A stretch of DNA of 64,000 nucleotides, taken from Mixta sp. Marseille-Q2659 (GTDB taxonomy: Bacteria > Pseudomonadota > Gammaproteobacteria > Enterobacterales > Enterobacteriaceae). Positions within the stretch are counted from its first letter, which is position 1. Every line of letters starts with the position of its first letter. A model generated the notes under the pieces. It made no database searches. It worked only from the letters and a program-made list of their open reading frames with translations, and was not told the DNA's origin. A program made the position numbers and the translations under genes. Shown in pieces: positions 1 through 64,000 of this stretch. The stretch spans positions 124,001 to 188,000 of the forward strand of contig NZ_CALNWY010000004.1 in NCBI RefSeq assembly GCF_940807255.1, written 5' to 3'.

Positions 1-672
1 GTCAGCAGCCGCGAGCTGGAGGATTAACCGGCTCGCGGCTGAAAAAATCTGATTGTTGCTGAGGCGATGACGATTTTCCATATGCCGCTGTTTCATCAGT
101 TAAAAGCGCTGATTGCCAGCGGCAGGCTGGGCAAGCTGAAGATGATTCAGGTCTCGTTCGGCACGGTCAAAGAGGCGGACGCCACCAACCGTTTCTTCAA
201 TCCTGAACTGGCCGGCGGCGCGCTGCTGGATATCGGCACCTACGCGCTCTCTTTCGCCCGTTTCTTTCTTAGCGAGCAGCCTGACCAGTTGCTAACCTCG
301 GTCAGCAAATTCACTACCGGCGTGGATGAGCAGTGCGGCATTCTGCTGCAAAACGCGCAGGATGAAATGGTCACCATCTCGCTGGCGTTTCGCGCCAAAA
401 TGCCGAAGCGCGGGATTATCGCCTGTGAAAAAGGCTTTATTACCGTGGATAATTTCCCGCGCGCGCAGCTGGCGCAGATTAGCTGGCTGGACGGCAGCAC
501 AGAAACGCTTGAGGCAAGTGAAACCGAACGCGCCCTGCAGTATGAGATTCTGGCGCTGGAGAAATATGCTATCGAAGGCGGCAATCCGCTGCATTATCTG
601 ACCAACGATGTGGTGGCGTTGATGACCGATATCCGTCAACGCTGGGGCATCCGTTTTCCCTTTGAACCATAA
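1..672 (+). pseudogene. Gfo/Idh/MocA family oxidoreductase, 3' part, reading frame interrupted
   Basis: This is the C-terminal part of an NAD(P)-dependent Gfo/Idh/MocA oxidoreductase; the Rossmann half lies outside the window. From the ATG at 67 the frame is open for 201 residues with family features such as AEAMTIFHMPLFHQL, a GRLGKLKMIQVSFG stretch and AGGALLDIGTYALSF. The same frame continues upstream (residues NLIVAEAM before the ATG) but meets TAA at 25-27 and TGA at 40-42. A RLAAEK segment, expected just before NLIVAEAM, is found in another frame. Restoring single bases in the short T, C or A runs between 22 and 47 would rejoin the protein, so the ATG at 67 is probably not a true start. 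Substrate is not predictable. It is either a pseudogene or affected by sequence errors. Confidence 0.75.
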
Positions 673-718
673 ATTCTCACGCGCACGCCGTTTGCGCGTC
701 AGCCATAAAAGGTGATCG

Positions 719-1135
719 ATGAAACTGACGCCGTTACTTTTACTGGCGCTGCCCGCGCTGTGTCTGGCGCAGCAGCCAGGTAACAATATTGATATGCAGC
801 TGCAGGAATGTAAGCTGCACGCCAACAGCACTCAGGATAATGCCCGTTGCTATAGCGCCGCGATTCAGCAGTGGGATGGCGAACTGAATAAGCAGTATCA
901 ACTATTGATTAACAGCCAGCCGGAGAGCGTGCGCGGCACTATTAAGGCGGCGCAGCGCAGCTGGATCCAGTATCGCGACAGCTATAACACGGCGATCGCC
1001 AGCTTTTATCAGCAGCAGCAGGGATCTGTCTGGCCGCTGGTCGCGGCGGAAACCAAAATGAATGTGATCCGGGATAAAGCGATCGATCTTTACAGGCTAC
1101 GTACCAGTACCGATCTCGCTATGGCTCAGGAATGA
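719..1135 (+). CDS. LprI-like (DUF1311) secreted protein
   Basis: A 138-residue protein with a typical Sec signal peptide (residues 1-17, ending LCLAQ) followed by a small alpha-helical domain of the lysozyme-inhibitor LprI / DUF1311 type. Visible hallmarks are two cysteines (about 31 and 44), a central RSWIQYRD motif in the second helix and a C-terminal helical stretch. Family members are periplasmic or surface proteins; lysozyme inhibition has been shown for some, but the role of this one is inferred only from the family. AGGTGATCG just before the ATG serves as ribosome binding site. It stands alone between the oxidoreductase and a 460-base gene-free interval. A different DUF1311 function is possible. 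Confidence 0.75.
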   Translation: MKLTPLLLLALPALCLAQQPGNNIDMQLQECKLHANSTQDNARCYSAAIQQWDGELNKQYQLLINSQPESVRGTIKAAQRSWIQYRDSYNTAIASFYQQQQGSVWPLVAAETKMNVIRDKAIDLYRLRTSTDLAMAQE

Positions 1136-1595
1136 TGCCGTTCAACGCGCTTCGCCGACAAGCGATAAGAATAATTTGTTAAATTTGCTTTGTTAAACCA
1201 TTGGCGGGTTAGGGTTGATAATGTGATCAGGGCAAATTGTCAGACAGGATGAAGAGAGCTACCCAAATTCAATGGTTTGTAGCGAAAAAATAGGGGGATA
1301 AAAAAATAGCCCGCCAGCAGACGGGCCAAACACCAGGGAAATCTAAATTTTAACGCCTGATGAAATATTAGTTTGGTTTGATGTTCGAGCAAGTTTTTGA
1401 CGCTTTTATGCGCTAAAGCGTGAAAAAACTCACAAAAGATGCCAGAAAACTGGCGCCGATTTCTTGCTGAGTTGTTAAAAAATGACGAAATCGTAAGCGG
1501 TATTGATCTTTTATCCGTCCAGTGCGCTGCACGTAATCCGTGCTTGTTGGTTATTGCTGCTACCTTTAAGCAAGGTTTTCTGGAAGGAGCGCATA
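1136..1595. other. Gene-free interval before yliI with a putative minus-strand sRNA
   Basis: No convincing protein gene. The open frames here have no ribosome binding site or recognisable family. The interval holds a minus-strand intrinsic terminator with an ArcZ-like block just upstream (separate entry), a short GCCAG/CTGGC palindrome near 1441-1455, and presumably the yliI promoter, which I cannot place with confidence. Confidence 0.6.
1300..1358 (-). ncRNA. Putative ArcZ/SdsR-like Hfq-dependent small RNA
   Basis: On the minus strand, the block 1344 to 1328 reads AGATTTCCCTGGTGTTT. As I recall it, this nearly matches the conserved base-pairing region of ArcZ; the core TTTCCCTGG also occurs in SdsR. 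It is followed at once by a GC stem (GCCCG at 1326-1322 with CGGGC at 1313-1309) and seven Ts (1306-1300), a rho-independent, Hfq-type 3' end. A possible promoter lies upstream: TTGCTC (1392-1387), 16 bases, TAATAT (1370-1365), giving a start near 1358 and an RNA of about 60 nt. Seed and terminator are seen directly; promoter and identity are inference. True arcZ is normally next to arcB, so this would be a paralogue or an independent RNA. Confidence 0.5.
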
Positions 1596-2711
1596 ATGAC
1601 TCGTCGATTACTCTCTTTAGCATTAAGCGGGGCGCTGCTGCTCTCGGCGTCGCTGCAGGCCGCGCAGGTCACGGTGGAGCAGTTGCAGGATCGGCTTGAT
1701 CATCCCTGGTCGCTGGCTTTCTTACCCGATAACAAATCCCTTTTGCTGACTGAACGGTCGGGCACGCTGCGGCTGTGGCAACCCGGCAAGGGATTATCAT
1801 CGCCCGTTGGCGGCGTGCCTGACGTCTGGAACCAGCGTCAGGGCGGCCTGCTGGATGTGGCGCTGGCGCCCGATTTTAGCGACAGCCGCCGCGTCTGGCT
1901 CAGCTATACCGAAGCGGACAGCAACGGGCGCGCGGGCGCGGTGGTCGGCTACGGCAGGCTGAGCGACGATAATCGCCAGCTGGAGGATTTTAAAGTGGTG
2001 CTGCGCCAGCAGCCGAAGCTCTCCAGCGGCGCTAACCTTGGCACACGTCTGGCTTTCGACCGGCAGGGCTATCTCTGGATCGCCTTTGGCGACAATTTCC
2101 GGAGCAGCAGCTCGCAGGAGCTGGATAAGCTGCCGGGCAAGCTGATTCGCCTGCGGGCAGATGGTTCGGTGCCGGACGATAACCCTTTCGTCGGACGCAA
2201 AAATGCGCGCCCGGAAATCTGGGCTTATGGATTGCGCAATCCGCAGGGCCTGGCGCTCAACCCCTGGACGCAGCAAATCTGGGAGAGCGAACACGGGCCG
2301 CGCGGCGGCGATGAAGTGAATATTCCTGCAAAGGGGAAGAACTATGGCTGGCCGCTGGCGACCTGGGGCATCGACTATAGCGGCGATAAGGTGCCGGAGT
2401 CGCAGGGCGGTACCGCGCCTGGCACCGAGCAACCGGTCTGGTGGTGGAAAGCGTCGCCTGCCATCAGCGGCATGGCATTTTATAACGGCGACCGTTTTCC
2501 TGAGTGGAAAAACTCGCTGTTTATCGGCGCGCTGAAGGAAAAGAATCTGATCCGGTTAACCCTTAACGGTGACAAGGTGGTGGCGGAGGAACGGCTGTTA
2601 CAGGATCGTGGCGCGCGCATTCGCGATGTGCGCCAGGGGCCGGACGGCTATCTCTATGTGCTGACCGATGAAAGCAACGGCAAGCTGCTAAAAGTAGGGC
2701 TGAAACCCTGA
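1596..2711 (+). CDS. yliI: Periplasmic PQQ-dependent aldose sugar dehydrogenase YliI
   Basis: A soluble periplasmic beta-propeller enzyme that oxidises aldoses using PQQ (glucose/sorbosone dehydrogenase family). The chosen ATG at 1596 follows AGGAGC and opens a signal peptide (MTRRLLSLALSGALLL... cleaved near AA22-23); an in-frame upstream ATG at 1503 would bury the signal and lacks a ribosome site. The 371-residue length equals E. coli YliI. Propeller signatures include LDHPWSLAFLPD near the N-terminus, GGLLDVALAPDF, WAYGLRNPQGLALNP and ESEHGPRGGDEVN, the last contributing calcium and cofactor contacts in homologues. No PQQ biosynthesis genes lie in the window, so the cofactor may be imported or made elsewhere. 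Convergent with the HAD gene, with a tandem repeat between. Confidence 0.9.
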   Translation: MTRRLLSLALSGALLLSASLQAAQVTVEQLQDRLDHPWSLAFLPDNKSLLLTERSGTLRLWQPGKGLSSPVGGVPDVWNQRQGGLLDVALAPDFSDSRRVWLSYTEADSNGRAGAVVGYGRLSDDNRQLEDFKVVLRQQPKLSSGANLGTRLAFDRQGYLWIAFGDNFRSSSSQELDKLPGKLIRLRADGSVPDDNPFVGRKNARPEIWAYGLRNPQGLALNPWTQQIWESEHGPRGGDEVNIPAKGKNYGWPLATWGIDYSGDKVPESQGGTAPGTEQPVWWWKASPAISGMAFYNGDRFPEWKNSLFIGALKEKNLIRLTLNGDKVVAEERLLQDRGARIRDVRQGPDGYLYVLTDESNGKLLKVGLKP

Positions 2712-2802
2712 GCAGGCGAATCGGGCTGGATTGCCTGGGCGTCTGCCATGTTGAACGGGAAAGCGCATGCGGTTGTGTTGGCTGCCCAGGCATTGTTAGG
2801 GT

Positions 2803-2893
2803 AGCCAACAGCCAACAGCCAACAGCCAACAGCCAACAGCCAACAGCCAACAGCCAACAGCCAACAGCCAACAGCCAACAGCCAACAGCTAAC
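2803..2893. repeat. Heptanucleotide tandem repeat (AGCCAAC), 12 perfect copies plus a variant
   Basis: The unit AGCCAAC is repeated without error twelve times from 2803 to 2886, followed by one variant copy (AGCTAAC, 2887-2893). A degenerate tail of related AGCCA/AACCA/AGTTAA units runs on to about 2940. The array sits in the 259-base spacer between the convergent yliI and HAD genes. The apparent minus-strand open frames (AVGCWLL repeats) are by-products of the repeat and not believed to be genes. Confidence 0.95.
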
Positions 2894-2970
2894 TAGCCAG
2901 TTAATCAGCCAACCAACCAGCTAATCAACCAGTTAACCAAAGCCGTTGTTACAAGCGCAGGCGAAGGTGT

Positions 2971-3627
2971 CTATTTCACCCAGCGGGAGACTTCCCAGCC
3001 GCGCCGCTCCGCTTCCTGCAACAGCAGCGCATCGGGATTAATGGCGCAGGCGTAATCGGCCTGCTCCAGTAGCGGCAAATCATGAATGGAATCGCTATAG
3101 GCCCAGGTGTGACGGAAACGGTTCTCCTGCTGCAACGCCCTCCAGTCAGCCAGCCGCGTCACCTTGCCCGTTTGCCAACTGACCGCGCCGCACGGTTGGC
3201 CGCTGTAGCGATCGTTAATAATCTCCACGCCGACCGCCAGCGCACCATGCAGGCCAAGCCGTTGCGCGATCGGGCATAGCAGATGCTCGCCTCCGGCGGA
3301 GATCAGCATGACGGTATCCCCGCGCTGCTGATGCCAGGCGAGCCGCTCTCTGGCGGCAGGATAGACACGTGGCAGAATATCGCGCTGAATAAAACGGCGC
3401 ACCCAGCCGCTGACCGTCAGCGTGCCCATCCCTGCCAGCGGCGCCAGCGTATGGTGCATATAAGCTTCCAGCGGCAGCAATCCCTGACGGTATTGCGCCA
3501 TTAATGTCTGTTCTTCGGCGATTAAGGTTTCCGGCGCGTAGCCTTGTGATACCAGCCAGCGCATCCACAGGCTGTTGCTGTCTGCACAAATCAGCGTTTC
3601 ATCTAAATCGAAAAGCGCTAAATCCAT
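2971..3627 (-). CDS. HAD-IB family hydrolase (SerB-like phosphatase)
   Basis: A 218-residue cytoplasmic haloacid-dehalogenase-superfamily phosphatase, subfamily IB. Motif I is FDLDETL with nucleophile Asp7 and acid/base Asp9; motif II is the Ser in LISAGGEH; motif IV is YSDSIHDLPLL with metal-binding acidic residues. The region between motifs I and II is helical, as in C1-capped members related to phosphoserine phosphatase. The substrate cannot be read from sequence; phosphoserine, histidinol phosphate and other small phosphomonoesters are all known for this group. It is transcribed toward yliI and divergently from dacC. E. coli has gstB at the equivalent place, so this gene is a lineage-specific neighbour. 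Confidence 0.85.
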   Translation of the reverse strand: MDLALFDLDETLICADSNSLWMRWLVSQGYAPETLIAEEQTLMAQYRQGLLPLEAYMHHTLAPLAGMGTLTVSGWVRRFIQRDILPRVYPAARERLAWHQQRGDTVMLISAGGEHLLCPIAQRLGLHGALAVGVEIINDRYSGQPCGAVSWQTGKVTRLADWRALQQENRFRHTWAYSDSIHDLPLLEQADYACAINPDALLLQEAERRGWEVSRWVK

Positions 3628-3879
3628 GGTGATTCTCCTCAGACCTGATTTGTTCAGATTAGCGGAGTTTTGTGATCGACTTAGTTGATTTAAGCAAAAT
3701 CAGAATCAGCCGTACTCGCTATGGTTTGGATTAAGGTGCAGGCTAAGGTTTATCTAATAAACTCTAAAAAACTTTACGATGTAGCGGTTTTAATCAATGC
3801 GCTGACAGGTTAGCGTAGAACGCTGCGTTTCATATCTTTATGAAACTTATGATATTTCCACAGGTTATCTGATTCCAAC

Positions 3880-5082
3880 ATGAAAAAAATGCGCCTTCAC
3901 GCCAGCCTCTGTTCGCTGGCGATAAGCGGCACGCTGCTGCTGCTTCCCGTTGTAGTTAATGCTGAACAGGCGCCTGCCGCGCCGCAAATTGATGCTAAGG
4001 CCTGGATCCTGATGGATTATGCCAGCGGTCAGGTGCTGGCTGAGGCGAACGCCGATGAGCGGCTCGATCCCGCCAGCCTGACCAAAATGATGTCGAGCTA
4101 CGTGATTGGCCAGGCACTGAAAAGCGGCAAAATTACCCGCGATGATATGGTGACCGTCGGACAGGACGCCTGGGCGACCGGCAATCCCATACTTAAAGGC
4201 TCCTCGCTGATGTTTCTGAAGCCTGGCGACCGCATTCCGGTCTCGGAGCTGAATAAAGGCATAGTGATTCAGTCAGGTAACGATGCCAGTATCGCGCTGG
4301 CCGACTACGTGGCGGGCAGTCAGGATGCCTTTGTCGGGCTGATGAATAATTACGTTAGCGCGCTGGGGCTGAAAAATACCCATTTTAAAACGGTTCACGG
4401 GCTGGATGCGCAGGGGCAGTACAGCACCGCGCGCGATATGGCGCTGATCGGTCAGGCGCTGATCCGCGACGTGCCGGAAGAATATGCGCTGAATAAAGAG
4501 AAATCGTTTACCTTTAATAATATTACCCAGCGCAACCGCAATCGCCTGCTGTGGAGTACCAACCTTAACGTCGATGGCATTAAAACCGGCCATACAGCGG
4601 GCGCCGGTAATAACCTGGTGGCCTCGGCGACCGAAGGCAATATGCGCCTGATTTCGGTGGTGATGGGCGCCGAGACCGACGCGATCCGCTTTCGTGAAAG
4701 CGAAAAGCTGCTGACGTGGGGCTTCCGTTTTTATGAAACGGTTACGCCGATTAAAGCCAATACGCCGTTTACCAGCCAGCGCGTCTGGTTTGGCGATCGC
4801 AGCGAGGTCAACCTTGGCGTGGCGCAGGATGCCGCCCTTACCATTCCGAAAGGCCAGATGAAAAACCTGAAGGCCAGCTTTACGCTCAGCGCGCCGCAGA
4901 TTCAGGCGCCGCTGAAAAAGCATCAGCAGGTCGGCACCATTAACTTCCAGCTGGATGGCAAAACCATTGCGCAACGGCCGCTGGTGGTGCTGGAGCCGGT
5001 GCAGGAAGGCAGCTTCTTCAGCCGAATGTTCGACTTTATTATGATGAAGCTGAACGGCTGGTTCGGGCAGTGGTTCTCATAA
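3880..5082 (+). CDS. dacC: D-alanyl-D-alanine carboxypeptidase DacC (PBP6)
   Basis: A low-molecular-mass penicillin-binding protein that removes the terminal D-alanine from peptidoglycan pentapeptides in the periplasm. The 400 residues contain a signal peptide (about 1-28, ending VVNA), the catalytic SLTK tetrad (Ser66, Lys69), SGN at 132-134 and KTG at 235-237, then the beta-rich PBP5_C domain. The last 18 residues ([18 protein letters not shown]) form an amphipathic helix that in PBP5/PBP6 anchors the protein to the outer face of the inner membrane. Length matches E. coli PBP6. It is monocistronic, with a strong terminator just downstream. Among PBP5-like paralogues, position after yliI supports dacC. 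Confidence 0.93.
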
Positions 5083-5102
5083 GTTTAAGCGATGAAAACC
5101 AT

Positions 5103-5129
5103 AAGGCCGGCAATGTGCCGGCCTTTTTT
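5103..5129 (+). terminator. Terminator after dacC, bidirectional with sdaC
   Basis: Perfect 10-bp stem AAGGCCGGCA / TGCCGGCCTT with a three-base loop and a run of six Ts, 20 bases after the dacC stop. It also faces the convergent sdaC. Confidence 0.9.
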
Positions 5130-5144
5130 ATCACTTTATTTAAC

Positions 5145-6431
5145 TTAACCCAGCAGTGAGAAGACGATAGCGGAAATCGAAATCAGACCGATGATCACTA
5201 CGAAAATGTTGCTCAGGGCGCCGCTGTAACGACGCATCGCCGGTACTTTGTTAATAGCGTACATCGGCATCAGGAACAGCAGAACCGCAATAATTGGGCC
5301 GCCCAGCGTTTCGATCATGCCGAGAATACTTGGGTTCCAGGTGGCGACCAGCCAGGTGGTCAGCAGCATAAACAGCGCGGTAAAGCGGTTCAGCTTTGAC
5401 TCATCCATGCTTTTGCCACGGCTGCGCAGCGATTTGATAATCAGGCCGTTAAAGCCTTCACGCGCACCGAGATAGTGACCGAGGAAGGATTTAGTAATCG
5501 CCACGATCGCCACGATAGGTGCCATCCACGCCATCATCGGCGTATTAAAATGGTTCGCCAGATAGGAAAGAATAGAGATGTTTTGCGCTTTGGCTTCCGC
5601 CAGGTTGGCTGGCGACAGCGACAGCACGCAGCTGAAGACGAAAAACATCACGGTCAGCACCATCATCAGATGGCTGAAGGCCATAATGCGCGAACATTTC
5701 GCTTCGGCGCCGTCGCCATATTCCTGACGCTTCGCTACCGCAAATGCGGAGATGATCGGTGAATGGTTAAAGGAGAACACCATAACCGGCAGCGCCAGCC
5801 ATAGGGTCATCACCAGGCCATTACCGCTACCGCTCAGGGACGCGTTCTGGAAAATAGCGGTACTCCAGTTCGGGATCAGCCACAGCGCCAGCACCATCAG
5901 CACCGCGACAAACGGGAACACCAGCAGGCTCATGGTTTTCACGATCGCTTCTTTACCAAAACGTATGATCATCATCAGCCCGACGATCAGCAGCAGCGCC
6001 AGCAGCGCGCGCGGCGGCGGCGTAATGTGCAGCTGGTGCGTCAGAAAGCTCTCTACCGTATTGGTAATGGCTACGCTGTAAACCAGCAAGATCGGGTAAA
6101 TCGCAAAGAAGTAGAGCAGGGTAATGATTTTCCCGGCGCCAATGCCGAAATGCTCTTCCACTACTTCGGTAATGTCTTCGCCCGGCTTGCTGCCTGACAA
6201 GACAAAACGGCACAGGCCGCGATGCGCGTAGTAGGTCATTGGGAAGGCTAAAAGAGCCATGATGATCAGCGGGATCAGGCCGCCGATGCCGGCATTGATC
6301 GGCAGAAAGAGAACGCCCGCGCCGATTGCCGTGCCATAAAGTCCTAACATCCACATGGTGTCGGTTTTGCGCCAGGTGCTGACGTGCATTGCCGTCTGCC
6401 CGTTCTGGATTGCGGTTTGCTGTGAGGCCAT
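5145..6431 (-). CDS. sdaC: Serine/proton symporter SdaC
   Basis: An inner-membrane amino acid transporter of the hydroxy/aromatic amino acid permease (HAAAP) family that imports L-serine with protons. About eleven hydrophobic helices are visible. The N-terminal WRKTDTMWMLGLYGTAIGAG motif and the central FSFNHSPIISAFA motif are close to E. coli SdaC. The ATG at 6431 is chosen because GGAG lies six bases upstream and it gives 428 residues (E. coli 429); ATGs at 6437, 6443 and 6452 are possible. In E. coli sdaC precedes the serine deaminase gene sdaB; here it stands alone between dacC and ybjG. A CRP-like site about 165 bases upstream fits catabolite control. Confidence 0.9.
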   Translation of the reverse strand: MASQQTAIQNGQTAMHVSTWRKTDTMWMLGLYGTAIGAGVLFLPINAGIGGLIPLIIMALLAFPMTYYAHRGLCRFVLSGSKPGEDITEVVEEHFGIGAGKIITLLYFFAIYPILLVYSVAITNTVESFLTHQLHITPPPRALLALLLIVGLMMIIRFGKEAIVKTMSLLVFPFVAVLMVLALWLIPNWSTAIFQNASLSGSGNGLVMTLWLALPVMVFSFNHSPIISAFAVAKRQEYGDGAEAKCSRIMAFSHLMMVLTVMFFVFSCVLSLSPANLAEAKAQNISILSYLANHFNTPMMAWMAPIVAIVAITKSFLGHYLGAREGFNGLIIKSLRSRGKSMDESKLNRFTALFMLLTTWLVATWNPSILGMIETLGGPIIAVLLFLMPMYAINKVPAMRRYSGALSNIFVVIIGLISISAIVFSLLG

Positions 6432-6594
6432 TACCATCTCCATGAGTAACAAATGAATATAAAACCGTCGGCGTTTAGCGAAATTCAGCTAAATTTCCCG
6501 TCGCCGGTAAAAAAAATGAATATCAGAAATTTCCATTTTCGCGGCACACTCTACCACCATGAAAATAAGTTAAAAGTGCTGGAATACGCCTAAT

Positions 6595-6612
6595 TGGTGA
6601 TAACGATCACAA
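6595..6612. promoter_or_regulatory. Candidate CRP operator upstream of sdaC
   Basis: GGTGA-TAACGA-TCACA matches the CRP core TGTGA-N6-TCACA with one mismatch. It lies about 165 bases upstream of the sdaC start. E. coli sdaC is known to respond to CRP; whether this site acts here is inference. Confidence 0.6.
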
Positions 6613-6919
6613 TGCGAAGAATAAATCTGGCCTGATAAACTGCTTGTTTAATTATTTTTAATTTTATTCTCTGGATTTGTTGTTAAATGTGGAGGATAAA
6701 GCTGAGTTTTTATTTATTTATTGGTTGTAAATAATGCAGGGTGATGATTATTTTTTAATCGCTCTTGTATTTTATATTTGATAAATCAAGGAATTAAATT
6801 GTTAAGTGTTTTAAATATATTCAGATTGCGCAACGCGGCTATTTAAATCGTGAACAAACCTGCTCTTTGCGCAATAAATCGAATGGCGGAAAAGGAAGGT
6901 AGAGAAATAAATGACAGAC

Positions 6920-6945
6920 AAAAAGGGCCTGTTAAACAGGCCCGG
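6920..6945 (-). terminator. Terminator after ybjG
   Basis: GGGCCTG / CAGGCCC stem with a five-base loop. On the minus strand it is followed by a short T run (As at 6920-6924 on the plus strand), just past the ybjG stop. Confidence 0.85.
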
Positions 6946-6958
6946 AAAGAGAAGCGAA

Positions 6959-7558
6959 TTAATTACGTACCCAGCCTTTTCTGATCGGCACAGAAAAGAT
7001 CAGGCGATAAATCTGATGCAGCAATTTCATTAAGGCTTCACCGTACCAGGGCCAGGCCATTTGTGAAAACAGGCAGCCAAGAATACCCACCAGCAAACCG
7101 CCCAGCATATCCATCGGCCAGTGAACGCCGAGGTAGACGCGCGACCAGGCAATGGCGGAACCGATGCCCAGCAGTAACAGACCTGACCAGACGCGATGCC
7201 AGAAAATAAACGCCAGCGCAAAGGTAAAAATCGTGGTGCCATGATCGCTGGGATAGGAATCATCCGGCGCATGGGAGAGGAACTGATGGCCAAAGCCGAT
7301 AGCGAAAGGGCGTGGATGCGGAAACAGCTGGCCGACGCACCAGGAGATTGCCAGCGCATAGAGCAGGGCGATACCGGTTTTTAGCACCAGTACCCGTATG
7401 CCGCTGTGCGGGCCCCACAGCCAGAGCGCCACAATCAGCAGCGGCACAATGGCGATTAAATCTTTGGCGATGAACGTCGCCAGTTCCAGTAACCAGGCCG
7501 CTGACTGCGGCGTGGCGTTGATCCAGAGAAACAGCGTCCGGTTCAACTCTTCCATCAT
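6959..7558 (-). CDS. ybjG: Undecaprenyl-diphosphatase YbjG (PAP2 family)
   Basis: A polytopic inner-membrane phosphatase that recycles undecaprenyl diphosphate to the monophosphate carrier for peptidoglycan and O-antigen synthesis. PAP2 catalytic motifs are seen as FPHPRP (residues about 85-90), YPSDHGT (about 108-114) and SRVYLGVHWPMDML (about 145-158), supplying the Arg and two His residues. Five or six transmembrane segments are predicted by eye. The ATG at 7558 overlaps the stop of the upstream phosphatase as TAATG, implying translational coupling; a second ATG follows at once (7555). 199 residues against 198 in E. coli. Downstream mdfA of E. coli is absent. Confidence 0.9.
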   Translation of the reverse strand: MMEELNRTLFLWINATPQSAAWLLELATFIAKDLIAIVPLLIVALWLWGPHSGIRVLVLKTGIALLYALAISWCVGQLFPHPRPFAIGFGHQFLSHAPDDSYPSDHGTTIFTFALAFIFWHRVWSGLLLLGIGSAIAWSRVYLGVHWPMDMLGGLLVGILGCLFSQMAWPWYGEALMKLLHQIYRLIFSVPIRKGWVRN

Positions 7559-8295
7559 TATTTCTTCCTCATCTTCTTTGTCAGGTGCGTTATGCACCCG
7601 TAAGTCAGCAACTGCACCAGCCACACCCACCAGCCAGCCCATAGATTGTGGGAAAGGAAATGCGCGCCGCGCATCATCTGTCCATAGCCCATCACCAGCC
7701 CCAGAACCAGTGCGCCGCTCCAGCAGAACCAGGCCATTCTGCGACGCTCAGGCCAGTAAAGGAAAAACAGCGCCATTAAACTGAAGCCGCTCGACGCATG
7801 CCCGCCGGGAAAACAACGGCCAGGACCGCTATCCCCGGTCGGCGTACCCAGCAGCGGGTAAGAAAATGCTTTGCCGCCGAACTCTACTAAATCCCAGGGA
7901 CAAGCGTGTGCGCTGGTCGCTTTCAATATGCCCACCACCAGCGGGCCCAGCCCGATCAGCAGCGCCACCAGCACCCAGCGCGGCTGACGGCGCAGTAGCC
8001 CGGCAAACAGCAGCGTTACGCCGGTTGCAATCACCATATCCTTCAGCACACGGTGATTGATCAGATCCAGCCAGCGGTTCTCTTTCCAGGGAAAGCGCTG
8101 CGTCAGCGGGTCGAACCAGTAGCCGGTCAGCATCGTGTCCAGGCTGCCTTCGCGTGCGAACCACAAAAACAGCAGGCCAAAAACCATCAGTAAAACAGCG
8201 TGGATAGCGTAGAAGCGTCGGGGTAAAGGGTAAAGCGCCTTAATCCTAATCGGAGTGGACGTTTCAGTTTGGTTTAACTTTGAAGTCAGCTGCAT
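7558..8295 (-). CDS. PAP2-family lipid phosphatase (LpxE/PgpB-like), function uncertain
   Basis: A 245-residue membrane protein with an N-terminal cytoplasmic stretch, about six hydrophobic helices and a diverged PAP2 signature: KATSAHACPWDL (motif 1 region), PGGHASSGFS (motif 2) and GAHFLSHNLWAGWW (motif 3, with catalytic-type histidines). Paired cysteines near motifs 1 and 2 (ACPWD, GRCFPGG) may form a periplasmic disulphide. Related proteins dephosphorylate lipid A, phosphatidylglycerol phosphate or polyprenyl diphosphates; the substrate here is unknown. It forms a two-gene operon with ybjG through a TAATG stop-start overlap, so the two phosphatases are probably made together. E. coli has no such partner at this locus. 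Confidence 0.8.
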   Translation of the reverse strand: MQLTSKLNQTETSTPIRIKALYPLPRRFYAIHAVLLMVFGLLFLWFAREGSLDTMLTGYWFDPLTQRFPWKENRWLDLINHRVLKDMVIATGVTLLFAGLLRRQPRWVLVALLIGLGPLVVGILKATSAHACPWDLVEFGGKAFSYPLLGTPTGDSGPGRCFPGGHASSGFSLMALFFLYWPERRRMAWFCWSGALVLGLVMGYGQMMRGAHFLSHNLWAGWWVWLVQLLTYGCITHLTKKMRKK

Positions 8296-8383
8296 GACCG
8301 TGCCCGTAGCAGAATAGAGGCAGGCTATAGTGATGAGTGGCGCTTAAGAAAACATTAAGAAGAGGCCGTCTGAAATCAGGAAT

Positions 8384-8448
8384 AAAAAAACCCGCTAATC
8401 ATCGATTAGCGGGCTCCACAATTTGGGATTTCAAAGAAAAGCAGTGGC
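8384..8448 (-). ncRNA. rybB: Small RNA RybB (sigma-E dependent)
   Basis: On the minus strand the first 18 bases, GCCACTGCTTTTCTTTGA, match the conserved 5' end and seed of E. coli RybB as I know it. The RNA continues through TTGTGGAGCCC and ends in a CCCGCTAATC/GATTAGCGGG stem with seven Ts, about 65 nt in all. RybB is an Hfq-bound RNA that represses outer-membrane porin mRNAs during envelope stress through its 5' seed. Location beside ybjL is as in E. coli. The 5' seed is retained while the middle and terminator stem differ from E. coli, the pattern expected for a functional sRNA. Confidence 0.93.
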
Positions 8449-8454
8449 ACTTAT

Positions 8455-8481
8455 TCAGACTGCCCGACCGCACAGAAGTTC
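8455..8481 (-). promoter_or_regulatory. Sigma-E promoter of rybB
   Basis: On the minus strand GAACTT (8481-8476) and TCTGA (8459-8455) are 16 bases apart, matching sigma-E -35 and -10 elements. Six bases (ATAAGT) then separate the -10 from the predicted first base of RybB at 8448. Confidence 0.88.
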
Positions 8482-8501
8482 GAACAATCGTTAAAATATT
8501 T

Positions 8502-10190
8502 TTAGCCGCCCAGCACGGGCCAGATAATCACAATCAGCGTACCTGCCAGCGTCAGCAGGACGTTGGCAATGGCATATGTGCCTGCGTAGCCGAGCGCCGG
8601 GATATTGCTTCGGGCAGTATCGCTGATGATTTCCATCGCCGGTGCGCAGGTGCGCGCGCCCATAATCGCGCCGAACAGCAGCGCGCGGTTCATGCGCAGT
8701 ACGTAGGCGCCGAACAGATAGCAGAGAACCACCGGTACCAGACTCACTATCAGACCGCTCGCCAGCATCAGCAGGCCTGTTTCGCCCAGCCCTTTACCCA
8801 AGCCGCTGCCGGCGCTCAGGCCGACGCCCGCCATAAAGACCATCAGGCCGAACTCTTTCACCATGGTTAACGCGCCCTGCGGAATGTAGCCGAAGGTGGG
8901 ATGGTTGGCGCGCAGAAAGCCGAGCATAATACCGGCAAACAGCAGGCCCGCCGCGTTGCCGATGCCGAAACTGAAGGCGCTGAACTGAAAGCTCACCATG
9001 CCGATCATCAGGCCGATAATAAAGAAGGCACAGAAGGCCAGCAGATCCGTCACCTGACTGTGAATGGAGATAAAGCCGATGCGATCGGCCAGGCTTTTCA
9101 CGCGGCGCGCTTCGCCGCTGACCTGCAGCACGTCGCCTTTGTTCAGCATAATGCTTTCATCAATCGGCATCTCAATCTGGCTGCGGATCACGCGGTTCAG
9201 GAAGCAGCCGTGATCGGTTAGCTTCAGATGGCTGAGGCGTCGGTTTACCGCATTGTTATTCTTCACCACGATCTCTTCGGTCACGATGCGCATATCGAGC
9301 AGATCGCGATCGAACACCTCTTTGCCGTTGCGGAAACTGGGATCGAGGCGCGCGTGGGCGTCGGGATAGCCGACCAGCGAAATCTCATCGCCAAGCTGCA
9401 GCACCGCATCGCCGTCCGGGCTGGCTAAAATGCCGTTTCGGCGGATGCGCTCGATGTAGCAGCCGGTTTGACGATAAATCCCCAGTTCGCGCAGATTCTT
9501 GCCATCTGCCCAGGCGACCAGCTCCGGGCCGACGCGGTAGGCGCGGATGACCGGCAGGTAAACTTTGCGCTGGCTGTCGGTATCAAGGCCGCGTTCGCGG
9601 GCGATTTGCTGGGCGCAGGTCGGCAGATCCTGATGCTGCAGGCGCGGCAGATAACGCGCGCCGAAAATCAGGCTTACCAGGCCGACCAGATAGGTCAGGG
9701 CATAGCCGAGGCTGAGGTGATCCTGCATTTGCCCTAAAAGCCGGCTGTCGCTCATCGACTGACGCAGCGTATCGCCTGCGCCGACCAGCACCGGCGTGGA
9801 GGTCATCGCGCCCGCCAGCATACCTGCGGTCAGGCCGATGTCCCAGCCGAACACTTTACCCAGCGCCAGCGCCAGCAGCATGGCGCTGATGACCATCACC
9901 AGCGCCAGCATCAGATAATTTTTACCGTCGCGAAAGAAAATAGAAAAGAAATTGGGGCCAGCCTCTACGCCGACGCAAAAAATAAATAGCATAAAGCCCA
10001 GGCTAAGCGCATCGGTATTAATTCCAAAGTGCTGCTGACCAAGCAATAGTGAAACCACTAAAACACCAATGGAATTACCCAGTTGCACGGATCCAAGACG
10101 TAATTTACCCAGGCAAAGGCCTAAGGCCAGCACCACGAATAATAACAATATATCATTACGGCTTAACAAATCTGCGACGTTTATATTCAC
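8502..10190 (-). CDS. ybjL: Putative transporter YbjL (AspT/YidE-YbjL exchanger family)
   Basis: A 562-residue inner-membrane protein of the aspartate-alanine exchanger (AAE) family. It has an N-terminal block of hydrophobic helices (about 1-165), two central cytoplasmic TrkA_C/RCK_C domains (about 205-285 and 290-380) and a C-terminal helix block (about 385-562). Motifs such as [10 protein letters not shown] and [11 protein letters not shown] are typical of YbjL/YidE. Length fits E. coli YbjL (561). The transported substrate of the YbjL branch is not firmly known; export of dicarboxylates such as succinate or glutamate has been suggested for relatives. Its stop is about 20 bases from the rybB promoter, so both read the same way as separate units. 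Confidence 0.9.
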
Positions 10191-10478
10191 GTATTAACTT
10201 CTTGTTTACCAGTAACTTGTTGAAAGGCCTGAAATTCCAGGCTAACGTTAATTCCTGTAAGGCTAAGGGTAGCTGTTCAGGTTACCTTCTGGAAATTTTA
10301 TTCAGGAGTAAGGATAAAGTGCGCTTCATTTTATTCATTTATTCCGCAGACCTCCAGCAGAAAGCCCTTGTGAAACAAAATATTTATTAACGTTAATCCC
10401 GTAATTATTTAACAGGAATAACGCGAATACTTATATTTATTGACGCTCCTGGTTCGTAGGAATAAACGAGGAAAATTT

Positions 10479-10853
10479 ATGCTGTTGTATAGCGTCCGCT
10501 GGCCGGGCGTAATGATTTGTATGACGCTTTACTGCGCAACATTTTTCCTGGCACGTTACGGCGGCGCAGAAGATGCGCCGGGGAATTCATCCGAACAGAC
10601 TGAGCTGTTACTGTTTATGCTGCCAGGCCTGGTGGCGGGGCTGATTAACCGCCATACGCCGCTGGCGCTGGCGTTGGTGGCTGCCATCGCGGCCACGCCG
10701 TGCTGTCTGCTCATAGGCATAAGTGAGTCATTTATTTCTGCTTCGCTGTTGCAGGAGCTGGCCTGGCTGACCAGCGCAATCTTCTGGTGTGGTTTTGGCG
10801 CGCTGCTGGTAATGCTGTGGCGAACGCTGGCGGCATCGCGCATTACGCGTTAA
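10479..10853 (+). CDS. ybjM: Small inner-membrane protein YbjM
   Basis: A 124-residue membrane protein of unknown function with about four hydrophobic segments. It aligns by eye with E. coli YbjM in length (125) and in blocks such as LLLFMLPGLVAG, ATPCCLLI and LQELAWLTSAIFWCGFGALL. The ATG at 10479 follows CGAGGAAA; an in-frame ATG at 10440 would add a basic leader without a ribosome site. It is divergent from ybjL and convergent with grxA, as in E. coli, and no partner gene hints at a role. Confidence 0.85.
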   Translation: MLLYSVRWPGVMICMTLYCATFFLARYGGAEDAPGNSSEQTELLLFMLPGLVAGLINRHTPLALALVAAIAATPCCLLIGISESFISASLLQELAWLTSAIFWCGFGALLVMLWRTLAASRITR

Positions 10854-10860
10854 ATCCCAT

Positions 10861-10897
10861 AAAAAAACCGGCGCGCGCAGGGCGGGCCGGTTTTTTT
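10861..10897 (+). terminator. Bidirectional terminator between ybjM and grxA
   Basis: CCGGC (10868-10872) pairs with GCCGG (10886-10890), flanked by seven As and seven Ts, so it can end transcripts from both convergent genes. Confidence 0.88.
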
Positions 10898-10908
10898 ACA
10901 TCAGCAGT

Positions 10909-11172
10909 TTACAGCGCGGTGCCCAGATTCGCTTTGCTCCAGGCGTTGAAATCGGTAAAGCCGCCGACATGCTGTTTATCAACGAAAATCTGCGGAACGG
11001 TTTCTACCGGCTTACCGACGGTCTTTTCCAGATCCGCTTTGGTAATGCCTTCCGCCTGAATATCTACGTAGCGAAAATTAAAGTCGTCACGCTCTGCGGT
11101 CAGTTTCTCCGCCAGCTCTTTTGCACGCACGCAGTAAGGGCAACCCGGGCGACCAAAAATCACTGCAAGCAT
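10909..11172 (-). CDS. grxA: Glutaredoxin 1 GrxA
   Basis: A cytoplasmic glutathione-dependent dithiol oxidoreductase that reduces ribonucleotide reductase, PAPS reductase and protein disulphides. The 87 residues show the redox motif CPYC (Cys11, Cys14), the cis-proline loop TVPQIF and the glutathione-binding GGFTDF segment. E. coli GrxA has 85 residues. E. coli grxA is OxyR-regulated; I could not place an OxyR site, but a perfect CRP core lies about 28 bases upstream of the start. It is divergent from ybjC-nfsA-rimK. Confidence 0.95.
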   Translation of the reverse strand: MLAVIFGRPGCPYCVRAKELAEKLTAERDDFNFRYVDIQAEGITKADLEKTVGKPVETVPQIFVDKQHVGGFTDFNAWSKANLGTAL

Positions 11173-11198
11173 CGGTATCTCCTTTATGTCACATTTTT

Positions 11199-11216
11199 GT
11201 GTGAATTATGTCACAC
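11199..11216. promoter_or_regulatory. Perfect CRP core operator between grxA and ybjC
   Basis: GTGTGA-ATTATG-TCACAC contains an exact TGTGA-N6-TCACA with an extra symmetric base pair on each side. A near-copy of the left half (TATGTCACATTTTT) lies about 22 bases nearer grxA, forming a direct repeat. It starts about 27 bases upstream of the grxA start codon and about 155 bases from ybjC. The palindrome is seen; the function is inferred. Confidence 0.65.
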
Positions 11217-11370
11217 TTTTAAACTTAGTAAACGCATCATGGCCTTCCGGCTCCGCGCTTGTAAAGAAGGCGCTGCCTGTTGCTATGATGTGTGCAGGCT
11301 ATGCAGCATTGTGCCAGTTACGCTTTAATATAGAACCCCCGCAGACAGGCCATCAGAAGGAAACGACGCA

Positions 11371-11661
11371 GTGAAACAGATCATGCAGTTGCCAAAAACG
11401 GTGCTGATACTGGAAGCTGGCGGCATCCTGCTGCTGGTGCTGGCCTTTTTAGTGGTACAGCAGCTGGTGCCGTTGCCTGCCGGATGGGCCGGCAAACGGA
11501 TCGCCACTGCGCTTATTTTTATCGGTATCGTCCTGATGCTGCCCGCCGCCGTTGGGCTGATGTGGCGCACGGCGCAGGCTATCGCGCCTGAACTGTTTGG
11601 CCGTCGCCGGGGCGATATCCCATCAAAAAATTCCGGAGATTCACATGACGCCGACCATTGA
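11371..11661 (+). CDS. ybjC: DUF1418 inner-membrane protein YbjC
   Basis: A 96-residue protein with two hydrophobic segments (about 10-32 and 45-65) followed by a polar tail. It corresponds to E. coli YbjC (95 residues), sharing LPKTVLILE near the start and a LMLPAAV block. Function is unknown. AAGGAAACGACGCA precedes the ATG. Its 3' end overlaps the nfsA start by 17 bases, as expected for the first gene of a ybjC-nfsA-rimK transcript, which in E. coli is induced by SoxS/MarA. Confidence 0.88.
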   Translation: MKQIMQLPKTVLILEAGGILLLVLAFLVVQQLVPLPAGWAGKRIATALIFIGIVLMLPAAVGLMWRTAQAIAPELFGRRRGDIPSKNSGDSHDADH

Positions 11662-12367
11662 GCTGTTACGTACGCATCGTTCGATTCGTGCTTTTACCGA
11701 TCAACCGATTAGCGATGAACAGCGAGAGGCGATTATCGCCGCCGCGCAGTCGGCTTCCACCTCCAGCTTTTTACAATGTTCTTCCATTATCCGTATTACC
11801 GATAAAGCGCTGCGCGAGCAGCTGGTCACGCTCAGCGGCGGCCAGCAATATATCGCTCAGGCCGCAGAGTTTTGGGTGTTCTGCGCCGATTTCCAGCGTA
11901 ATCTGCAAATCTGCCCGGAAGCGCAGCTGGGTCTGGCGGAGCAGCTGCTGTTAGGCTGCGTTGATACCGCGATTCTGGGCCAGAACGCGATGGTTGCCGC
12001 TGAGTCGCTTGGGCTGGGCGGCGTCTATATCGGCGGGATCCGTAACAGTATCGGGCAGGTAACCGAACTGCTGGAGCTGCCGCAGCATGTATTGCCGTTG
12101 TTCGGCATGTGCCTCGGCTGGCCGGCTCAGCAGCCCGATATTAAGCCGCGGATGCCTGCGACAATGCTGGTGCATGAAAACCGCTATCAGCCGCTGGATC
12201 GACAGCAGCTGGATGAATACGATCGTCAGCTTGACGACTATTATCAGCATCGCGACAGCCACCAGCGTAGCGATAATTTCAGCAATCATATTCGCCGTAC
12301 TATCGTGCGTGAAAGCCGGCCTTTTATTCTTGATTACCTGCACAAGCAGGGTTGGGCAACTCGGTAA
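11645..12367 (+). CDS. nfsA: Oxygen-insensitive NADPH nitroreductase NfsA
   Basis: An FMN-dependent, NADPH-specific reductase of nitroaromatics, quinones and chromate, part of the cytoplasmic response to redox-cycling agents. The ATG at 11645 follows CCGGAGATTCAC and yields 240 residues, the length of E. coli NfsA. Family features include [16 protein letters not shown] at the N-terminus, the FMN-contacting [13 protein letters not shown] segment and [12 protein letters not shown] in the middle. It overlaps ybjC upstream and is followed by rimK after 20 bases, so the three are likely co-transcribed. Confidence 0.94.
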
Positions 12368-12387
12368 TTTGGTGCGGAGACCGCTGG

Positions 12388-13290
<903 letters not shown>

Positions 13291-13381
13291 TGCCCCTTTT
13301 TGACCGGCGGGCGTGGTTTTCAGCTTGCTTTTTCCGTAAGCTATTGCGCTTATTTCAACGCGGTATATAGGGCAGTAGCAT

Positions 13382-13867
13382 ATGGATTCACTCGTCGTTC
13401 CAGACTTAGACGTATTACGACGTTGGCTGGATCAGCAAAGCATTACCTGGTTTGAATGCGACGCCTGTCAGGCGCTTCATCTGCCGCACATGCAGAATTT
13501 CGATGGCGTTTTCGATGCCAAAATCGACCTGGTCGATAACGTCATCCTCTTTTCCGCCCTCGCCGAGGTTAAACCGACGGCTTTAATTCCGCTGGTGGGC
13601 GATCTCTCGCAAATTAACGCCGCCTCGCTGACGGTGAAAGCCTTCCTCGATATTCAGGATGATAATCTGCCGAAGCTGATCGTCTGCCAGTCGCTGTTAA
13701 TCGAAGCGGGCATTACTTATGGACAGTTTGCGCACTTCCTGCGCCAGAGCGAAGAACAAATCTCAATGGTGATTATGGAAGCTTTCGCGAATAACCTGCT
13801 GATGATGGGAGAGGCGGAAGACGATGAGCCGGCCCTCACCGCCAGCCGCCTGCCTATTCTGCACTAA
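13382..13867 (+). CDS. ybjN: YbjN family protein (sensory-transduction-like regulator)
   Basis: A 161-residue soluble protein matching E. coli YbjN (158), with a fold resembling type III secretion chaperones. In E. coli, altering its dosage affects motility, stress resistance and metabolism, but its biochemical activity is not settled. Conserved stretches include ITWFECDACQALHLPHMQ near the N-terminus and ISMVIMEAFANNLLMM near the C-terminus. It lies 91 bases after rimK and stands apart from potF, which has its own long leader region. Confidence 0.9.
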   Translation: MDSLVVPDLDVLRRWLDQQSITWFECDACQALHLPHMQNFDGVFDAKIDLVDNVILFSALAEVKPTALIPLVGDLSQINAASLTVKAFLDIQDDNLPKLIVCQSLLIEAGITYGQFAHFLRQSEEQISMVIMEAFANNLLMMGEAEDDEPALTASRLPILH

Positions 13868-15367
<1,500 letters not shown>

Positions 15368-15482
15368 TTCGCCTGACGCAATAGCCAGGTTAACCACAAC
15401 AGAGGCGCGGTATCGGCCTCTGTTGTCTCATTTGGGCGGCTGCGTGCCGCGAGTTTCCGCCGAGCGCCGGAGAGTAAAGTTA

Positions 15483-16616
15483 GTGAACGACGCGATTCCC
15501 CGTCATCCCCATAAAACGGCAAAGGCCCTGACGCCGCTGCTGGAAATCCGTAACCTGACCAAATCATTTGACGGGCAGCACGCCGTTGATGATGTCAGCC
15601 TGACCATTTATAAAGGCGAAATTTTCGCTCTGCTGGGCGCCTCCGGCTGTGGCAAATCGACCCTGCTGCGTATGCTGGCGGGCTTTGAAGCGCCGACCCA
15701 CGGCCAGATTCTGCTGGACGGGCAGGATCTTTCTCACGTACCGCCTTATCAGCGTCCGATCAATATGATGTTCCAGTCCTATGCGCTCTTTCCGCATATG
15801 ACGGTGGAACAGAATATCGCCTTCGGCCTGAAGCAGGACAAACTGCCCAAAGGCGACATTGCCGAGCGCGTCGCGGAGATGCTGGCGCTGGTGCATATGC
15901 AGGAGTATGCCAAACGTAAGCCGCATCAGCTGTCCGGCGGCCAGCGTCAGCGCGTGGCGCTGGCGCGCAGCCTGGCGAAGCGTCCAAAACTGCTGCTGCT
16001 GGATGAGCCGATGGGCGCGCTGGATAAAAAATTGCGCGATCGCATGCAGCTGGAAGTGGTGGATATTCTGGAGCGCGTCGGCGCCACCTGCGTGATGGTG
16101 ACCCATGACCAGGAAGAGGCGATGACCATGGCGGGACGTATTGCCATTATGAACCGCGGCAAGTTTGTGCAAATTGGCGAACCGGAGGAGATCTATGAGC
16201 ATCCGACCAGCCGCTACAGCGCTGAATTTATCGGCTCCGTCAACGTCTTTGAAGGGCTGCTGCGCGAGCGCCGCGCCGATGGCCTGGTGATCGACAGCCC
16301 CGGACTGGTGCATCCGCTGAAGGTCGCCTCTGATGTTTCCATTATGGATAACGTGCCGGTCGCCATTGCGCTGCGCCCGGAAAAAGTCATGCTCTGCGAG
16401 CAGGTGCCGGCGGACGGCTGTAACTTTGCCGTGGGCGAAGTGGTGCATATCGCCTATCTGGGCGATTTATCCATTTATCATGTCAGGCTGCACAGCGGAC
16501 AGATGATCAGCGCGCAGCTGCAAAACGCGCATCGCTTCCGTCACGGCGCGCCGACCTGGGGCGATGAAGTGCGTCTCAGCTGGGATGCCGACAGCTGTGT
16601 CGTGCTGACAGTATAA
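15483..16616 (+). CDS. potG: Putrescine ABC transporter ATP-binding protein PotG
   Basis: The ATPase of the PotFGHI putrescine importer. The GTG at 15483, preceded by GGAGAG, gives VNDAIPRH and 377 residues, both matching E. coli PotG; the ATG at 15423 lacks support. Walker A is GASGCGKST (52-60), the signature LSGGQRQRVALARS follows near 150, and Walker B is LLLLDEP. A C-terminal TOBE regulatory domain (about 300-377) is present, as in PotA/MalK-type subunits. It lies between potF and potH in one operon. Confidence 0.95.
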   Translation: MNDAIPRHPHKTAKALTPLLEIRNLTKSFDGQHAVDDVSLTIYKGEIFALLGASGCGKSTLLRMLAGFEAPTHGQILLDGQDLSHVPPYQRPINMMFQSYALFPHMTVEQNIAFGLKQDKLPKGDIAERVAEMLALVHMQEYAKRKPHQLSGGQRQRVALARSLAKRPKLLLLDEPMGALDKKLRDRMQLEVVDILERVGATCVMVTHDQEEAMTMAGRIAIMNRGKFVQIGEPEEIYEHPTSRYSAEFIGSVNVFEGLLRERRADGLVIDSPGLVHPLKVASDVSIMDNVPVAIALRPEKVMLCEQVPADGCNFAVGEVVHIAYLGDLSIYHVRLHSGQMISAQLQNAHRFRHGAPTWGDEVRLSWDADSCVVLTV

Positions 16617-16626
16617 GAGGGCAGAT

Positions 16627-17571
16627 ATGAAACAACCTCCTGCCGTCGCGCAGCCCGGCAGCCTTAGCCGCACGCTGACCCGGTTAAAAATGGGCCATGG
16701 CCGTAAGCTGGTTATCGCGCTGCCTTATCTGTGGCTGGTGCTGTTCTTCCTGCTGCCGTTTTTGATCGTGCTGAAAATCAGCTTTGCGGAGATTGCGCGT
16801 GCGATCCCGCCTTATACCGAGCTGATTAGCTGGGCGGACGATCAGCTGACGCTGGTGTTTAATCTCGCCAACTATCTGCAGCTGACGGACGATCCGCTCT
16901 ATATCGACGCCTATTTGCAGTCGCTGAAGGTGGCGGCGATTTCCACGCTGATCTGTCTGTTGATCGGCTATCCGCTGGCGTGGGCGGTGGCGCACAGTAA
17001 ATCCTCGGTACGCAATATTCTGCTGCTGCTGGTGATCCTGCCGTCGTGGACCTCGTTTCTGGTGCGCGTGTACGCCTGGATGGGCTTGCTGAACAGCAAC
17101 GGCATTCTGAACCGCTTTCTGATGTGGCAGGGCGTTATCGATCATCCGCTGGCGATCCTCTATACCAATACGGCGGTCTATATCGGCATCGTTTACTGCT
17201 ATCTGCCGTTTATGGTACTGCCGATCTATACGGCGCTGACGCGTATCGACTATTCGTTGGTGGAAGCTTCCCTTGACCTTGGCGCCCGTCCGCTGAAAAC
17301 CTTCTTTAGCGTGATTGTGCCGCTGACCAAAAACGGCATTATCGCCGGATCGATGCTGGTCTTTATTCCGGCGGTAGGGGAATACGTGATCCCTGAACTG
17401 CTGGGCGGGCCGGACAGCATTATGATTGGCCGCATTCTGTGGCAGGAGTTTTTCAATAACCGCGACTGGCCGGTGGCCTCGGCGCTGGCGGTGATTATTC
17501 TGCTGATTTTGATTCTGCCGATTATCTGGTTCCACAAGCATCAAAATAAGACTCTGGGAGAAAAAGAATGA
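16627..17571 (+). CDS. potH: Putrescine ABC transporter permease PotH
   Basis: One of the two inner-membrane channel subunits of the putrescine importer. The 314 residues contain six hydrophobic helices after a cytoplasmic N-terminus (first helix near residues 30-55), and the EAA loop that docks onto PotG is visible as EASLDLGARPLKTFFSVIVP (about 216-235). AGAGGGCAGAT precedes the ATG. The 3' end overlaps potI by four bases (ATGA), showing translational coupling. E. coli PotH has 317 residues. Confidence 0.95.
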   Translation: MKQPPAVAQPGSLSRTLTRLKMGHGRKLVIALPYLWLVLFFLLPFLIVLKISFAEIARAIPPYTELISWADDQLTLVFNLANYLQLTDDPLYIDAYLQSLKVAAISTLICLLIGYPLAWAVAHSKSSVRNILLLLVILPSWTSFLVRVYAWMGLLNSNGILNRFLMWQGVIDHPLAILYTNTAVYIGIVYCYLPFMVLPIYTALTRIDYSLVEASLDLGARPLKTFFSVIVPLTKNGIIAGSMLVFIPAVGEYVIPELLGGPDSIMIGRILWQEFFNNRDWPVASALAVIILLILILPIIWFHKHQNKTLGEKE

Positions 17572-18413
17572 GTAATCTGCCCGCTGTTCGCTCTCCGTGG
17601 CGGCTGGTCATTCTGCTGCTCTGCTTTAGTTTTCTCTACGCGCCGATGCTGCTGCTGGTGGCCTATTCCTTTAACAGCTCGCAGCTGGTAACCGTCTGGG
17701 AAAGTTTTTCTCTGCACTGGTATCGGGTGCTGTTTCAGGACAGCGCGATGATCAGCGCGGTTACGCTCAGCCTGACTATTGCCGCGCTCAGCGCCACCAT
17801 GGCGGTGGTGCTGGGCACCATCGCGGCGGTGATTATCGTGCGCTTCGGCCGCTTTAAAGGCTCGACCGGCTTCGCCTTTATGCTGACCGCGCCGCTGGTA
17901 ATGCCAGATGTGATTACCGGTTTGTCGCTGTTGCTGCTGTTTGTCGCCATGGGCCATGCCATTGGCTGGCCCAGCGATCGCGGGATGCTGACCATCTGGC
18001 TGGCGCACGTGACCTTCTGTACCGCCTACGTTTCCGTAGTGATCAACTCGCGCCTGCGTGAGCTGGATCGCTCCATTGAGGAAGCGGCAATGGATTTGGG
18101 CGCCACGCCGCTGAAAGTCTTTTTCGTGATCACCGTGCCGATGATTGCGCCAGCGCTGGTTACCGGCTGGCTGCTGGCCTTTACGCTGTCGCTCGACGAT
18201 CTGGTGATTTCCAGTTTTGTTACCGGGCCGGGCGCCACCACCTTACCGATGGCGATCTTCGCTACCGTGCGGCGCGGCGTAAACCCGGAAATCAACGCGC
18301 TGGCGTCGCTGATTTTGTTTGTTGTTGGGCTGGTAGGCTTTATCGCCTGGCGCTTTATGGCGCATGAAGAAAAGCAGCGCGTAAAGGATATTCAGAAAGC
18401 GCGACGTGGCTAA
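17568..18413 (+). CDS. potI: Putrescine ABC transporter permease PotI
   Basis: The second channel subunit of the putrescine importer, 281 residues as in E. coli. Six hydrophobic helices are visible, and the EAA coupling loop reads EAAMDLGATPLKVFFVITVP (about 172-191). It starts within the potH stop (ATGA overlap), so PotH and PotI are probably made in equal amounts. It is the last gene of potFGHI; ybjO follows after 81 bases. Confidence 0.95.
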   Translation: MSNLPAVRSPWRLVILLLCFSFLYAPMLLLVAYSFNSSQLVTVWESFSLHWYRVLFQDSAMISAVTLSLTIAALSATMAVVLGTIAAVIIVRFGRFKGSTGFAFMLTAPLVMPDVITGLSLLLLFVAMGHAIGWPSDRGMLTIWLAHVTFCTAYVSVVINSRLRELDRSIEEAAMDLGATPLKVFFVITVPMIAPALVTGWLLAFTLSLDDLVISSFVTGPGATTLPMAIFATVRRGVNPEINALASLILFVVGLVGFIAWRFMAHEEKQRVKDIQKARRG

Positions 18414-18494
18414 AGTCCGAAACCTTTGCCACTATAGATAGCGGGCCTCAGGCGCAGCCCTGAGCCTGCTGTCGCAACGGAAGGAGTTCGGTCA

Positions 18495-18971
18495 ATGTCG
18501 GAAGTGTTCAGAGCCGGAAAAGCGGTCATCAGCCGCCCACAGGCGCCGGTGCCGGTGATTATTGCCGGTCAGGCGATTATTGCTATGCGTTGCCTGAGCG
18601 TACTGCTGCTGGCGAACGAACTGGGCTACGACGGCATTGCCGATTTTATTCACCGCAGCGCCCAGGCCTGGGATTCCACGCTGATCTTTATTGCCAGCCA
18701 GATGATTTTCTTTATTGAACTGCGCTGCGCCCTGACGTTGATGCGCGGCTCGCGCCGTGGCCGCCTGGTTTATCTGCTCACCCAGCTGATCGTTCTGTGC
18801 TATTTATGGACCGCCTCCATTGGCTGGATTTACCCGGAAATTTTTAGCATCAGCGGTGCTAACAATCTTGAGATCTTCCATCGGCTGATTCTGCATAAAA
18901 TGCCCGACCTGCTGGTATTGCTGTTGCTGTTCCTGCCTGCCAGCAGTCGGCAATTTTTCCAGCGCGGCTGA
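18495..18971 (+). CDS. ybjO: DUF2593 inner-membrane protein YbjO
   Basis: A 158-residue membrane protein of unknown function corresponding to E. coli YbjO (162). It has about four hydrophobic segments (near 18-36, 58-75, 90-110 and 132-150) and short polar ends. AAGGAG lies nine bases before the ATG. It sits between potI and rlmC in the same order as in E. coli; whether it is read through from the pot operon is unclear, as no terminator is seen in the 81-base gap. Confidence 0.85.
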
Positions 18972-19029
18972 GTCGCCGGTGCTACAATCCTGCCCCGCAC
19001 CGGCATCCACACTCATCACAGGCTTTAAC

Positions 19030-20163
19030 ATGTATTGCGCACTTTACGATGCAGACCGCTGTCGCTCCTGCCAGTGGCTGACCACACCTTATTCTCAACA
19101 GCTGCAACGGAAACAGGATCATCTGCAGCAACTGCTGCATGCGTTTCCGGTTGAGCGCTGGCTGCCGCCGGTGGATTCGCCGCAGCAGGCGTTTCGCAAC
19201 AAGGCGAAAATGGTGGTCAGCGGCAGCGTTGAGCGCCCGATATTGGGCATCGTGCAGCGGGACGGCGATCCGGTTGATTTAACCGCCTGTCCGCTCTATC
19301 CCGCAAGCTTTGCGCCGGTTTTTGCCGTGCTGAAGCCCTTTATTGCCCGTGCTGGCTTAACGCCCTATAACGTGGCGCGCCGCCGTGGCGAGCTGAAATT
19401 CCTGCTGCTCAGCGAAAGTTCGCTGGATGGCCGCCTGATGCTGCGTTTTGTGCTGCGCTCCACCGCCAAGCTGGCGCAGCTGCGCGCCGCGCTGCCGTGG
19501 TTGCAGCAACAGCTACCGCAGCTGTCGGTGATCTCCGCTAATATTCAGCCGGTGCATATGGCGATCCTGGAAGGCGACGAGGAGATTGCGTTAACGGAAA
19601 ACCAGGCGCTGGCCGACCAGCTGAATCATGTGCCGCTCTGGATTCGACCACGCAGTTTCTTCCAGACTAATCCCGCCGTGGCGGCGCGCCTGTATGACAC
19701 TGCGCGTCAGTGGGTCAGCGAGCTGGGCGTGCAGGCGATGTGGGATCTCTTTTGCGGCGTGGGCGGCTTTGGCTTGCACTGCGCCACGCCGGAGATGCAG
19801 CTCACCGGCATTGAGATTAGCGCCGAGGCAATCGCCTGTGCGCAACGTTCGGCGCGGCAAATTGGGCTGGAGAAGGTGCGGTTCGCAGCGCTGGACTCCA
19901 CGCGTTTCGCCAGCGGAGAAGGCGAGATACCGGAGCTGGTGCTGGTGAACCCGCCCCGGCGCGGCATTGGCGCCGAGCTGTGCGATTATCTCAGCCGTAT
20001 GGCGCCGCACTGGCTGCTCTATTCCAGTTGTAACGCAGAAAGCATGGCGCAGGATATTGCGCGTCTGCCGCATTACCGCATTCGCCGCGTGCAGCTGTTT
20101 GATATGTTTCCGCATACTGCCCACTACGAAGTGCTGACGCTGCTGGAACGGCAGTCGGCATAA
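19030..20163 (+). CDS. rlmC: 23S rRNA (uracil-747-C5)-methyltransferase RlmC
   Basis: An iron-sulphur, AdoMet-dependent methyltransferase that makes m5U747 in 23S rRNA. The ATG at 19030 is chosen because it gives [16 protein letters not shown], placing cluster cysteines at 3, 11 and 14 as in E. coli RlmC (fourth in TACPLYP near 87). The AdoMet site is [13 protein letters not shown], followed by LVNPPRRG, and the catalytic cysteine is in YSSCNAESM. 377 residues against 375. A hairpin shared with artJ follows. Confidence 0.94.
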
Positions 20164-20168
20164 CAAGG

Positions 20169-20201
20169 AAAAAATTCTCCCGCCTTAGCGTGGCGGGAGA
20201 A
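20169..20201 (-). terminator. Terminator after artJ, facing rlmC
   Basis: Perfect 10-bp stem TTCTCCCGCC / GGCGGGAGAA with a seven-base loop. The minus-strand side is followed by five or more Ts, fitting artJ; it may also end rlmC transcripts. Confidence 0.85.
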
Positions 20202-20243
20202 AGTGAGGTTTGGTCTGAAGCGCCTGTGGCTGGCGGGCAGGAT

Positions 20244-20975
20244 TTAGTGAGCAAACCACTTGTCGTTGATTTTCTGCAGCGTGCCGTCTGCTTTTACCGC
20301 CGCCAGCGCCGCGTTCAGTTTAGTCAGCAGCGCCTGATTGTCCGGGCGCACCGCAATGCCCAGTCCAGTGCCGAAATATTGCGGATCGGTCACGGCCTGG
20401 CCAACGGTGCCCAGCTGGGGATTGGCCTTCAGCCACTCATTGACCACTGCCGTATCGCCAAAGACGCCGTCAAGACGACCATTTTTCAGATCGAGGATAG
20501 CATTTTGATAGCTGTCGTAGGCGACGGTTTTAACTTCAGGATGTTTGTCCTGCAGATAACGCTGGTGCGTGGTGCCATTTTCCATGCCGATGCGTTTTCC
20601 CTTCAGCGCCGCCATATCGGCATATTTGCCTTTCTGGGCAATCACCACCGCCGAGTTGGCGTAGTAGGGCTGGGTAAAGGCGACCTGCTTGCTGCGCTCC
20701 GGCGTAATATCCATGCCGGAAATCACCGCGTCATAACGACGAAATTTCAATGCCGGGATCAGGCTGTCGAAAGCGTTATTGGTAAAACTGCACTCCGCTT
20801 TCATCTGCTGACACAGGGCTTTCGCCAGATCGATGTCAAAGCCGACAATTTGGTTATCGCTGCTTAAAGATTCAAACGGCGGATAGGTGGCTGAAGAGGC
20901 GAAACGAATTTTTTCCGCTGCGCCAGCGTTAAGCGCAATGCCTGCCAGCGCGGCGGCCAGTAACCATTTTTTCAT
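20244..20975 (-). CDS. artJ: Arginine-binding periplasmic protein ArtJ
   Basis: A high-affinity L-arginine binding protein of the periplasm that feeds the ArtQMP importer. The 243 residues begin with a signal peptide (about 1-19, cleaved at NAGAA) and show family-3 solute-binding features: [46 protein letters not shown] and [16 protein letters not shown]. It is a paralogue of ArtI, about 3 kb away, with its own promoter. ARG-box-like sequences lie 58 to 98 bases upstream, in line with repression of artJ by ArgR. Confidence 0.93.
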   Translation of the reverse strand: MKKWLLAAALAGIALNAGAAEKIRFASSATYPPFESLSSDNQIVGFDIDLAKALCQQMKAECSFTNNAFDSLIPALKFRRYDAVISGMDITPERSKQVAFTQPYYANSAVVIAQKGKYADMAALKGKRIGMENGTTHQRYLQDKHPEVKTVAYDSYQNAILDLKNGRLDGVFGDTAVVNEWLKANPQLGTVGQAVTDPQYFGTGLGIAVRPDNQALLTKLNAALAAVKADGTLQKINDKWFAH

Positions 20976-21032
20976 TGGGAATGCTCCTGTCTCTCATTAT
21001 GATTGTTGCCCAGCGGCGAGAAACAAGATGCC

Positions 21033-21073
21033 ATTGAATGAATGTTTATGCAACTAAAGTGTATAAATAATGG
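21033..21073. promoter_or_regulatory. Tandem ARG-box-like sites upstream of artJ
   Basis: TGAATGAATGTTTATGCA and, a few bases on, AAGTGTATAAATAATGG resemble a pair of ArgR operator boxes in the artJ promoter area. E. coli artJ is ArgR-repressed. The match is by eye. Confidence 0.5.
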
Positions 21074-21099
21074 AAAAGGCGGGTTTTGGCCGCCTTTTT
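21074..21099 (-). terminator. Terminator after artM
   Basis: AAAAGGCGG / CCGCCTTTT stem between the artM stop and the artJ promoter. Ts on both strands make it usable in either direction. Confidence 0.75.
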
Positions 21100-21123
21100 A
21101 TTAACTGGGATGAGTCTTGCTTG

Positions 21124-21792
21124 CTAGTTGCGGCGTTCAAAGGCCAACGCACGATGTTCAATCAGGCGCATCAGCAGGGTGAGCAGGCCGTTCACACACA
21201 GATAGATCAGACCGGCAGCGGCAAAGACCATCACATCATAGGTGCGGCCATAGAGCAGCTGACCGTGGCCCATCACTTCCATCAGCGTAATGGTGTAGGC
21301 CAGCGAGGTGCTTTTAAACACCAGCACCACCTCATTCGAATAGGAGGAGAGGGCGCGTTTAAACGCATAAGGCAGCAAAATACGCAGCGTATCGCGACGT
21401 GTCATGCCGAGTGCCGCGCAGGATTGCCACTGGCCCGCCGGAATAGCGCGCACCGCGCCGTAAAACAGCTGGGTGGTATAGGCCGCGCTGTTTAACGACA
21501 GCGCCAGCAGCGCGCAGAGCCAGGGCTGTGAAAGCAGCTGCCAGAGCCAGTCAATTTTTTGAATAGAAGGAAACTGGCCCGGTCCGTAATAAATCAAAAA
21601 GATCTGTACCAGCAGCGGCGTGCCGGTAAACAGCGTGATATAGCCTTTCACCAGCTGGCTGACGACCGGCGTTTTCAGTGCCAGCACCATGGTAAACAGC
21701 AGAGAAAGGATCAGCGCCGCCAGCAGCGAGGCCACCGTCAGCGTCAGGCTGGTCTGCAGTCCTTTCAGCAGTTCAGGAAGATAGGCCAGCAT
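21124..21792 (-). CDS. artM: Arginine ABC transporter permease ArtM
   Basis: One of two inner-membrane permeases of the arginine importer; 222 residues, as in E. coli. Five hydrophobic helices typical of the HisQM/GlnP family are visible, with the coupling loop around AIPAGQWQSCAALGMTRRDT (about 115-134). Its start overlaps the artQ stop, so translation is coupled. It is the last gene of artPIQM and ends ALAFERRN like the E. coli protein. Confidence 0.95.
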   Translation of the reverse strand: MLAYLPELLKGLQTSLTLTVASLLAALILSLLFTMVLALKTPVVSQLVKGYITLFTGTPLLVQIFLIYYGPGQFPSIQKIDWLWQLLSQPWLCALLALSLNSAAYTTQLFYGAVRAIPAGQWQSCAALGMTRRDTLRILLPYAFKRALSSYSNEVVLVFKSTSLAYTITLMEVMGHGQLLYGRTYDVMVFAAAGLIYLCVNGLLTLLMRLIEHRALAFERRN

Positions 21793-22508
21793 CAGCTGTT
21801 CCCCCGTTCAAAACGCGTGGTGCGTAATTCAATGCGCTTCAACACCGCCTGGCTTAGCAGCGTAATAATCAGATAAATGGCCGCCGCAATCAGATACCAG
21901 GTAAAAGGTTCCTGCGTGCGGGTGGCGATACTGCGGGTTTGCAGCATCAGATCGTTAACGCTAATCAGCGAAACCAGCGCAGTATCCTTCAGCAGCACCA
22001 GCCACTGGTTGCCCAGCCCTGGCAGCGCGTGACGCCACATTTGCGGCATAATCAGGCGAAAAAAGATCGCTGATTTTTTCATCCCCAGCGCCTGGCCCGA
22101 TTCCCACTGGCCGACCGGCACCGCCTTAAGCGCGCCGCGCAACGTCTGCGACGCGTAGGCGGAATAGAGAATCGACAGAGCGATGACGCCGCACAGGAAA
22201 GGACTGACGTCGAAATTATCGATCTGCATCTGTACCGGCAGTGAGAACAGGCCGAACGGAATGACAAAGCCGTCAGAGAGCATCAGCAACAGCTGCGAAG
22301 CGCCGAAATAGATAAACAGCACCACCAGAATTTCCGGCAGGCCGCGAATCAGGGTTACCAGCGCGGTGCCAGTCCAGGCGATCGGCCGCCAGCGCACCGA
22401 TTCCCAACCGGCAAACAGCATCGCCAGCGTCAGGCCGACGAGCAGCGCGCAGACGGCAAGGCCGACGGTCATCCCGGCGGCGCTTGCAAGAGGAAAGAAT
22501 TCGTTCAT
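21792..22508 (-). CDS. artQ: Arginine ABC transporter permease ArtQ
   Basis: Partner permease of ArtM. The start at 22508 gives [19 protein letters not shown] and 238 residues, matching E. coli; the frame is open further upstream only because it runs through artI. Five hydrophobic helices and the coupling loop [19 protein letters not shown] (about 130-148) are visible. It begins four bases after the artI stop and overlaps artM, so it is an internal gene of the artPIQM operon. Confidence 0.94.
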
Positions 22509-22512
22509 TGAC

Positions 22513-23244
22513 TTACTGCTGGAACCATTTGCTGTAGATGGTTTTGTAGGTGCCGTCCGCTTTGACTTTATCCAGCGCGGCGTTGAATTTCTGCTGTAAC
22601 GCGCTTTTGTTCTGGCGAACCGCAATGCCAAGGCCGGTGCCGAAGTAGGCTTTATCCGTCACTTTCTCGCCGACGGCGGTCAGGTTCTGGTTTTGCTTCA
22701 GCCACTCGTTTACCACCGCCGTATCACCAAATACCGCATCAATACGGCCATTTTTCAGGTCGAGAATCGCATTCTGATAGCTGTCGTAAGGCACGGTAGT
22801 GATATCGCTCTGCTTATCGGTCAGGTATTTCTGATGCGTGGTGCCGTTTTGCACGCCGACGCGTTTGCCTTTCAGCGCTGCGACATCGGCCACTTTGCCT
22901 TTTTGCGCGATAAACAGCGCGGAGTTTTCATAATAGGGTTTGCTGAACAGCACCTGTTTTTCGCGCTCCGGCGTAATATCCATACCGGCCATCACCGCAT
23001 CGAAACGGCGGAATTTCAGGCTGGGGATCAGGCTGTCAAACGCCTGGTTAGTAAAGATACAGGTGGCGTTCATCTCTTTACACAGCGCGTTAGCCAGATC
23101 GACATCGAAGCCCTTAATTTGGTTATTGGCATCGACAAATTCAAACGGAGGATAAGAGGCTTCCGTCGCAAAGCGAATAGTGTCGGCAGCGGAAGCGCTC
23201 AGGCTGATACCGGTTAACAGAGCGGCAAGAACAATTTTTTTCAT
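22513..23244 (-). CDS. artI: Amino-acid-binding periplasmic protein ArtI
   Basis: A periplasmic family-3 binding protein encoded inside the art operon, paralogous to ArtJ. The 243 residues start with a signal peptide (about 1-19, ending SASAA) and share the blocks [29 protein letters not shown] and [19 protein letters not shown] with ArtJ. In E. coli the ligand of ArtI is less certain than arginine for ArtJ, so specificity is left open. It follows artP after 14 bases and precedes artQ by four. Confidence 0.93.
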
Positions 23245-23258
23245 CTTTATGGCCTTAC

Positions 23259-23987
23259 TCAGTGCGAGAGATAGTTAGCAAACGCTTCGGTTTGCGGCTG
23301 TGTAAAACGGCTGGCGTCACCCTGTTCAACAATATAGCCATTTTCCATGTACACCACGCGGCTGGCCGTTTTACGGGCGACTTCAACCTCGTGAGTCACG
23401 ATGACCTGAGTGATGTTGGTTTGCGCCAGCTCGCGAATAATATTAACAATCTGGGCGGTGATTTCCGGGTCGAGCGCGGCGGTTGGCTCATCAAACAGCA
23501 GCACCGCAGGCTCCATCATCAGCGCGCGGGCGATGGCGACGCGCTGCTGCTGACCGCCGGAAAGCTGTAAGGGAAAGCGGTCGGCGTGCGGCGTCAGGCG
23601 CAGGCGTTCCAGCAATTTGTCGGCGCGCTCATGGGCGCGATCTTTCGCCAGACCCAGCACGCGACAAGGCGCTTCGATCAGGTTCTGTTTTACCGTCAGA
23701 TGCGGCCAGAGATTATATTGCTGAAAGACCATGCCCACATTCTGGCGCAGCTCGCGAATGGCGTTGTCGCCGGGCTTTTTGTTGAAATCAAAATGATGAC
23801 CGGCGATGCTGAGCGTGCCGGAACGCGGCATTTCAAGCAGGTTTAATACGCGCAGAAGCGAGCTTTTACCGGCGCCGCTTGGGCCAAGCAGCACCAGCGT
23901 TTCGCCTTCCGGGCACGTCAGCTGTATATCAAACAGCGCCTGCTGGGCGCCATAAAAGCAATTAATACCGTTAAGTTGAATACTCAT
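23259..23987 (-). CDS. artP: Arginine ABC transporter ATP-binding protein ArtP
   Basis: The ATPase of the arginine importer; 242 residues, as in E. coli. Walker A is GPSGAGKSS (about 34-42), the signature [15 protein letters not shown], Walker [13 protein letters not shown] and the H-loop VTHEVEVA are all intact. It is the first gene of artPIQM. Upstream, about 24030-24075, are sequences resembling ARG boxes, in keeping with ArgR control known in E. coli. Confidence 0.95.
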
Positions 23988-24029
23988 GCGCAGAAAATGA
24001 ATAGCAATTGATGCCGCGAATCTTAACGC

Positions 24030-24075
24030 TCACAGAATAGTTATGCAATCATTGTGCGTTAAAATTTATTAATGG
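24030..24075. promoter_or_regulatory. ARG-box-like sequences upstream of artP
   Basis: On the minus strand TTGCATAACTATTCTG resembles TGAAT-N4-ATTCA with one mismatch per half, and an adjacent AT-rich block (AATAAATTTTAACGCACA) is a weaker second box. ArgR control of artPIQM is known in E. coli; these exact sites are a guess. Confidence 0.4.
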
Positions 24076-24166
24076 GCAGTGGAATGCCTTAAGGCTAGCA
24101 CAAGATTCCGCAATGCAGAGAAGTGGAAGTGAATAAGCAGGGAGATTTTATTCTTTTCGTGATAAC

Positions 24167-24194
24167 CATAGCACCGCAGACAGGCGGTGCTATG
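24167..24194 (-). terminator. Hairpin after ybjP without a clear T run
   Basis: CATAGCACCGC / GCGGTGCTATG, perfect 11-bp arms with a six-base loop, ten bases beyond the ybjP stop. No T tract follows on the minus strand, so it may stabilise the 3' end rather than terminate. Confidence 0.55.
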
Positions 24195-24203
24195 CCAACA
24201 CTA

Positions 24204-24746
24204 TTATTTTTCGAGGAGCTGGCTCAGGGCGCCGCCGCCGGGACGCTGCCAGTTGGCGACGTAACGCACATCATCCACCGTCCAGCAGGTGCCTTCGCGC
24301 ACCATCAGCACTTCATCCTGCCAGCTCACGCTTTTATCACCGGCGCGGGTTAAGGTCACGCGCAGCGGAATATTGCGTGCGTCGGTATTGGGGATGGTTG
24401 AGGCGTCGGCGACTTTGGCTTCAGTCGGCCCCTGCGCCAGGCTGGAGAAAAGATCGCCCTGGCGCCACTCGGCCGGTTTATCGGTTTGCGCATTGGCTTT
24501 CAACAGGCTTTGATACAGCTTTTCGCTCAGATAGGGACGGTAGCGCGCCAGCAGCTGGCTATCCGGCAGGCCCTGCGTCGGCTGAGCCGTACGTAAATCA
24601 TAAAATTTCTGTGCCACGGTATCCGGTCCGCCATCCACGCAAGCGGCTGCACGCGTGCCGATGTCTTTATAGGCCGGCTCCACGGTGGTACAGGCGCTCA
24701 GCAGCAGAGCTGCCGGCAGCAGGGCGGCAAACGCTTTGTTTTTCAT
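24204..24746 (-). CDS. ybjP: Putative lipoprotein YbjP
   Basis: A predicted outer-membrane lipoprotein of 180 residues (E. coli YbjP 171). The ATG at 24746 yields a lipoprotein signal with lipobox LLSAC and lipidated Cys19; residues after the cysteine (TT) do not suggest inner-membrane retention. A DUF3828-like domain follows, with the C-terminal WTVDDVRY motif. E. coli YbjP has been linked to the outer-membrane channel TolC; that role is not visible in the sequence. An upstream in-frame ATG at 24773 would spoil the signal peptide. Confidence 0.87.
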   Translation of the reverse strand: MKNKAFAALLPAALLLSACTTVEPAYKDIGTRAAACVDGGPDTVAQKFYDLRTAQPTQGLPDSQLLARYRPYLSEKLYQSLLKANAQTDKPAEWRQGDLFSSLAQGPTEAKVADASTIPNTDARNIPLRVTLTRAGDKSVSWQDEVLMVREGTCWTVDDVRYVANWQRPGGGALSQLLEK

Positions 24747-24854
24747 CTCATTTTCCTTATGGTCATCGGGCAAAGCTTTGTTTTAGCATACAGTATAGCC
24801 CTGCTTTTTAACTGCACGGGCTAAACTGAAGCTGAATCGGAAAAGGAGAAGATG

Positions 24855-25175
24855 ATGAAATTAACCACAACGCCCACCCTTGAAGGACAAACCATTACCG
24901 ACTATTGCGGCGTGGTTACCGGCGAGGCGATTCTCGGCGCGAATGTTTTTCGCGATTTTTTTGCCGGTATCCGCGATATTGTTGGCGGCCGCTCCGGCGC
25001 CTATGAAAAAGAGCTGCGCAAGGCGCGTGAAATCGCCTTCTCCGAGCTGGAGGCACAGGCGAAAGCGCTGGGCGCCGATGCGGTAGTGGGAATCGATATT
25101 GACTACGAAACCGTCGGCAAGGACAGCAGTATGCTGATGGTTAGCGTGAGCGGTACGGCAGTGAAAACGCGGTGA
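24855..25175 (+). CDS. ybjQ: Heavy-metal-binding domain protein YbjQ (UPF0145)
   Basis: A small cytoplasmic protein (106 residues) of the UPF0145/YbjQ family, which forms pentamers; function is unknown despite the family name. It closely follows E. coli YbjQ, with [20 protein letters not shown] and [16 protein letters not shown]. Two ATGs are adjacent (24852 and 24855); the second is better spaced from AAGGAGA and gives the E. coli-like start. Its stop overlaps the amiD start (GTGA), so the two genes are coupled. Confidence 0.92.
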
Positions 25176-25990
25176 CGAGAGGTATTGGGCTTTGCCTGCT
25201 GCTGCTGTTGGCAGGCTGCACCTCCGGCCTGGAGCAGCGCCAGGGCTATAGCGTGGATAGGCGCCAGGCGGCGTTTGGCGCCGAACCACGCGTCAAGGTG
25301 ATCGTTATCCACTATACGGCGGAAGATTTTCCCTCTTCGCTGGCCACGCTGACGGATAAAGAGGTTAGCGTCCATTATTTGATCCCCACGCAGCCGCCAC
25401 AGCATCACGGCACGCCGTTAATCTGGCAGCTGGTACCGGAAAAAGATCTCGCCTGGCACGCCGGCACCAGCTACTGGCGCGGCGCCACGCGCATTAACGA
25501 TACCTCTATTGGGATTGAACTGGTCAATCCCGGCTATCGCAATACACCGCAGGGACGCCAGTTTTATCCCTTTTCCTCCGCGCAAATCAACGCGCTGCTG
25601 CCGCTGTTGCAGGACGTAATCAGCCGCTATCAGATCGCGCCGCAAAATATTGTCGGCCACAGCGATATTGCGCCGCAGCGCAAGCAGGATCCGGGGCCGC
25701 GTTTTCCCTGGGCGCAGCTGGCAGCGGCGGGCATCGGCGCCTGGCCGGAGAAACAGCGTGTAGCGACGTTGTTGCAGGGGCGCGATCCTTATCAGCCGGT
25801 GGCGCCGGAGGCGTTGCTGGCGCTGCTGGAGCAATATGGCTATGAGGTTAAGGCGGCGGTGACGCCGACCCAGCAGCGGAAACTGATCGCTGCCTTCCAG
25901 ATGCACTTCCGGCCTGCGAATTACGCCGGACAGGCCGATGCGGAAACCCTGGCTATCGCGCAGGCGCTGCTGGAGAAGTACGGGCGCTAG
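25172..25990 (+). CDS. amiD: N-acetylmuramoyl-L-alanine amidase AmiD, outer-membrane lipoprotein
   Basis: A zinc amidase that cleaves the MurNAc-L-Ala bond, including in anhydro-muropeptides, acting in peptidoglycan recycling. The GTG start at 25172 sits in the ybjQ stop. The N-terminus has a lipobox LLAGC with Cys16 lipidated, without an Asp at +2, favouring the outer membrane. The Amidase_2 domain shows zinc-ligand blocks [11 protein letters not shown] (His47) and [19 protein letters not shown]-terminal peptidoglycan-binding-like helical domain covers about 190-272. E. coli AmiD has 276 residues. The ybjS and ybjT genes that follow in E. coli are absent. Confidence 0.93.
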
Positions 25991-26002
25991 CGTCGGTGCA
26001 AT

Positions 26003-26031
26003 AAAAACGGCGCTGAGAGTTTCAGCGCCGT
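26003..26031 (-). terminator. Terminator after ltaE, facing amiD
   Basis: ACGGCGCTGA pairs with TCAGCGCCGT around a short loop; the minus strand then has five Ts. It is placed between convergent amiD and ltaE. Confidence 0.88.
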
Positions 26032-26049
26032 AACGGTTTACGTTGCGGG

Positions 26050-27051
26050 TTACTGCGTCGCCAGAAACGCCTGCCACTGATTTACCACCTGCTGCAGGGC
26101 GGCGCGATCGATATCCAGGTGGGTAACCAGGCGCGTTACCGGCCCCGCAGAGATCAAGATATTGCGCGCTTCCATCCAGGCTTTCAGCGGCGCGACCTGC
26201 TCCGATGGCAGCTGTGCAAAGACCATATTGGTGTGCTGGCTGACCTGCAGGCCGAGCGCGCTAAGCTGCTCCGCCAGCCAGCGGGCGTTATCGTGATCCT
26301 CTTTCAGGCGCATCACATTATTTTCCAGCGTGTAAAGCCCGGCTGCCGCCAGAATGCCCGCCTGACGCATGCCGCCGCCGGTCATTTTGCGCCAGCGGCG
26401 CGCGCGCTGAATATAGTCCGCATCGCCGCACAGCAGCGAGCCGACCGGCGTTCCCAGCCCTTTCGACAGGCAGATGGTTAAGGTATCGCAATAGCGGGTG
26501 AGCGACTCCAGCGGCAGCTCCAGTGCTACGGCGGCATTAAAAATACGCGCGCCGTCGATATGCAGCGCCAGCTGATGTTCGCGGGTAAAACGATACGCCT
26601 CAGCCAGATAATCGAGCGGCAACACCTTGCCGCCGATGGTGTTTTCCAGGCTGAGCAGGCGCGTACGGGCAAAGTGAATATCGTCAGGCTTAATCGCCGC
26701 TGCCACGTTAGCCAGCGGCAGGGTGCCGTCAGAGGCCGCCTCAATCGGCTGCGGCTGAATGCTGCCTAACACCGCTGCGCCGCCCGCTTCATATTTATAG
26801 TTGTGCGCCTGCTGGCCCACGATATATTCCTCGCCGCGCTGGCAGTGCGTGAGCAGGGCGACCAGGTTGGCCTGGGTGCCGGTCGGTAAAAAGAGCGCCG
26901 CCTCTTTGCCGCTCAGGCGTGCGGCTTCCGCCTCCAGTGCGTTAACTGTCGGATCGTCGCCGTAAACATCATCGCCGGTGCGGGCGGAGATCATCGCCGA
27001 CAGCATGGCGGGCGACGGTCGGGTCACCGTATCGCTGCGTAAATCAATCAC
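26050..27051 (-). CDS. ltaE: Low-specificity L-threonine aldolase LtaE
   Basis: A PLP enzyme that splits L-threonine and L-allo-threonine to glycine and acetaldehyde. The GTG at 27051, preceded by TTGAGGAG, gives [16 protein letters not shown] and 333 residues as in E. coli; the ATG at 27078 lies in the terminator and lacks a ribosome site. The PLP lysine is in [14 protein letters not shown], preceded by the substrate/cofactor block [11 protein letters not shown]. The KMTGGGMRQ motif is also conserved. The poxB terminator abuts its ribosome site, so ltaE may depend on readthrough or a promoter inside poxB. Confidence 0.93.
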
Positions 27052-27064
27052 GTTGCTGCTCCTC

Positions 27065-27090
27065 AAAAAAACGGGCACCTGCGTGCCCGT
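27065..27090 (-). terminator. Terminator between poxB and ltaE
   Basis: ACGGGCAC / GTGCCCGT, perfect 8-bp stem with a four-base loop. Six to seven Ts follow on the minus strand, immediately upstream of the ltaE ribosome site. Confidence 0.88.
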
Positions 27091-27110
27091 AAAAGAAATT
27101 GTCTATGGTT

Positions 27111-28832
27111 TTACCGCAGCCAGTTGGTTTTTGCCAGCTCGACGACTTCGTCGCCGCGCCCGTTAATAATCGCACGCAGCATATAAAGGCTGAAGCCCTT
27201 GGCCTGTTCCATTTTGATCTGCGGCGGCATCGCCAGCTCATCTTTTGCCGTAATCACATCCAGCAATACCGGCCCGTCATGGGCGAAGGCTTCCTGAATC
27301 GCGCCGTCCAAATCGGAGGCTTTTTCTACGCGAATGCCTTTCACTCCGCAGGCGTTGGCGATGGCGGCAAAGTCAGGGTTTTGCAGATCGGTGCCGTCGG
27401 TCAGGTAGCCGCCCGCTTTCATCTCCATCGCCACAAAGCCCAGCACGCTGTTGTTAAAGACCACCAGCTTCACCGGCAGCCGGAGCTGCGCTACGGAAAT
27501 AAAATCGCCCATTAGCATGCTAAAGCCGCCGTCACCGCACATCGCTACGACCTGACGATTCTTGTCCAGCGCCTGCGCCCCCAGCGCCTGCGGCATGGCA
27601 TTGGCCATCGAACCGTGATTGAAGGAGCCCAGCAGACGACGTTTGCCGTTCATTTGCAGATAGCGCGCCGCCCAGACCGTCGGCGTGCCGACATCACAGG
27701 TAAAAATCGCATCTTCACGGGCAAAGTGGCTTAGCCGCTGCGCCAGGTATTGCGGATGGATCGCCTGTTTGTCGTTGGCTTTCGCCAGATCGTCCAGATC
27801 TTTGCGCGCGTCGGCATAATGTTCCAGCGCATTGTCCAGGAATTCACGATCGTTTTTATTTTGCAGGCGCGGCAGCAGCGCATTCAGCGTAGCCTTCACA
27901 TCGCCCACCAGCGGCATATCAACGTGGCAGTGGGCGCCGATGCTGCCGGGGTTAATGTCTAACTGAATGATTTTCGCTTTGGTGGGATAGAAAGCGCGGT
28001 AGGGGAACTGGGTGCCGAGCAGCACCAGCGTATCGGCGTTCATCATGGCGTGATAGCCGGAGGAGAAGCCGATCAGTCCGGTCATGCCGACGCTGTAAGG
28101 ATTGTCATATTCAATATGTTCTTTTCCGCGCAACGCATGCACGACCGGCGCTTTTAGCGTAGCGGCCAGCCCGACTACCTGTTGATGGGCGCCTGCACAG
28201 CCGCTGCCGCACATTAATGTGATGTTTTGCGCATCGTTCAGCAGTGCCGCCAGCTTATCCAGCTCGCTTTCCGACGGCTGAATAACCGGTGGCTGTGGCG
28301 GATACCAGGCGGGAGACATGGTTTCCGGCGCCGGTTTCAGCGCGACATCGCCCGGCAGCACGATCACGGAAACGCCGCGGTTAAGGATTGCCTTACGCAT
28401 GGCGATGCCTAAAACCTGCGGCAGTTGTTCAGGGTTGGAAACAAGCTCGCAATAATGGCTGCATTCGCGGAACAGCTCCTGCGGATGCGTTTCCTGAAAA
28501 TAACCGCTGCCGATTTCACTGGAAGGAATATGGGCGGCAATGGCCAGCACCGGCACATGATTGCGGTGACAGTCAAACAGCCCATTAATCAGATGCAAAT
28601 TGCCTGGCCCACAGGATCCGGCGCAAACCGCCAGCTCACCGCTGATTTGCGCTTCGGCGCCTGCGGCAAAAGCGGCAACCTCTTCATGACGCCTGGGCAT
28701 CCATTCAATGGTGCCCATACGGTTCAGGCTGTCGCTCAGCCCGTTCAGGGAATCCCCGGTGACTCCCCAGATACGTTTTACTCCGGCGCTTTCCAGCGTT
28801 TGGGCAATTAGCGCGGCAACGGTTTGCTTCAT
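27111..28832 (-). CDS. poxB: Pyruvate dehydrogenase (quinone) PoxB
   Basis: A TPP/FAD peripheral membrane enzyme that converts pyruvate to acetate and CO2 and passes electrons to ubiquinone, mainly in late growth. The 573 residues (E. coli 572) show the N-terminal TPP domain with its glutamate in [16 protein letters not shown], the FAD-binding middle domain, and the TPP motif CGDGGFSML ending at VVFNN. The C-terminal extension (about 550-573) corresponds to the lipid-activated membrane anchor. On the minus strand TTGACTAGACT at about 28899-28889 includes a TAGACT element resembling a sigma-S -10, as expected for this RpoS-dependent gene. Confidence 0.95.
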
Positions 28833-28949
28833 AGTGGCTCCTTACTGTGGTTGGCCATCATCCCGATGGCGAGACGTCAGACGATAAAAAGTCTAGTCAA
28901 CGCCGCGCCGATCGGGTGAGTCACTATGCAACCGGGTATGTCTGAACGA

Positions 28950-29939
28950 TCAGGCCAGCGCGATATCGCCCGCAGGCTGACAACTACAGGCCAGCACGTA
29001 ACCGGCGGCGATTTCTTCCTCCGTCAGGCCAACTGTGCTGCTGGTCTGATAGTCGCCGCTCACCACGCGCGTTTTACAGCAGCCGCATACCCCGGCGCGG
29101 CAAACCGCTTCCACCGGCACCTTGTGCTGTTCCATCGCCGCCAGCAGCGACCAGCCCGCCGGAAATGCAGCGTTGCTCAGCTGCTGCGTTGCGCTACTCA
29201 GGTGGTAGCGCACGCCGTTATCCTCGAGCTCATCCGCTGCAGGGGCGGTGAACTGTTCACGCAGCACTTTGGTGGCGCCGAGCGCCCGTACCGCATTTTC
29301 CGCCGCGTCCATATAAGGCTGCGGGCCGCACATCATAACCGTGCGCTGCGCCAGGTTCGGCACCTGCTGCGCCAGAATGTCTGGCGTCAGGCGGCCTGCA
29401 AGCATATCGGCTTCCGGCTGTTGCTCGGCGATGATCGTCAGCTTCAGCCACGGGCGCAGCGCCTGCAGCGCTTCAGCGAAGATCACATCACGCGGCGAGC
29501 GCACGCTGTAGATCAGATGCACATCGGTTTGCGGACGATTCGCGTGCAGCCAGCGCGCCATCGACATTACTGGCGTTATGCCGCAGCCCGCCGCCAGCAG
29601 CAGATAGTGCGAATCCTGATGCTGCTCGCAGCTAAAGCTGCCCTGCGGATCGGATAACCAGACGAAATCGCCCGGCTTCACCTGCTGCGTCAGCCAGCCG
29701 GAGCCTTTACCCTGCTCGATATAGCGAATGGTCAGGGTGATAAAACGGCTCTGGCCCGGCGTCGAGGAGAGCGTGTAAGCGCGTACCTCGTCGCTGTTGC
29801 CGATGCGCACCAGCGCAAACTGGCCCGCCTGCCAGCGGTAAAAGTCATGGTCGATTAGCGCCAGCGTCCAGACATCCGGCGTTTCCTGAGTAATATGGTG
29901 AACCTGCATGCGCCAGGGACAAAGCGTAGTGGTATTCAT
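28950..29939 (-). CDS. hcr: NADH oxidoreductase Hcr
   Basis: The electron donor to the hybrid cluster protein. 329 residues (E. coli 322) with an N-terminal FAD domain (RAYTLSSTP-type motif seen as RAYTLSSTPGQS), an NAD-binding domain with LLLAAGCGITPVMSM and MMCGPQPYMD, and a C-terminal plant-type 2Fe-2S domain whose cysteines appear in CRAGVCGCCKTRV and LACSCQP. It starts three bases after the hcp stop, so the two are one operon. Nitric-oxide-responsive control would come through the hcp promoter. Confidence 0.93.
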   Translation of the reverse strand: MNTTTLCPWRMQVHHITQETPDVWTLALIDHDFYRWQAGQFALVRIGNSDEVRAYTLSSTPGQSRFITLTIRYIEQGKGSGWLTQQVKPGDFVWLSDPQGSFSCEQHQDSHYLLLAAGCGITPVMSMARWLHANRPQTDVHLIYSVRSPRDVIFAEALQALRPWLKLTIIAEQQPEADMLAGRLTPDILAQQVPNLAQRTVMMCGPQPYMDAAENAVRALGATKVLREQFTAPAADELEDNGVRYHLSSATQQLSNAAFPAGWSLLAAMEQHKVPVEAVCRAGVCGCCKTRVVSGDYQTSSTVGLTEEEIAAGYVLACSCQPAGDIALA

Positions 29940-29942
29940 GGT

Positions 29943-31592
29943 TTACTCCTGTGGGCCAAGGATCGCGGCAAGGTCGTTTTCAACGGTGGTAACCGGGATC
30001 ATGCCAAACTCTTTTTTCAGAATGGCGAGCAGGTTATCGGTCAGGAAAGCTGGCGCGGTTGGCCCGGTGCGGATGTTTTTCACGCCAAGTGACAGCAGCG
30101 TCAGCAGCACTACGATCGCTTTCTGTTCGAACCAGGAAAGCACCAGCGACAGCGGCAGATCGTTGACGCCGCAGTTCAGTTTTTCCGCCAGTTTGACCGC
30201 CAGCACAATCGCAGCGTAGCTGTCATTACACTGACCGACATCCAGCAGGCGCGGCAGGCCTTCCAGCGTACCGAAATCAAGCTTATTGAAGCGATATTTG
30301 CCGCAGGCAAGGGTCAGGATCAGGCAATCATCCGGCACCGCCGTTGCCAGGTCGGTGTAGTAGCTGCGTTTGTCGCGGCTGCCGTCACAGCCGCCCACCA
30401 GGAAGACGTGACGCAGTTTTTTCTGCGTAGCGAGATCGATAATGGAATCGCAGGCATCGAGCAGGACGCGACGACCGAAACCAACGGTAATCTCATGGGG
30501 AATTTCGCTCCACGGGAAGCCTGCCATGCTTTGCGCCTGTTGGATCACCGGCGCGAAATCATCGCCGTCGAGGTGGTTGACGCCCGGCCAGCCCACAATG
30601 CTACGGGTCCAGATTCGGTTTTGATAATCGCCGATGGTTGGATCGATAATGCAGTTGGAGGTCATTACAATCGGGCCAGGGAAGCGGGCAAATTCGCTTT
30701 GCTGATTCTGCCAGCCGCTGCCGTAGTTACCGACCAGATGAGGATATTTATTCAGGCCCGGGTAGCCGTGAGCAGGTAGCATTTCGCCGTGAGTGTAGAC
30801 ATTCACGCCGGTGCCGGCGGTTTGCTCCAGCAGCAGCTGCAGATCTTTCAGATCGTGGCCGGAAATCAGGATCGCCTTGCCAGCAACCGGACGCACATTG
30901 ACCTTAACCGGCTGCGGATCGCCATAGGTGGTGGTCTGCGCTTCGTCCAGCATTTCCATAATGGCAAAGTTCATTTTGCCGATGTGCATCGCTTCCGCCA
31001 GCAGCGCGTCGACGTTGTTGGGGCGGGTGCCGAGCCACGACATGATCTGATGATACTGTTGATAAACATCATTATCGTAGCGGCCATGCACATGGGCATG
31101 TTCCATATAGGCGGCAGCGCCTTTCAGGCCATACAGGCAGAGCAGACGCAGGCCGACAATATCTTCATGGTCGTCACCGGCATTCAGCGCGAACGCCTGC
31201 GCCTGCTGCTGTAATACTTCCGCATCGCTGCCGTTAAGCGACAGATGAGCCAGCGGATGTTCCGGCTCGTTCAGCCCCAGAACGGCGCAGCGGGCTTTCA
31301 GCTGGTCACGATAGTTTTGCGCCTGAACGGCAAACGCAATAATGCGATCGGAATCGAAGTTAACGTTGGTTAAGGTTGAGAAGAAAGCGCGCGGCGCAAA
31401 GCTGTCAATTTCATGCTCAATGATATTTGCGCTACGTGCGTGCAGCGCCCAGGCAGAAAGGCTCTGCAGCACCGCAATCAGCAGATCCTGCAGATCGGAA
31501 GTTTCTGCGGTTTTGCCGCACATGCCCTGCGCAAAAGCGCAGCCATTGCCAGCCGGAGTGCGTATTGTTTGCTCACATTGCACACAGAACAT
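29943..31592 (-). CDS. hcp: Hybrid cluster protein Hcp (NO reductase / hydroxylamine reductase)
   Basis: An anaerobic Fe-S-O cluster protein that reduces nitric oxide (and hydroxylamine in vitro) and initiates protein S-nitrosylation in E. coli. The 549 residues begin with the 4Fe-4S cysteines MFCVQCEQT and [10 protein letters not shown]. Hybrid-cluster ligands appear in [23 protein letters not shown] and [15 protein letters not shown]. coli Hcp has 550 residues. An NsrR-type palindrome is 13 bases upstream of the start and an FNR-like site about 95 bases upstream, matching the known NsrR/FNR control. Confidence 0.95.
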
Positions 31593-31604
31593 TTAGGTAT
31601 CCCT

Positions 31605-31635
31605 TTATAAGTTGTATTTTACATGCAACTTATAA
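31605..31635. promoter_or_regulatory. NsrR-type operator upstream of hcp
   Basis: TTATAAGTTG (31605-31614) and CAACTTATAA (31626-31635) form a perfect 10-bp inverted repeat. The core 31609-31631 has the 11-1-11 layout of NsrR sites, AAGTTGTATTT-T-ACATGCAACTT, close to the AAGATGCATTT consensus. Confidence 0.75.
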
Positions 31636-31685
31636 GGACAAGCATGGCTGGCAGGCAAGCGGAGGCTGAGATAATTGCAGCCGAT

Positions 31686-31699
31686 TTGATCTGAAGCAA
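31686..31699. promoter_or_regulatory. FNR-like site upstream of hcp
   Basis: TTGAT-CTGA-AGCAA matches TTGAT-N4-ATCAA in nine of ten bases. It lies about 95 bases before the hcp start and overlaps the lysO 3' region. Confidence 0.5.
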
Positions 31700-31704
31700 A
31701 AAGA

Positions 31705-31736
31705 AAAGGGGAGGCGGCCTGAATTTTGGCCGCCTT
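31705..31736 (-). terminator. Terminator-like hairpin after lysO
   Basis: GGCGGCC / GGCCGCC stem with an eight-base loop just past the lysO stop. The minus-strand tail is CCCC then Ts, so it is not a classical T run. Confidence 0.6.
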
Positions 31737-31740
31737 CTTA

Positions 31741-32640
31741 TCAGGAGGAAAAGAGGGCAATGAGTACCGGCGCCGCCAGGCTCAGGGCGAAGCCATGCAC
31801 TATCGCGGCAGGCACAATTTCCAGGCCACCTGCACGCTGTAAAACCGGCAGCGTAAAATCCATTGAAGTGGCGCCGCACAGACCGAGCGCGCCCGAACGG
31901 TGACGGCGAATAAGCATCGGAATCAGCATGATAGCGATCAGCTCACGCAATAGATCGTTGAAAAACGCAGCGCTGCCGATCACCGGTCCAAAACTTTCCG
32001 TCATCAGAATGCCCGATAGCGAATACCAGCCGTAACCGCTGGCCAGCGCCAGACCGGTGGTTAACGGTAGCCCCAGCATCAGCGCCGCCAGCATGCCGCC
32101 GACAAAGGCGCTTAAGCAGACCACGACCGCCACGATCATTCCACGCCGGTTTAGCACAATCTGGCGCAACGTCATCCCACTGCCGCGCAGCTGGAGACCC
32201 ACCAGGAACAGCAGCAGGAAGAGCGCATATTCGCTGGCCTGCGTGGCATGATGCAAAAATGTCCAGCTGGTCAGGCCGAGTAAAAAACCTAAGACCACGA
32301 CGCCTAACAGCTTGAGCGATTCCAGCGCCATATGAAGCCGCGAAGGCAGCGCTTCCTGCTGGTGTTGATGGTGCCAGGGACGTCGTTTTTCCAGCAGGCG
32401 CAGCGCCAGCAGGTTACAGGCCAGAATCGCGATCACGCTGACGCTGGCGATATGCAAAATCGCCAGCAGGTTGGCCGCCAGGTTATCGAGAAACGCCAGG
32501 CTGATGCCCATAAAAAACAGGATGATATAAACCATCCAACTGAGTAAGCGGTTAACCAAACGCTGTAAGGTGTGGGATTTAAGCGGTAGCAAGTAGCCGA
32601 TAATCAGCGGTAGGAGAATAATAAGCAGGCCTGAGTACAT
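31741..32640 (-). CDS. lysO: L-lysine exporter LysO (YbjE)
   Basis: An inner-membrane exporter of lysine and the analogue thialysine. The 299 residues, the same length as E. coli LysO, are almost wholly hydrophobic with about eight to ten helices; conserved stretches include SWMVYIILFFMGISLAFLDN, GYGWYSLSGILM and GATSMDFTLPVLQ. In E. coli it is regulated by lysine through ArgP; no ArgP site could be recognised here. It is flanked by hcp and ytfE, both with NsrR-type sites, and separated from hcp by a hairpin, so it is probably its own unit. Confidence 0.92.
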   Translation of the reverse strand: MYSGLLIILLPLIIGYLLPLKSHTLQRLVNRLLSWMVYIILFFMGISLAFLDNLAANLLAILHIASVSVIAILACNLLALRLLEKRRPWHHQHQQEALPSRLHMALESLKLLGVVVLGFLLGLTSWTFLHHATQASEYALFLLLFLVGLQLRGSGMTLRQIVLNRRGMIVAVVVCLSAFVGGMLAALMLGLPLTTGLALASGYGWYSLSGILMTESFGPVIGSAAFFNDLLRELIAIMLIPMLIRRHRSGALGLCGATSMDFTLPVLQRAGGLEIVPAAIVHGFALSLAAPVLIALFSS

Positions 32641-32840
32641 ATCCCTGTAAGTCCATAAGTAAATTTGACGAACCTCACGCTAGCGAAAATTAGCAGAGTC
32701 GTAAAGCCCAACGCTGGATTTGTTAATAACTGGCGTCATGGCGGTTATGCGGAAATTAAGTAAATGAAATCAACCAGTCAGTGGTTTTTCCATAAGAGCT
32801 GTTTTATGAGGTTAAGCCAAAATTCAGTGGTGCGGGGTTA

Positions 32841-32863
32841 AAGATGCATTTAATATGCAACTT
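32841..32863. promoter_or_regulatory. NsrR-type operator upstream of ytfE
   Basis: AAGATGCATTT-A-ATATGCAACTT has the 11-1-11 layout; the left half equals the consensus NsrR half-site. It ends 25 bases before the ytfE start, overlapping the likely promoter. Confidence 0.78.
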
Positions 32864-32888
32864 ATGATTACATCCTGAGGTAAAAGCA

Positions 32889-33553
32889 ATGTCATTACGC
32901 ACACTCTCTCTGGGACAGATTGCCATTGAAATTCCTGGCTCCACCGCGCTGTTTCATCAATACGATCTCGATTTCTGCTGTGGCGGTAAGCATACGCTGG
33001 AAAAGATGGCTCAAAAACGCGGCCTGGATATTGACCAGCTGGAAAAAGAATTCCAGCAGTTGACGCAGCAGGAAATGAATGAAGAAGACTGGCGTAATGC
33101 GCCGCTCCCTGCGCTGATTGCACATATTATTGAGCGCTTCCATAACCAGCATCGTCAGCAGCTGCCCGATTTGATTAGCATGGCGGAAAAGGTTGAACGC
33201 GTGCATGGCGCTAAACCCGCTTGTCCGCTTGGGCTGACCAAAGTGATTCAGGACGTTTATCAGCACCTGAGCAATCATATGATGAAAGAAGAGCGTGTGC
33301 TGTTTCCGATGATTGAGCAGGGTTTCGGCTCCCATGCTTCCGATCCTATCGCCGTGATGGAATTTGAACATAATGAAGCGGGCGAGCAGCTGGAAGTGAT
33401 CAAATCGCTGACCAATAACCTTACGCCGCCGGAAGGCGCCTGCACCACCTGGCGCGCGCTCTACAGCGGCATCGATCGATTTATCAAAGATCTGATGCTG
33501 CATATTCATCTGAAAACAACCTGTTGTTCCCACGCGCGCTGCGCGGCGAGTAA
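32889..33553 (+). pseudogene. ytfE: Iron-sulphur cluster repair protein YtfE (RIC), frameshifted at the last ligand
   Basis: A cytoplasmic di-iron hemerythrin-like protein that repairs Fe-S clusters damaged by nitric oxide. An N-terminal ScdA-type domain has DFCCGGKHTLEK (Cys at about 30-31), and the hemerythrin domain shows its ligand histidines in ERFHNQHRQQ, LSNHMMKEERVLFPMI and EFEHNEAGE. After HIHL (about 33512) the frame changes: the expected ENNLLFPRALRGE is in another frame and ends at TAA 33551-33553. One missing G in CTG(G)AAAAC explains this and restores 221 residues (E. coli 220). As written, the frame runs on to 33755 and loses the final Glu iron ligand. A sequence error is the simplest reading. 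Confidence 0.88.
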
Positions 33554-33976
33554 CATCTTTGAACGGCCTCCTGTTTTGTCAGGAGGCGGTATCCTTCGCG
33601 CACTGCTCATCGTCCGAGCTGATAAAGATCAGACTGCCGTTTGCTGCTGTCCGCAGCGTTATCTTTCTCTCGCCAGGCACTGGCGAGGCGAAATTTACCT
33701 TTCTTTTATTACCGGCTTATCAAAAAATAAAATGTGCTTTTCTTCAGCAGGTTAATCGTGCGAGGCACAAATGGTGTAGCCTGAGATTGCCTGCTCATTA
33801 TCCTTTGGCAAAGAAGAAAATCGCTCTGCTAAGAATAATCACAGCGGGATAAATGTGGGGTTGAAAGAAATTTCTTAGCCCCCATCTTTATAAGGTGTCC
33901 CAAATACGTTAATAAAAATGCCAGCATCCGTCGCTGGCATTTTTTAGTCGGGTTGTACAGAATGTGTTAGCGCGGT
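33554..33976. other. Gene-free interval between ytfE and cspD
   Basis: About 420 bases. It holds a GCCTCCTG/CAGGAGGC hairpin right after ytfE, a CTCGCCAG/CTGGCGAG hairpin near 33669-33687, and the cspD terminator. Short open frames lack ribosome sites and known families. E. coli has aqpZ, ybjD, ybjX and macAB in this area. Confidence 0.65.
33913..33946 (-). terminator. Terminator after cspD
   Basis: ATGCCAGC / GCTGGCAT, 8-bp stem flanked by As and Ts; it can work in both directions and lies about 30 bases beyond the cspD stop. Confidence 0.85.
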
Positions 33977-34204
33977 TCAGGCCCGGATGCCTTCAGCGAC
34001 CTCCACCGGAACGATAAGGCTGGCGTGATTACCTTTAGGGCCTTGATGGACAGCAAACTGTACCTGTTGCCCGGCTTTGAGCGTCCTGTATCCCTCCATC
34101 TGGATTGAGGAATAGTGGGCAAAGATATCATCGCCGCCGCCGATCGGGCAGATAAAGCCGAATCCTTTGGCGTTGTTGAACCATTTAACTGTACCCTTCT
34201 CCAT
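33977..34204 (-). CDS. cspD: Cold-shock-like protein CspD, replication inhibitor
   Basis: A 75-residue single-stranded nucleic acid binding protein of the cold-shock family that inhibits replication in stationary phase. RNP1 is KGFGFI and RNP2 DIFAHY; the start MEKGTVKWFNNAKGFGFI and the acidic extended C-terminus match CspD rather than CspA-type proteins. E. coli CspD has 74 residues. It is divergent from clpS-clpA. Confidence 0.93.
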   Translation of the reverse strand: MEKGTVKWFNNAKGFGFICPIGGGDDIFAHYSSIQMEGYRTLKAGQQVQFAVHQGPKGNHASLIVPVEVAEGIRA

Positions 34205-34525
34205 ACTTCTGGTTCCCTCGCAAGACGTTTTTTTACTATGTAGGTGAGGTAGTGAAGCTGTAGCGAGTTGTTTAAAACTCCATCAGCTTGTGCTTGTAGA
34301 ATGTAGAGAAACGAGGGGGAGCGTCAAGCCATCGGCCGGTTCAGGCATTGATAAAATCGCTAAACTTTGAGGTAGTTAACGCTATTGCCAAATTTGTGAT
34401 AGCGGTCGCGCCCGTAAGAGTACGGATATTTTTTCACCCGCGCGAAGCCTGACGGCGCGCGTGTTACACTGAATATGGCATGCGGCTTTCGTGCCAGTAC
34501 GCAACACAGATTACGACGGAACATT
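34205..34525. other. Divergent promoter interval between cspD and clpS
   Basis: 321 bases with no gene seen. It should hold both promoters; a TACACT near 34465 could be a clpS -10 element, but no clear -35 accompanies it. Confidence 0.55.
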
Positions 34526-34846
34526 ATGGGAAACACTAACGACTGGCTTAACTTTGAACATCTTGCAGAAGAGAAACTGCGCGAGGGTCTCAAGCCGCCT
34601 TCGATGTATAAAGTTATACTTAATAATGACGATTACACACCTATGGAATTTGTTGTTGACGTTCTGCAAAAGTTCTTTTCTTATGATATTGAGCGTGCAA
34701 CGCAACTGATGCTCAGAGTGCATTATCAGGGCAAAGCAATTTGCGGCGTCTTTACCGCCGAAGTGGCTGAAACGAAAGTCGCGCAGGTGAATCGCTATGC
34801 TAAAGAAAATGAGCATCCGTTGCTGTGTACGCTGGAAAAAGCCTGA
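34526..34846 (+). CDS. clpS: ClpA adaptor protein ClpS
   Basis: A 106-residue adaptor that hands N-degron substrates to ClpAP and blocks ClpA self-degradation. The core motif [13 protein letters not shown] binds the N-terminal hydrophobic residue, and [19 protein letters not shown] is the conserved ClpA-contacting half. The ATG at 34526 gives the E. coli-like N-terminal tail ([13 protein letters not shown]); upstream in-frame ATG 34475 lacks a ribosome site. clpA follows after 56 bases. Confidence 0.95.
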
Positions 34847-34902
34847 TCGGCATTGTGCTATTCCGGCATAAACCGTAGGGCGATAATTGGGGGAGGTGCC
34901 TA

Positions 34903-37179
34903 ATGCTCAATCAAGAACTGGAACTCAGTTTAAATATGGCTTTCGCCAGAGCGCGTGAGCACCGTCATGAATTTATGACCGTCGAGCATCTGTTACTGGC
35001 GTTGCTCAGTAACCCGTCGGCCAGAGAGGCACTGGAAGCCTGTACGGTGGACATCGTGGCTCTGCGGCAGGAACTCGAAGCCTTCATCGAACAAACCACG
35101 CCGGTGCTGCCGGTAACGGAAGAAGAGCGCGATACCCAGCCGACGCTCAGCTTCCAACGTGTTTTACAGCGTGCGGTTTTTCACGTTCAGTCGTCCGGGC
35201 GCAGCGAAGTTTCCGGCGCGAACGTGCTGGTGGCTATTTTCAGCGAGCAGGAGTCGCAGGCGGCTTATCTGCTGCGCAAGCATGAAGTCAGTCGTCTTGA
35301 CGTGGTGAATTTTATTTCCCACGGCACGCGTAAAGACGAATCAGGCCAGCAACAGGGGCCGGAAAATCAGATTAACGAAGAGCAAGCAGGCGGGGAGGAA
35401 CGTATGGAAAACTTCACCACCAATCTTAACCAGCTTGCTCGCGTTGGCGGTATCGATCCGCTGATCGGCCGCGACAAAGAGCTGGAACGCACAGTTCAGG
35501 TGTTGTGCCGTCGTCGTAAAAATAACCCGCTGCTGGTGGGCGAATCGGGCGTAGGTAAAACCGCCATCGCCGAAGGCCTCGCCTGGCGGATTGTGCAGGG
35601 TGACGTACCGGAAATCATTAAAGATTGCACTATCTATTCACTGGATATTGGTTCGCTGCTGGCTGGTACCAAATACCGCGGCGACTTTGAGAAGCGTTTT
35701 AAAGCGCTGCTGAAACAGCTGGAGCAGGATGAAAACAGCATTCTGTTTATCGATGAAATCCATACGATCATCGGTGCCGGCGCCGCTTCTGGTGGACAGG
35801 TAGACGCAGCCAATCTGATTAAGCCGCTGTTGTCGAGCGGACGTATCCGCGTGATGGGTTCAACCACCTATCAGGAATTCAGCAATATTTTTGAGAAGGA
35901 TCGTGCGCTGGCGCGTCGCTTCCAGAAAATTGATGTTACCGAACCGAGCGTGGAAGAAACGGTGCAGATCCTTAATGGACTGAAATCAAAATATGAAGCG
36001 CATCATGATGTACGCTACACCGCGAAAGCGGTACGCGCTGCAGTTGAGCTGGCGGTGAAATATATCAACGATCGCCATCTGCCCGATAAGGCGATTGACG
36101 TCATCGATGAAGCGGGCGCGCGCAGCCGTTTAATGCCGGTCAGCAAGCGCAAGAAAACCGTTAACGTGGCGGATATTGAATCGGTCGTGGCGCGCATTGC
36201 GCGTATTCCTGAGAAAAGCGTTTCCGCAACCGACCGCGATACGCTGAAAAACCTCGGCGAGCGTCTGAAAATGCTGGTCTTTGGACAGGATAATGCGATT
36301 GAGGCCTTAACCGAGGCGATCAAGATGAGCCGCGCCGGACTTGGCCACGAGCGTAAGCCGGTAGGTTCTTTCCTGTTTGCCGGGCCGACCGGGGTAGGTA
36401 AAACCGAAGTCACGGTACAGCTGGCGAAGGCGCTGGGCATTGAGCTGCTGCGTTTTGATATGTCCGAATATATGGAACGTCATACCGTTAGCCGTCTGAT
36501 CGGCGCGCCTCCGGGCTACGTCGGTTTCGACCAGGGCGGTTTGCTGACCGATGCGGTTATCAAACATCCGCATGCCGTTGTGCTGCTGGATGAGATTGAA
36601 AAGGCGCACCCTGATGTTTTCAACCTGCTGTTGCAGGTGATGGATAACGGGATGTTGACCGATAACAACGGGCGCAAAGCGGATTTCCGTAACGTGGTGC
36701 TGGTGATGACAACCAACGCCGGGGTACGTGAAACCGAGCGTAAATCTATCGGCCTGATCCATCAGGATAACAGCACCGATGCGATGGAAGAGATCAAAAA
36801 GATCTTTACGCCGGAGTTCCGTAACCGCCTCGATAATATTATCTGGTTCCAGCATCTCTCACCTGAGGTGATCCATCAGGTTGTTGATAAGTTCATCGTG
36901 GAGCTGCAGGCGCAGCTGGATGCGAAAGGCGTTTCGCTGGAAGTGAGCGACGAAGCGCGTGAGTGGCTGGCTGAAAAAGGTTATGACAAAGCGATGGGCG
37001 CGCGTCCGATGGCGCGTACCGTACAGGAAAACCTGAAAAAACCATTGGCTAACGAACTGCTGTTTGGTTCGCTGGTGGATGGCGGATCGGTCGCGGTGAA
37101 TCTTGATAAAGAGAAGAACCAGCTGACCTATCATTTCGTTAGCGCTGAGAAGCGCAAAACGGAAGGGACCGTGCAGTAA
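34903..37179 (+). CDS. clpA: ATP-dependent Clp protease ATP-binding subunit ClpA
   Basis: An AAA+ unfoldase that feeds proteins into ClpP. The 758 residues, the same as E. coli, comprise the N-domain (1-140) that binds ClpS, D1 with Walker A GESGVGKT (about 214) and Walker B LFIDEIHT, and D2 with Walker A GPTGVGKT (about 495) and Walker [12 protein letters not shown]. The ClpP-binding loop IGL appears in [15 protein letters not shown] precedes the ATG. It forms an operon with clpS and ends in a clear terminator. Confidence 0.96.
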
Positions 37180-37210
37180 GCGCATCCAGTCTCGTCATAG
37201 CTTAAAAACA

Positions 37211-37235
37211 AAAGGCCGGTTAATCCGGCCTTTTT
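37211..37235 (+). terminator. Terminator after clpA
   Basis: AGGCCGG / CCGGCCT stem with a five-base loop and five Ts, 32 bases past the clpA stop. Confidence 0.88.
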
Positions 37236-37331
37236 ACTGTCAGTTCTACGATGTCTGGCAGAGGGTTGGACAAAATGGCAACCCATTCAGCAAGCGTCAG
37301 AAAAAGAATGTACTAAGTTAATACAAAAGCG

Positions 37332-37358
37332 AAAGGCCAGCATTAGCTGGCCTTTTTT
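37332..37358 (+). terminator. Second terminator between clpA and infA
   Basis: AAGGCCAGC / GCTGGCCTT with six Ts on the plus strand. Its plus-strand T run is better than the minus-strand one (TTTCGCTTTT), although on the minus strand it could serve infA. The 96 bases between it and the clpA terminator contain no known gene. Confidence 0.8.
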
Positions 37359-37398
37359 GTCATGCAGGCGTTAATGTTCAGATTAACGCAGAACTTTA

Positions 37399-37922
<524 letters not shown>

Positions 37923-38645
37923 TCACGGTTGCGTGTAAAACATCGGCCCGGCGGGAAAAAGCGTATCTGCCTGCCAGCAGGCTTCGCTGACCGGCGTATC
38001 CGCCAGTCTGCTTAACGCCAGCAAATACTCAATGCGCGGGATCTCTTTCGCACCCAGCGAGGCGGTGTGGGGATTTAATACCTGACAGTCAATCAACTGT
38101 CCGCCATGCTGGCTAAAATGCTGGCAAAAAACCAGCAGCGCCGTTTTCGACGCATTTTCACTGCGGCTAAACATCGACTCGCCGCAGAAAATTTGCCCCA
38201 GCGCCAGACCATACAGACCGCCCACCAGTTCTCCGTCGCGCCAGACTTCAACAGAGTGCGCGTAGCCGAGATCGAACAGACGCCACCAGGCGCGTTTGAC
38301 TTCCGGTGTGATCCAGGTGCCTTCGTCGCGATCGCTGGCGCAGCCTTCGATCACCTCAGCAAAGGCGCGATTCATGGTGACATGATAAGGGGAGCGGCGA
38401 TGAAATCGCTTCATGCTGCGGCTGAAGTGAAACTCCTGCGGAACCAGTACGGCTCGCGGATCGGGCGACCACCATAAAATAGGATCGCCTGGTGAAAACC
38501 ACGGGAAAATGCCGCGATGGTAAGCGTTAAGCAAACGCGCCGGACTGAGATCGCCGCCCATAGCCAGCAAACCATTGGGTTCGCGCAACGCCATCTCCGG
38601 CGGCGGAAAGTTAAGCGATTCCCGTGACAGCTGAATCAGTCGCAT
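37923..38645 (-). CDS. aat: Leucyl/phenylalanyl-tRNA--protein transferase Aat
   Basis: Attaches leucine or phenylalanine from tRNA to proteins starting with Arg or Lys, making N-degrons that ClpS recognises; clpS-clpA are close by. The 240 residues (E. coli 234) show [21 protein letters not shown], the [11 protein letters not shown] motif, [10 protein letters not shown] and the C-terminal FCGESMFSR and FVDCQ-like [14 protein letters not shown] blocks of the family. It is followed by cydC after 33 bases, and may share a transcript with cydDC as in E. coli. Confidence 0.94.
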
Positions 38646-38678
38646 TTATCGGATGTCCCGCAGTCTCAGAAGCTATGA

Positions 38679-40412
38679 CTATAGCGTAAACCGCTGCTGA
38701 AAATGCCAGTAGCGTCCGCCTTTTGAGATTAATTCGCGATGGTTTCCCTGTTCGATGATCTCGCCCTGATCCATCACGCAAATTCTGTCCACTTTATCCA
38801 ACCCTTGCAGGCGATGCGTCACCATTATCACCGTTTTGTGAGCGGTAACGCGGGCCAACAGGGTAAGAATGTGCTGCTCCGTTTCCGCATCCAGCCCTTC
38901 AGTGGGTTCATCGAGCAGCATAATCGGCGCATCGTGCAGAAGGGCGCGCGCAATCGCCAGACGGCGTAATTCGCCGCCGGAAAGCTGACGTCCACCCTCA
39001 CCGAGCCAGGCATTCAGCCCTTCGCTGGTGGTTAACAGCGTTTCCAGACCGACCTGTTTCAGCACGGCTGCCAGTTCGGCATCACTGCTGCCCGGCGCGG
39101 CTAACAATAAATTGTCGCGTAGCGTTTGATTAAACAGATGAACACGCTGGCTGACTACGCTGATGGCGGCGCGCAGCGCGGGTTCGCGCCATTGCGTTAG
39201 CGGTCGGCCCTGTAGCCAGATTTCTCCTTCCTGAGGATCCCAGGCGCGCGTCAGCAACTGCAGCAAGGTGGTTTTGCCACAGCCGGTTGGACCGAGCAAC
39301 GCCACGGTCTCGCCGGGGGCAACCTTCAGTGACAGACGATGAAGGGCAGGGGAAAGCCCGTTCGGATAGGTAAAGGTAACTTGTTTTAACTCCAGCGCGC
39401 CGACTTGCGGGGCAGGATCGCCTGGCCCGTCGGGAAACTGTACGCCAGATCTGGCGTTGATAATCTGACTGACGCGGTCGGCAGAGGAAAAAACCTGGCC
39501 AAGATGAAGAAAAGCCGCGCTCACTGGCGCTAATGCTTCAAACGCCGCGAGGCTGCAAAAAACAAACAGGGCGATTAGCGCGCCGGGTTGCGGCCATTCG
39601 CCTACGCCGCCTGCGCTTAGCCAGAGCATTAGCGTTACCGTTATACCGCTAATCAGCAGCAGCAGCGCCTGCGATAAGCCCGCCAGGCTGGCCTGCCGGG
39701 ATTGCGCCTGTTGCCAGCGTTGCTCACTCTCATCCAATTGCCGACGGCTGGATTCAAGGCCGCCGTAAAGCGACAGCTCAGCCTGAGCCTGCAGCCAGCG
39801 GGTGAGCTGTAAACGATAGTACGCTCGCTGTGTGGTAATGGTTTCGCCCGCAGGCCGTCCGGCACGATAAAATAGCGGCGGAAGCAGTAAAAGCGTAAAC
39901 AACATCATGCTTCCCAGCGTCAGCGCCAGCGTGACGTCCAGCCAGCTCAGGCCGAGCGTTACTACAATAATGACCGCAACCGCGCCGAGGAACGGCGAGA
40001 TAACGCGCAGATAAAGATGATCAAGCGTATCCACATCGGCGACAAAGCGGTTTAGCAAATCACCCTGGCGGAATACGGCAAGTCCCGCAGGCGCCAGCGG
40101 CAATAAACGGCGAAAGGTAAACACGCGCAGATGCTGAAGTACCCGAAAAGTCCCGTCATGGCTCACCAGACGCTCAAAGTAGCGCGCGGCGGTGCGGATA
40201 ATCGCTGCGCCGCGCACACCCGCCGCGGGAAGCATGTAGTTAAAACTATACAGACCGGCACTGCCGGCCAGCGATGAGGCCGCCAGAAACCAGCCGGAAA
40301 GCGTCAGCAGGCCGGTACTGGCAAGCAGTGTGATGATGGCCAGCAAAATACCCAGCAGCAGTCGCCAAAAGTGGCGGCGATAGAGCTGCAGAAAAGGACG
40401 TAGTTTCGCCAT
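38679..40412 (-). CDS. cydC: ABC transporter CydC (glutathione/cysteine export, cytochrome bd assembly)
   Basis: Half of the heterodimeric exporter CydDC, which moves thiols (cysteine, glutathione) to the periplasm and is needed to assemble cytochrome bd. The 577 residues have a six-helix ABC membrane domain (about 15-310) and a nucleotide-binding domain with Walker A GPTGCGKTT, signature LSGGELRRLAIARAL and Walker B IMLLDEPTEGLD. The start overlaps the cydD stop, so translation is coupled. E. coli CydC has 573 residues. Confidence 0.95.
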   Translation of the reverse strand: MAKLRPFLQLYRRHFWRLLLGILLAIITLLASTGLLTLSGWFLAASSLAGSAGLYSFNYMLPAAGVRGAAIIRTAARYFERLVSHDGTFRVLQHLRVFTFRRLLPLAPAGLAVFRQGDLLNRFVADVDTLDHLYLRVISPFLGAVAVIIVVTLGLSWLDVTLALTLGSMMLFTLLLLPPLFYRAGRPAGETITTQRAYYRLQLTRWLQAQAELSLYGGLESSRRQLDESEQRWQQAQSRQASLAGLSQALLLLISGITVTLMLWLSAGGVGEWPQPGALIALFVFCSLAAFEALAPVSAAFLHLGQVFSSADRVSQIINARSGVQFPDGPGDPAPQVGALELKQVTFTYPNGLSPALHRLSLKVAPGETVALLGPTGCGKTTLLQLLTRAWDPQEGEIWLQGRPLTQWREPALRAAISVVSQRVHLFNQTLRDNLLLAAPGSSDAELAAVLKQVGLETLLTTSEGLNAWLGEGGRQLSGGELRRLAIARALLHDAPIMLLDEPTEGLDAETEQHILTLLARVTAHKTVIMVTHRLQGLDKVDRICVMDQGEIIEQGNHRELISKGGRYWHFQQRFTL

Positions 40413-42181
40413 TAGCTCCTCTCCTTCTGGCGATGCGCCAGCAGCGCGGCAAACGGGCCGGACTGGCTGCTAAGCTGTTGCCAGCTGCCGCGCTCGATAA
40501 TTTTTCCTGCGCGCATGACCCAAATCTCATCCCACTGCGCCAGTTCATTCAGCTGATGCGTAACCAGCAGTGTGGTTTGCTGATGCGACGCAGCCAGCAG
40601 GGCACGCATCACATGCTGTTCGCTACGGACATCCAGGCTGGCACCCGGCTCATCCAGCAACAGCAAGCCGCAGGATTTCAGCAACGCGCGCGCTACGGCG
40701 ATACGCTGCGCCTGCCCGACCGACAAGCCCGTAGCCTGATCGCCGATTTCGCTCTCCAGACCCTGCGGCAGCCGGGCAATAAACTCATCGACGCCAGCCA
40801 GCGCCAGCACCTCCTGCAAACGCGCGGCGGAAGCCGACTGGCCGTTAAGAATATTCTCCCGTACCGTCAGCGCCGGCAGCTGGGGATTTTGTCCGACCCA
40901 GGCAATCGCCTGATGCCAGCTGCTGCGCTGCAGCGAGCGTAGCTCGTGACCATTAATACGTAACGAACCCTGATAAGGAAGAAAGCCCAGCAGCACATTG
41001 ACCAGCGAGCTTTTTCCCGCACCGCTTTGCCCGACCAGCGCAATGCGACGCCCTGGGGGCAGCGAAAAATCGAGCGGGCCCGCCAGCGGCGTCCCATCTG
41101 GAGCGGTGATAATGAGCCCCTGTGCCTCGATCCGTAAGGGTTGATAAGGCGCCAGCGGCTGAGTGCCTTCCGCAGTGTAGCTATCATCCTGCGCGGTCAT
41201 GAAGGTATGCAGCGCATCCGCTGCACCTGTCGCCTGCGCTTTGGCATGATAAAAGGTGCCTAAATCCCGCAGCGGCTGGAAAAACTCCGGTGCCAGAATC
41301 AGGGCAAGGAAACCGGCAAACAGCGTGACGCCGCTGCCATAATGACCAAAATCGAGTTCGCCCAGATAGGAAAAACCGAAATAGACGGCGACGATGGCAA
41401 TTGAAATCGATGCGAAAAACTCCAGCACTGCCGATGAAAGGAAAGCGAGTCTTAATACTTCCATGGTGCGCTGGCGAAACGCTTCAGAGGAGGCGGCGAT
41501 CGCCTGGGTTTCTGCCGCGCCGCGATGAAACAGACGCAGCGTGTCTAAACCGCGCAGGCGATCGAGGAAATCGCCGCTCAGCCGCGCCAGCGCCAGAAAA
41601 TTACGGCGATTGGCATCAGCGGCACCCATGCCGACTAACGCCATAAATAGTGGAATCAGCGGGGCGGTCGCCAGCAGAATGCATCCAGCGACCCAGTTTA
41701 CCGGGAAAATCACCAGCAGAATAAGACAGGGAATGGTGACGGCTAAGCTCATCTGCGGCAGATAGCGGGCATAATAATCCTGCATATCTTCGGTCTGTTC
41801 CAGCAGCAAGGTCGCCCAGCTTCCGGCAGGCTTTCCCTGAATCCAGGCGGGCCCAAGCTGTTGCAGGCGATCGAGTACCTGTTTACGCAGGGTGCGGCGG
41901 ATTTTTTCTCCCCCCCGGTAGCCGACCTGTTCGCGCAGCCAACTGAGCAGGGCGCGAGCAGCGAAACAGGATAAAAGCAGCAGCATGGCTGGCAGCCATT
42001 GCGTGCGCGGCTGTTGCCCGATAATCAAACGATCCATCAGCGTAGCCAGTAGCCATGCCTGAGCAATAATCAGCAGCGCGCTTAGCAAGCCCAACAGAGT
42101 TGAAAGGGTAGTCCAGGGCCGGGCATGTACGCGTTGTTGACGTAGCCAGCGGGTAAGTTGTTGTTGACGTTTCTTTTCCAT
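40412..42181 (-). CDS. cydD: ABC transporter CydD (glutathione/cysteine export, cytochrome bd assembly)
   Basis: Partner of CydC. It has a membrane domain followed by an ATPase with Walker A GQSGAGKSS, signature LSVGQAQRIAVARAL and Walker B LLLLDEPGASLD. The start at 42181 gives MEKKRQQQLTRWL and 589 residues, close to E. coli (588); the ATG at 42196 would add five residues and cannot be excluded, since neither has a strong ribosome site. It lies downstream of trxB behind a strong terminator. Confidence 0.93.
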   Translation of the reverse strand: MEKKRQQQLTRWLRQQRVHARPWTTLSTLLGLLSALLIIAQAWLLATLMDRLIIGQQPRTQWLPAMLLLLSCFAARALLSWLREQVGYRGGEKIRRTLRKQVLDRLQQLGPAWIQGKPAGSWATLLLEQTEDMQDYYARYLPQMSLAVTIPCLILLVIFPVNWVAGCILLATAPLIPLFMALVGMGAADANRRNFLALARLSGDFLDRLRGLDTLRLFHRGAAETQAIAASSEAFRQRTMEVLRLAFLSSAVLEFFASISIAIVAVYFGFSYLGELDFGHYGSGVTLFAGFLALILAPEFFQPLRDLGTFYHAKAQATGAADALHTFMTAQDDSYTAEGTQPLAPYQPLRIEAQGLIITAPDGTPLAGPLDFSLPPGRRIALVGQSGAGKSSLVNVLLGFLPYQGSLRINGHELRSLQRSSWHQAIAWVGQNPQLPALTVRENILNGQSASAARLQEVLALAGVDEFIARLPQGLESEIGDQATGLSVGQAQRIAVARALLKSCGLLLLDEPGASLDVRSEQHVMRALLAASHQQTTLLVTHQLNELAQWDEIWVMRAGKIIERGSWQQLSSQSGPFAALLAHRQKERS

Positions 42182-42269
42182 CCGAAGCCGTTTCATAAGA
42201 AAAGCAGGCTGGCCAATATCGCCAGATACTGTGCCAGCAGAGGCGCAGGCAATGTAGCATGGCGGACAG

Positions 42270-42297
42270 AAAAAAGGCGACTGTATAACAGTCGCCT
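42270..42297 (-). terminator. Terminator after trxB
   Basis: AGGCGACTGT / ACAGTCGCCT, perfect 10-bp stem with a three-base loop; six Ts follow on the minus strand. It separates trxB from cydDC. Confidence 0.92.
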
Positions 42298-42326
42298 CAG
42301 GAAAATACGATCAGTTTATTAACAAG

Positions 42327-43817
<1,491 letters not shown>

Positions 43818-44312
43818 ATGGTAGACAATAAAAAACGCCCCGGAAAAGACCTCGACAGAATCGACAGAAATATCCTGAATGAGCTGCAGAAGGATGGTCG
43901 TATCTCTAACGTTGAGCTTTCCAAACGTGTTGGGTTATCGCCCACGCCGTGCCTGGAACGTGTACGCCGCCTGGAACGCCAGGGTTTCATTCTTGGCTAT
44001 ACCGCATTGCTCAATCCGCACTATCTCGACGCATCGCTGCTGGTTTTCGTTGAGATTACTCTGAATCGCGGCGCGCCTGACGTGTTTGAACAATTTAACG
44101 CCGCCGTGCAAAAACTTGAGGAAACTCAAGAGTGTCACCTGGTTTCCGGTGATTTCGACTACCTGCTGAAAACCCGCGTGCCCGATATGTCCGCTTACCG
44201 TAAGCTGCTGGGCGAAACCCTGCTGCGTCTGCCGGGCGTGAACGATACGCGTACTTATGTGGTCATGGAAGAGGTTAAACAGAGTAATCGTCTGGTTATT
44301 AAAACGCGGTAA
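43818..44312 (+). CDS. lrp: Leucine-responsive regulatory protein Lrp
   Basis: A global regulator of amino acid metabolism, transport and pili. The 164 residues (as in E. coli) have an N-terminal helix-turn-helix (NELQKDGRISNVELSKRVGLSPTPCLERVRRLE, about residues 20-52, given here as two parts of one motif region) and a C-terminal RAM ligand-binding domain. The sequence is almost identical to E. coli. sdaC, ltaE, serC and the art genes in this window belong to pathways that Lrp affects in E. coli. Confidence 0.97.
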   Translation: MVDNKKRPGKDLDRIDRNILNELQKDGRISNVELSKRVGLSPTPCLERVRRLERQGFILGYTALLNPHYLDASLLVFVEITLNRGAPDVFEQFNAAVQKLEETQECHLVSGDFDYLLKTRVPDMSAYRKLLGETLLRLPGVNDTRTYVVMEEVKQSNRLVIKTR

Positions 44313-44430
44313 CACAGGGCAGGTGCAAAACCTGGTGGTATTCGGTACACTCCTGTGAATTCATACAGGCACAGCGTCGGTAAAGCCGGCGCTGTTTCCT
44401 TCATAGTTTACAGGTACCTGGAGAGTTCTC

Positions 44431-47400
44431 TTGAGCCAGGAATATACAGAAGATAAAGAAGTGTCACTTAAGCCGCTTAGTAGTGGTCGCCGTCTGCTCG
44501 AAGCGTTGCTGATTCTCGTTGCGCTATTTGCTGTCTATCTGATGGTGGCGCTGATTAGTTTTAACCCTTCCGATCCCAGCTGGTCGCAGACCGCCTGGCA
44601 TGAACCTATCCATAACCTGGGCGGCAACGTCGGCGCCTGGCTGGCCGATACGTTACTGTTTATTTTCGGGATAATGGCCTATGCCATTCCGCCCGTTATT
44701 CTTGGTCTGTGCTGGATAACCTTCCGTCAGCGCGATCGCCAGGATTACATCGACTATTTCGCTGTTGGCCTGCGCCTGATCGGCGTACTGGCGCTGGTGG
44801 TAACCACCTGCGGCCTCGCGGCGCTGAATGCGGATGATATTTGGTATTTCGCTTCCGGCGGCGTGATCGGCAGCCTGGTCAGCAATGCCATGGGGCCTTA
44901 TTTAAACGGTGCAGCCGGAACCCTGGCTTTATTATGTTTGTGGGCGGCCGGCTTGACGCTTTATACCGGCTGGTCCTGGCTGACGATCGCTGAAAAAATC
45001 GGTGCGGTTGTGATGGGCGTGCTGACGTTTGCCAGCAATCGCTCGCGCGCTGACGACAGGTGGTATGAAGAGGAAGAGGACCATCCGGCGCCGGTAATCA
45101 AAAGTGCGGTTCAGCTGGAAGAAGAAGATGATGTACTACTCTCGCCGCCGCGTAAGCTTCAGCCTGCTGAAACTATGGACACCGCAACAGAGGCTGAAGA
45201 CGATCCGCTGTTTGCTAAGCCGTCTGCCGCTGCGGTAGCCGTTCAGTCACGCGCTAACGGAAGCGAACTTCCTTCATCCGCTCAGCCGATAGTGAACGAG
45301 TCCGCTCAGCCATTGGTCGATTCAGCGCCGCAGGGCGCTTCAGCCCAGGACACCGGACATAAAGCGCCAACCGCGCCGCAATCCCATACGCAGAGCGTAA
45401 CGCCGTCCAGCGCTGAAGCCGTCGCCGCTACAGGTTCTCTTTCTCCGCGTGCAGCCGTTCAGCCCGAAAATGCAAATACGTCGCCGCCGCTTTACCGTTT
45501 TGAAGTGCCTGAGCAGCAAGCTGCGTCGTTTATGCCTGTGCCAGATGATGATGGCCCGCAAATGGGCAACTGGCAGGAAACGGTGGCTTCACCTTCAGCG
45601 CAAAGCGTCACGGCCGCTCCCACCGTTGCCGCAGCCGCTCAGACTATGGCGACACCGTTTATGCCTTCCGCCGCGCCAGAGGAAAGCAACCCGCAGATTA
45701 AACAGGGTATCGGGCCGGAACTGCCGCGCCCGAAACCGGTCAAGCTGCCTACGCGTCGCGAATTAGCCTCTTATGGCATTAAACTGCCTTCACAGCGTCT
45801 GGCTGAAGAGAAAGCGAAGCAGGAAGCTCAGCAACAGGTCACTTCTCAGCCTGATGACGAGCAGGCTACTGCCCAGCAGCAAGAGCAGCTACGTAATGCG
45901 TTTATGGCGCAGCAGCAGGCACGTTATGGCGCAGAGTTTACGCCTGAAGATGACGAGCAGGCTCAGGAGCAGGCAGCGCTGGCACAGCAGTTCGCCGAGC
46001 AGCAACAACAGCGTTACGGGCAGCCGCAGCAGGAAGCGCCGCTTCAGCAGCGTGATGAACAGCCGCCGCAGCAGAATCTTCAGCAGCGCTATGTGCAGCC
46101 TGAACAGCCAGAAGTGATCTATCAGGCTCAGCCGCAGCATCCTGCTCAGCCGCTTTCGACGGAAACGCATCGTTCTGACGCGCAGCCGGTGGCAGAAACC
46201 CGTGCGCAGCCGCACGATGTTTCCAGCTTCACGATAGACCCTGTTGCCGCTTTCGATTTTTCTCCGATGGAAGATCTGATAGATGATGGGCCGTCGGAGC
46301 CGCTGTTTACCATTGCCGCAACGCCTGAGCCTGAGCTTCCGGCAACGGAGCCGCAGTGGCGTCAGCCATCGGCCGAGCCGCAGTATGACAGCCAGCCGAC
46401 GGTGGTTCCGGCTCCGCAGCCTCAGCAGGCGGCGGCGCCAGCTTCTCAGTGGCAGGGCGGAGAACAGCCCGCTTATGCGCCTGCCGCTGAAGCGCCGCAA
46501 CAACCTGAAACCCTGCCGGACAGCCTGATTCATCCGTTCCTGATGCGTCACGAGCAGCCGACCCATAAACCGACGACTCCGCTGCCGACACTTGATCTGT
46601 TGACCTCGCCACCGGAAGAGGAAGAGCCGGTAGACATGTTTGCTCTTGAGCAAACGGCCCGGCTGGTAGAGGCGCGTCTCGCTGATTATCGCGTCAAAGC
46701 GGAAGTGGTCGGAATTTCTCCTGGCCCGGTTATCACCCGCTTTGAGCTTGATCTGGCACCGGGCGTGAAGGCAGCGCGCATTTCTAATCTGTCGCGTGAC
46801 CTGGCGCGTTCGCTCTCCGCTGTTGCCGTGCGCGTGGTGGAAGTGATCCCTGGTAAGCCTTATGTCGGCCTGGAACTGCCGAACAAGCGCCGTCAAACCG
46901 TTTACCTGCGTGAAGTGCTTGACTGCGCCAGCTTCCGGGATAATCCATCGCCGCTCGCGGTGGTGTTGGGTAAAGATATTGCGGGACAGCCGGTAGTGGC
47001 CGATCTGGCAAAAATGCCGCACCTGCTGGTTGCCGGTACTACCGGCTCGGGTAAATCGGTTGGCGTAAACGCCATGATCATCAGCATGCTGTATAAAGCC
47101 ACGCCGGAAGAGGTGCGCTTTATTATGATCGACCCGAAAATGTTGGAACTCTCCGTCTATGAAGGTATTCCTCACCTGCTGACGGAGGTGGTTACCGATA
47201 TGAAAGATGCCGCCAACGCGCTGCGCTGGAGCGTAGGGGAAATGGAGCGTCGTTATAAGTTAATGTCTGCATTGGGCGTACGTAACCTGGCCGGCTATAA
47301 CGAGAAAATCGAGCAGGCTGAAGCGATGGGCCGTCCTATTCCCGATCCGTTCTGGAAACCCGGCGACAGCATGGATACGCTGCCGCCGACGCTGGAAAAA

Positions 47401-48057
47401 CTGCCTTACATCGTGGTGATGGTCGACGAATTCGCTGATTTGATGATGGCCGTCGGCAAAAAAGTCGAAGAGCTAATTGCGCGTCTGGCGCAAAAAGCGC
47501 GTGCTGCCGGCATTCACCTGGTACTGGCTACTCAGCGGCCATCGGTGGATGTCATTACGGGCTTAATTAAGGCGAATATACCCACGCGTATCGCCTTTAC
47601 CGTGTCCAGTAAAATCGACTCGCGTACTATTCTCGATCAGGGCGGCGCGGAATCGCTGCTGGGTATGGGCGATATGCTTTATATGCCGCCAAACTCATCA
47701 ATTCCGGTACGTGTTCATGGCGCTTTTGTTCGCGATCAGGAAGTGCATGCAGTGGTTCAGGACTGGAAAGCGCGCGGACGACCTCAGTATATTGAAAGCA
47801 TCACCGCCGGTGAAGAAAGTGAAGGCGGCAGCCTTGGGCTGGAAGGTGACGAAGAGTTGGATCCGTTGTTCGATCAGGCGGTCTCCTTTGTGGTTGAAAA
47901 ACGCCGCGCTTCAATTTCAGGCGTGCAACGCCAGTTCCGTATCGGCTATAACCGGGCTGCGCGCATTATTGAGCAGATGGAGGTTCAGGGTATCGTTTCT
48001 CCGCCGGGGCATAATGGTAACCGTGAAGTGCTGGCGCCGCCGCCGCACGAAATGTAA
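44431..48057 (+). CDS. ftsK: DNA translocase FtsK
   Basis: Couples cell division to chromosome segregation at the septum. The TTG at 44431 (after CTGGAGAG) begins [20 protein letters not shown], as in E. coli. The 1208 residues contain four membrane helices (about 25-190), a long low-complexity Pro/Gln/Ala linker (about 210-720), and the motor (alpha and beta) with Walker A GTTGSGKS near 869 and Walker [11 protein letters not shown] winged-helix gamma domain (about 1145-1208) reads KOPS sites and activates XerD. The linker is shorter than in E. coli (1329 in total) and differs in repeat content, as is usual. Confidence 0.96.
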
Positions 48058-48249
48058 TACAACGGCCATGCGCTGTCAGAGAGTGATACGGGCCGGATTT
48101 ACCGGCCCGTTGTTTATTTAAGCATCAAAGGGCGGTTAACCGCGGCGCTTTCAGCATTTTCTCCTGTCGGGAAGTGGGCGGTCGGTCTAATGTATAAAAG
48201 AACCGCCGCCTGATGCGGAATAACACGACTTAAAAAGGAATCGGTAGTC

Positions 48250-48861
48250 ATGAAAAAATTAGTACTTGCTTGCGGTTTGCTTTCAGCTCTGACCTCCGGC
48301 GCCGCACTGGCCGATGCGTCCAGTGAACTACAACAGCGTCTGGATAAAGTCAGCAGCTTCCATGCCAGCTTTAGCCAGAAGGTTACCGACAGTAGCGGTT
48401 CAAATGTGCAGGAAGGTGAAGGCGAACTGTGGGTTAAACGTCCTAATCTGTTTAACTGGCATATGACTGCGCCGGATGAAAGCGTGATTATTTCTGATGG
48501 TAAAACCCTGTGGTTCTATAATCCTTTCGTCGAGCAGGTCAGCGCGACCTGGCTGAACAGCGCAACCAGCAATACGCCGTTTATGCTGATTGCCCGTAAC
48601 CAGCGCAGCGACTGGAAACAGTATAATGTGAAGCAGCAGGGCGATAATTTTGAACTGACGCCTAAAACCGATGCCGGCAACCTGAAGCAGTTTATGATTA
48701 ATGTTTCCGGCAATGGCACCATTAATCAGTTCAGCGCTATTGAGCAGGACGGCCAGCGCAGCAGCTATGTGCTGAAAAGCCAGAACAACGGGCCGGTCAG
48801 CGCTGATAAATTTACCTTTACGCCACCGAAAGGGGTGACGGTAGACGACCAACGTCAGTGA
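48250..48861 (+). CDS. lolA: Outer-membrane lipoprotein carrier protein LolA
   Basis: A periplasmic chaperone that carries lipoproteins from LolCDE to LolB. The 203 residues, the same as E. coli, include a signal peptide (1-21, cleaved at ALA-D) and the half-barrel fold with [27 protein letters not shown] and [25 protein letters not shown] precedes the ATG. rarA starts seven bases after the stop, forming a lolA-rarA unit upstream of serS. Confidence 0.95.
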
Positions 48862-48868
48862 GGTTGAG

Positions 48869-50212
48869 TTGAGTAATCTCTCCCTTGATTTTTCTTCCGA
48901 GCAGTTTCAGCCGTTGGCCGCGCGTATGCGGCCAACAACGCTGGCGCAGTATATTGGCCAGCAACATCTCCTCGCCCCAGGCAAGCCTTTAACGCGCGCC
49001 ATTGAAGCAGGGCATCTGCATTCAATGATCCTTTGGGGGCCTCCCGGCACCGGTAAAACCACGCTGGCCGAGTTAATTGGGCGTTACGGGAATGCGGATG
49101 TTGAGCGCATTTCTGCGGTCACCTCCGGCATTAAAGAGATCCGTGAAGCGATTGAGCGCGCGCGCCAAAACCGTCAGGCTGGACGGCGCACCATTCTGTT
49201 TGTGGATGAAGTGCATCGCTTTAATAAAAGCCAGCAGGATGCATTTTTGCCGCATATAGAAGACGGCACGATCACCTTTATTGGCGCGACGACTGAAAAC
49301 CCTTCGTTTGAACTCAATTCCGCGCTGCTGTCACGCGCTCGTGTTTATCTGCTGAAATCTTTAACGGCTGATGATATCGAAATGGTGCTACAACAGGCGC
49401 TGACCGATCGCGAGCGCGGATTGGGCAAAGAAAATATTGAGCTGCCTGAGGCTACCCGTCGGAGCATCGCCGAACTGGTGAACGGCGATGCGCGCCGGGC
49501 GCTTAATACGCTGGAAATGATGGCGGATATGGCTGAGAGCGACGAGCAGGGTAAACGGACGCTGACGCCGCAACTGTTAAATGAGGTCTCCGGCGAGCGG
49601 GCGGCGCGCTTTGATAACAAAGGCGACCGCTATTACGATTTAATCTCCGCCCTGCATAAATCGGTACGAGGGTCGGCGCCTGATGCCGCGCTTTACTGGT
49701 ACGCACGCATTATTACCGCTGGCGGCGATCCGCTTTATGTCGCTCGGCGCCTGTTAGCTATCGCCTCGGAAGATGTTGGCAATGCCGATCCGCGTGCGAT
49801 GCAGGTCGCTATCGCCGCCTGGGACTGTTTCACCCGCGTAGGTCCAGCGGAAGGCGAGCGCGCTATCGCTCAGGCGATTGTCTATCTGGCCTGCGCACCA
49901 AAAAGCAACGCGGTGTATACCGCTTTTAAAGCCGCACTGCGCGATGCACGCGAAAAGCCCGATTTTGATGTGCCGGAACATCTGCGCAATGCGCCTACGC
50001 GCCTGATGAAAGAGATGGGGCTTGGCAAAGCCTATCGTTATGCCCACGATGAGCCAAACGCCTACGCCGCAGGCGAAGACTATCTTCCGCCGGAAATGGC
50101 GCAAACGCGCTATTACCAACCCACCAGCCGCGGGCTGGAAGGTAAAATTGGTGAAAAGCTCGCCTGGCTTGCCGAGCAGGATCAAAATAGCCCGACAAAA
50201 CGCTACCGCTAA
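48869..50212 (+). CDS. rarA: Replication-associated recombination protein RarA (MgsA)
   Basis: An AAA+ ATPase related to clamp loaders and RuvB that acts at stalled replication forks. The TTG at 48869, after GAGGTTGAG, gives [21 protein letters not shown], matching the E. coli start. The 447 residues (as in E. coli) have Walker [10 protein letters not shown] (about 58), Walker [11 protein letters not shown], sensor 1 IGATTENPS and the C-terminal tetramerisation region. It is seven bases from lolA. Confidence 0.95.
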
Positions 50213-50235
50213 CCCAGACGTTGCGGTAAGGTTAG

Positions 50236-51603
<1,368 letters not shown>

Positions 51604-51623
51604 ATTTTCCCTGTAAAGTATCA

Positions 51624-51655
51624 GGCCCGTCGTTATTACCGGCGGGCTTTTTTTT
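51624..51655 (+). terminator. Terminator after serS
   Basis: GCCCGTCG / CCGGCGGGC-type stem (eight pairs including one G-T) with a six- to seven-base loop and eight or more Ts. Confidence 0.9.
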
Positions 51656-51881
51656 ATTAAATAAATATATCGATCTCGCCTCGTTTTTTATTTTTATCCC
51701 GTTGTTTTTATTGTTTATAGCCGTTACGTTGCGCAACTTTTCATCACTCCTCAAACGCTGAAGATAAAAATATTAAATCGGCCTGAAGCAAATTGTGCGG
51801 CGCTAAAATTCCGCCGATTGACTTTAAAAACAAGAGTGGCAATATTCGCGCACTTTCTCTCTCTTCCCTGTGATTTAACCG

Positions 51882-53033
51882 ATGTCCACCTGGTCTCGTC
51901 CCGTTGTGCTTTTACTGTGTGGCCTGCTGCTGCTGACGGTTTCTATTGCCGTGCTTAATACCCTGGTGCCTTTATGGCTGACGCACGATAACTTACCTAC
52001 CTGGCAGGTGGGTCTGGTCAGTTCATCTTATTACACCGGAAACCTCATCGGAACCTTACTGGCGGGTTGGCTGATCAAGCACTATGGATTTAACCGTAGT
52101 TACTACTTCGCATCGCTGGTTTTTGCTATCTCTACGGCGGCACTGGGCTTGAGCGAGGGGTTCTGGGGCTGGACGCTCTGGCGTCTGGTAGCGGGTATCG
52201 GCTGCGCCTGGATTTGGGTAGTAGTTGAAAGCGCCTTGCTTTGCAGCGGCACGCTACGTAATCGCGGCCAGCTGTTAGCTGCCTATATGATTGTTTACTA
52301 TTTTGGTACCGTTGCTGGCCAGCTACTGTTAAGTAAAGTTTCTACAGAGCTGATGAGCGTTTTGCCCTGGGTGAGCGCTGTGATTGTGACAGGCGTGCTG
52401 CCGATTATTTTTATGAAAATTACTGCTGCTGCCCATGAAGAAGAGGGCGCGCCGAGCCGTATCTGGCCAATGCTGCGTCGTCGTAGCTCACGGCTTGGCA
52501 TCAACGGCTGTATTATTTCCGGCATGGTGCTGGGGTCGTTGTATGGCTTGATGCCGCTCTACCTTTCACATCAGGGCATCAGCGATGCAAACGTAGGTTA
52601 CTGGATGGCATTACTGGTAAGCGCAGGGATCGTAGGTCAGTGGCCGGTAGGTCGTATGGCCGATCGCTATGGCCGTTTGCTGGTGCTGCGTGTGCAGGTG
52701 TTTATTGTCATCCTCGGCTCTATTGCAATGCTCAGCAATATGGCCATGGTTCCGGCGCTCTTCATTTTGGGCGCGTCCGGTTTTACGCTGTACCCGGTAG
52801 CGATGTCCTGGGCGTGTGAAACCGTTAAACATCATGAACTGGTGGCAATGAATCAGGCGCTGCTTTTAAGCTATACCATCGGGAGCCTGGCCGGACCAAG
52901 CATGACTGCGATGCTGATGCAGAATTATTCTGACAGGCTACTCTTCGTCATGATCGCCGCCGTTGCGCTGATCTATTTAGTGATGCTATTGCGTAAAGCG
53001 GATCATCATATTACGCCGGTTGCGCAGGCATAA
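51882..53033 (+). CDS. ycaD: MFS transporter YcaD
   Basis: A 12-helix major facilitator superfamily protein of 383 residues (E. coli YcaD 382), substrate unknown. The loop 2-3 signature region and [18 protein letters not shown] (the repeated loop 8-9 motif) are present, with high similarity to E. coli through [20 protein letters not shown] and [18 protein letters not shown]. It is monocistronic, convergent with pflA. The upstream 278 bases are AT-rich with no other gene. Confidence 0.9.
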
Positions 53034-53042
53034 TCAGACATG

Positions 53043-53068
53043 AAAAAAGGGCGACGATGTCGCCCTTA
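53043..53068 (-). terminator. Terminator after pflA
   Basis: GGGCGAC / GTCGCCC, 7-bp stem with a three-base loop; six Ts follow on the minus strand, between convergent ycaD and pflA. Confidence 0.88.
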
Positions 53069-53084
53069 GCTTTTGGTCATCAGA

Positions 53085-53828
53085 TCAATACATAACCTTG
53101 TGACCGTAACCTTCCAGAATATGCTTGATGCGATCCATCGTTTCCGCTTTTGGCGGTTTTACGCCATCCAGCTTGTACTCTTCACCCATTGCTTCCCACT
53201 TATGTTTGCCAAGTTCGTGATAGGGAAGCAGTTCAATTTTCTCGATGTTCTTCATATCGCGAGTGAACTCGCCCAGGCGATGCGCGGAGTCGTCATCATC
53301 CGTATAGCCTGGCACAATGACATAACGTATCCAGGTGCGGATCCCTTTCCTGGCAATATAGCGGGCAAAATCCATGGTGCGGTGATTGGATACGCCAACC
53401 AGAATCTGATGAATATCATCATTAATCTGTTTCAGATCGAGCATAACCAGATCGGTCACTTCCAGCAGCTCATCAATAACGGGATCGTAGCGACGCACAA
53501 AGCCATTGGTATCAAGGCAGGTATGAATACCTTCTGCCTTACAGGCTCGAAACCAGTCACGAACAAAGGCCGCCTGTAGTATTGCCTCGCCGCCGGATGC
53601 GGTAACCCCACCGCCCGATGCATTAATAAAATGACGGTAAGAGAGAACATCTCTCATTAGTTCTTCAACCGTCACCTCTTTACCGCCATGCGTATCCCAG
53701 GTATCGCGGTTATGGCAGTAGAGGCAGCGCATCAGGCAGCCCTGAAAGAAAGTAATAAAGCGGATACCTGGACCATCAACGGTACCACAGGATTCAAATG
53801 AGTGAATACGACCGACAGATGATGACAT
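53085..53828 (-). CDS. pflA: Pyruvate formate-lyase-activating enzyme PflA
   Basis: A radical-SAM enzyme that creates the glycyl radical on PflB. The 247 residues (E. coli 246) bear the CX3CX2C cluster motif as CLMRCLYC (Cys31, Cys35, Cys38) and the GGE-type SAM motif in ASGGEAIL. It lies downstream of pflB; a terminator and a palindrome with a TATAAT box lie between, so it probably has its own promoter as well as readthrough. Confidence 0.95.
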
Positions 53829-53904
53829 TGCGATGAGTTCTCCAAGGTGAACCTGCCTGGCAGGCGGCGCAGTCTTTAACGGGCGCTGCGCTAAGTGAGT
53901 CTGT

Positions 53905-53938
53905 TTTGCCAGAGACCTTATTATAGATCTCTGGCAAA
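53905..53938 (-). promoter_or_regulatory. Palindrome enclosing a TATAAT box upstream of pflA
   Basis: TTTGCCAGAGA (53905-53915) and TCTCTGGCAAA (53928-53938) are perfect 11-bp inverted repeats. The 12-base centre carries TATAAT on the minus strand (53925-53920), in position to be a pflA -10 element. No convincing -35 is seen. Confidence 0.55.
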
Positions 53939-53951
53939 GCAGGCTGTTGCT

Positions 53952-53976
53952 AAAAAGGCTCCCGCAGGAGCCTTTT
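53952..53976 (-). terminator. Terminator after pflB
   Basis: AAAAGGCTCC / GGAGCCTTTT, perfect 10-bp stem with a four-base loop, 17 bases past the pflB stop. Confidence 0.88.
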
Positions 53977-53992
53977 ACTGGCGGGAAGAGAA

Positions 53993-56275
53993 TTACAGGG
54001 ACTGAGTGAAAGTACGAGTAATTACGTCCTGCTGCTGCTCTTTAGTCAAAGAGTTGAAGCGAACCGCATAACCTGAAACGCGAATGGTCAGCTGCGGATA
54101 TTTTTCTGGATGTTCCATCGCATCCATCAGCATTTCACGGTTCATAACGTTAACGTTCAGATGCTGACCACCTTCGATTGCCGCTTCGTGATGGAAGTAA
54201 CCATCCATCAGGCCAGCAAGGTTAGTCTTACGTACATCGTCATCTTTACCCAACGCATTCGGCACAATAGAGAAGGTGTAGGAGATACCATCTTTCGCGT
54301 AGGCAAACGGCAGTTTCGCCACAGAAGTCAGAGAGGCAACAGCACCTTTCTGGTCACGTCCGTGCATCGGGTTAGCACCCGGGCCGAAAGGCGCACCGGC
54401 GCGACGTCCGTCCGGCGTATTACCGGTTTTCTTACCATAAACCACGTTGGAGGTAATGGTCAGTACGGACTGTGTCGGTACGGCATTACGATACGTATTC
54501 AGCTTCTGAATTTTCTTCATGAAGCGTTCAACCAGATCGCAGGCCAGGTCATCTACGCGCGGATCGTTGTTACCGAACTGCGGATATTCACCTTCGATTT
54601 CGAAGTCAACAGCCAGACCGTCTTCATCACGAACCGGTTTAACTTTGGCGTATTTAATCGCTGACAGGGAGTCTGCCGCTACGGAAAGTCCGGCGATACC
54701 ACAAGCCATAGTGCGATATACGTCGCGGTCATGCAGTGCCATCAGCGCCGCTTCGTAGCTATATTTATCATGCATGTAGTGGATGATGTTCAGCGCAGTG
54801 ACATACTGTTTAGCCAGCCAGTCCATGAAATGGTCAAGGCGAGTCATAACGGTGTCAAAGTCCAACACGTCATCTGTAATCGGCGCTTCTTTCGGGCCGA
54901 CCTGCATTTTCATTTTTTCGTCAACGCCGCCGTTGATTGCGTACAGCAATGTTTTGGCGAGGTTGGCGCGAGCGCCGAAGAACTGCATCTGTTTGCCGAC
55001 AATCATCGGGCTAACGCAGCAGGCGATAGCATAGTCGTCGTTGTCAAAGTCAGGACGCATCAGATCGTCGTTCTCATACTGAACGGAAGACGTATCGATG
55101 GAAACTTTGGCCGCATATTTTTTGAAATTAATCGGCAGGTTTTCTGACCACAGAATGGTCATGTTCGGCTCTGGAGACGGCCCCATGGTGTACAGGGTGT
55201 TTAGGAAACGGAACGTGGTTTTGGTAACCAGCGTACGGCCGTCAACGCCCATACCAGCCAGAGACTCTGTCGCCCAAATTGGGTCGCCGGAGAAGAGTTC
55301 ATCATATTCTGGTGTACGCAGGAAGCGCACCATACGCAGCTTCATTACCAGATGGTCAATCAGCTCTTGCGCTTCCAGCTCAGACAGTTTACCTGCCTGC
55401 ATGTCACGTTCGATATAGACATCAAGGAAGGTAGACACGCGACCAAAGGACATCGCTGCGCCATTCTGTGATTTCACTGCGGCCAGATAAGCGAAGTAGG
55501 TCCACTGTACGGCTTCACGAGCGTTAGTTGCCGGGCGAGAAATATCGCAACCATATTTAGCTGCCATCTCTTTCAGCTGGCCCAGAGCGCGATGCTGTTC
55601 AGAGATCTCTTCACGCAGACGAATCGTCGCTTCAAGGTTAACGCCGTTTTCCAGATCGCTCTGCAAAGAGGTGAACTGGTCAAACTTATCCTGCATCAGA
55701 TAATCAATACCGTACAGCGCTACGCGACGATAGTCACCAATGATACGACCACGACCGTAAGCATCCGGCAAGCCAGTCAGGACGCCAGATTTACGGCAGC
55801 GCAGAATATTCGGCGTATAAACATCGAACACACCCTGGTTATGGGTTTTACGATATTCGGTAAAGATTTTTTTCAGCTGCGGGTCCAACTCGCGGTTATA
55901 CGCTTTGCAGGAACCTTCCACCATTTTGATACCGCCAAAAGGAATGATGGCGCGTTTCAGTGGTGCGTCAGTTTGTAAGCCGACGATTTTTTCCAGGCTT
56001 TGGTCGATATAGCCTGCATCATGTGAAGTGATGGTAGAAGCAACGCTGGTATCAAAATCAACCGGCGCGTGGGTGCGGTTTTCAATTTTGATGCCTTCCA
56101 GCACTTTGTTCCAAAGCTGGGTGGTTGCATCGGTAGCGCCGGCCAGGAAGGATTCATCTCCTTCATACGGCGTGTAGTTTTTCTGGATGAAATCGCGAAC
56201 GTTAACTGATTTCTGCCATTCGCCTGCGGCAAAACCTTCCCAGGCGGCAGCCAGTTTTTCATTGAGCTCGGTCAT
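53993..56275 (-). CDS. pflB: Formate acetyltransferase (pyruvate formate-lyase) PflB
   Basis: A glycyl-radical enzyme that converts pyruvate and CoA to acetyl-CoA and formate during anaerobic growth. The 760 residues (as in E. coli) include the catalytic cysteine pair in [11 protein letters not shown] (about 419-420) and the radical glycine Gly735 in [12 protein letters not shown]. Residues around both sites are intact. It follows focA after 82 bases and precedes pflA, the usual focA-pflB-pflA order. Confidence 0.97.
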
Positions 56276-56357
56276 AATATACCTACCTTCTGATAAAAGT
56301 TCTTTTTTTGAACCAGCAGCGACTGGCTGCCGGTTCGAATTCGTTGTGCGGTTGCTG

Positions 56358-57215
56358 CTAGTGTGCAGCGTTACCGCGCAGATAAATAACCCAGTACGTT
56401 AACCCTACCAGCAGACCACCACCGATAATGTTGCCAATAGTGACGGGAATAAGGTTATCCATAATAAAGTGGCTAAGTGTCAGATTTGGGAACTGAGCGG
56501 CAGTTGTCCCAGTCGCTTGCCAGAATTCGGGTGATGCAAAATCACGAATGATGATGCCTAAAGGGATCATGAACATATTGGCGATGCTATGTTCAAAACC
56601 ACTGGCAACAAACATGGCTACCGGTAGTACCATCGCCAGCATTTTGTCTGTCAGGCTGCGACCGGAATAACTCATCCAGATAGCCAGACAAACCATTAAA
56701 TTTGCCAGGGTACCGAGGCAAACGGCCTCGATAAAGGTGTGATGCATTTTGTGATCGGCGGTTTGTAAAACATTTAATCCCCACGCGCCGTTCGCAACTT
56801 CATACTCGCCGGAAAACCAGATCAGACCAACAAAGAACAGCGCGCCAAACAGGTTACCGATATAAACATTAATCCAGTTGCGTGCCAGCTGTCCCCAACT
56901 AATGCGACCGCTGGCTTTCGCGACCACAATCAAAACGGTAGAGGTAAACAGGTCTGCTCCGCATACAACGACCAACATCAGTCCAAGGGAAAAGCAAATA
57001 CCGCCAACCAGCTTCGCCAGACCATAAGGAACATCCGCGGTGCCTGTCGTGGCGGTAATATAAAAAACAAAGGCAATAGAGATAAAAACACCAGCATTAA
57101 TGGCCAGAAAGAAGGTGGTGAGAGGATGTTTCGTGGCTTTATAAACACCCGCTTCTTCTGCAACTTTTGCCATAGCCTGTGGCAATAATAAATTGAAAGG
57201 ATTGTCAGTATTCAC
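56358..57215 (-). CDS. focA: Formate channel FocA
   Basis: A pentameric inner-membrane channel that moves formate in and out during fermentation. The 285 residues (as in E. coli) contain six hydrophobic helices and the family signatures [19 protein letters not shown] and [12 protein letters not shown], with the pore histidine in the latter block. The start codon is GTG at 57215, preceded by GGGAGTCCGTTA. It is the first gene of focA-pflB, under an upstream anaerobic promoter region with an FNR-like site. Confidence 0.95.
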
Positions 57216-57276
57216 ACTAACGGACTCCCATAAAAAATTTTCGTAGAGATACTAACAAAGGAGTATTTCGCGAAAA

Positions 57277-57290
57277 TTGATATAGATCAT
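57277..57290. promoter_or_regulatory. FNR-like site upstream of focA
   Basis: TTGAT-ATAG-ATCAT matches TTGAT-N4-ATCAA at nine of ten positions, about 62-75 bases upstream of the focA start. Confidence 0.65.
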
Positions 57291-57515
57291 ATTGGGCGAG
57301 AGCGTTGGAAAGCGAAGCGCTAATTTTGAATGGCGATATTGATATAAATAATTGAAATTTAATAATAAAAATTATTTTAATTTATGCATTAAAAATTGAA
57401 TATAGCATTTGATGCAAAAGGTATCGTTATTCTTAAGTGAGTTAATTTCTATTAAAAGTAAATGAATTGATAATGAATGAGTGGTTTATTTAATAAATAT
57501 TTAACCTAAATAAAC

Positions 57516-57543
57516 AAGCCAGCTGATTTATATCAGCTGGCTT
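57516..57543 (-). terminator. Terminator after ycaO
   Basis: AAGCCAGCTGAT / ATCAGCTGGCTT, perfect 12-bp stem with a four-base loop; the minus-strand tail is GTTTATTT. Confidence 0.85.
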
Positions 57544-57564
57544 AAAATTTCAAAAGTGTTGCCT

Positions 57565-59322
57565 TTATTTCCAATAATTACGTTTGGCTTGTTGTAGCTT
57601 TTCATACGCTGCAAGTAATGCCTGATGCGCTGGGAAAGCTTGCAGGTTACTGTCAACAGCCTGTAAGCCCCAGAAGGGCGCTTCGCCGCTAATTGCGGCC
57701 GAGGCTGCTTCAACTGCCGCTGCGCCATACATACGTACAAAGGCGTGATAATACTGTGATGGATCGCGTTCTTCTTCTTGAGTCAGCAGTAACAGCGTTT
57801 GCAAGCAACGATAATAATTAGCGCGCTCAGCGGTGAACACCGAACCATTGAACTCCATCGTCCACTCTGTCCAGATTAACGCCTGTTCAAGGTCGCCGCC
57901 CGCCAGAGCCAGCATCGCTTTTAGTTCGCCAATACGTAGCGTATACCAACCGTTATCCTTACCTGTGGCCAGCCCCAGCAGTTCACGGACTCGGGTAAAA
58001 TCATCGTGGCCTTCTTCGTCCAGTTGTTCTATCAGCGCCAGGTAATCGGCTTTATCCCACTGGCTATCTGGCAATGCCAGCAGTGTTTCCCGCAGATTGG
58101 CGCCCATATTATTGTTAGCCAGTAAAAGATCTTCGGCTGGATAAATATCAGACATGCCAGGAACAATGATGCGGCAGGCATAAACATCCAGATGCTCATA
58201 ATCGGCAATATAAACGTCTTTATCTTCAGCTTTGAAGATCGCCATTAATGTCGCGAATTCTTCTTCAGTAGAGCCGTCGAAGCGCCAGTCAACAAATGGA
58301 TAATCTGCAGATTCTTTAAATAAATCCCAGGAAATCGAACCGCTGGAATCGATAAAGTGCGTTTCCAGGTTGGCATGTTCCGCCACTTCTTCATCGTCAA
58401 ACGTTGGCGGGGTAAACACATCCAAATCCTTGAGGCTGCGGCCCTGCAACAATTCTGTAACTGTACGTTCCAGCGCGACGCCAAAATCAGGATGGGCGCC
58501 GAATGACGCGAAGCAGGTGCCATTTGCAGGGTTAAATAGCACCACGCAAATGACGGGATATTTTCCACCTAACGAAGCGTCATAGGCAAAAATGGGGAAG
58601 CCTTCAGCTTCAAGGCTGTTAATGGCTTCGACAACACCGGGATAACGATCCAGTACATTTTGCGGGATAGCCGGCAGGCTGATTGCCTCTGCAATAATGC
58701 GGTTTTTCACATAACGCTCAAACACTTCGGAGAGGCCCTGTACGCGTGCTTCATTACGCGTATTACCAGCGGACATGCCGTTGGACACGTACAGATTGCC
58801 GATAATGTTCATGGGAATATAAACGGTCTGCTCATCGGACTGACGAATAAAGGGCAAGGCGCAGATTCCGCGTTCGATATTCCCCGACTGTAGATCGATC
58901 AAGTCGCTGGCGCTTAACTCATTTTCCGGGTCGTAAAACTGGCGCAGGCGGGGATCCAGAATGCCCTCTGGCAGGCTGTCATCATCTGGTAGCGGGAACC
59001 ATTTTTCATTAGGGTAATGTACAAACTCGCCGTTAGCGATGGATTCGCCCAACCAAAAGTCGGCAAAAAAGTAGTTTGTCGATAAGCGTTCAAAATACTC
59101 GCCCAGTGCGGAAGCAAGCGCAGCCTTCTTGCTGGCGCCTTTGCCGTTGGTAAAGCAAAGTGGGCAATCACGGTCGCGAATATGCACTGACCAAACATGA
59201 GGAACAGGATTTAACCAGGAAGCTTCTTCAATATTGAAACCGAAATCCCGCAGTTTTTGCTGGAACCGAGCGATGGAATCTTCCAGGGCGGCATCTTTGC
59301 CAGGAATAAAGGTTTGGGTCAT
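57565..59322 (-). CDS. ycaO: YcaO (ribosomal protein S12 methylthiotransferase accessory factor)
   Basis: An ATP-using YcaO-domain protein that in E. coli assists RimO in beta-methylthiolation of ribosomal S12. The 585 residues (E. coli 586) have the YcaO ATP-binding core in the N-terminal two-thirds (GKGASKKAALASALGEYFER, NGMSAGNTRNEARVQGLSE, and an acidic segment near FERYVKNR) and a C-terminal TPR-like extension lacking the Pro-rich tail of toxin cyclodehydratases. No substrate peptide or partner cyclodehydratase is nearby, so a RiPP role is unlikely. It is its own unit upstream of focA. Confidence 0.93.
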   Translation of the reverse strand: MTQTFIPGKDAALEDSIARFQQKLRDFGFNIEEASWLNPVPHVWSVHIRDRDCPLCFTNGKGASKKAALASALGEYFERLSTNYFFADFWLGESIANGEFVHYPNEKWFPLPDDDSLPEGILDPRLRQFYDPENELSASDLIDLQSGNIERGICALPFIRQSDEQTVYIPMNIIGNLYVSNGMSAGNTRNEARVQGLSEVFERYVKNRIIAEAISLPAIPQNVLDRYPGVVEAINSLEAEGFPIFAYDASLGGKYPVICVVLFNPANGTCFASFGAHPDFGVALERTVTELLQGRSLKDLDVFTPPTFDDEEVAEHANLETHFIDSSGSISWDLFKESADYPFVDWRFDGSTEEEFATLMAIFKAEDKDVYIADYEHLDVYACRIIVPGMSDIYPAEDLLLANNNMGANLRETLLALPDSQWDKADYLALIEQLDEEGHDDFTRVRELLGLATGKDNGWYTLRIGELKAMLALAGGDLEQALIWTEWTMEFNGSVFTAERANYYRCLQTLLLLTQEEERDPSQYYHAFVRMYGAAAVEAASAAISGEAPFWGLQAVDSNLQAFPAHQALLAAYEKLQQAKRNYWK

Positions 59323-59631
59323 GTGGCCTGCTATATGTTGGTTGGGCGTAAAGCGCGCAATGATACGTATTTTCCCTTGCCGGCGCTATTAGCGCGCTGC
59401 GATTTACTTTTCTGCATCATGGCAAAATTATCGCTTTCTTTCTGTTTCAACAATTTCGCCACGCGCGGAGCCTCACAAAATATCGCACTGGTTTACTTTC
59501 ACCACATAAGCTGTTGCGGCAAGCGCCTGAAAAATGGGCGTGCTTTCGGATAAATGTTTGCAGCCTGCGAAGGGCAGTGATAAAACCGATAGCCTATTCA
59601 TAAACAGCAGATCTGACAGTGGTGACGGGAA
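59323..59631. other. ycaO-serC divergent promoter region
   Basis: 309 bases without a supportable gene, holding both promoters. E. coli ycaP, which lies here, is absent. serC is preceded by GTGACGGGAA as ribosome site. I cannot assign CRP or Lrp sites. Confidence 0.55.
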
Positions 59632-60717
59632 ATGACGCAGATTTATAATTTTAGCTCCGGCCCAGCAATGTTGCCGGTAGAAGTGCTTCGTCGTGCAGAG
59701 CAAGAGCTTTGCAACTGGAATGGACTGGGTACGTCAGTGATGGAAATTAGCCATCGCAGCAAGGAATTTATTCAGGTTGCAGAAGAAGCCGAGAAAGATT
59801 TACGCGATTTGCTGAAAATCCCCGATAACTATAAAGTTTTGTTCTGTCAGGGCGGCGCACGCGCGCAGTTTGCCGCAGTGCCTATGAATTTGTTGGGGAC
59901 AGCCAAAACCGCTGATTATATTGATGGCGGCTACTGGGCACATAGCGCGATTCAGGAAGCGAAAAAGTACTGCGCTCCGAATGTAATCGACATTAAATCA
60001 AACATTGACGGCAAGCGGGCTTTATTGCCGATGAGTAAATGGGCATTAAGCGATGATGCCGCTTATGTACATTTTTGCCCCAATGAAACTATCGATGGCG
60101 TAGCCATTGATGAGCAACCTGATTTTGGCGATAAAATCGTGGTAGCCGATTTCTCCTCTACGATTCTCTCGCGTCCGCTGGATATTAACCGCTATGGTGT
60201 AATTTATGCTGGCGCGCAGAAAAATATCGGCCCGGCCGGTCTTACGTTAGTTATTGTCCGTGATGATTTGTTAGGTAAAGCGCAGCAGGCGCTGCCTTCG
60301 GTGCTGGATTATAAAACGCTGGCTGAAAATGACTCTATGTACAATACCCCGCCAACCTTCGCCTGGTATCTTTCCGGGCTGGTGTTCAAATGGTTGAAAG
60401 AGCGTGGCGGTATTAGTGAAATGGATAAAACCAATCAGGCGAAGGCCGACTTGCTGTATAGCACGATCGACCGCAGCGACTTTTACCGCAATGATGTCGC
60501 GGACCGTAACCGTTCAAGAATGAATGTACCGTTTCAGCTGGCTGACGCCGCGCTGGACAAACTCTTCCTGGAAGAGTCCTTTGCTGCCGGCCTGCATGCG
60601 TTAAAAGGGCATCGTGTCGTTGGTGGAATGCGTGCTTCTATTTATAACGCTATGCCGCTGGAAGGTGTAAAAGCGCTAACCGAGTTCATGGCGGATTTTG
60701 AACGCCGGCACGGCTGA
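59632..60717 (+). CDS. serC: Phosphoserine aminotransferase SerC
   Basis: A PLP enzyme of serine and pyridoxine biosynthesis (3-phosphohydroxypyruvate to phosphoserine; also a PdxB-pathway step). The 361 residues (E. coli 362) open with [18 protein letters not shown], and the PLP lysine is in [13 protein letters not shown] (about 198). It is followed by aroA after 82 bases including an attenuator-like hairpin, the conserved serC-aroA operon. Confidence 0.96.
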
Positions 60718-60743
60718 TTAACCACCAGTTTAATATTCTTTAG

Positions 60744-60768
60744 AAACCTCGCTTTGATGCGAGGTTTT
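60744..60768 (+). terminator. Attenuator-like hairpin between serC and aroA
   Basis: AAACCTCGC / GCGAGGTTT, 9-bp stem with a six-base loop and only four Ts. It probably ends a share of serC transcripts while allowing readthrough to aroA. Confidence 0.75.
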
Positions 60769-60799
60769 ATCGTACGGGCTTTACGGAGAAAAGTTTTAC

Positions 60800-62086
60800 A
60801 TGCAGGAATCCCTGACACTACAACCTATAAAACGCGTTAACGGCACGGTAAATTTGCCAGGTTCTAAAAGCGTATCTAACCGCGCTTTGCTGTTGGCAGC
60901 GCTGGCTCAGGGGACGACGCGCCTGACGAACCTGTTAGACAGTGATGACGTAAAACATATGCTGAATGCGCTTAGCGCATTAGGAATCAGCTATACATTG
61001 TCAGCGGATCGTACTCTCTGTGAAGTCAACGGCGCTGGTGGCCCATTACAGGCAGATAAAGCGTTAGAACTTTTCCTTGGGAATGCAGGAACGGCAATGC
61101 GTCCTCTGGCTGCGGCGCTTTGCCTCGCCAACAATGATATTGTGCTGACCGGCGAGCCGCGTATGAAAGAGCGCCCGATTGGCCACCTGGTAGATGCGTT
61201 GCGTCAGGGCGGCGCGCAGATTGATTATCTTGAGCAAACCGATTATCCCCCGTTACGCATTCGCGGTGGTTTTACCGGCGGAGAGGTTAGCGTTGACGGT
61301 AGCGTTTCCAGCCAGTTTTTAACCGCTCTGCTGATGGCGGCACCGCTGGCGATGCAGGATACGCAAATCACTATTAAAGGTGAGCTGGTATCAAAACCTT
61401 ATATCGATATTACGCTGCATCTGATGAAGACCTTTGGCGTAACAGTAGAAAATTATAACTATCAACGGTTTGTTATCCGCGGGCAGCAAAGCTACGTTTC
61501 CCCCGGCAGCTACTTAGTGGAAGGTGATGCCTCTTCTGCATCTTATTTCCTTGCCGCGTCTGCTATAAAAGGTGGAACCGTACGCGTTACAGGCGTTGGT
61601 CGTAACAGCGTTCAGGGCGATATTCGTTTTGCCGACGTTTTAGAAAAGATGGGTGCCGAAATCGAGTGGGGCGATGATTATATAGCCTGCACACATAACA
61701 AACTCCGCGCCATTGATCTGGATATGAATCATATTCCCGATGCGGCGATGACTATCGCTACGACCGCACTGTTTGCTGAAGGCACGACGGTATTGCGCAA
61801 TATCTATAACTGGCGAGTTAAAGAGACCGATCGTCTGTCTGCGATGGCGACTGAGTTGCGCAAAGTCGGCGCGGAAGTTGAAGAGGGGCATGATTTTATC
61901 CTTATTACTCCGCCGCAACAGCTTATCGCCGCTGAAATTGGAACCTATAACGATCATCGCATGGCGATGTGTTTTTCGCTGGTAGCGTTGTCGGATACGC
62001 CCGTTACTATTCTTGATCCTAAATGCACAGCCAAAACCTTTCCTGATTATTTTGAGCGGCTCGCTGCCATCAGTACGCCAGCCTAA
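60800..62086 (+). CDS. aroA: 3-phosphoshikimate 1-carboxyvinyltransferase (EPSP synthase) AroA
   Basis: The sixth step of the shikimate pathway, joining PEP and shikimate-3-phosphate. The 428 residues (E. coli 427) carry [17 protein letters not shown], the PEP-binding [13 protein letters not shown], and the [17 protein letters not shown] and [10 protein letters not shown] blocks. It belongs to the class I enzymes typical of enterobacteria. ACGGAGAA precedes the ATG. Confidence 0.97.
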
Positions 62087-62118
62087 ACAATCAACGCCGT
62101 CATTTTCTCTTCAGGAAG

Positions 62119-62146
62119 TGACGGCATCCACGTTTCGTCATTTTTT
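62119..62146 (+). terminator. Terminator after aroA
   Basis: TGACG / CGTCA stem followed by six Ts. The left arm can instead pair upstream in GCCGTCA / TGACGGC (62096-62125), giving two competing hairpins. Confidence 0.6.
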
Positions 62147-62227
62147 ATCCGTTAGCGGATGTTCTTAAAAAGAAGAATATTTACCGACTGCCTATGCTTA
62201 AAGATATCGTTCCGAAGGATTGCAGCG

Positions 62228-62233
62228 TATAAT
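62228..62233 (+). promoter_or_regulatory. Possible cmk promoter -10 box
   Basis: An exact TATAAT 64 bases before the cmk start. The -35 region (around 62205) is poor, so activator help or a different start is possible. Confidence 0.45.
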
Positions 62234-62297
62234 ATGCCGCGACTTGTGAATGAGTGCAGGTAGCCATAAGAACGACCAGCTGCGACAGGAGAATAAA

Positions 62298-62981
62298 ATG
62301 ACGGCAACAGCCCCGGTAATTACCATTGATGGTCCAAGCGGCGCGGGTAAGGGCACGCTCTGTAAGGCAATGGCTGAGGCGCTGCAGTGGCATCTGCTTG
62401 ATTCTGGCGCAATTTATCGTGTATTAGCGCTGGCAGCCCTGCATCATCAGGTAAATATCGAATCAGAAGAAGCACTGGTGCCTATCGCCGCGCATTTAGA
62501 TGTGCGCTTTATTTCAACTGATGGTGAAATGGCTGTCATTCTTGAAGGCGAAAATGTCACCAGCGAAATTCGCACCCAGGAAGTTAGCAATACGGCATCA
62601 AAAGTGGCAGCTTTCCCTCGCGTACGGGAAGCGTTACTGCGTCGCCAACGTGCGTTTCGTGACGTCCCCGGCCTGATTGCCGATGGGCGGGATATGGGAA
62701 CGGTGGTTTTCCCTGATGCGCCGGTGAAAATTTTTCTGGACGCCAGTTCTGAAGAGCGTGCGCATCGCCGCATGCTACAGTTGCAGGAAAAGGGCTTTAG
62801 TGTTAACTTTGAACGCCTTTTAGCCGAGATAAAGGAGCGCGACGAGCGCGACCGTAATCGGGCTATTGCGCCGCTGGTGCCGGCGGAAGATGCTCTGGTG
62901 CTGGATTCAACCAGCATGAGTATCGAGCAGGTGATTGATACTGCCCTCAATTATGCCCGTGAAAAACTGGCTTTATCGTAG
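62298..62981 (+). CDS. cmk: Cytidylate kinase Cmk
   Basis: Phosphorylates CMP and dCMP to the diphosphates. The ATG at 62298 follows ACAGGAGAA and yields [20 protein letters not shown] and 227 residues as in E. coli; the upstream ATG at 62250 is unsupported. P-loop GPSGAGKGT is at 12-20; the CMP-binding insert and the LID region [12 protein letters not shown] follow. It precedes rpsA by 117 bases, the conserved cmk-rpsA pairing. Confidence 0.97.
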
Positions 62982-63098
62982 GGCTGGCGGCTAACAGATG
63001 TAATAACCTGGTGACAAGGAACGTCATCAGGCATGTTAAACAACCCCATCCGGCAGGAAGTCAGATGGACGTTAAATTTACCTATCTAAAGATTAAAT

Positions 63099-64000
63099 AT
63101 GACTGAATCTTTTGCTCAACTCTTTGAAGAATCCCTGAAAGAAATCGAAACCCGCCCGGGTTCCATCGTTCGCGGTGTTGTTGTTGCTATCGACAAAGAT
63201 GTCGTACTGGTTGACGCCGGTCTGAAATCTGAGTCTGCCATTCCGGCTGAGCAGTTCAAGAACGCCCAGGGCGAGATTGAAATCCAGGTTGGTGACGAAG
63301 TTGACGTTGCTCTGGATGCAGTAGAAGACGGCTTTGGTGAAACCCTGCTGTCTCGTGAGAAAGCGAAGCGTCACGAAGCATGGCTGATGCTGGAAAAAGC
63401 TTACGAAGAAGCTGCAACTGTAACTGGCGTTATCAACGGCAAAGTCAAGGGCGGCTTCACTGTTGAGCTGAACGGTATCCGTGCGTTCCTGCCAGGTTCT
63501 CTGGTTGACGTACGTCCAGTGCGCGACACGCTGCACCTGGAAGGCAAAGAGCTTGAATTCAAAGTAATCAAGCTGGATCAGAAGCGCAACAACGTTGTTG
63601 TTTCTCGTCGTGCCGTTATCGAATCTGAAAACAGCGCAGAACGCGATCAGCTGCTGGAAAACCTGCAGGAAGGCATGGAAGTCAAAGGTATCGTTAAGAA
63701 CCTCACTGACTACGGCGCCTTCGTTGATCTGGGCGGCGTTGACGGCCTGCTGCACATCACTGACATGGCATGGAAACGCGTTAAGCATCCGAGCGAAATC
63801 GTCAATGTTGGCGACGAAATCACTGTAAAAGTGCTGAAATTCGATCGCGAGCGTACCCGTGTATCTCTGGGCCTGAAACAGCTGGGCGAAGATCCGTGGG
63901 TAGCTATCGCTAAACGTTATCCGGAAGGTACCAAACTGACCGGTCGCGTAACCAACCTGACTGATTACGGCTGCTTCGTAGAAATCGAAGAAGGCGTTGA
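63099..64000 (+). CDS. rpsA: 30S ribosomal protein S1, 5' part
   Basis: The mRNA-binding ribosomal protein S1, cut by the window edge after about 300 of some 557 residues. The start [16 protein letters not shown] at 63099 is the E. coli one. S1 (OB-fold) repeats 1 and 2 (about 20-170) bind the ribosome, and the third and start of the fourth (about 190-300) belong to the RNA-binding part, with repeated [19 protein letters not shown]-like blocks. The ATG lacks a strong Shine-Dalgarno, as known for rpsA, whose structured leader gives autoregulation. Confidence 0.96.

Follow-up and report, generated by a model that had tools for sequence, protein, structure and literature searches.

The window, a 64-kb stretch of DNA, carries an LprI-like gene and a yliI-like sugar dehydrogenase gene, between which a candidate small RNA gene, designated type D, is found on the minus strand. 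The features of this locus are collected in Table 1. The sequence-only reading of the window had described a 17-base block followed directly by a GC hairpin and seven Ts on the minus strand, and all of these are present at 1344-1300. The block (1344-1328, minus strand) is AGATTTCCCTGGTGTTT. It was said to nearly equal the target-pairing region of ArcZ and to share part of its sequence with SdsR. Both statements hold: the first 16 letters are identical to E. coli ArcZ in the sequence printed in PMC7311995, with a difference at letter 17, and the SdsR of the same genome carries CATTTCCCTGG. No other place in the window matches the 16-mer when as many as two mismatches are allowed, and 0.04 matches are expected from shuffled sequences.

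Table 1. Positions in the window of the type D locus and its neighboring genes
Feature	Position	Strand	Remarks
LprI-like gene	719..1135	+	PF07007; convergent with type D
Type D sRNA (proposed, ArcZ seed)	1300..1358	-	about 58-59 nt; seed and terminator, start taken from the -10 element
T-run, seven Ts	1300..1306	-	transcription stop; putative Hfq-binding tail
Terminator hairpin TGGCCCGTC-TGCT-GGCGGGCTA	1307..1328	-	9 pairs, 6 of them GC
Seed AGATTTCCCTGGTGTT	1329..1344	-	identical to E. coli ArcZ, 16 letters
-10 element TAATAT	1365..1370	-	TAATAT in 4 of 6 type D loci, TAATCT in 2 of 6
-35 element TTGCTC	1387..1392	-	weak; 16-bp spacer; varies among type D loci
CRP-like palindrome TGTGAGTTTTTTCACG	1419..1434	-	center about 68 bp 5' of the putative start
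yliI-like sugar dehydrogenase gene	1596..2711	+	PF07995; divergent from type D

The terminator scan of positions 1130-1620 returned five rows, two of which are the type D hairpin, versus a mean of 0.4 in shuffled sequences. The fold of 1359-1301 has an energy of -19.8 kcal/mol with a z score of -2.37, and 5 of 200 shuffled sequences were equally stable. In this fold the terminator alone lies 3' of the seed, and a first hairpin is absent. The locus is intergenic, ends in a U7 tail and is without a conserved ORF. A coding gene was rejected since the frame of the 127-aa ORF on the minus strand is closed in three of the six type D loci described below. A terminator for the LprI-like gene was also rejected because the hairpin on the plus strand is followed by AAACACC and not by a T-run. 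The intergenic region gave no match to E. coli genomes using blastn. Tandem 7-base CCAACAG units are present 3' of yliI at about 2803-2888 on the plus strand.

Processed ArcZ (SraH/RyhA, RF00081) is described in PMC11331407 as a 56-nt RNA with the seed at its 5' end, formed by RNase E cleavage just before CCCUGGUGUUGGCGCA. The likeness of type D to ArcZ consists of the 16-nt seed, a terminator with a U-run and the GA/UUU-CCC context given for the RNase E site in the same review. The AGAUUUCCC context of the window copy is the same as that of E. coli, and RNWUU stands immediately 5' of CCC in four of the six type D loci (by eye, on the alignment). Relative to the ArcZ core CCCUGGUGUUGGCGCA after the cleavage site, CCCUGGUGUU is present in type D and GGCGCA is absent, being replaced by TGGCCC. 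Type D differs from ArcZ also in its promoter, in its position between the lprI-like gene and yliI rather than beside arcB, and in having no Rfam match, 5' domain or first hairpin.

Matches to the Rfam ArcZ model were not detected at 1000-1700 with E values up to 10, and the SdsR model (RF00111) did not match the type D interval over the same range of E values; these are the two models named for a check in the sequence-only reading. The locus is absent from the nine genome-wide matches of the Rfam search that found arcZ. That reading had also placed ArcZ proper elsewhere, next to arcB, and a separate arcZ was found beside arcB on C19 with 62.6 bits. The gathering cut-off of the Rfam ArcZ family is 66 bits, so Rfam annotation would miss this arcZ (L001/L080). 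The neighboring arcB was detected by NF008302 on a truncated fragment, with 820.6 bits (cut-off, 838). The sdsR gene of the same genome is at C12:69675-69772 (106.4 bits, RF00111). The identification of type D as arcZ was rejected from the absent Rfam match and the true arcZ on C19, and its identification as SdsR was rejected from the absent model match and the sdsR on C12. The segment ATTTCCCTGG is common to type D and SdsR (RyeB), and the two diverge after GG. Six weak Rfam matches (RsaH, SorY, suhB, anti-hemB, Trp_leader and sR45) are all far below their cut-offs and were rejected. At the gathering level, the only Rfam family recognized in the whole window is RybB, at 8382-8445 on the minus strand (61.9 bits). 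The seed of the arcZ on C19 is preceded by CCTT, not AGA.

Putative promoter and conservation of the type D locus

The promoter TTGCTC-16-TAATAT, as proposed from the sequence alone, was sustained in part. The letters are present and the -10 element is conserved; the -35 element is weak and variable, and this promoter was not called in the consensus promoter scan of 1130-1620. The -35 sequences of the other type D loci are TTGCCC (two loci), TCGCCA, TTGTCT and TTGTTC. Judging from the -10 element, transcription would start at A1358.

A TGTGA-N6-TCACG motif is found upstream in all six type D loci. The distance from the center of this CRP-like site to the last base of the -10 element is 61.5 bp in four loci, 62.5 bp in one and 51.5 bp in one, the last of which is shorter by a 10-bp deletion, about one helical turn. 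The pattern TGTGAN6TCACR is expected 0.14 times in the window and gave three rows, two of which represent a single palindrome at 11200. The site of type D is about 2-3 bp away from the usual class I CRP positions (about 2 bp when counted from the -35 element). CRP probably activates type D through the palindrome at 1419-1434, to judge from the sequence; the site could instead serve the divergent yliI promoter.

Relatives of type D were recovered by similarity to a 181-nt query, not by the seed, and were found in five of the seven other genomes of the genus. Counting the window copy, the seed block is kept in six of the eight genus genomes, which bears out the conservation in relatives looked for after the sequence-only reading. 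Two further matches to the 181-nt query (33 and 35 nt), both from genomes that do not belong to the genus, were rejected as type D. The sequence TTTCCCTGGTGTTTGGCCCG is common to all six aligned loci. Using comparison intervals chosen by the analyst on the alignment, the mean pairwise identity is 89.4% from the seed to the T-run, 85.0% from the -10 element to the seed and 74.8% between the CRP-like site and the -35 element; the outer flanks have values of 29.2% (upstream) and 30.2% (downstream). On the alignment, by eye, one pair of the hairpin changes from U-G to C-G in one relative (G007), and the outermost U-A pair is missing in three of the six loci.

The gene order is kept in G003 and G004, in which the gap between the lprI-like gene and yliI is 96 and 108 nt, respectively, versus 460 nt in the window, and thus there is no room for type D and its promoter. 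These two genomes form one clade on the YliI tree (98/100), so that a single gain or a single loss of type D explains the pattern. One change accounts for the distribution of type D on this tree, which is without a resolved root inside the genus. The 22-mer TTTCCCTGGTGTTTGGCCCGYC is found in one record, Mixta theicola, of a GTDB-based collection in which near relatives were possibly left out; the genome of the window is Mixta-like. Outside the genus, only one of the 387 genomes of the family has the type D 16-mer TTTCCCTGGTGTTTGG, and the terminator there is a different one. By these searches, type D looks confined to the genus. The copy of TTTCCCTGGTGTTTGG in L186 (G462, another genus), at around 1500 on the minus strand, is followed by a different hairpin and a T-run.

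Other loci with the ArcZ seed

There are exactly six copies of TTCCCTGGTGTT in the genome. Four of the six are followed by a GC-rich hairpin and a T-run, and these are designated A (arcZ), B (on C1), C (on C14) and D (on C4, the window); the 12-mer copies on C20 and C28 are without a GC-rich terminator. When the eight genus genomes were searched for the 12-mer followed by a T-run at a distance of 15-45 bases, types A, B and C were found in all eight and type D in six, and the reversed-pattern control gave 0 matches. Types A-C, as well as type E described below, were found by the exact seed, so their seed identity is no independent evidence; that of type D, found by 181-nt similarity, is.

Type B repeats GGCGCA and the first hairpin of ArcZ in a shorter form, and type C has GGCC..GGC and a different terminator. 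In both, a conserved -10-like element is located about 12-13 nt 5' of the seed. For this reason types B and C look like primary transcripts, the putative start sites of which would coincide with the start of processed ArcZ. In 5/5 Mixta genomes examined (L167, L168, L171, L172 and L173), type B is a short distance 5' of a zinc alcohol dehydrogenase gene on the same strand, and could also act as a leader of this gene. An IS1-like transposase gene is on the other side of type B in G000 (by eye).

Sibling sRNA sets, in which several genes have a shared pairing region, include OmrA/B, Qrr1-4 and LhrC. Several loci with one seed in one genome are a feature of such a set, and the genome has four. 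This supports type D as an RNA gene with the ArcZ seed that is distinct from arcZ, and suggests that A-D are separately switched RNAs that may share one target set. In contrast to OmrA/B, Qrr1-4 and LhrC, no such set, and no description of ArcZ siblings, was found for ArcZ in the literature searched, which consisted mostly of sources outside the subscription journals. The words paralog, copies, duplicat- and sibling are absent from the 2024 ArcZ review (PMC11331407), and the "arcZ homolog" of PMC10810281 is a single putative arcZ in Serratia. Papers on bacterial regulatory RNAs in which the seed sequence is printed, as judged by title and passage, are PMC7311995, PMC11331407 and PMC6749038. 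Neither yliI nor luxR is mentioned in the passages covered of PMC4070566, on the Hfq sRNAs of E. amylovora.

The survey was extended to the GTDB family, in which each genus was represented by a single genome (119 in total). The seed with a T-run was found in 68 of these genomes, and the reversed pattern gave one match in all 119. After one duplicate of the window locus was dropped from 121 match rows, 120 loci were obtained: 68 of the arcZ type, 41 others that pass the hairpin test and 11 that fail it. The 41 passing loci comprise 19 of type C, 8 of type E, 1 of type B and 13 others, with the limitation that the test is lenient and that several of the 13 fold weakly and may be due to chance. 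At least one passing non-arcZ copy is present in 23 of the 68 seed-bearing genomes. Rfam at the gathering level did not recognize a seed copy in any of 12 loci, including the arcZ of Mixta. In the order survey of 197 genomes, 2 of the 184 outside the family gave a match, one arcZ-like and one without a terminator. As the reversed pattern gave three matches in the 197, the one arcZ-like case is the only signal outside the family. Type E, a further ArcZ-seed type with TTCCCTGGTGTTGTTG.. ("GTTG" type), was found in five genera (L150, L151, L156, L178, L179, L182, L183 and L184). In L150, L179 and L184, it is located directly after a transporter-like gene (by eye), as if derived from a 3' UTR.

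The flanks of 40 seed loci were inspected, 31 from genomes of the family survey, 8 from Mixta and 1 from G218. A LuxR homologue is encoded within about 2.2 kb in 21 of the 40 and a LuxI homologue in 14, and the domains were checked with PF03472 on six LuxR examples and with PF00765 on one LuxI. By hand count, LuxR is encoded nearby at 19 of the 22 aligned type C loci (the 22 include 3 from Mixta), and at 2/18 of the other loci, 0/5 of type B and 0/8 of type E. The 19 LuxR-linked loci are upstream of luxR on the same strand (12), divergent (5) or otherwise placed (2). Consensus folding of the 22 type C loci gave eight pairs, two of which have a double change in one sequence, and this is weak support for the fold. 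Type C copies near luxR, and often luxI, occur in many genera; examples are L166:614-668 (G000, C14), L169, L170 and L146. In G000 and G001, type C is between an ornithine decarboxylase gene and luxR; an ornithine decarboxylase gene was not found at the type C locus of G003. In L165, the Rfam families YenS and Ysr283 are detected at 2778-2943 and 1392-1644, respectively, near the seed copy at a luxR/luxI locus. YenS (RF02374) resembles these loci as a small RNA near luxR/luxI, but in L165 it does not overlap the seed copy, the two being separated by about 300 nt.

At the type C locus of G218, eight primers for pPAR237/pPAR238 map, six of them exactly and two with one mismatch, and the pPAR237 primers are on the seed strand just 5' of the seed. 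As these are published primers for Pantoea ananatis, G218 is probably Pantoea. The pPAR237 and pPAR238 RNAs of P. ananatis are described in PMC6749038 as Hfq-dependent, beside eanIR and abundant at low cell density. They are relatives of type C, whose locus has the 12-nt seed of type D and likewise a terminator, and their reported Hfq dependence counts in favor of the reading of type D given below; they differ in that type C is beside eanIR, that pPAR237 is listed as 191 nt (PMC6749038) and that the locus is not that of the window. None of the 10 mentions of ArcZ in that paper links it to pPAR237. According to PMC7883899, pPAR237 and pPAR238 lack genetic analysis, and Hfq/ArcZ supports RpoS in P. 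ananatis. The primer mapping is evidence that the type C locus is expressed in Pantoea; it is not evidence for expression of type D in Mixta.

Proposed function and alternative explanations

It is likely that type D is a real short trans-acting sRNA that works like processed ArcZ, from a promoter of its own that is probably aided by CRP. The sequence-only reading had offered a choice between a second RNA whose targeting resembles that of ArcZ and a new RNA that reached the same seed by convergence. This remains the best-supported reading, with type D conserved in six of eight genomes and arcZ separate. The tests by Rfam model, synteny and hairpin place type D outside ArcZ, but it probably works like processed ArcZ; it is probably a minimal ArcZ of about 58 nt in which the seed is fused to the terminator, and Hfq binding is predicted. 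Since type D has the same seed as processed ArcZ, an AU-rich leader and a U-tailed terminator, it should act as ArcZ does. The AU-rich leader of about 15 nt would expose the seed, and the Rho-independent terminator directly after the seed would provide a U-tail that binds Hfq. Hfq would then present UUUCCCUGGUGUU for pairing with the mRNAs of the ArcZ regulon, and this pairing would repress or activate ArcZ-type targets. RNase E may trim the RNA before UUUCCC. Through the putative CRP-helped promoter, a carbon/energy signal could engage ArcZ-type regulation, beyond the oxygen signal transmitted via ArcA. The seed is used in 330 of 335 RIL-seq interactions of ArcZ, as given in the 2024 review (PMC11331407).

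The Mixta rpoS leader contains GGGGAAATCC, which is complementary to GATTTCCC (by eye). For duplexes with the rpoS leader and the flhD 5' region, none of the RNAs A-D beat shuffled RNAs. With type D, 59 of 60 shuffles (rpoS) and 50 of 60 (flhD) paired equally well, and with A, B and C the corresponding numbers were 8 to 43 of 60 for the two targets. This nonsignificant pairing test would fit a real RNA whose seed has another job, either as a decoy for the sites or RNAs paired by ArcZ and SdsR or with its own non-ArcZ targets, and, with ATTTCCCTGG present in SdsR, more than one RNA makes use of the seed core. However, the match spans all 16 letters of the ArcZ core and thus extends past the segment found in SdsR, and one genome has four loci at which the 12-nt core is accompanied by a terminator; a different job for the seed is thus considered unlikely.

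We regard it as quite improbable that the transcript is just a by-product, divergent or antisense, of the yliI promoter region, ending at the terminator without any function in trans. Type D does lie within the region upstream of yliI and is missing from the genomes in which this region is short, but the seed and the terminator are its most conserved parts, and a plain terminator has no need of the ArcZ 16-mer. The lack of two ArcZ features, the 5' domain and the first hairpin, would be expected of a decaying arcZ duplicate left by a past rearrangement. This origin is highly improbable, given that the sequence from the seed to GGCCCG is unchanged in six genomes, the outer flanks of which are about 30% alike, and that the terminator stem is retained. 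Chance resemblance is scarcely credible: short motifs do recur, as with the 12-mers lacking a GC-rich terminator on C20 and C28, but 0.04 matches are expected in the window, the locus is conserved in six genomes and the control gave 0 matches in eight.

Type D as a short RNA that works like processed ArcZ would be one case of a wider arrangement in which the ArcZ seed is a reusable module, placed on varied promoters and terminators throughout the Enterobacteriaceae: type C at luxR/luxI, the alcohol dehydrogenase-linked type B, the "GTTG" type E and the CRP-linked minimal type D. A single regulon, to which the general stress response belongs, would thereby receive signals of oxygen, carbon and cell density by way of separate same-seed RNAs. 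We judge the arguments for and against this module to be evenly balanced. The location of the type C seed just upstream of luxR provides a hypothesis for a junction between Hfq and quorum sensing in Pantoea-like bacteria. If such same-seed RNAs exist beside ArcZ, strains of Mixta, Pantoea and other genera in which arcZ is knocked out would still control part of the regulon, and ArcZ-type control would answer more signals than oxygen.
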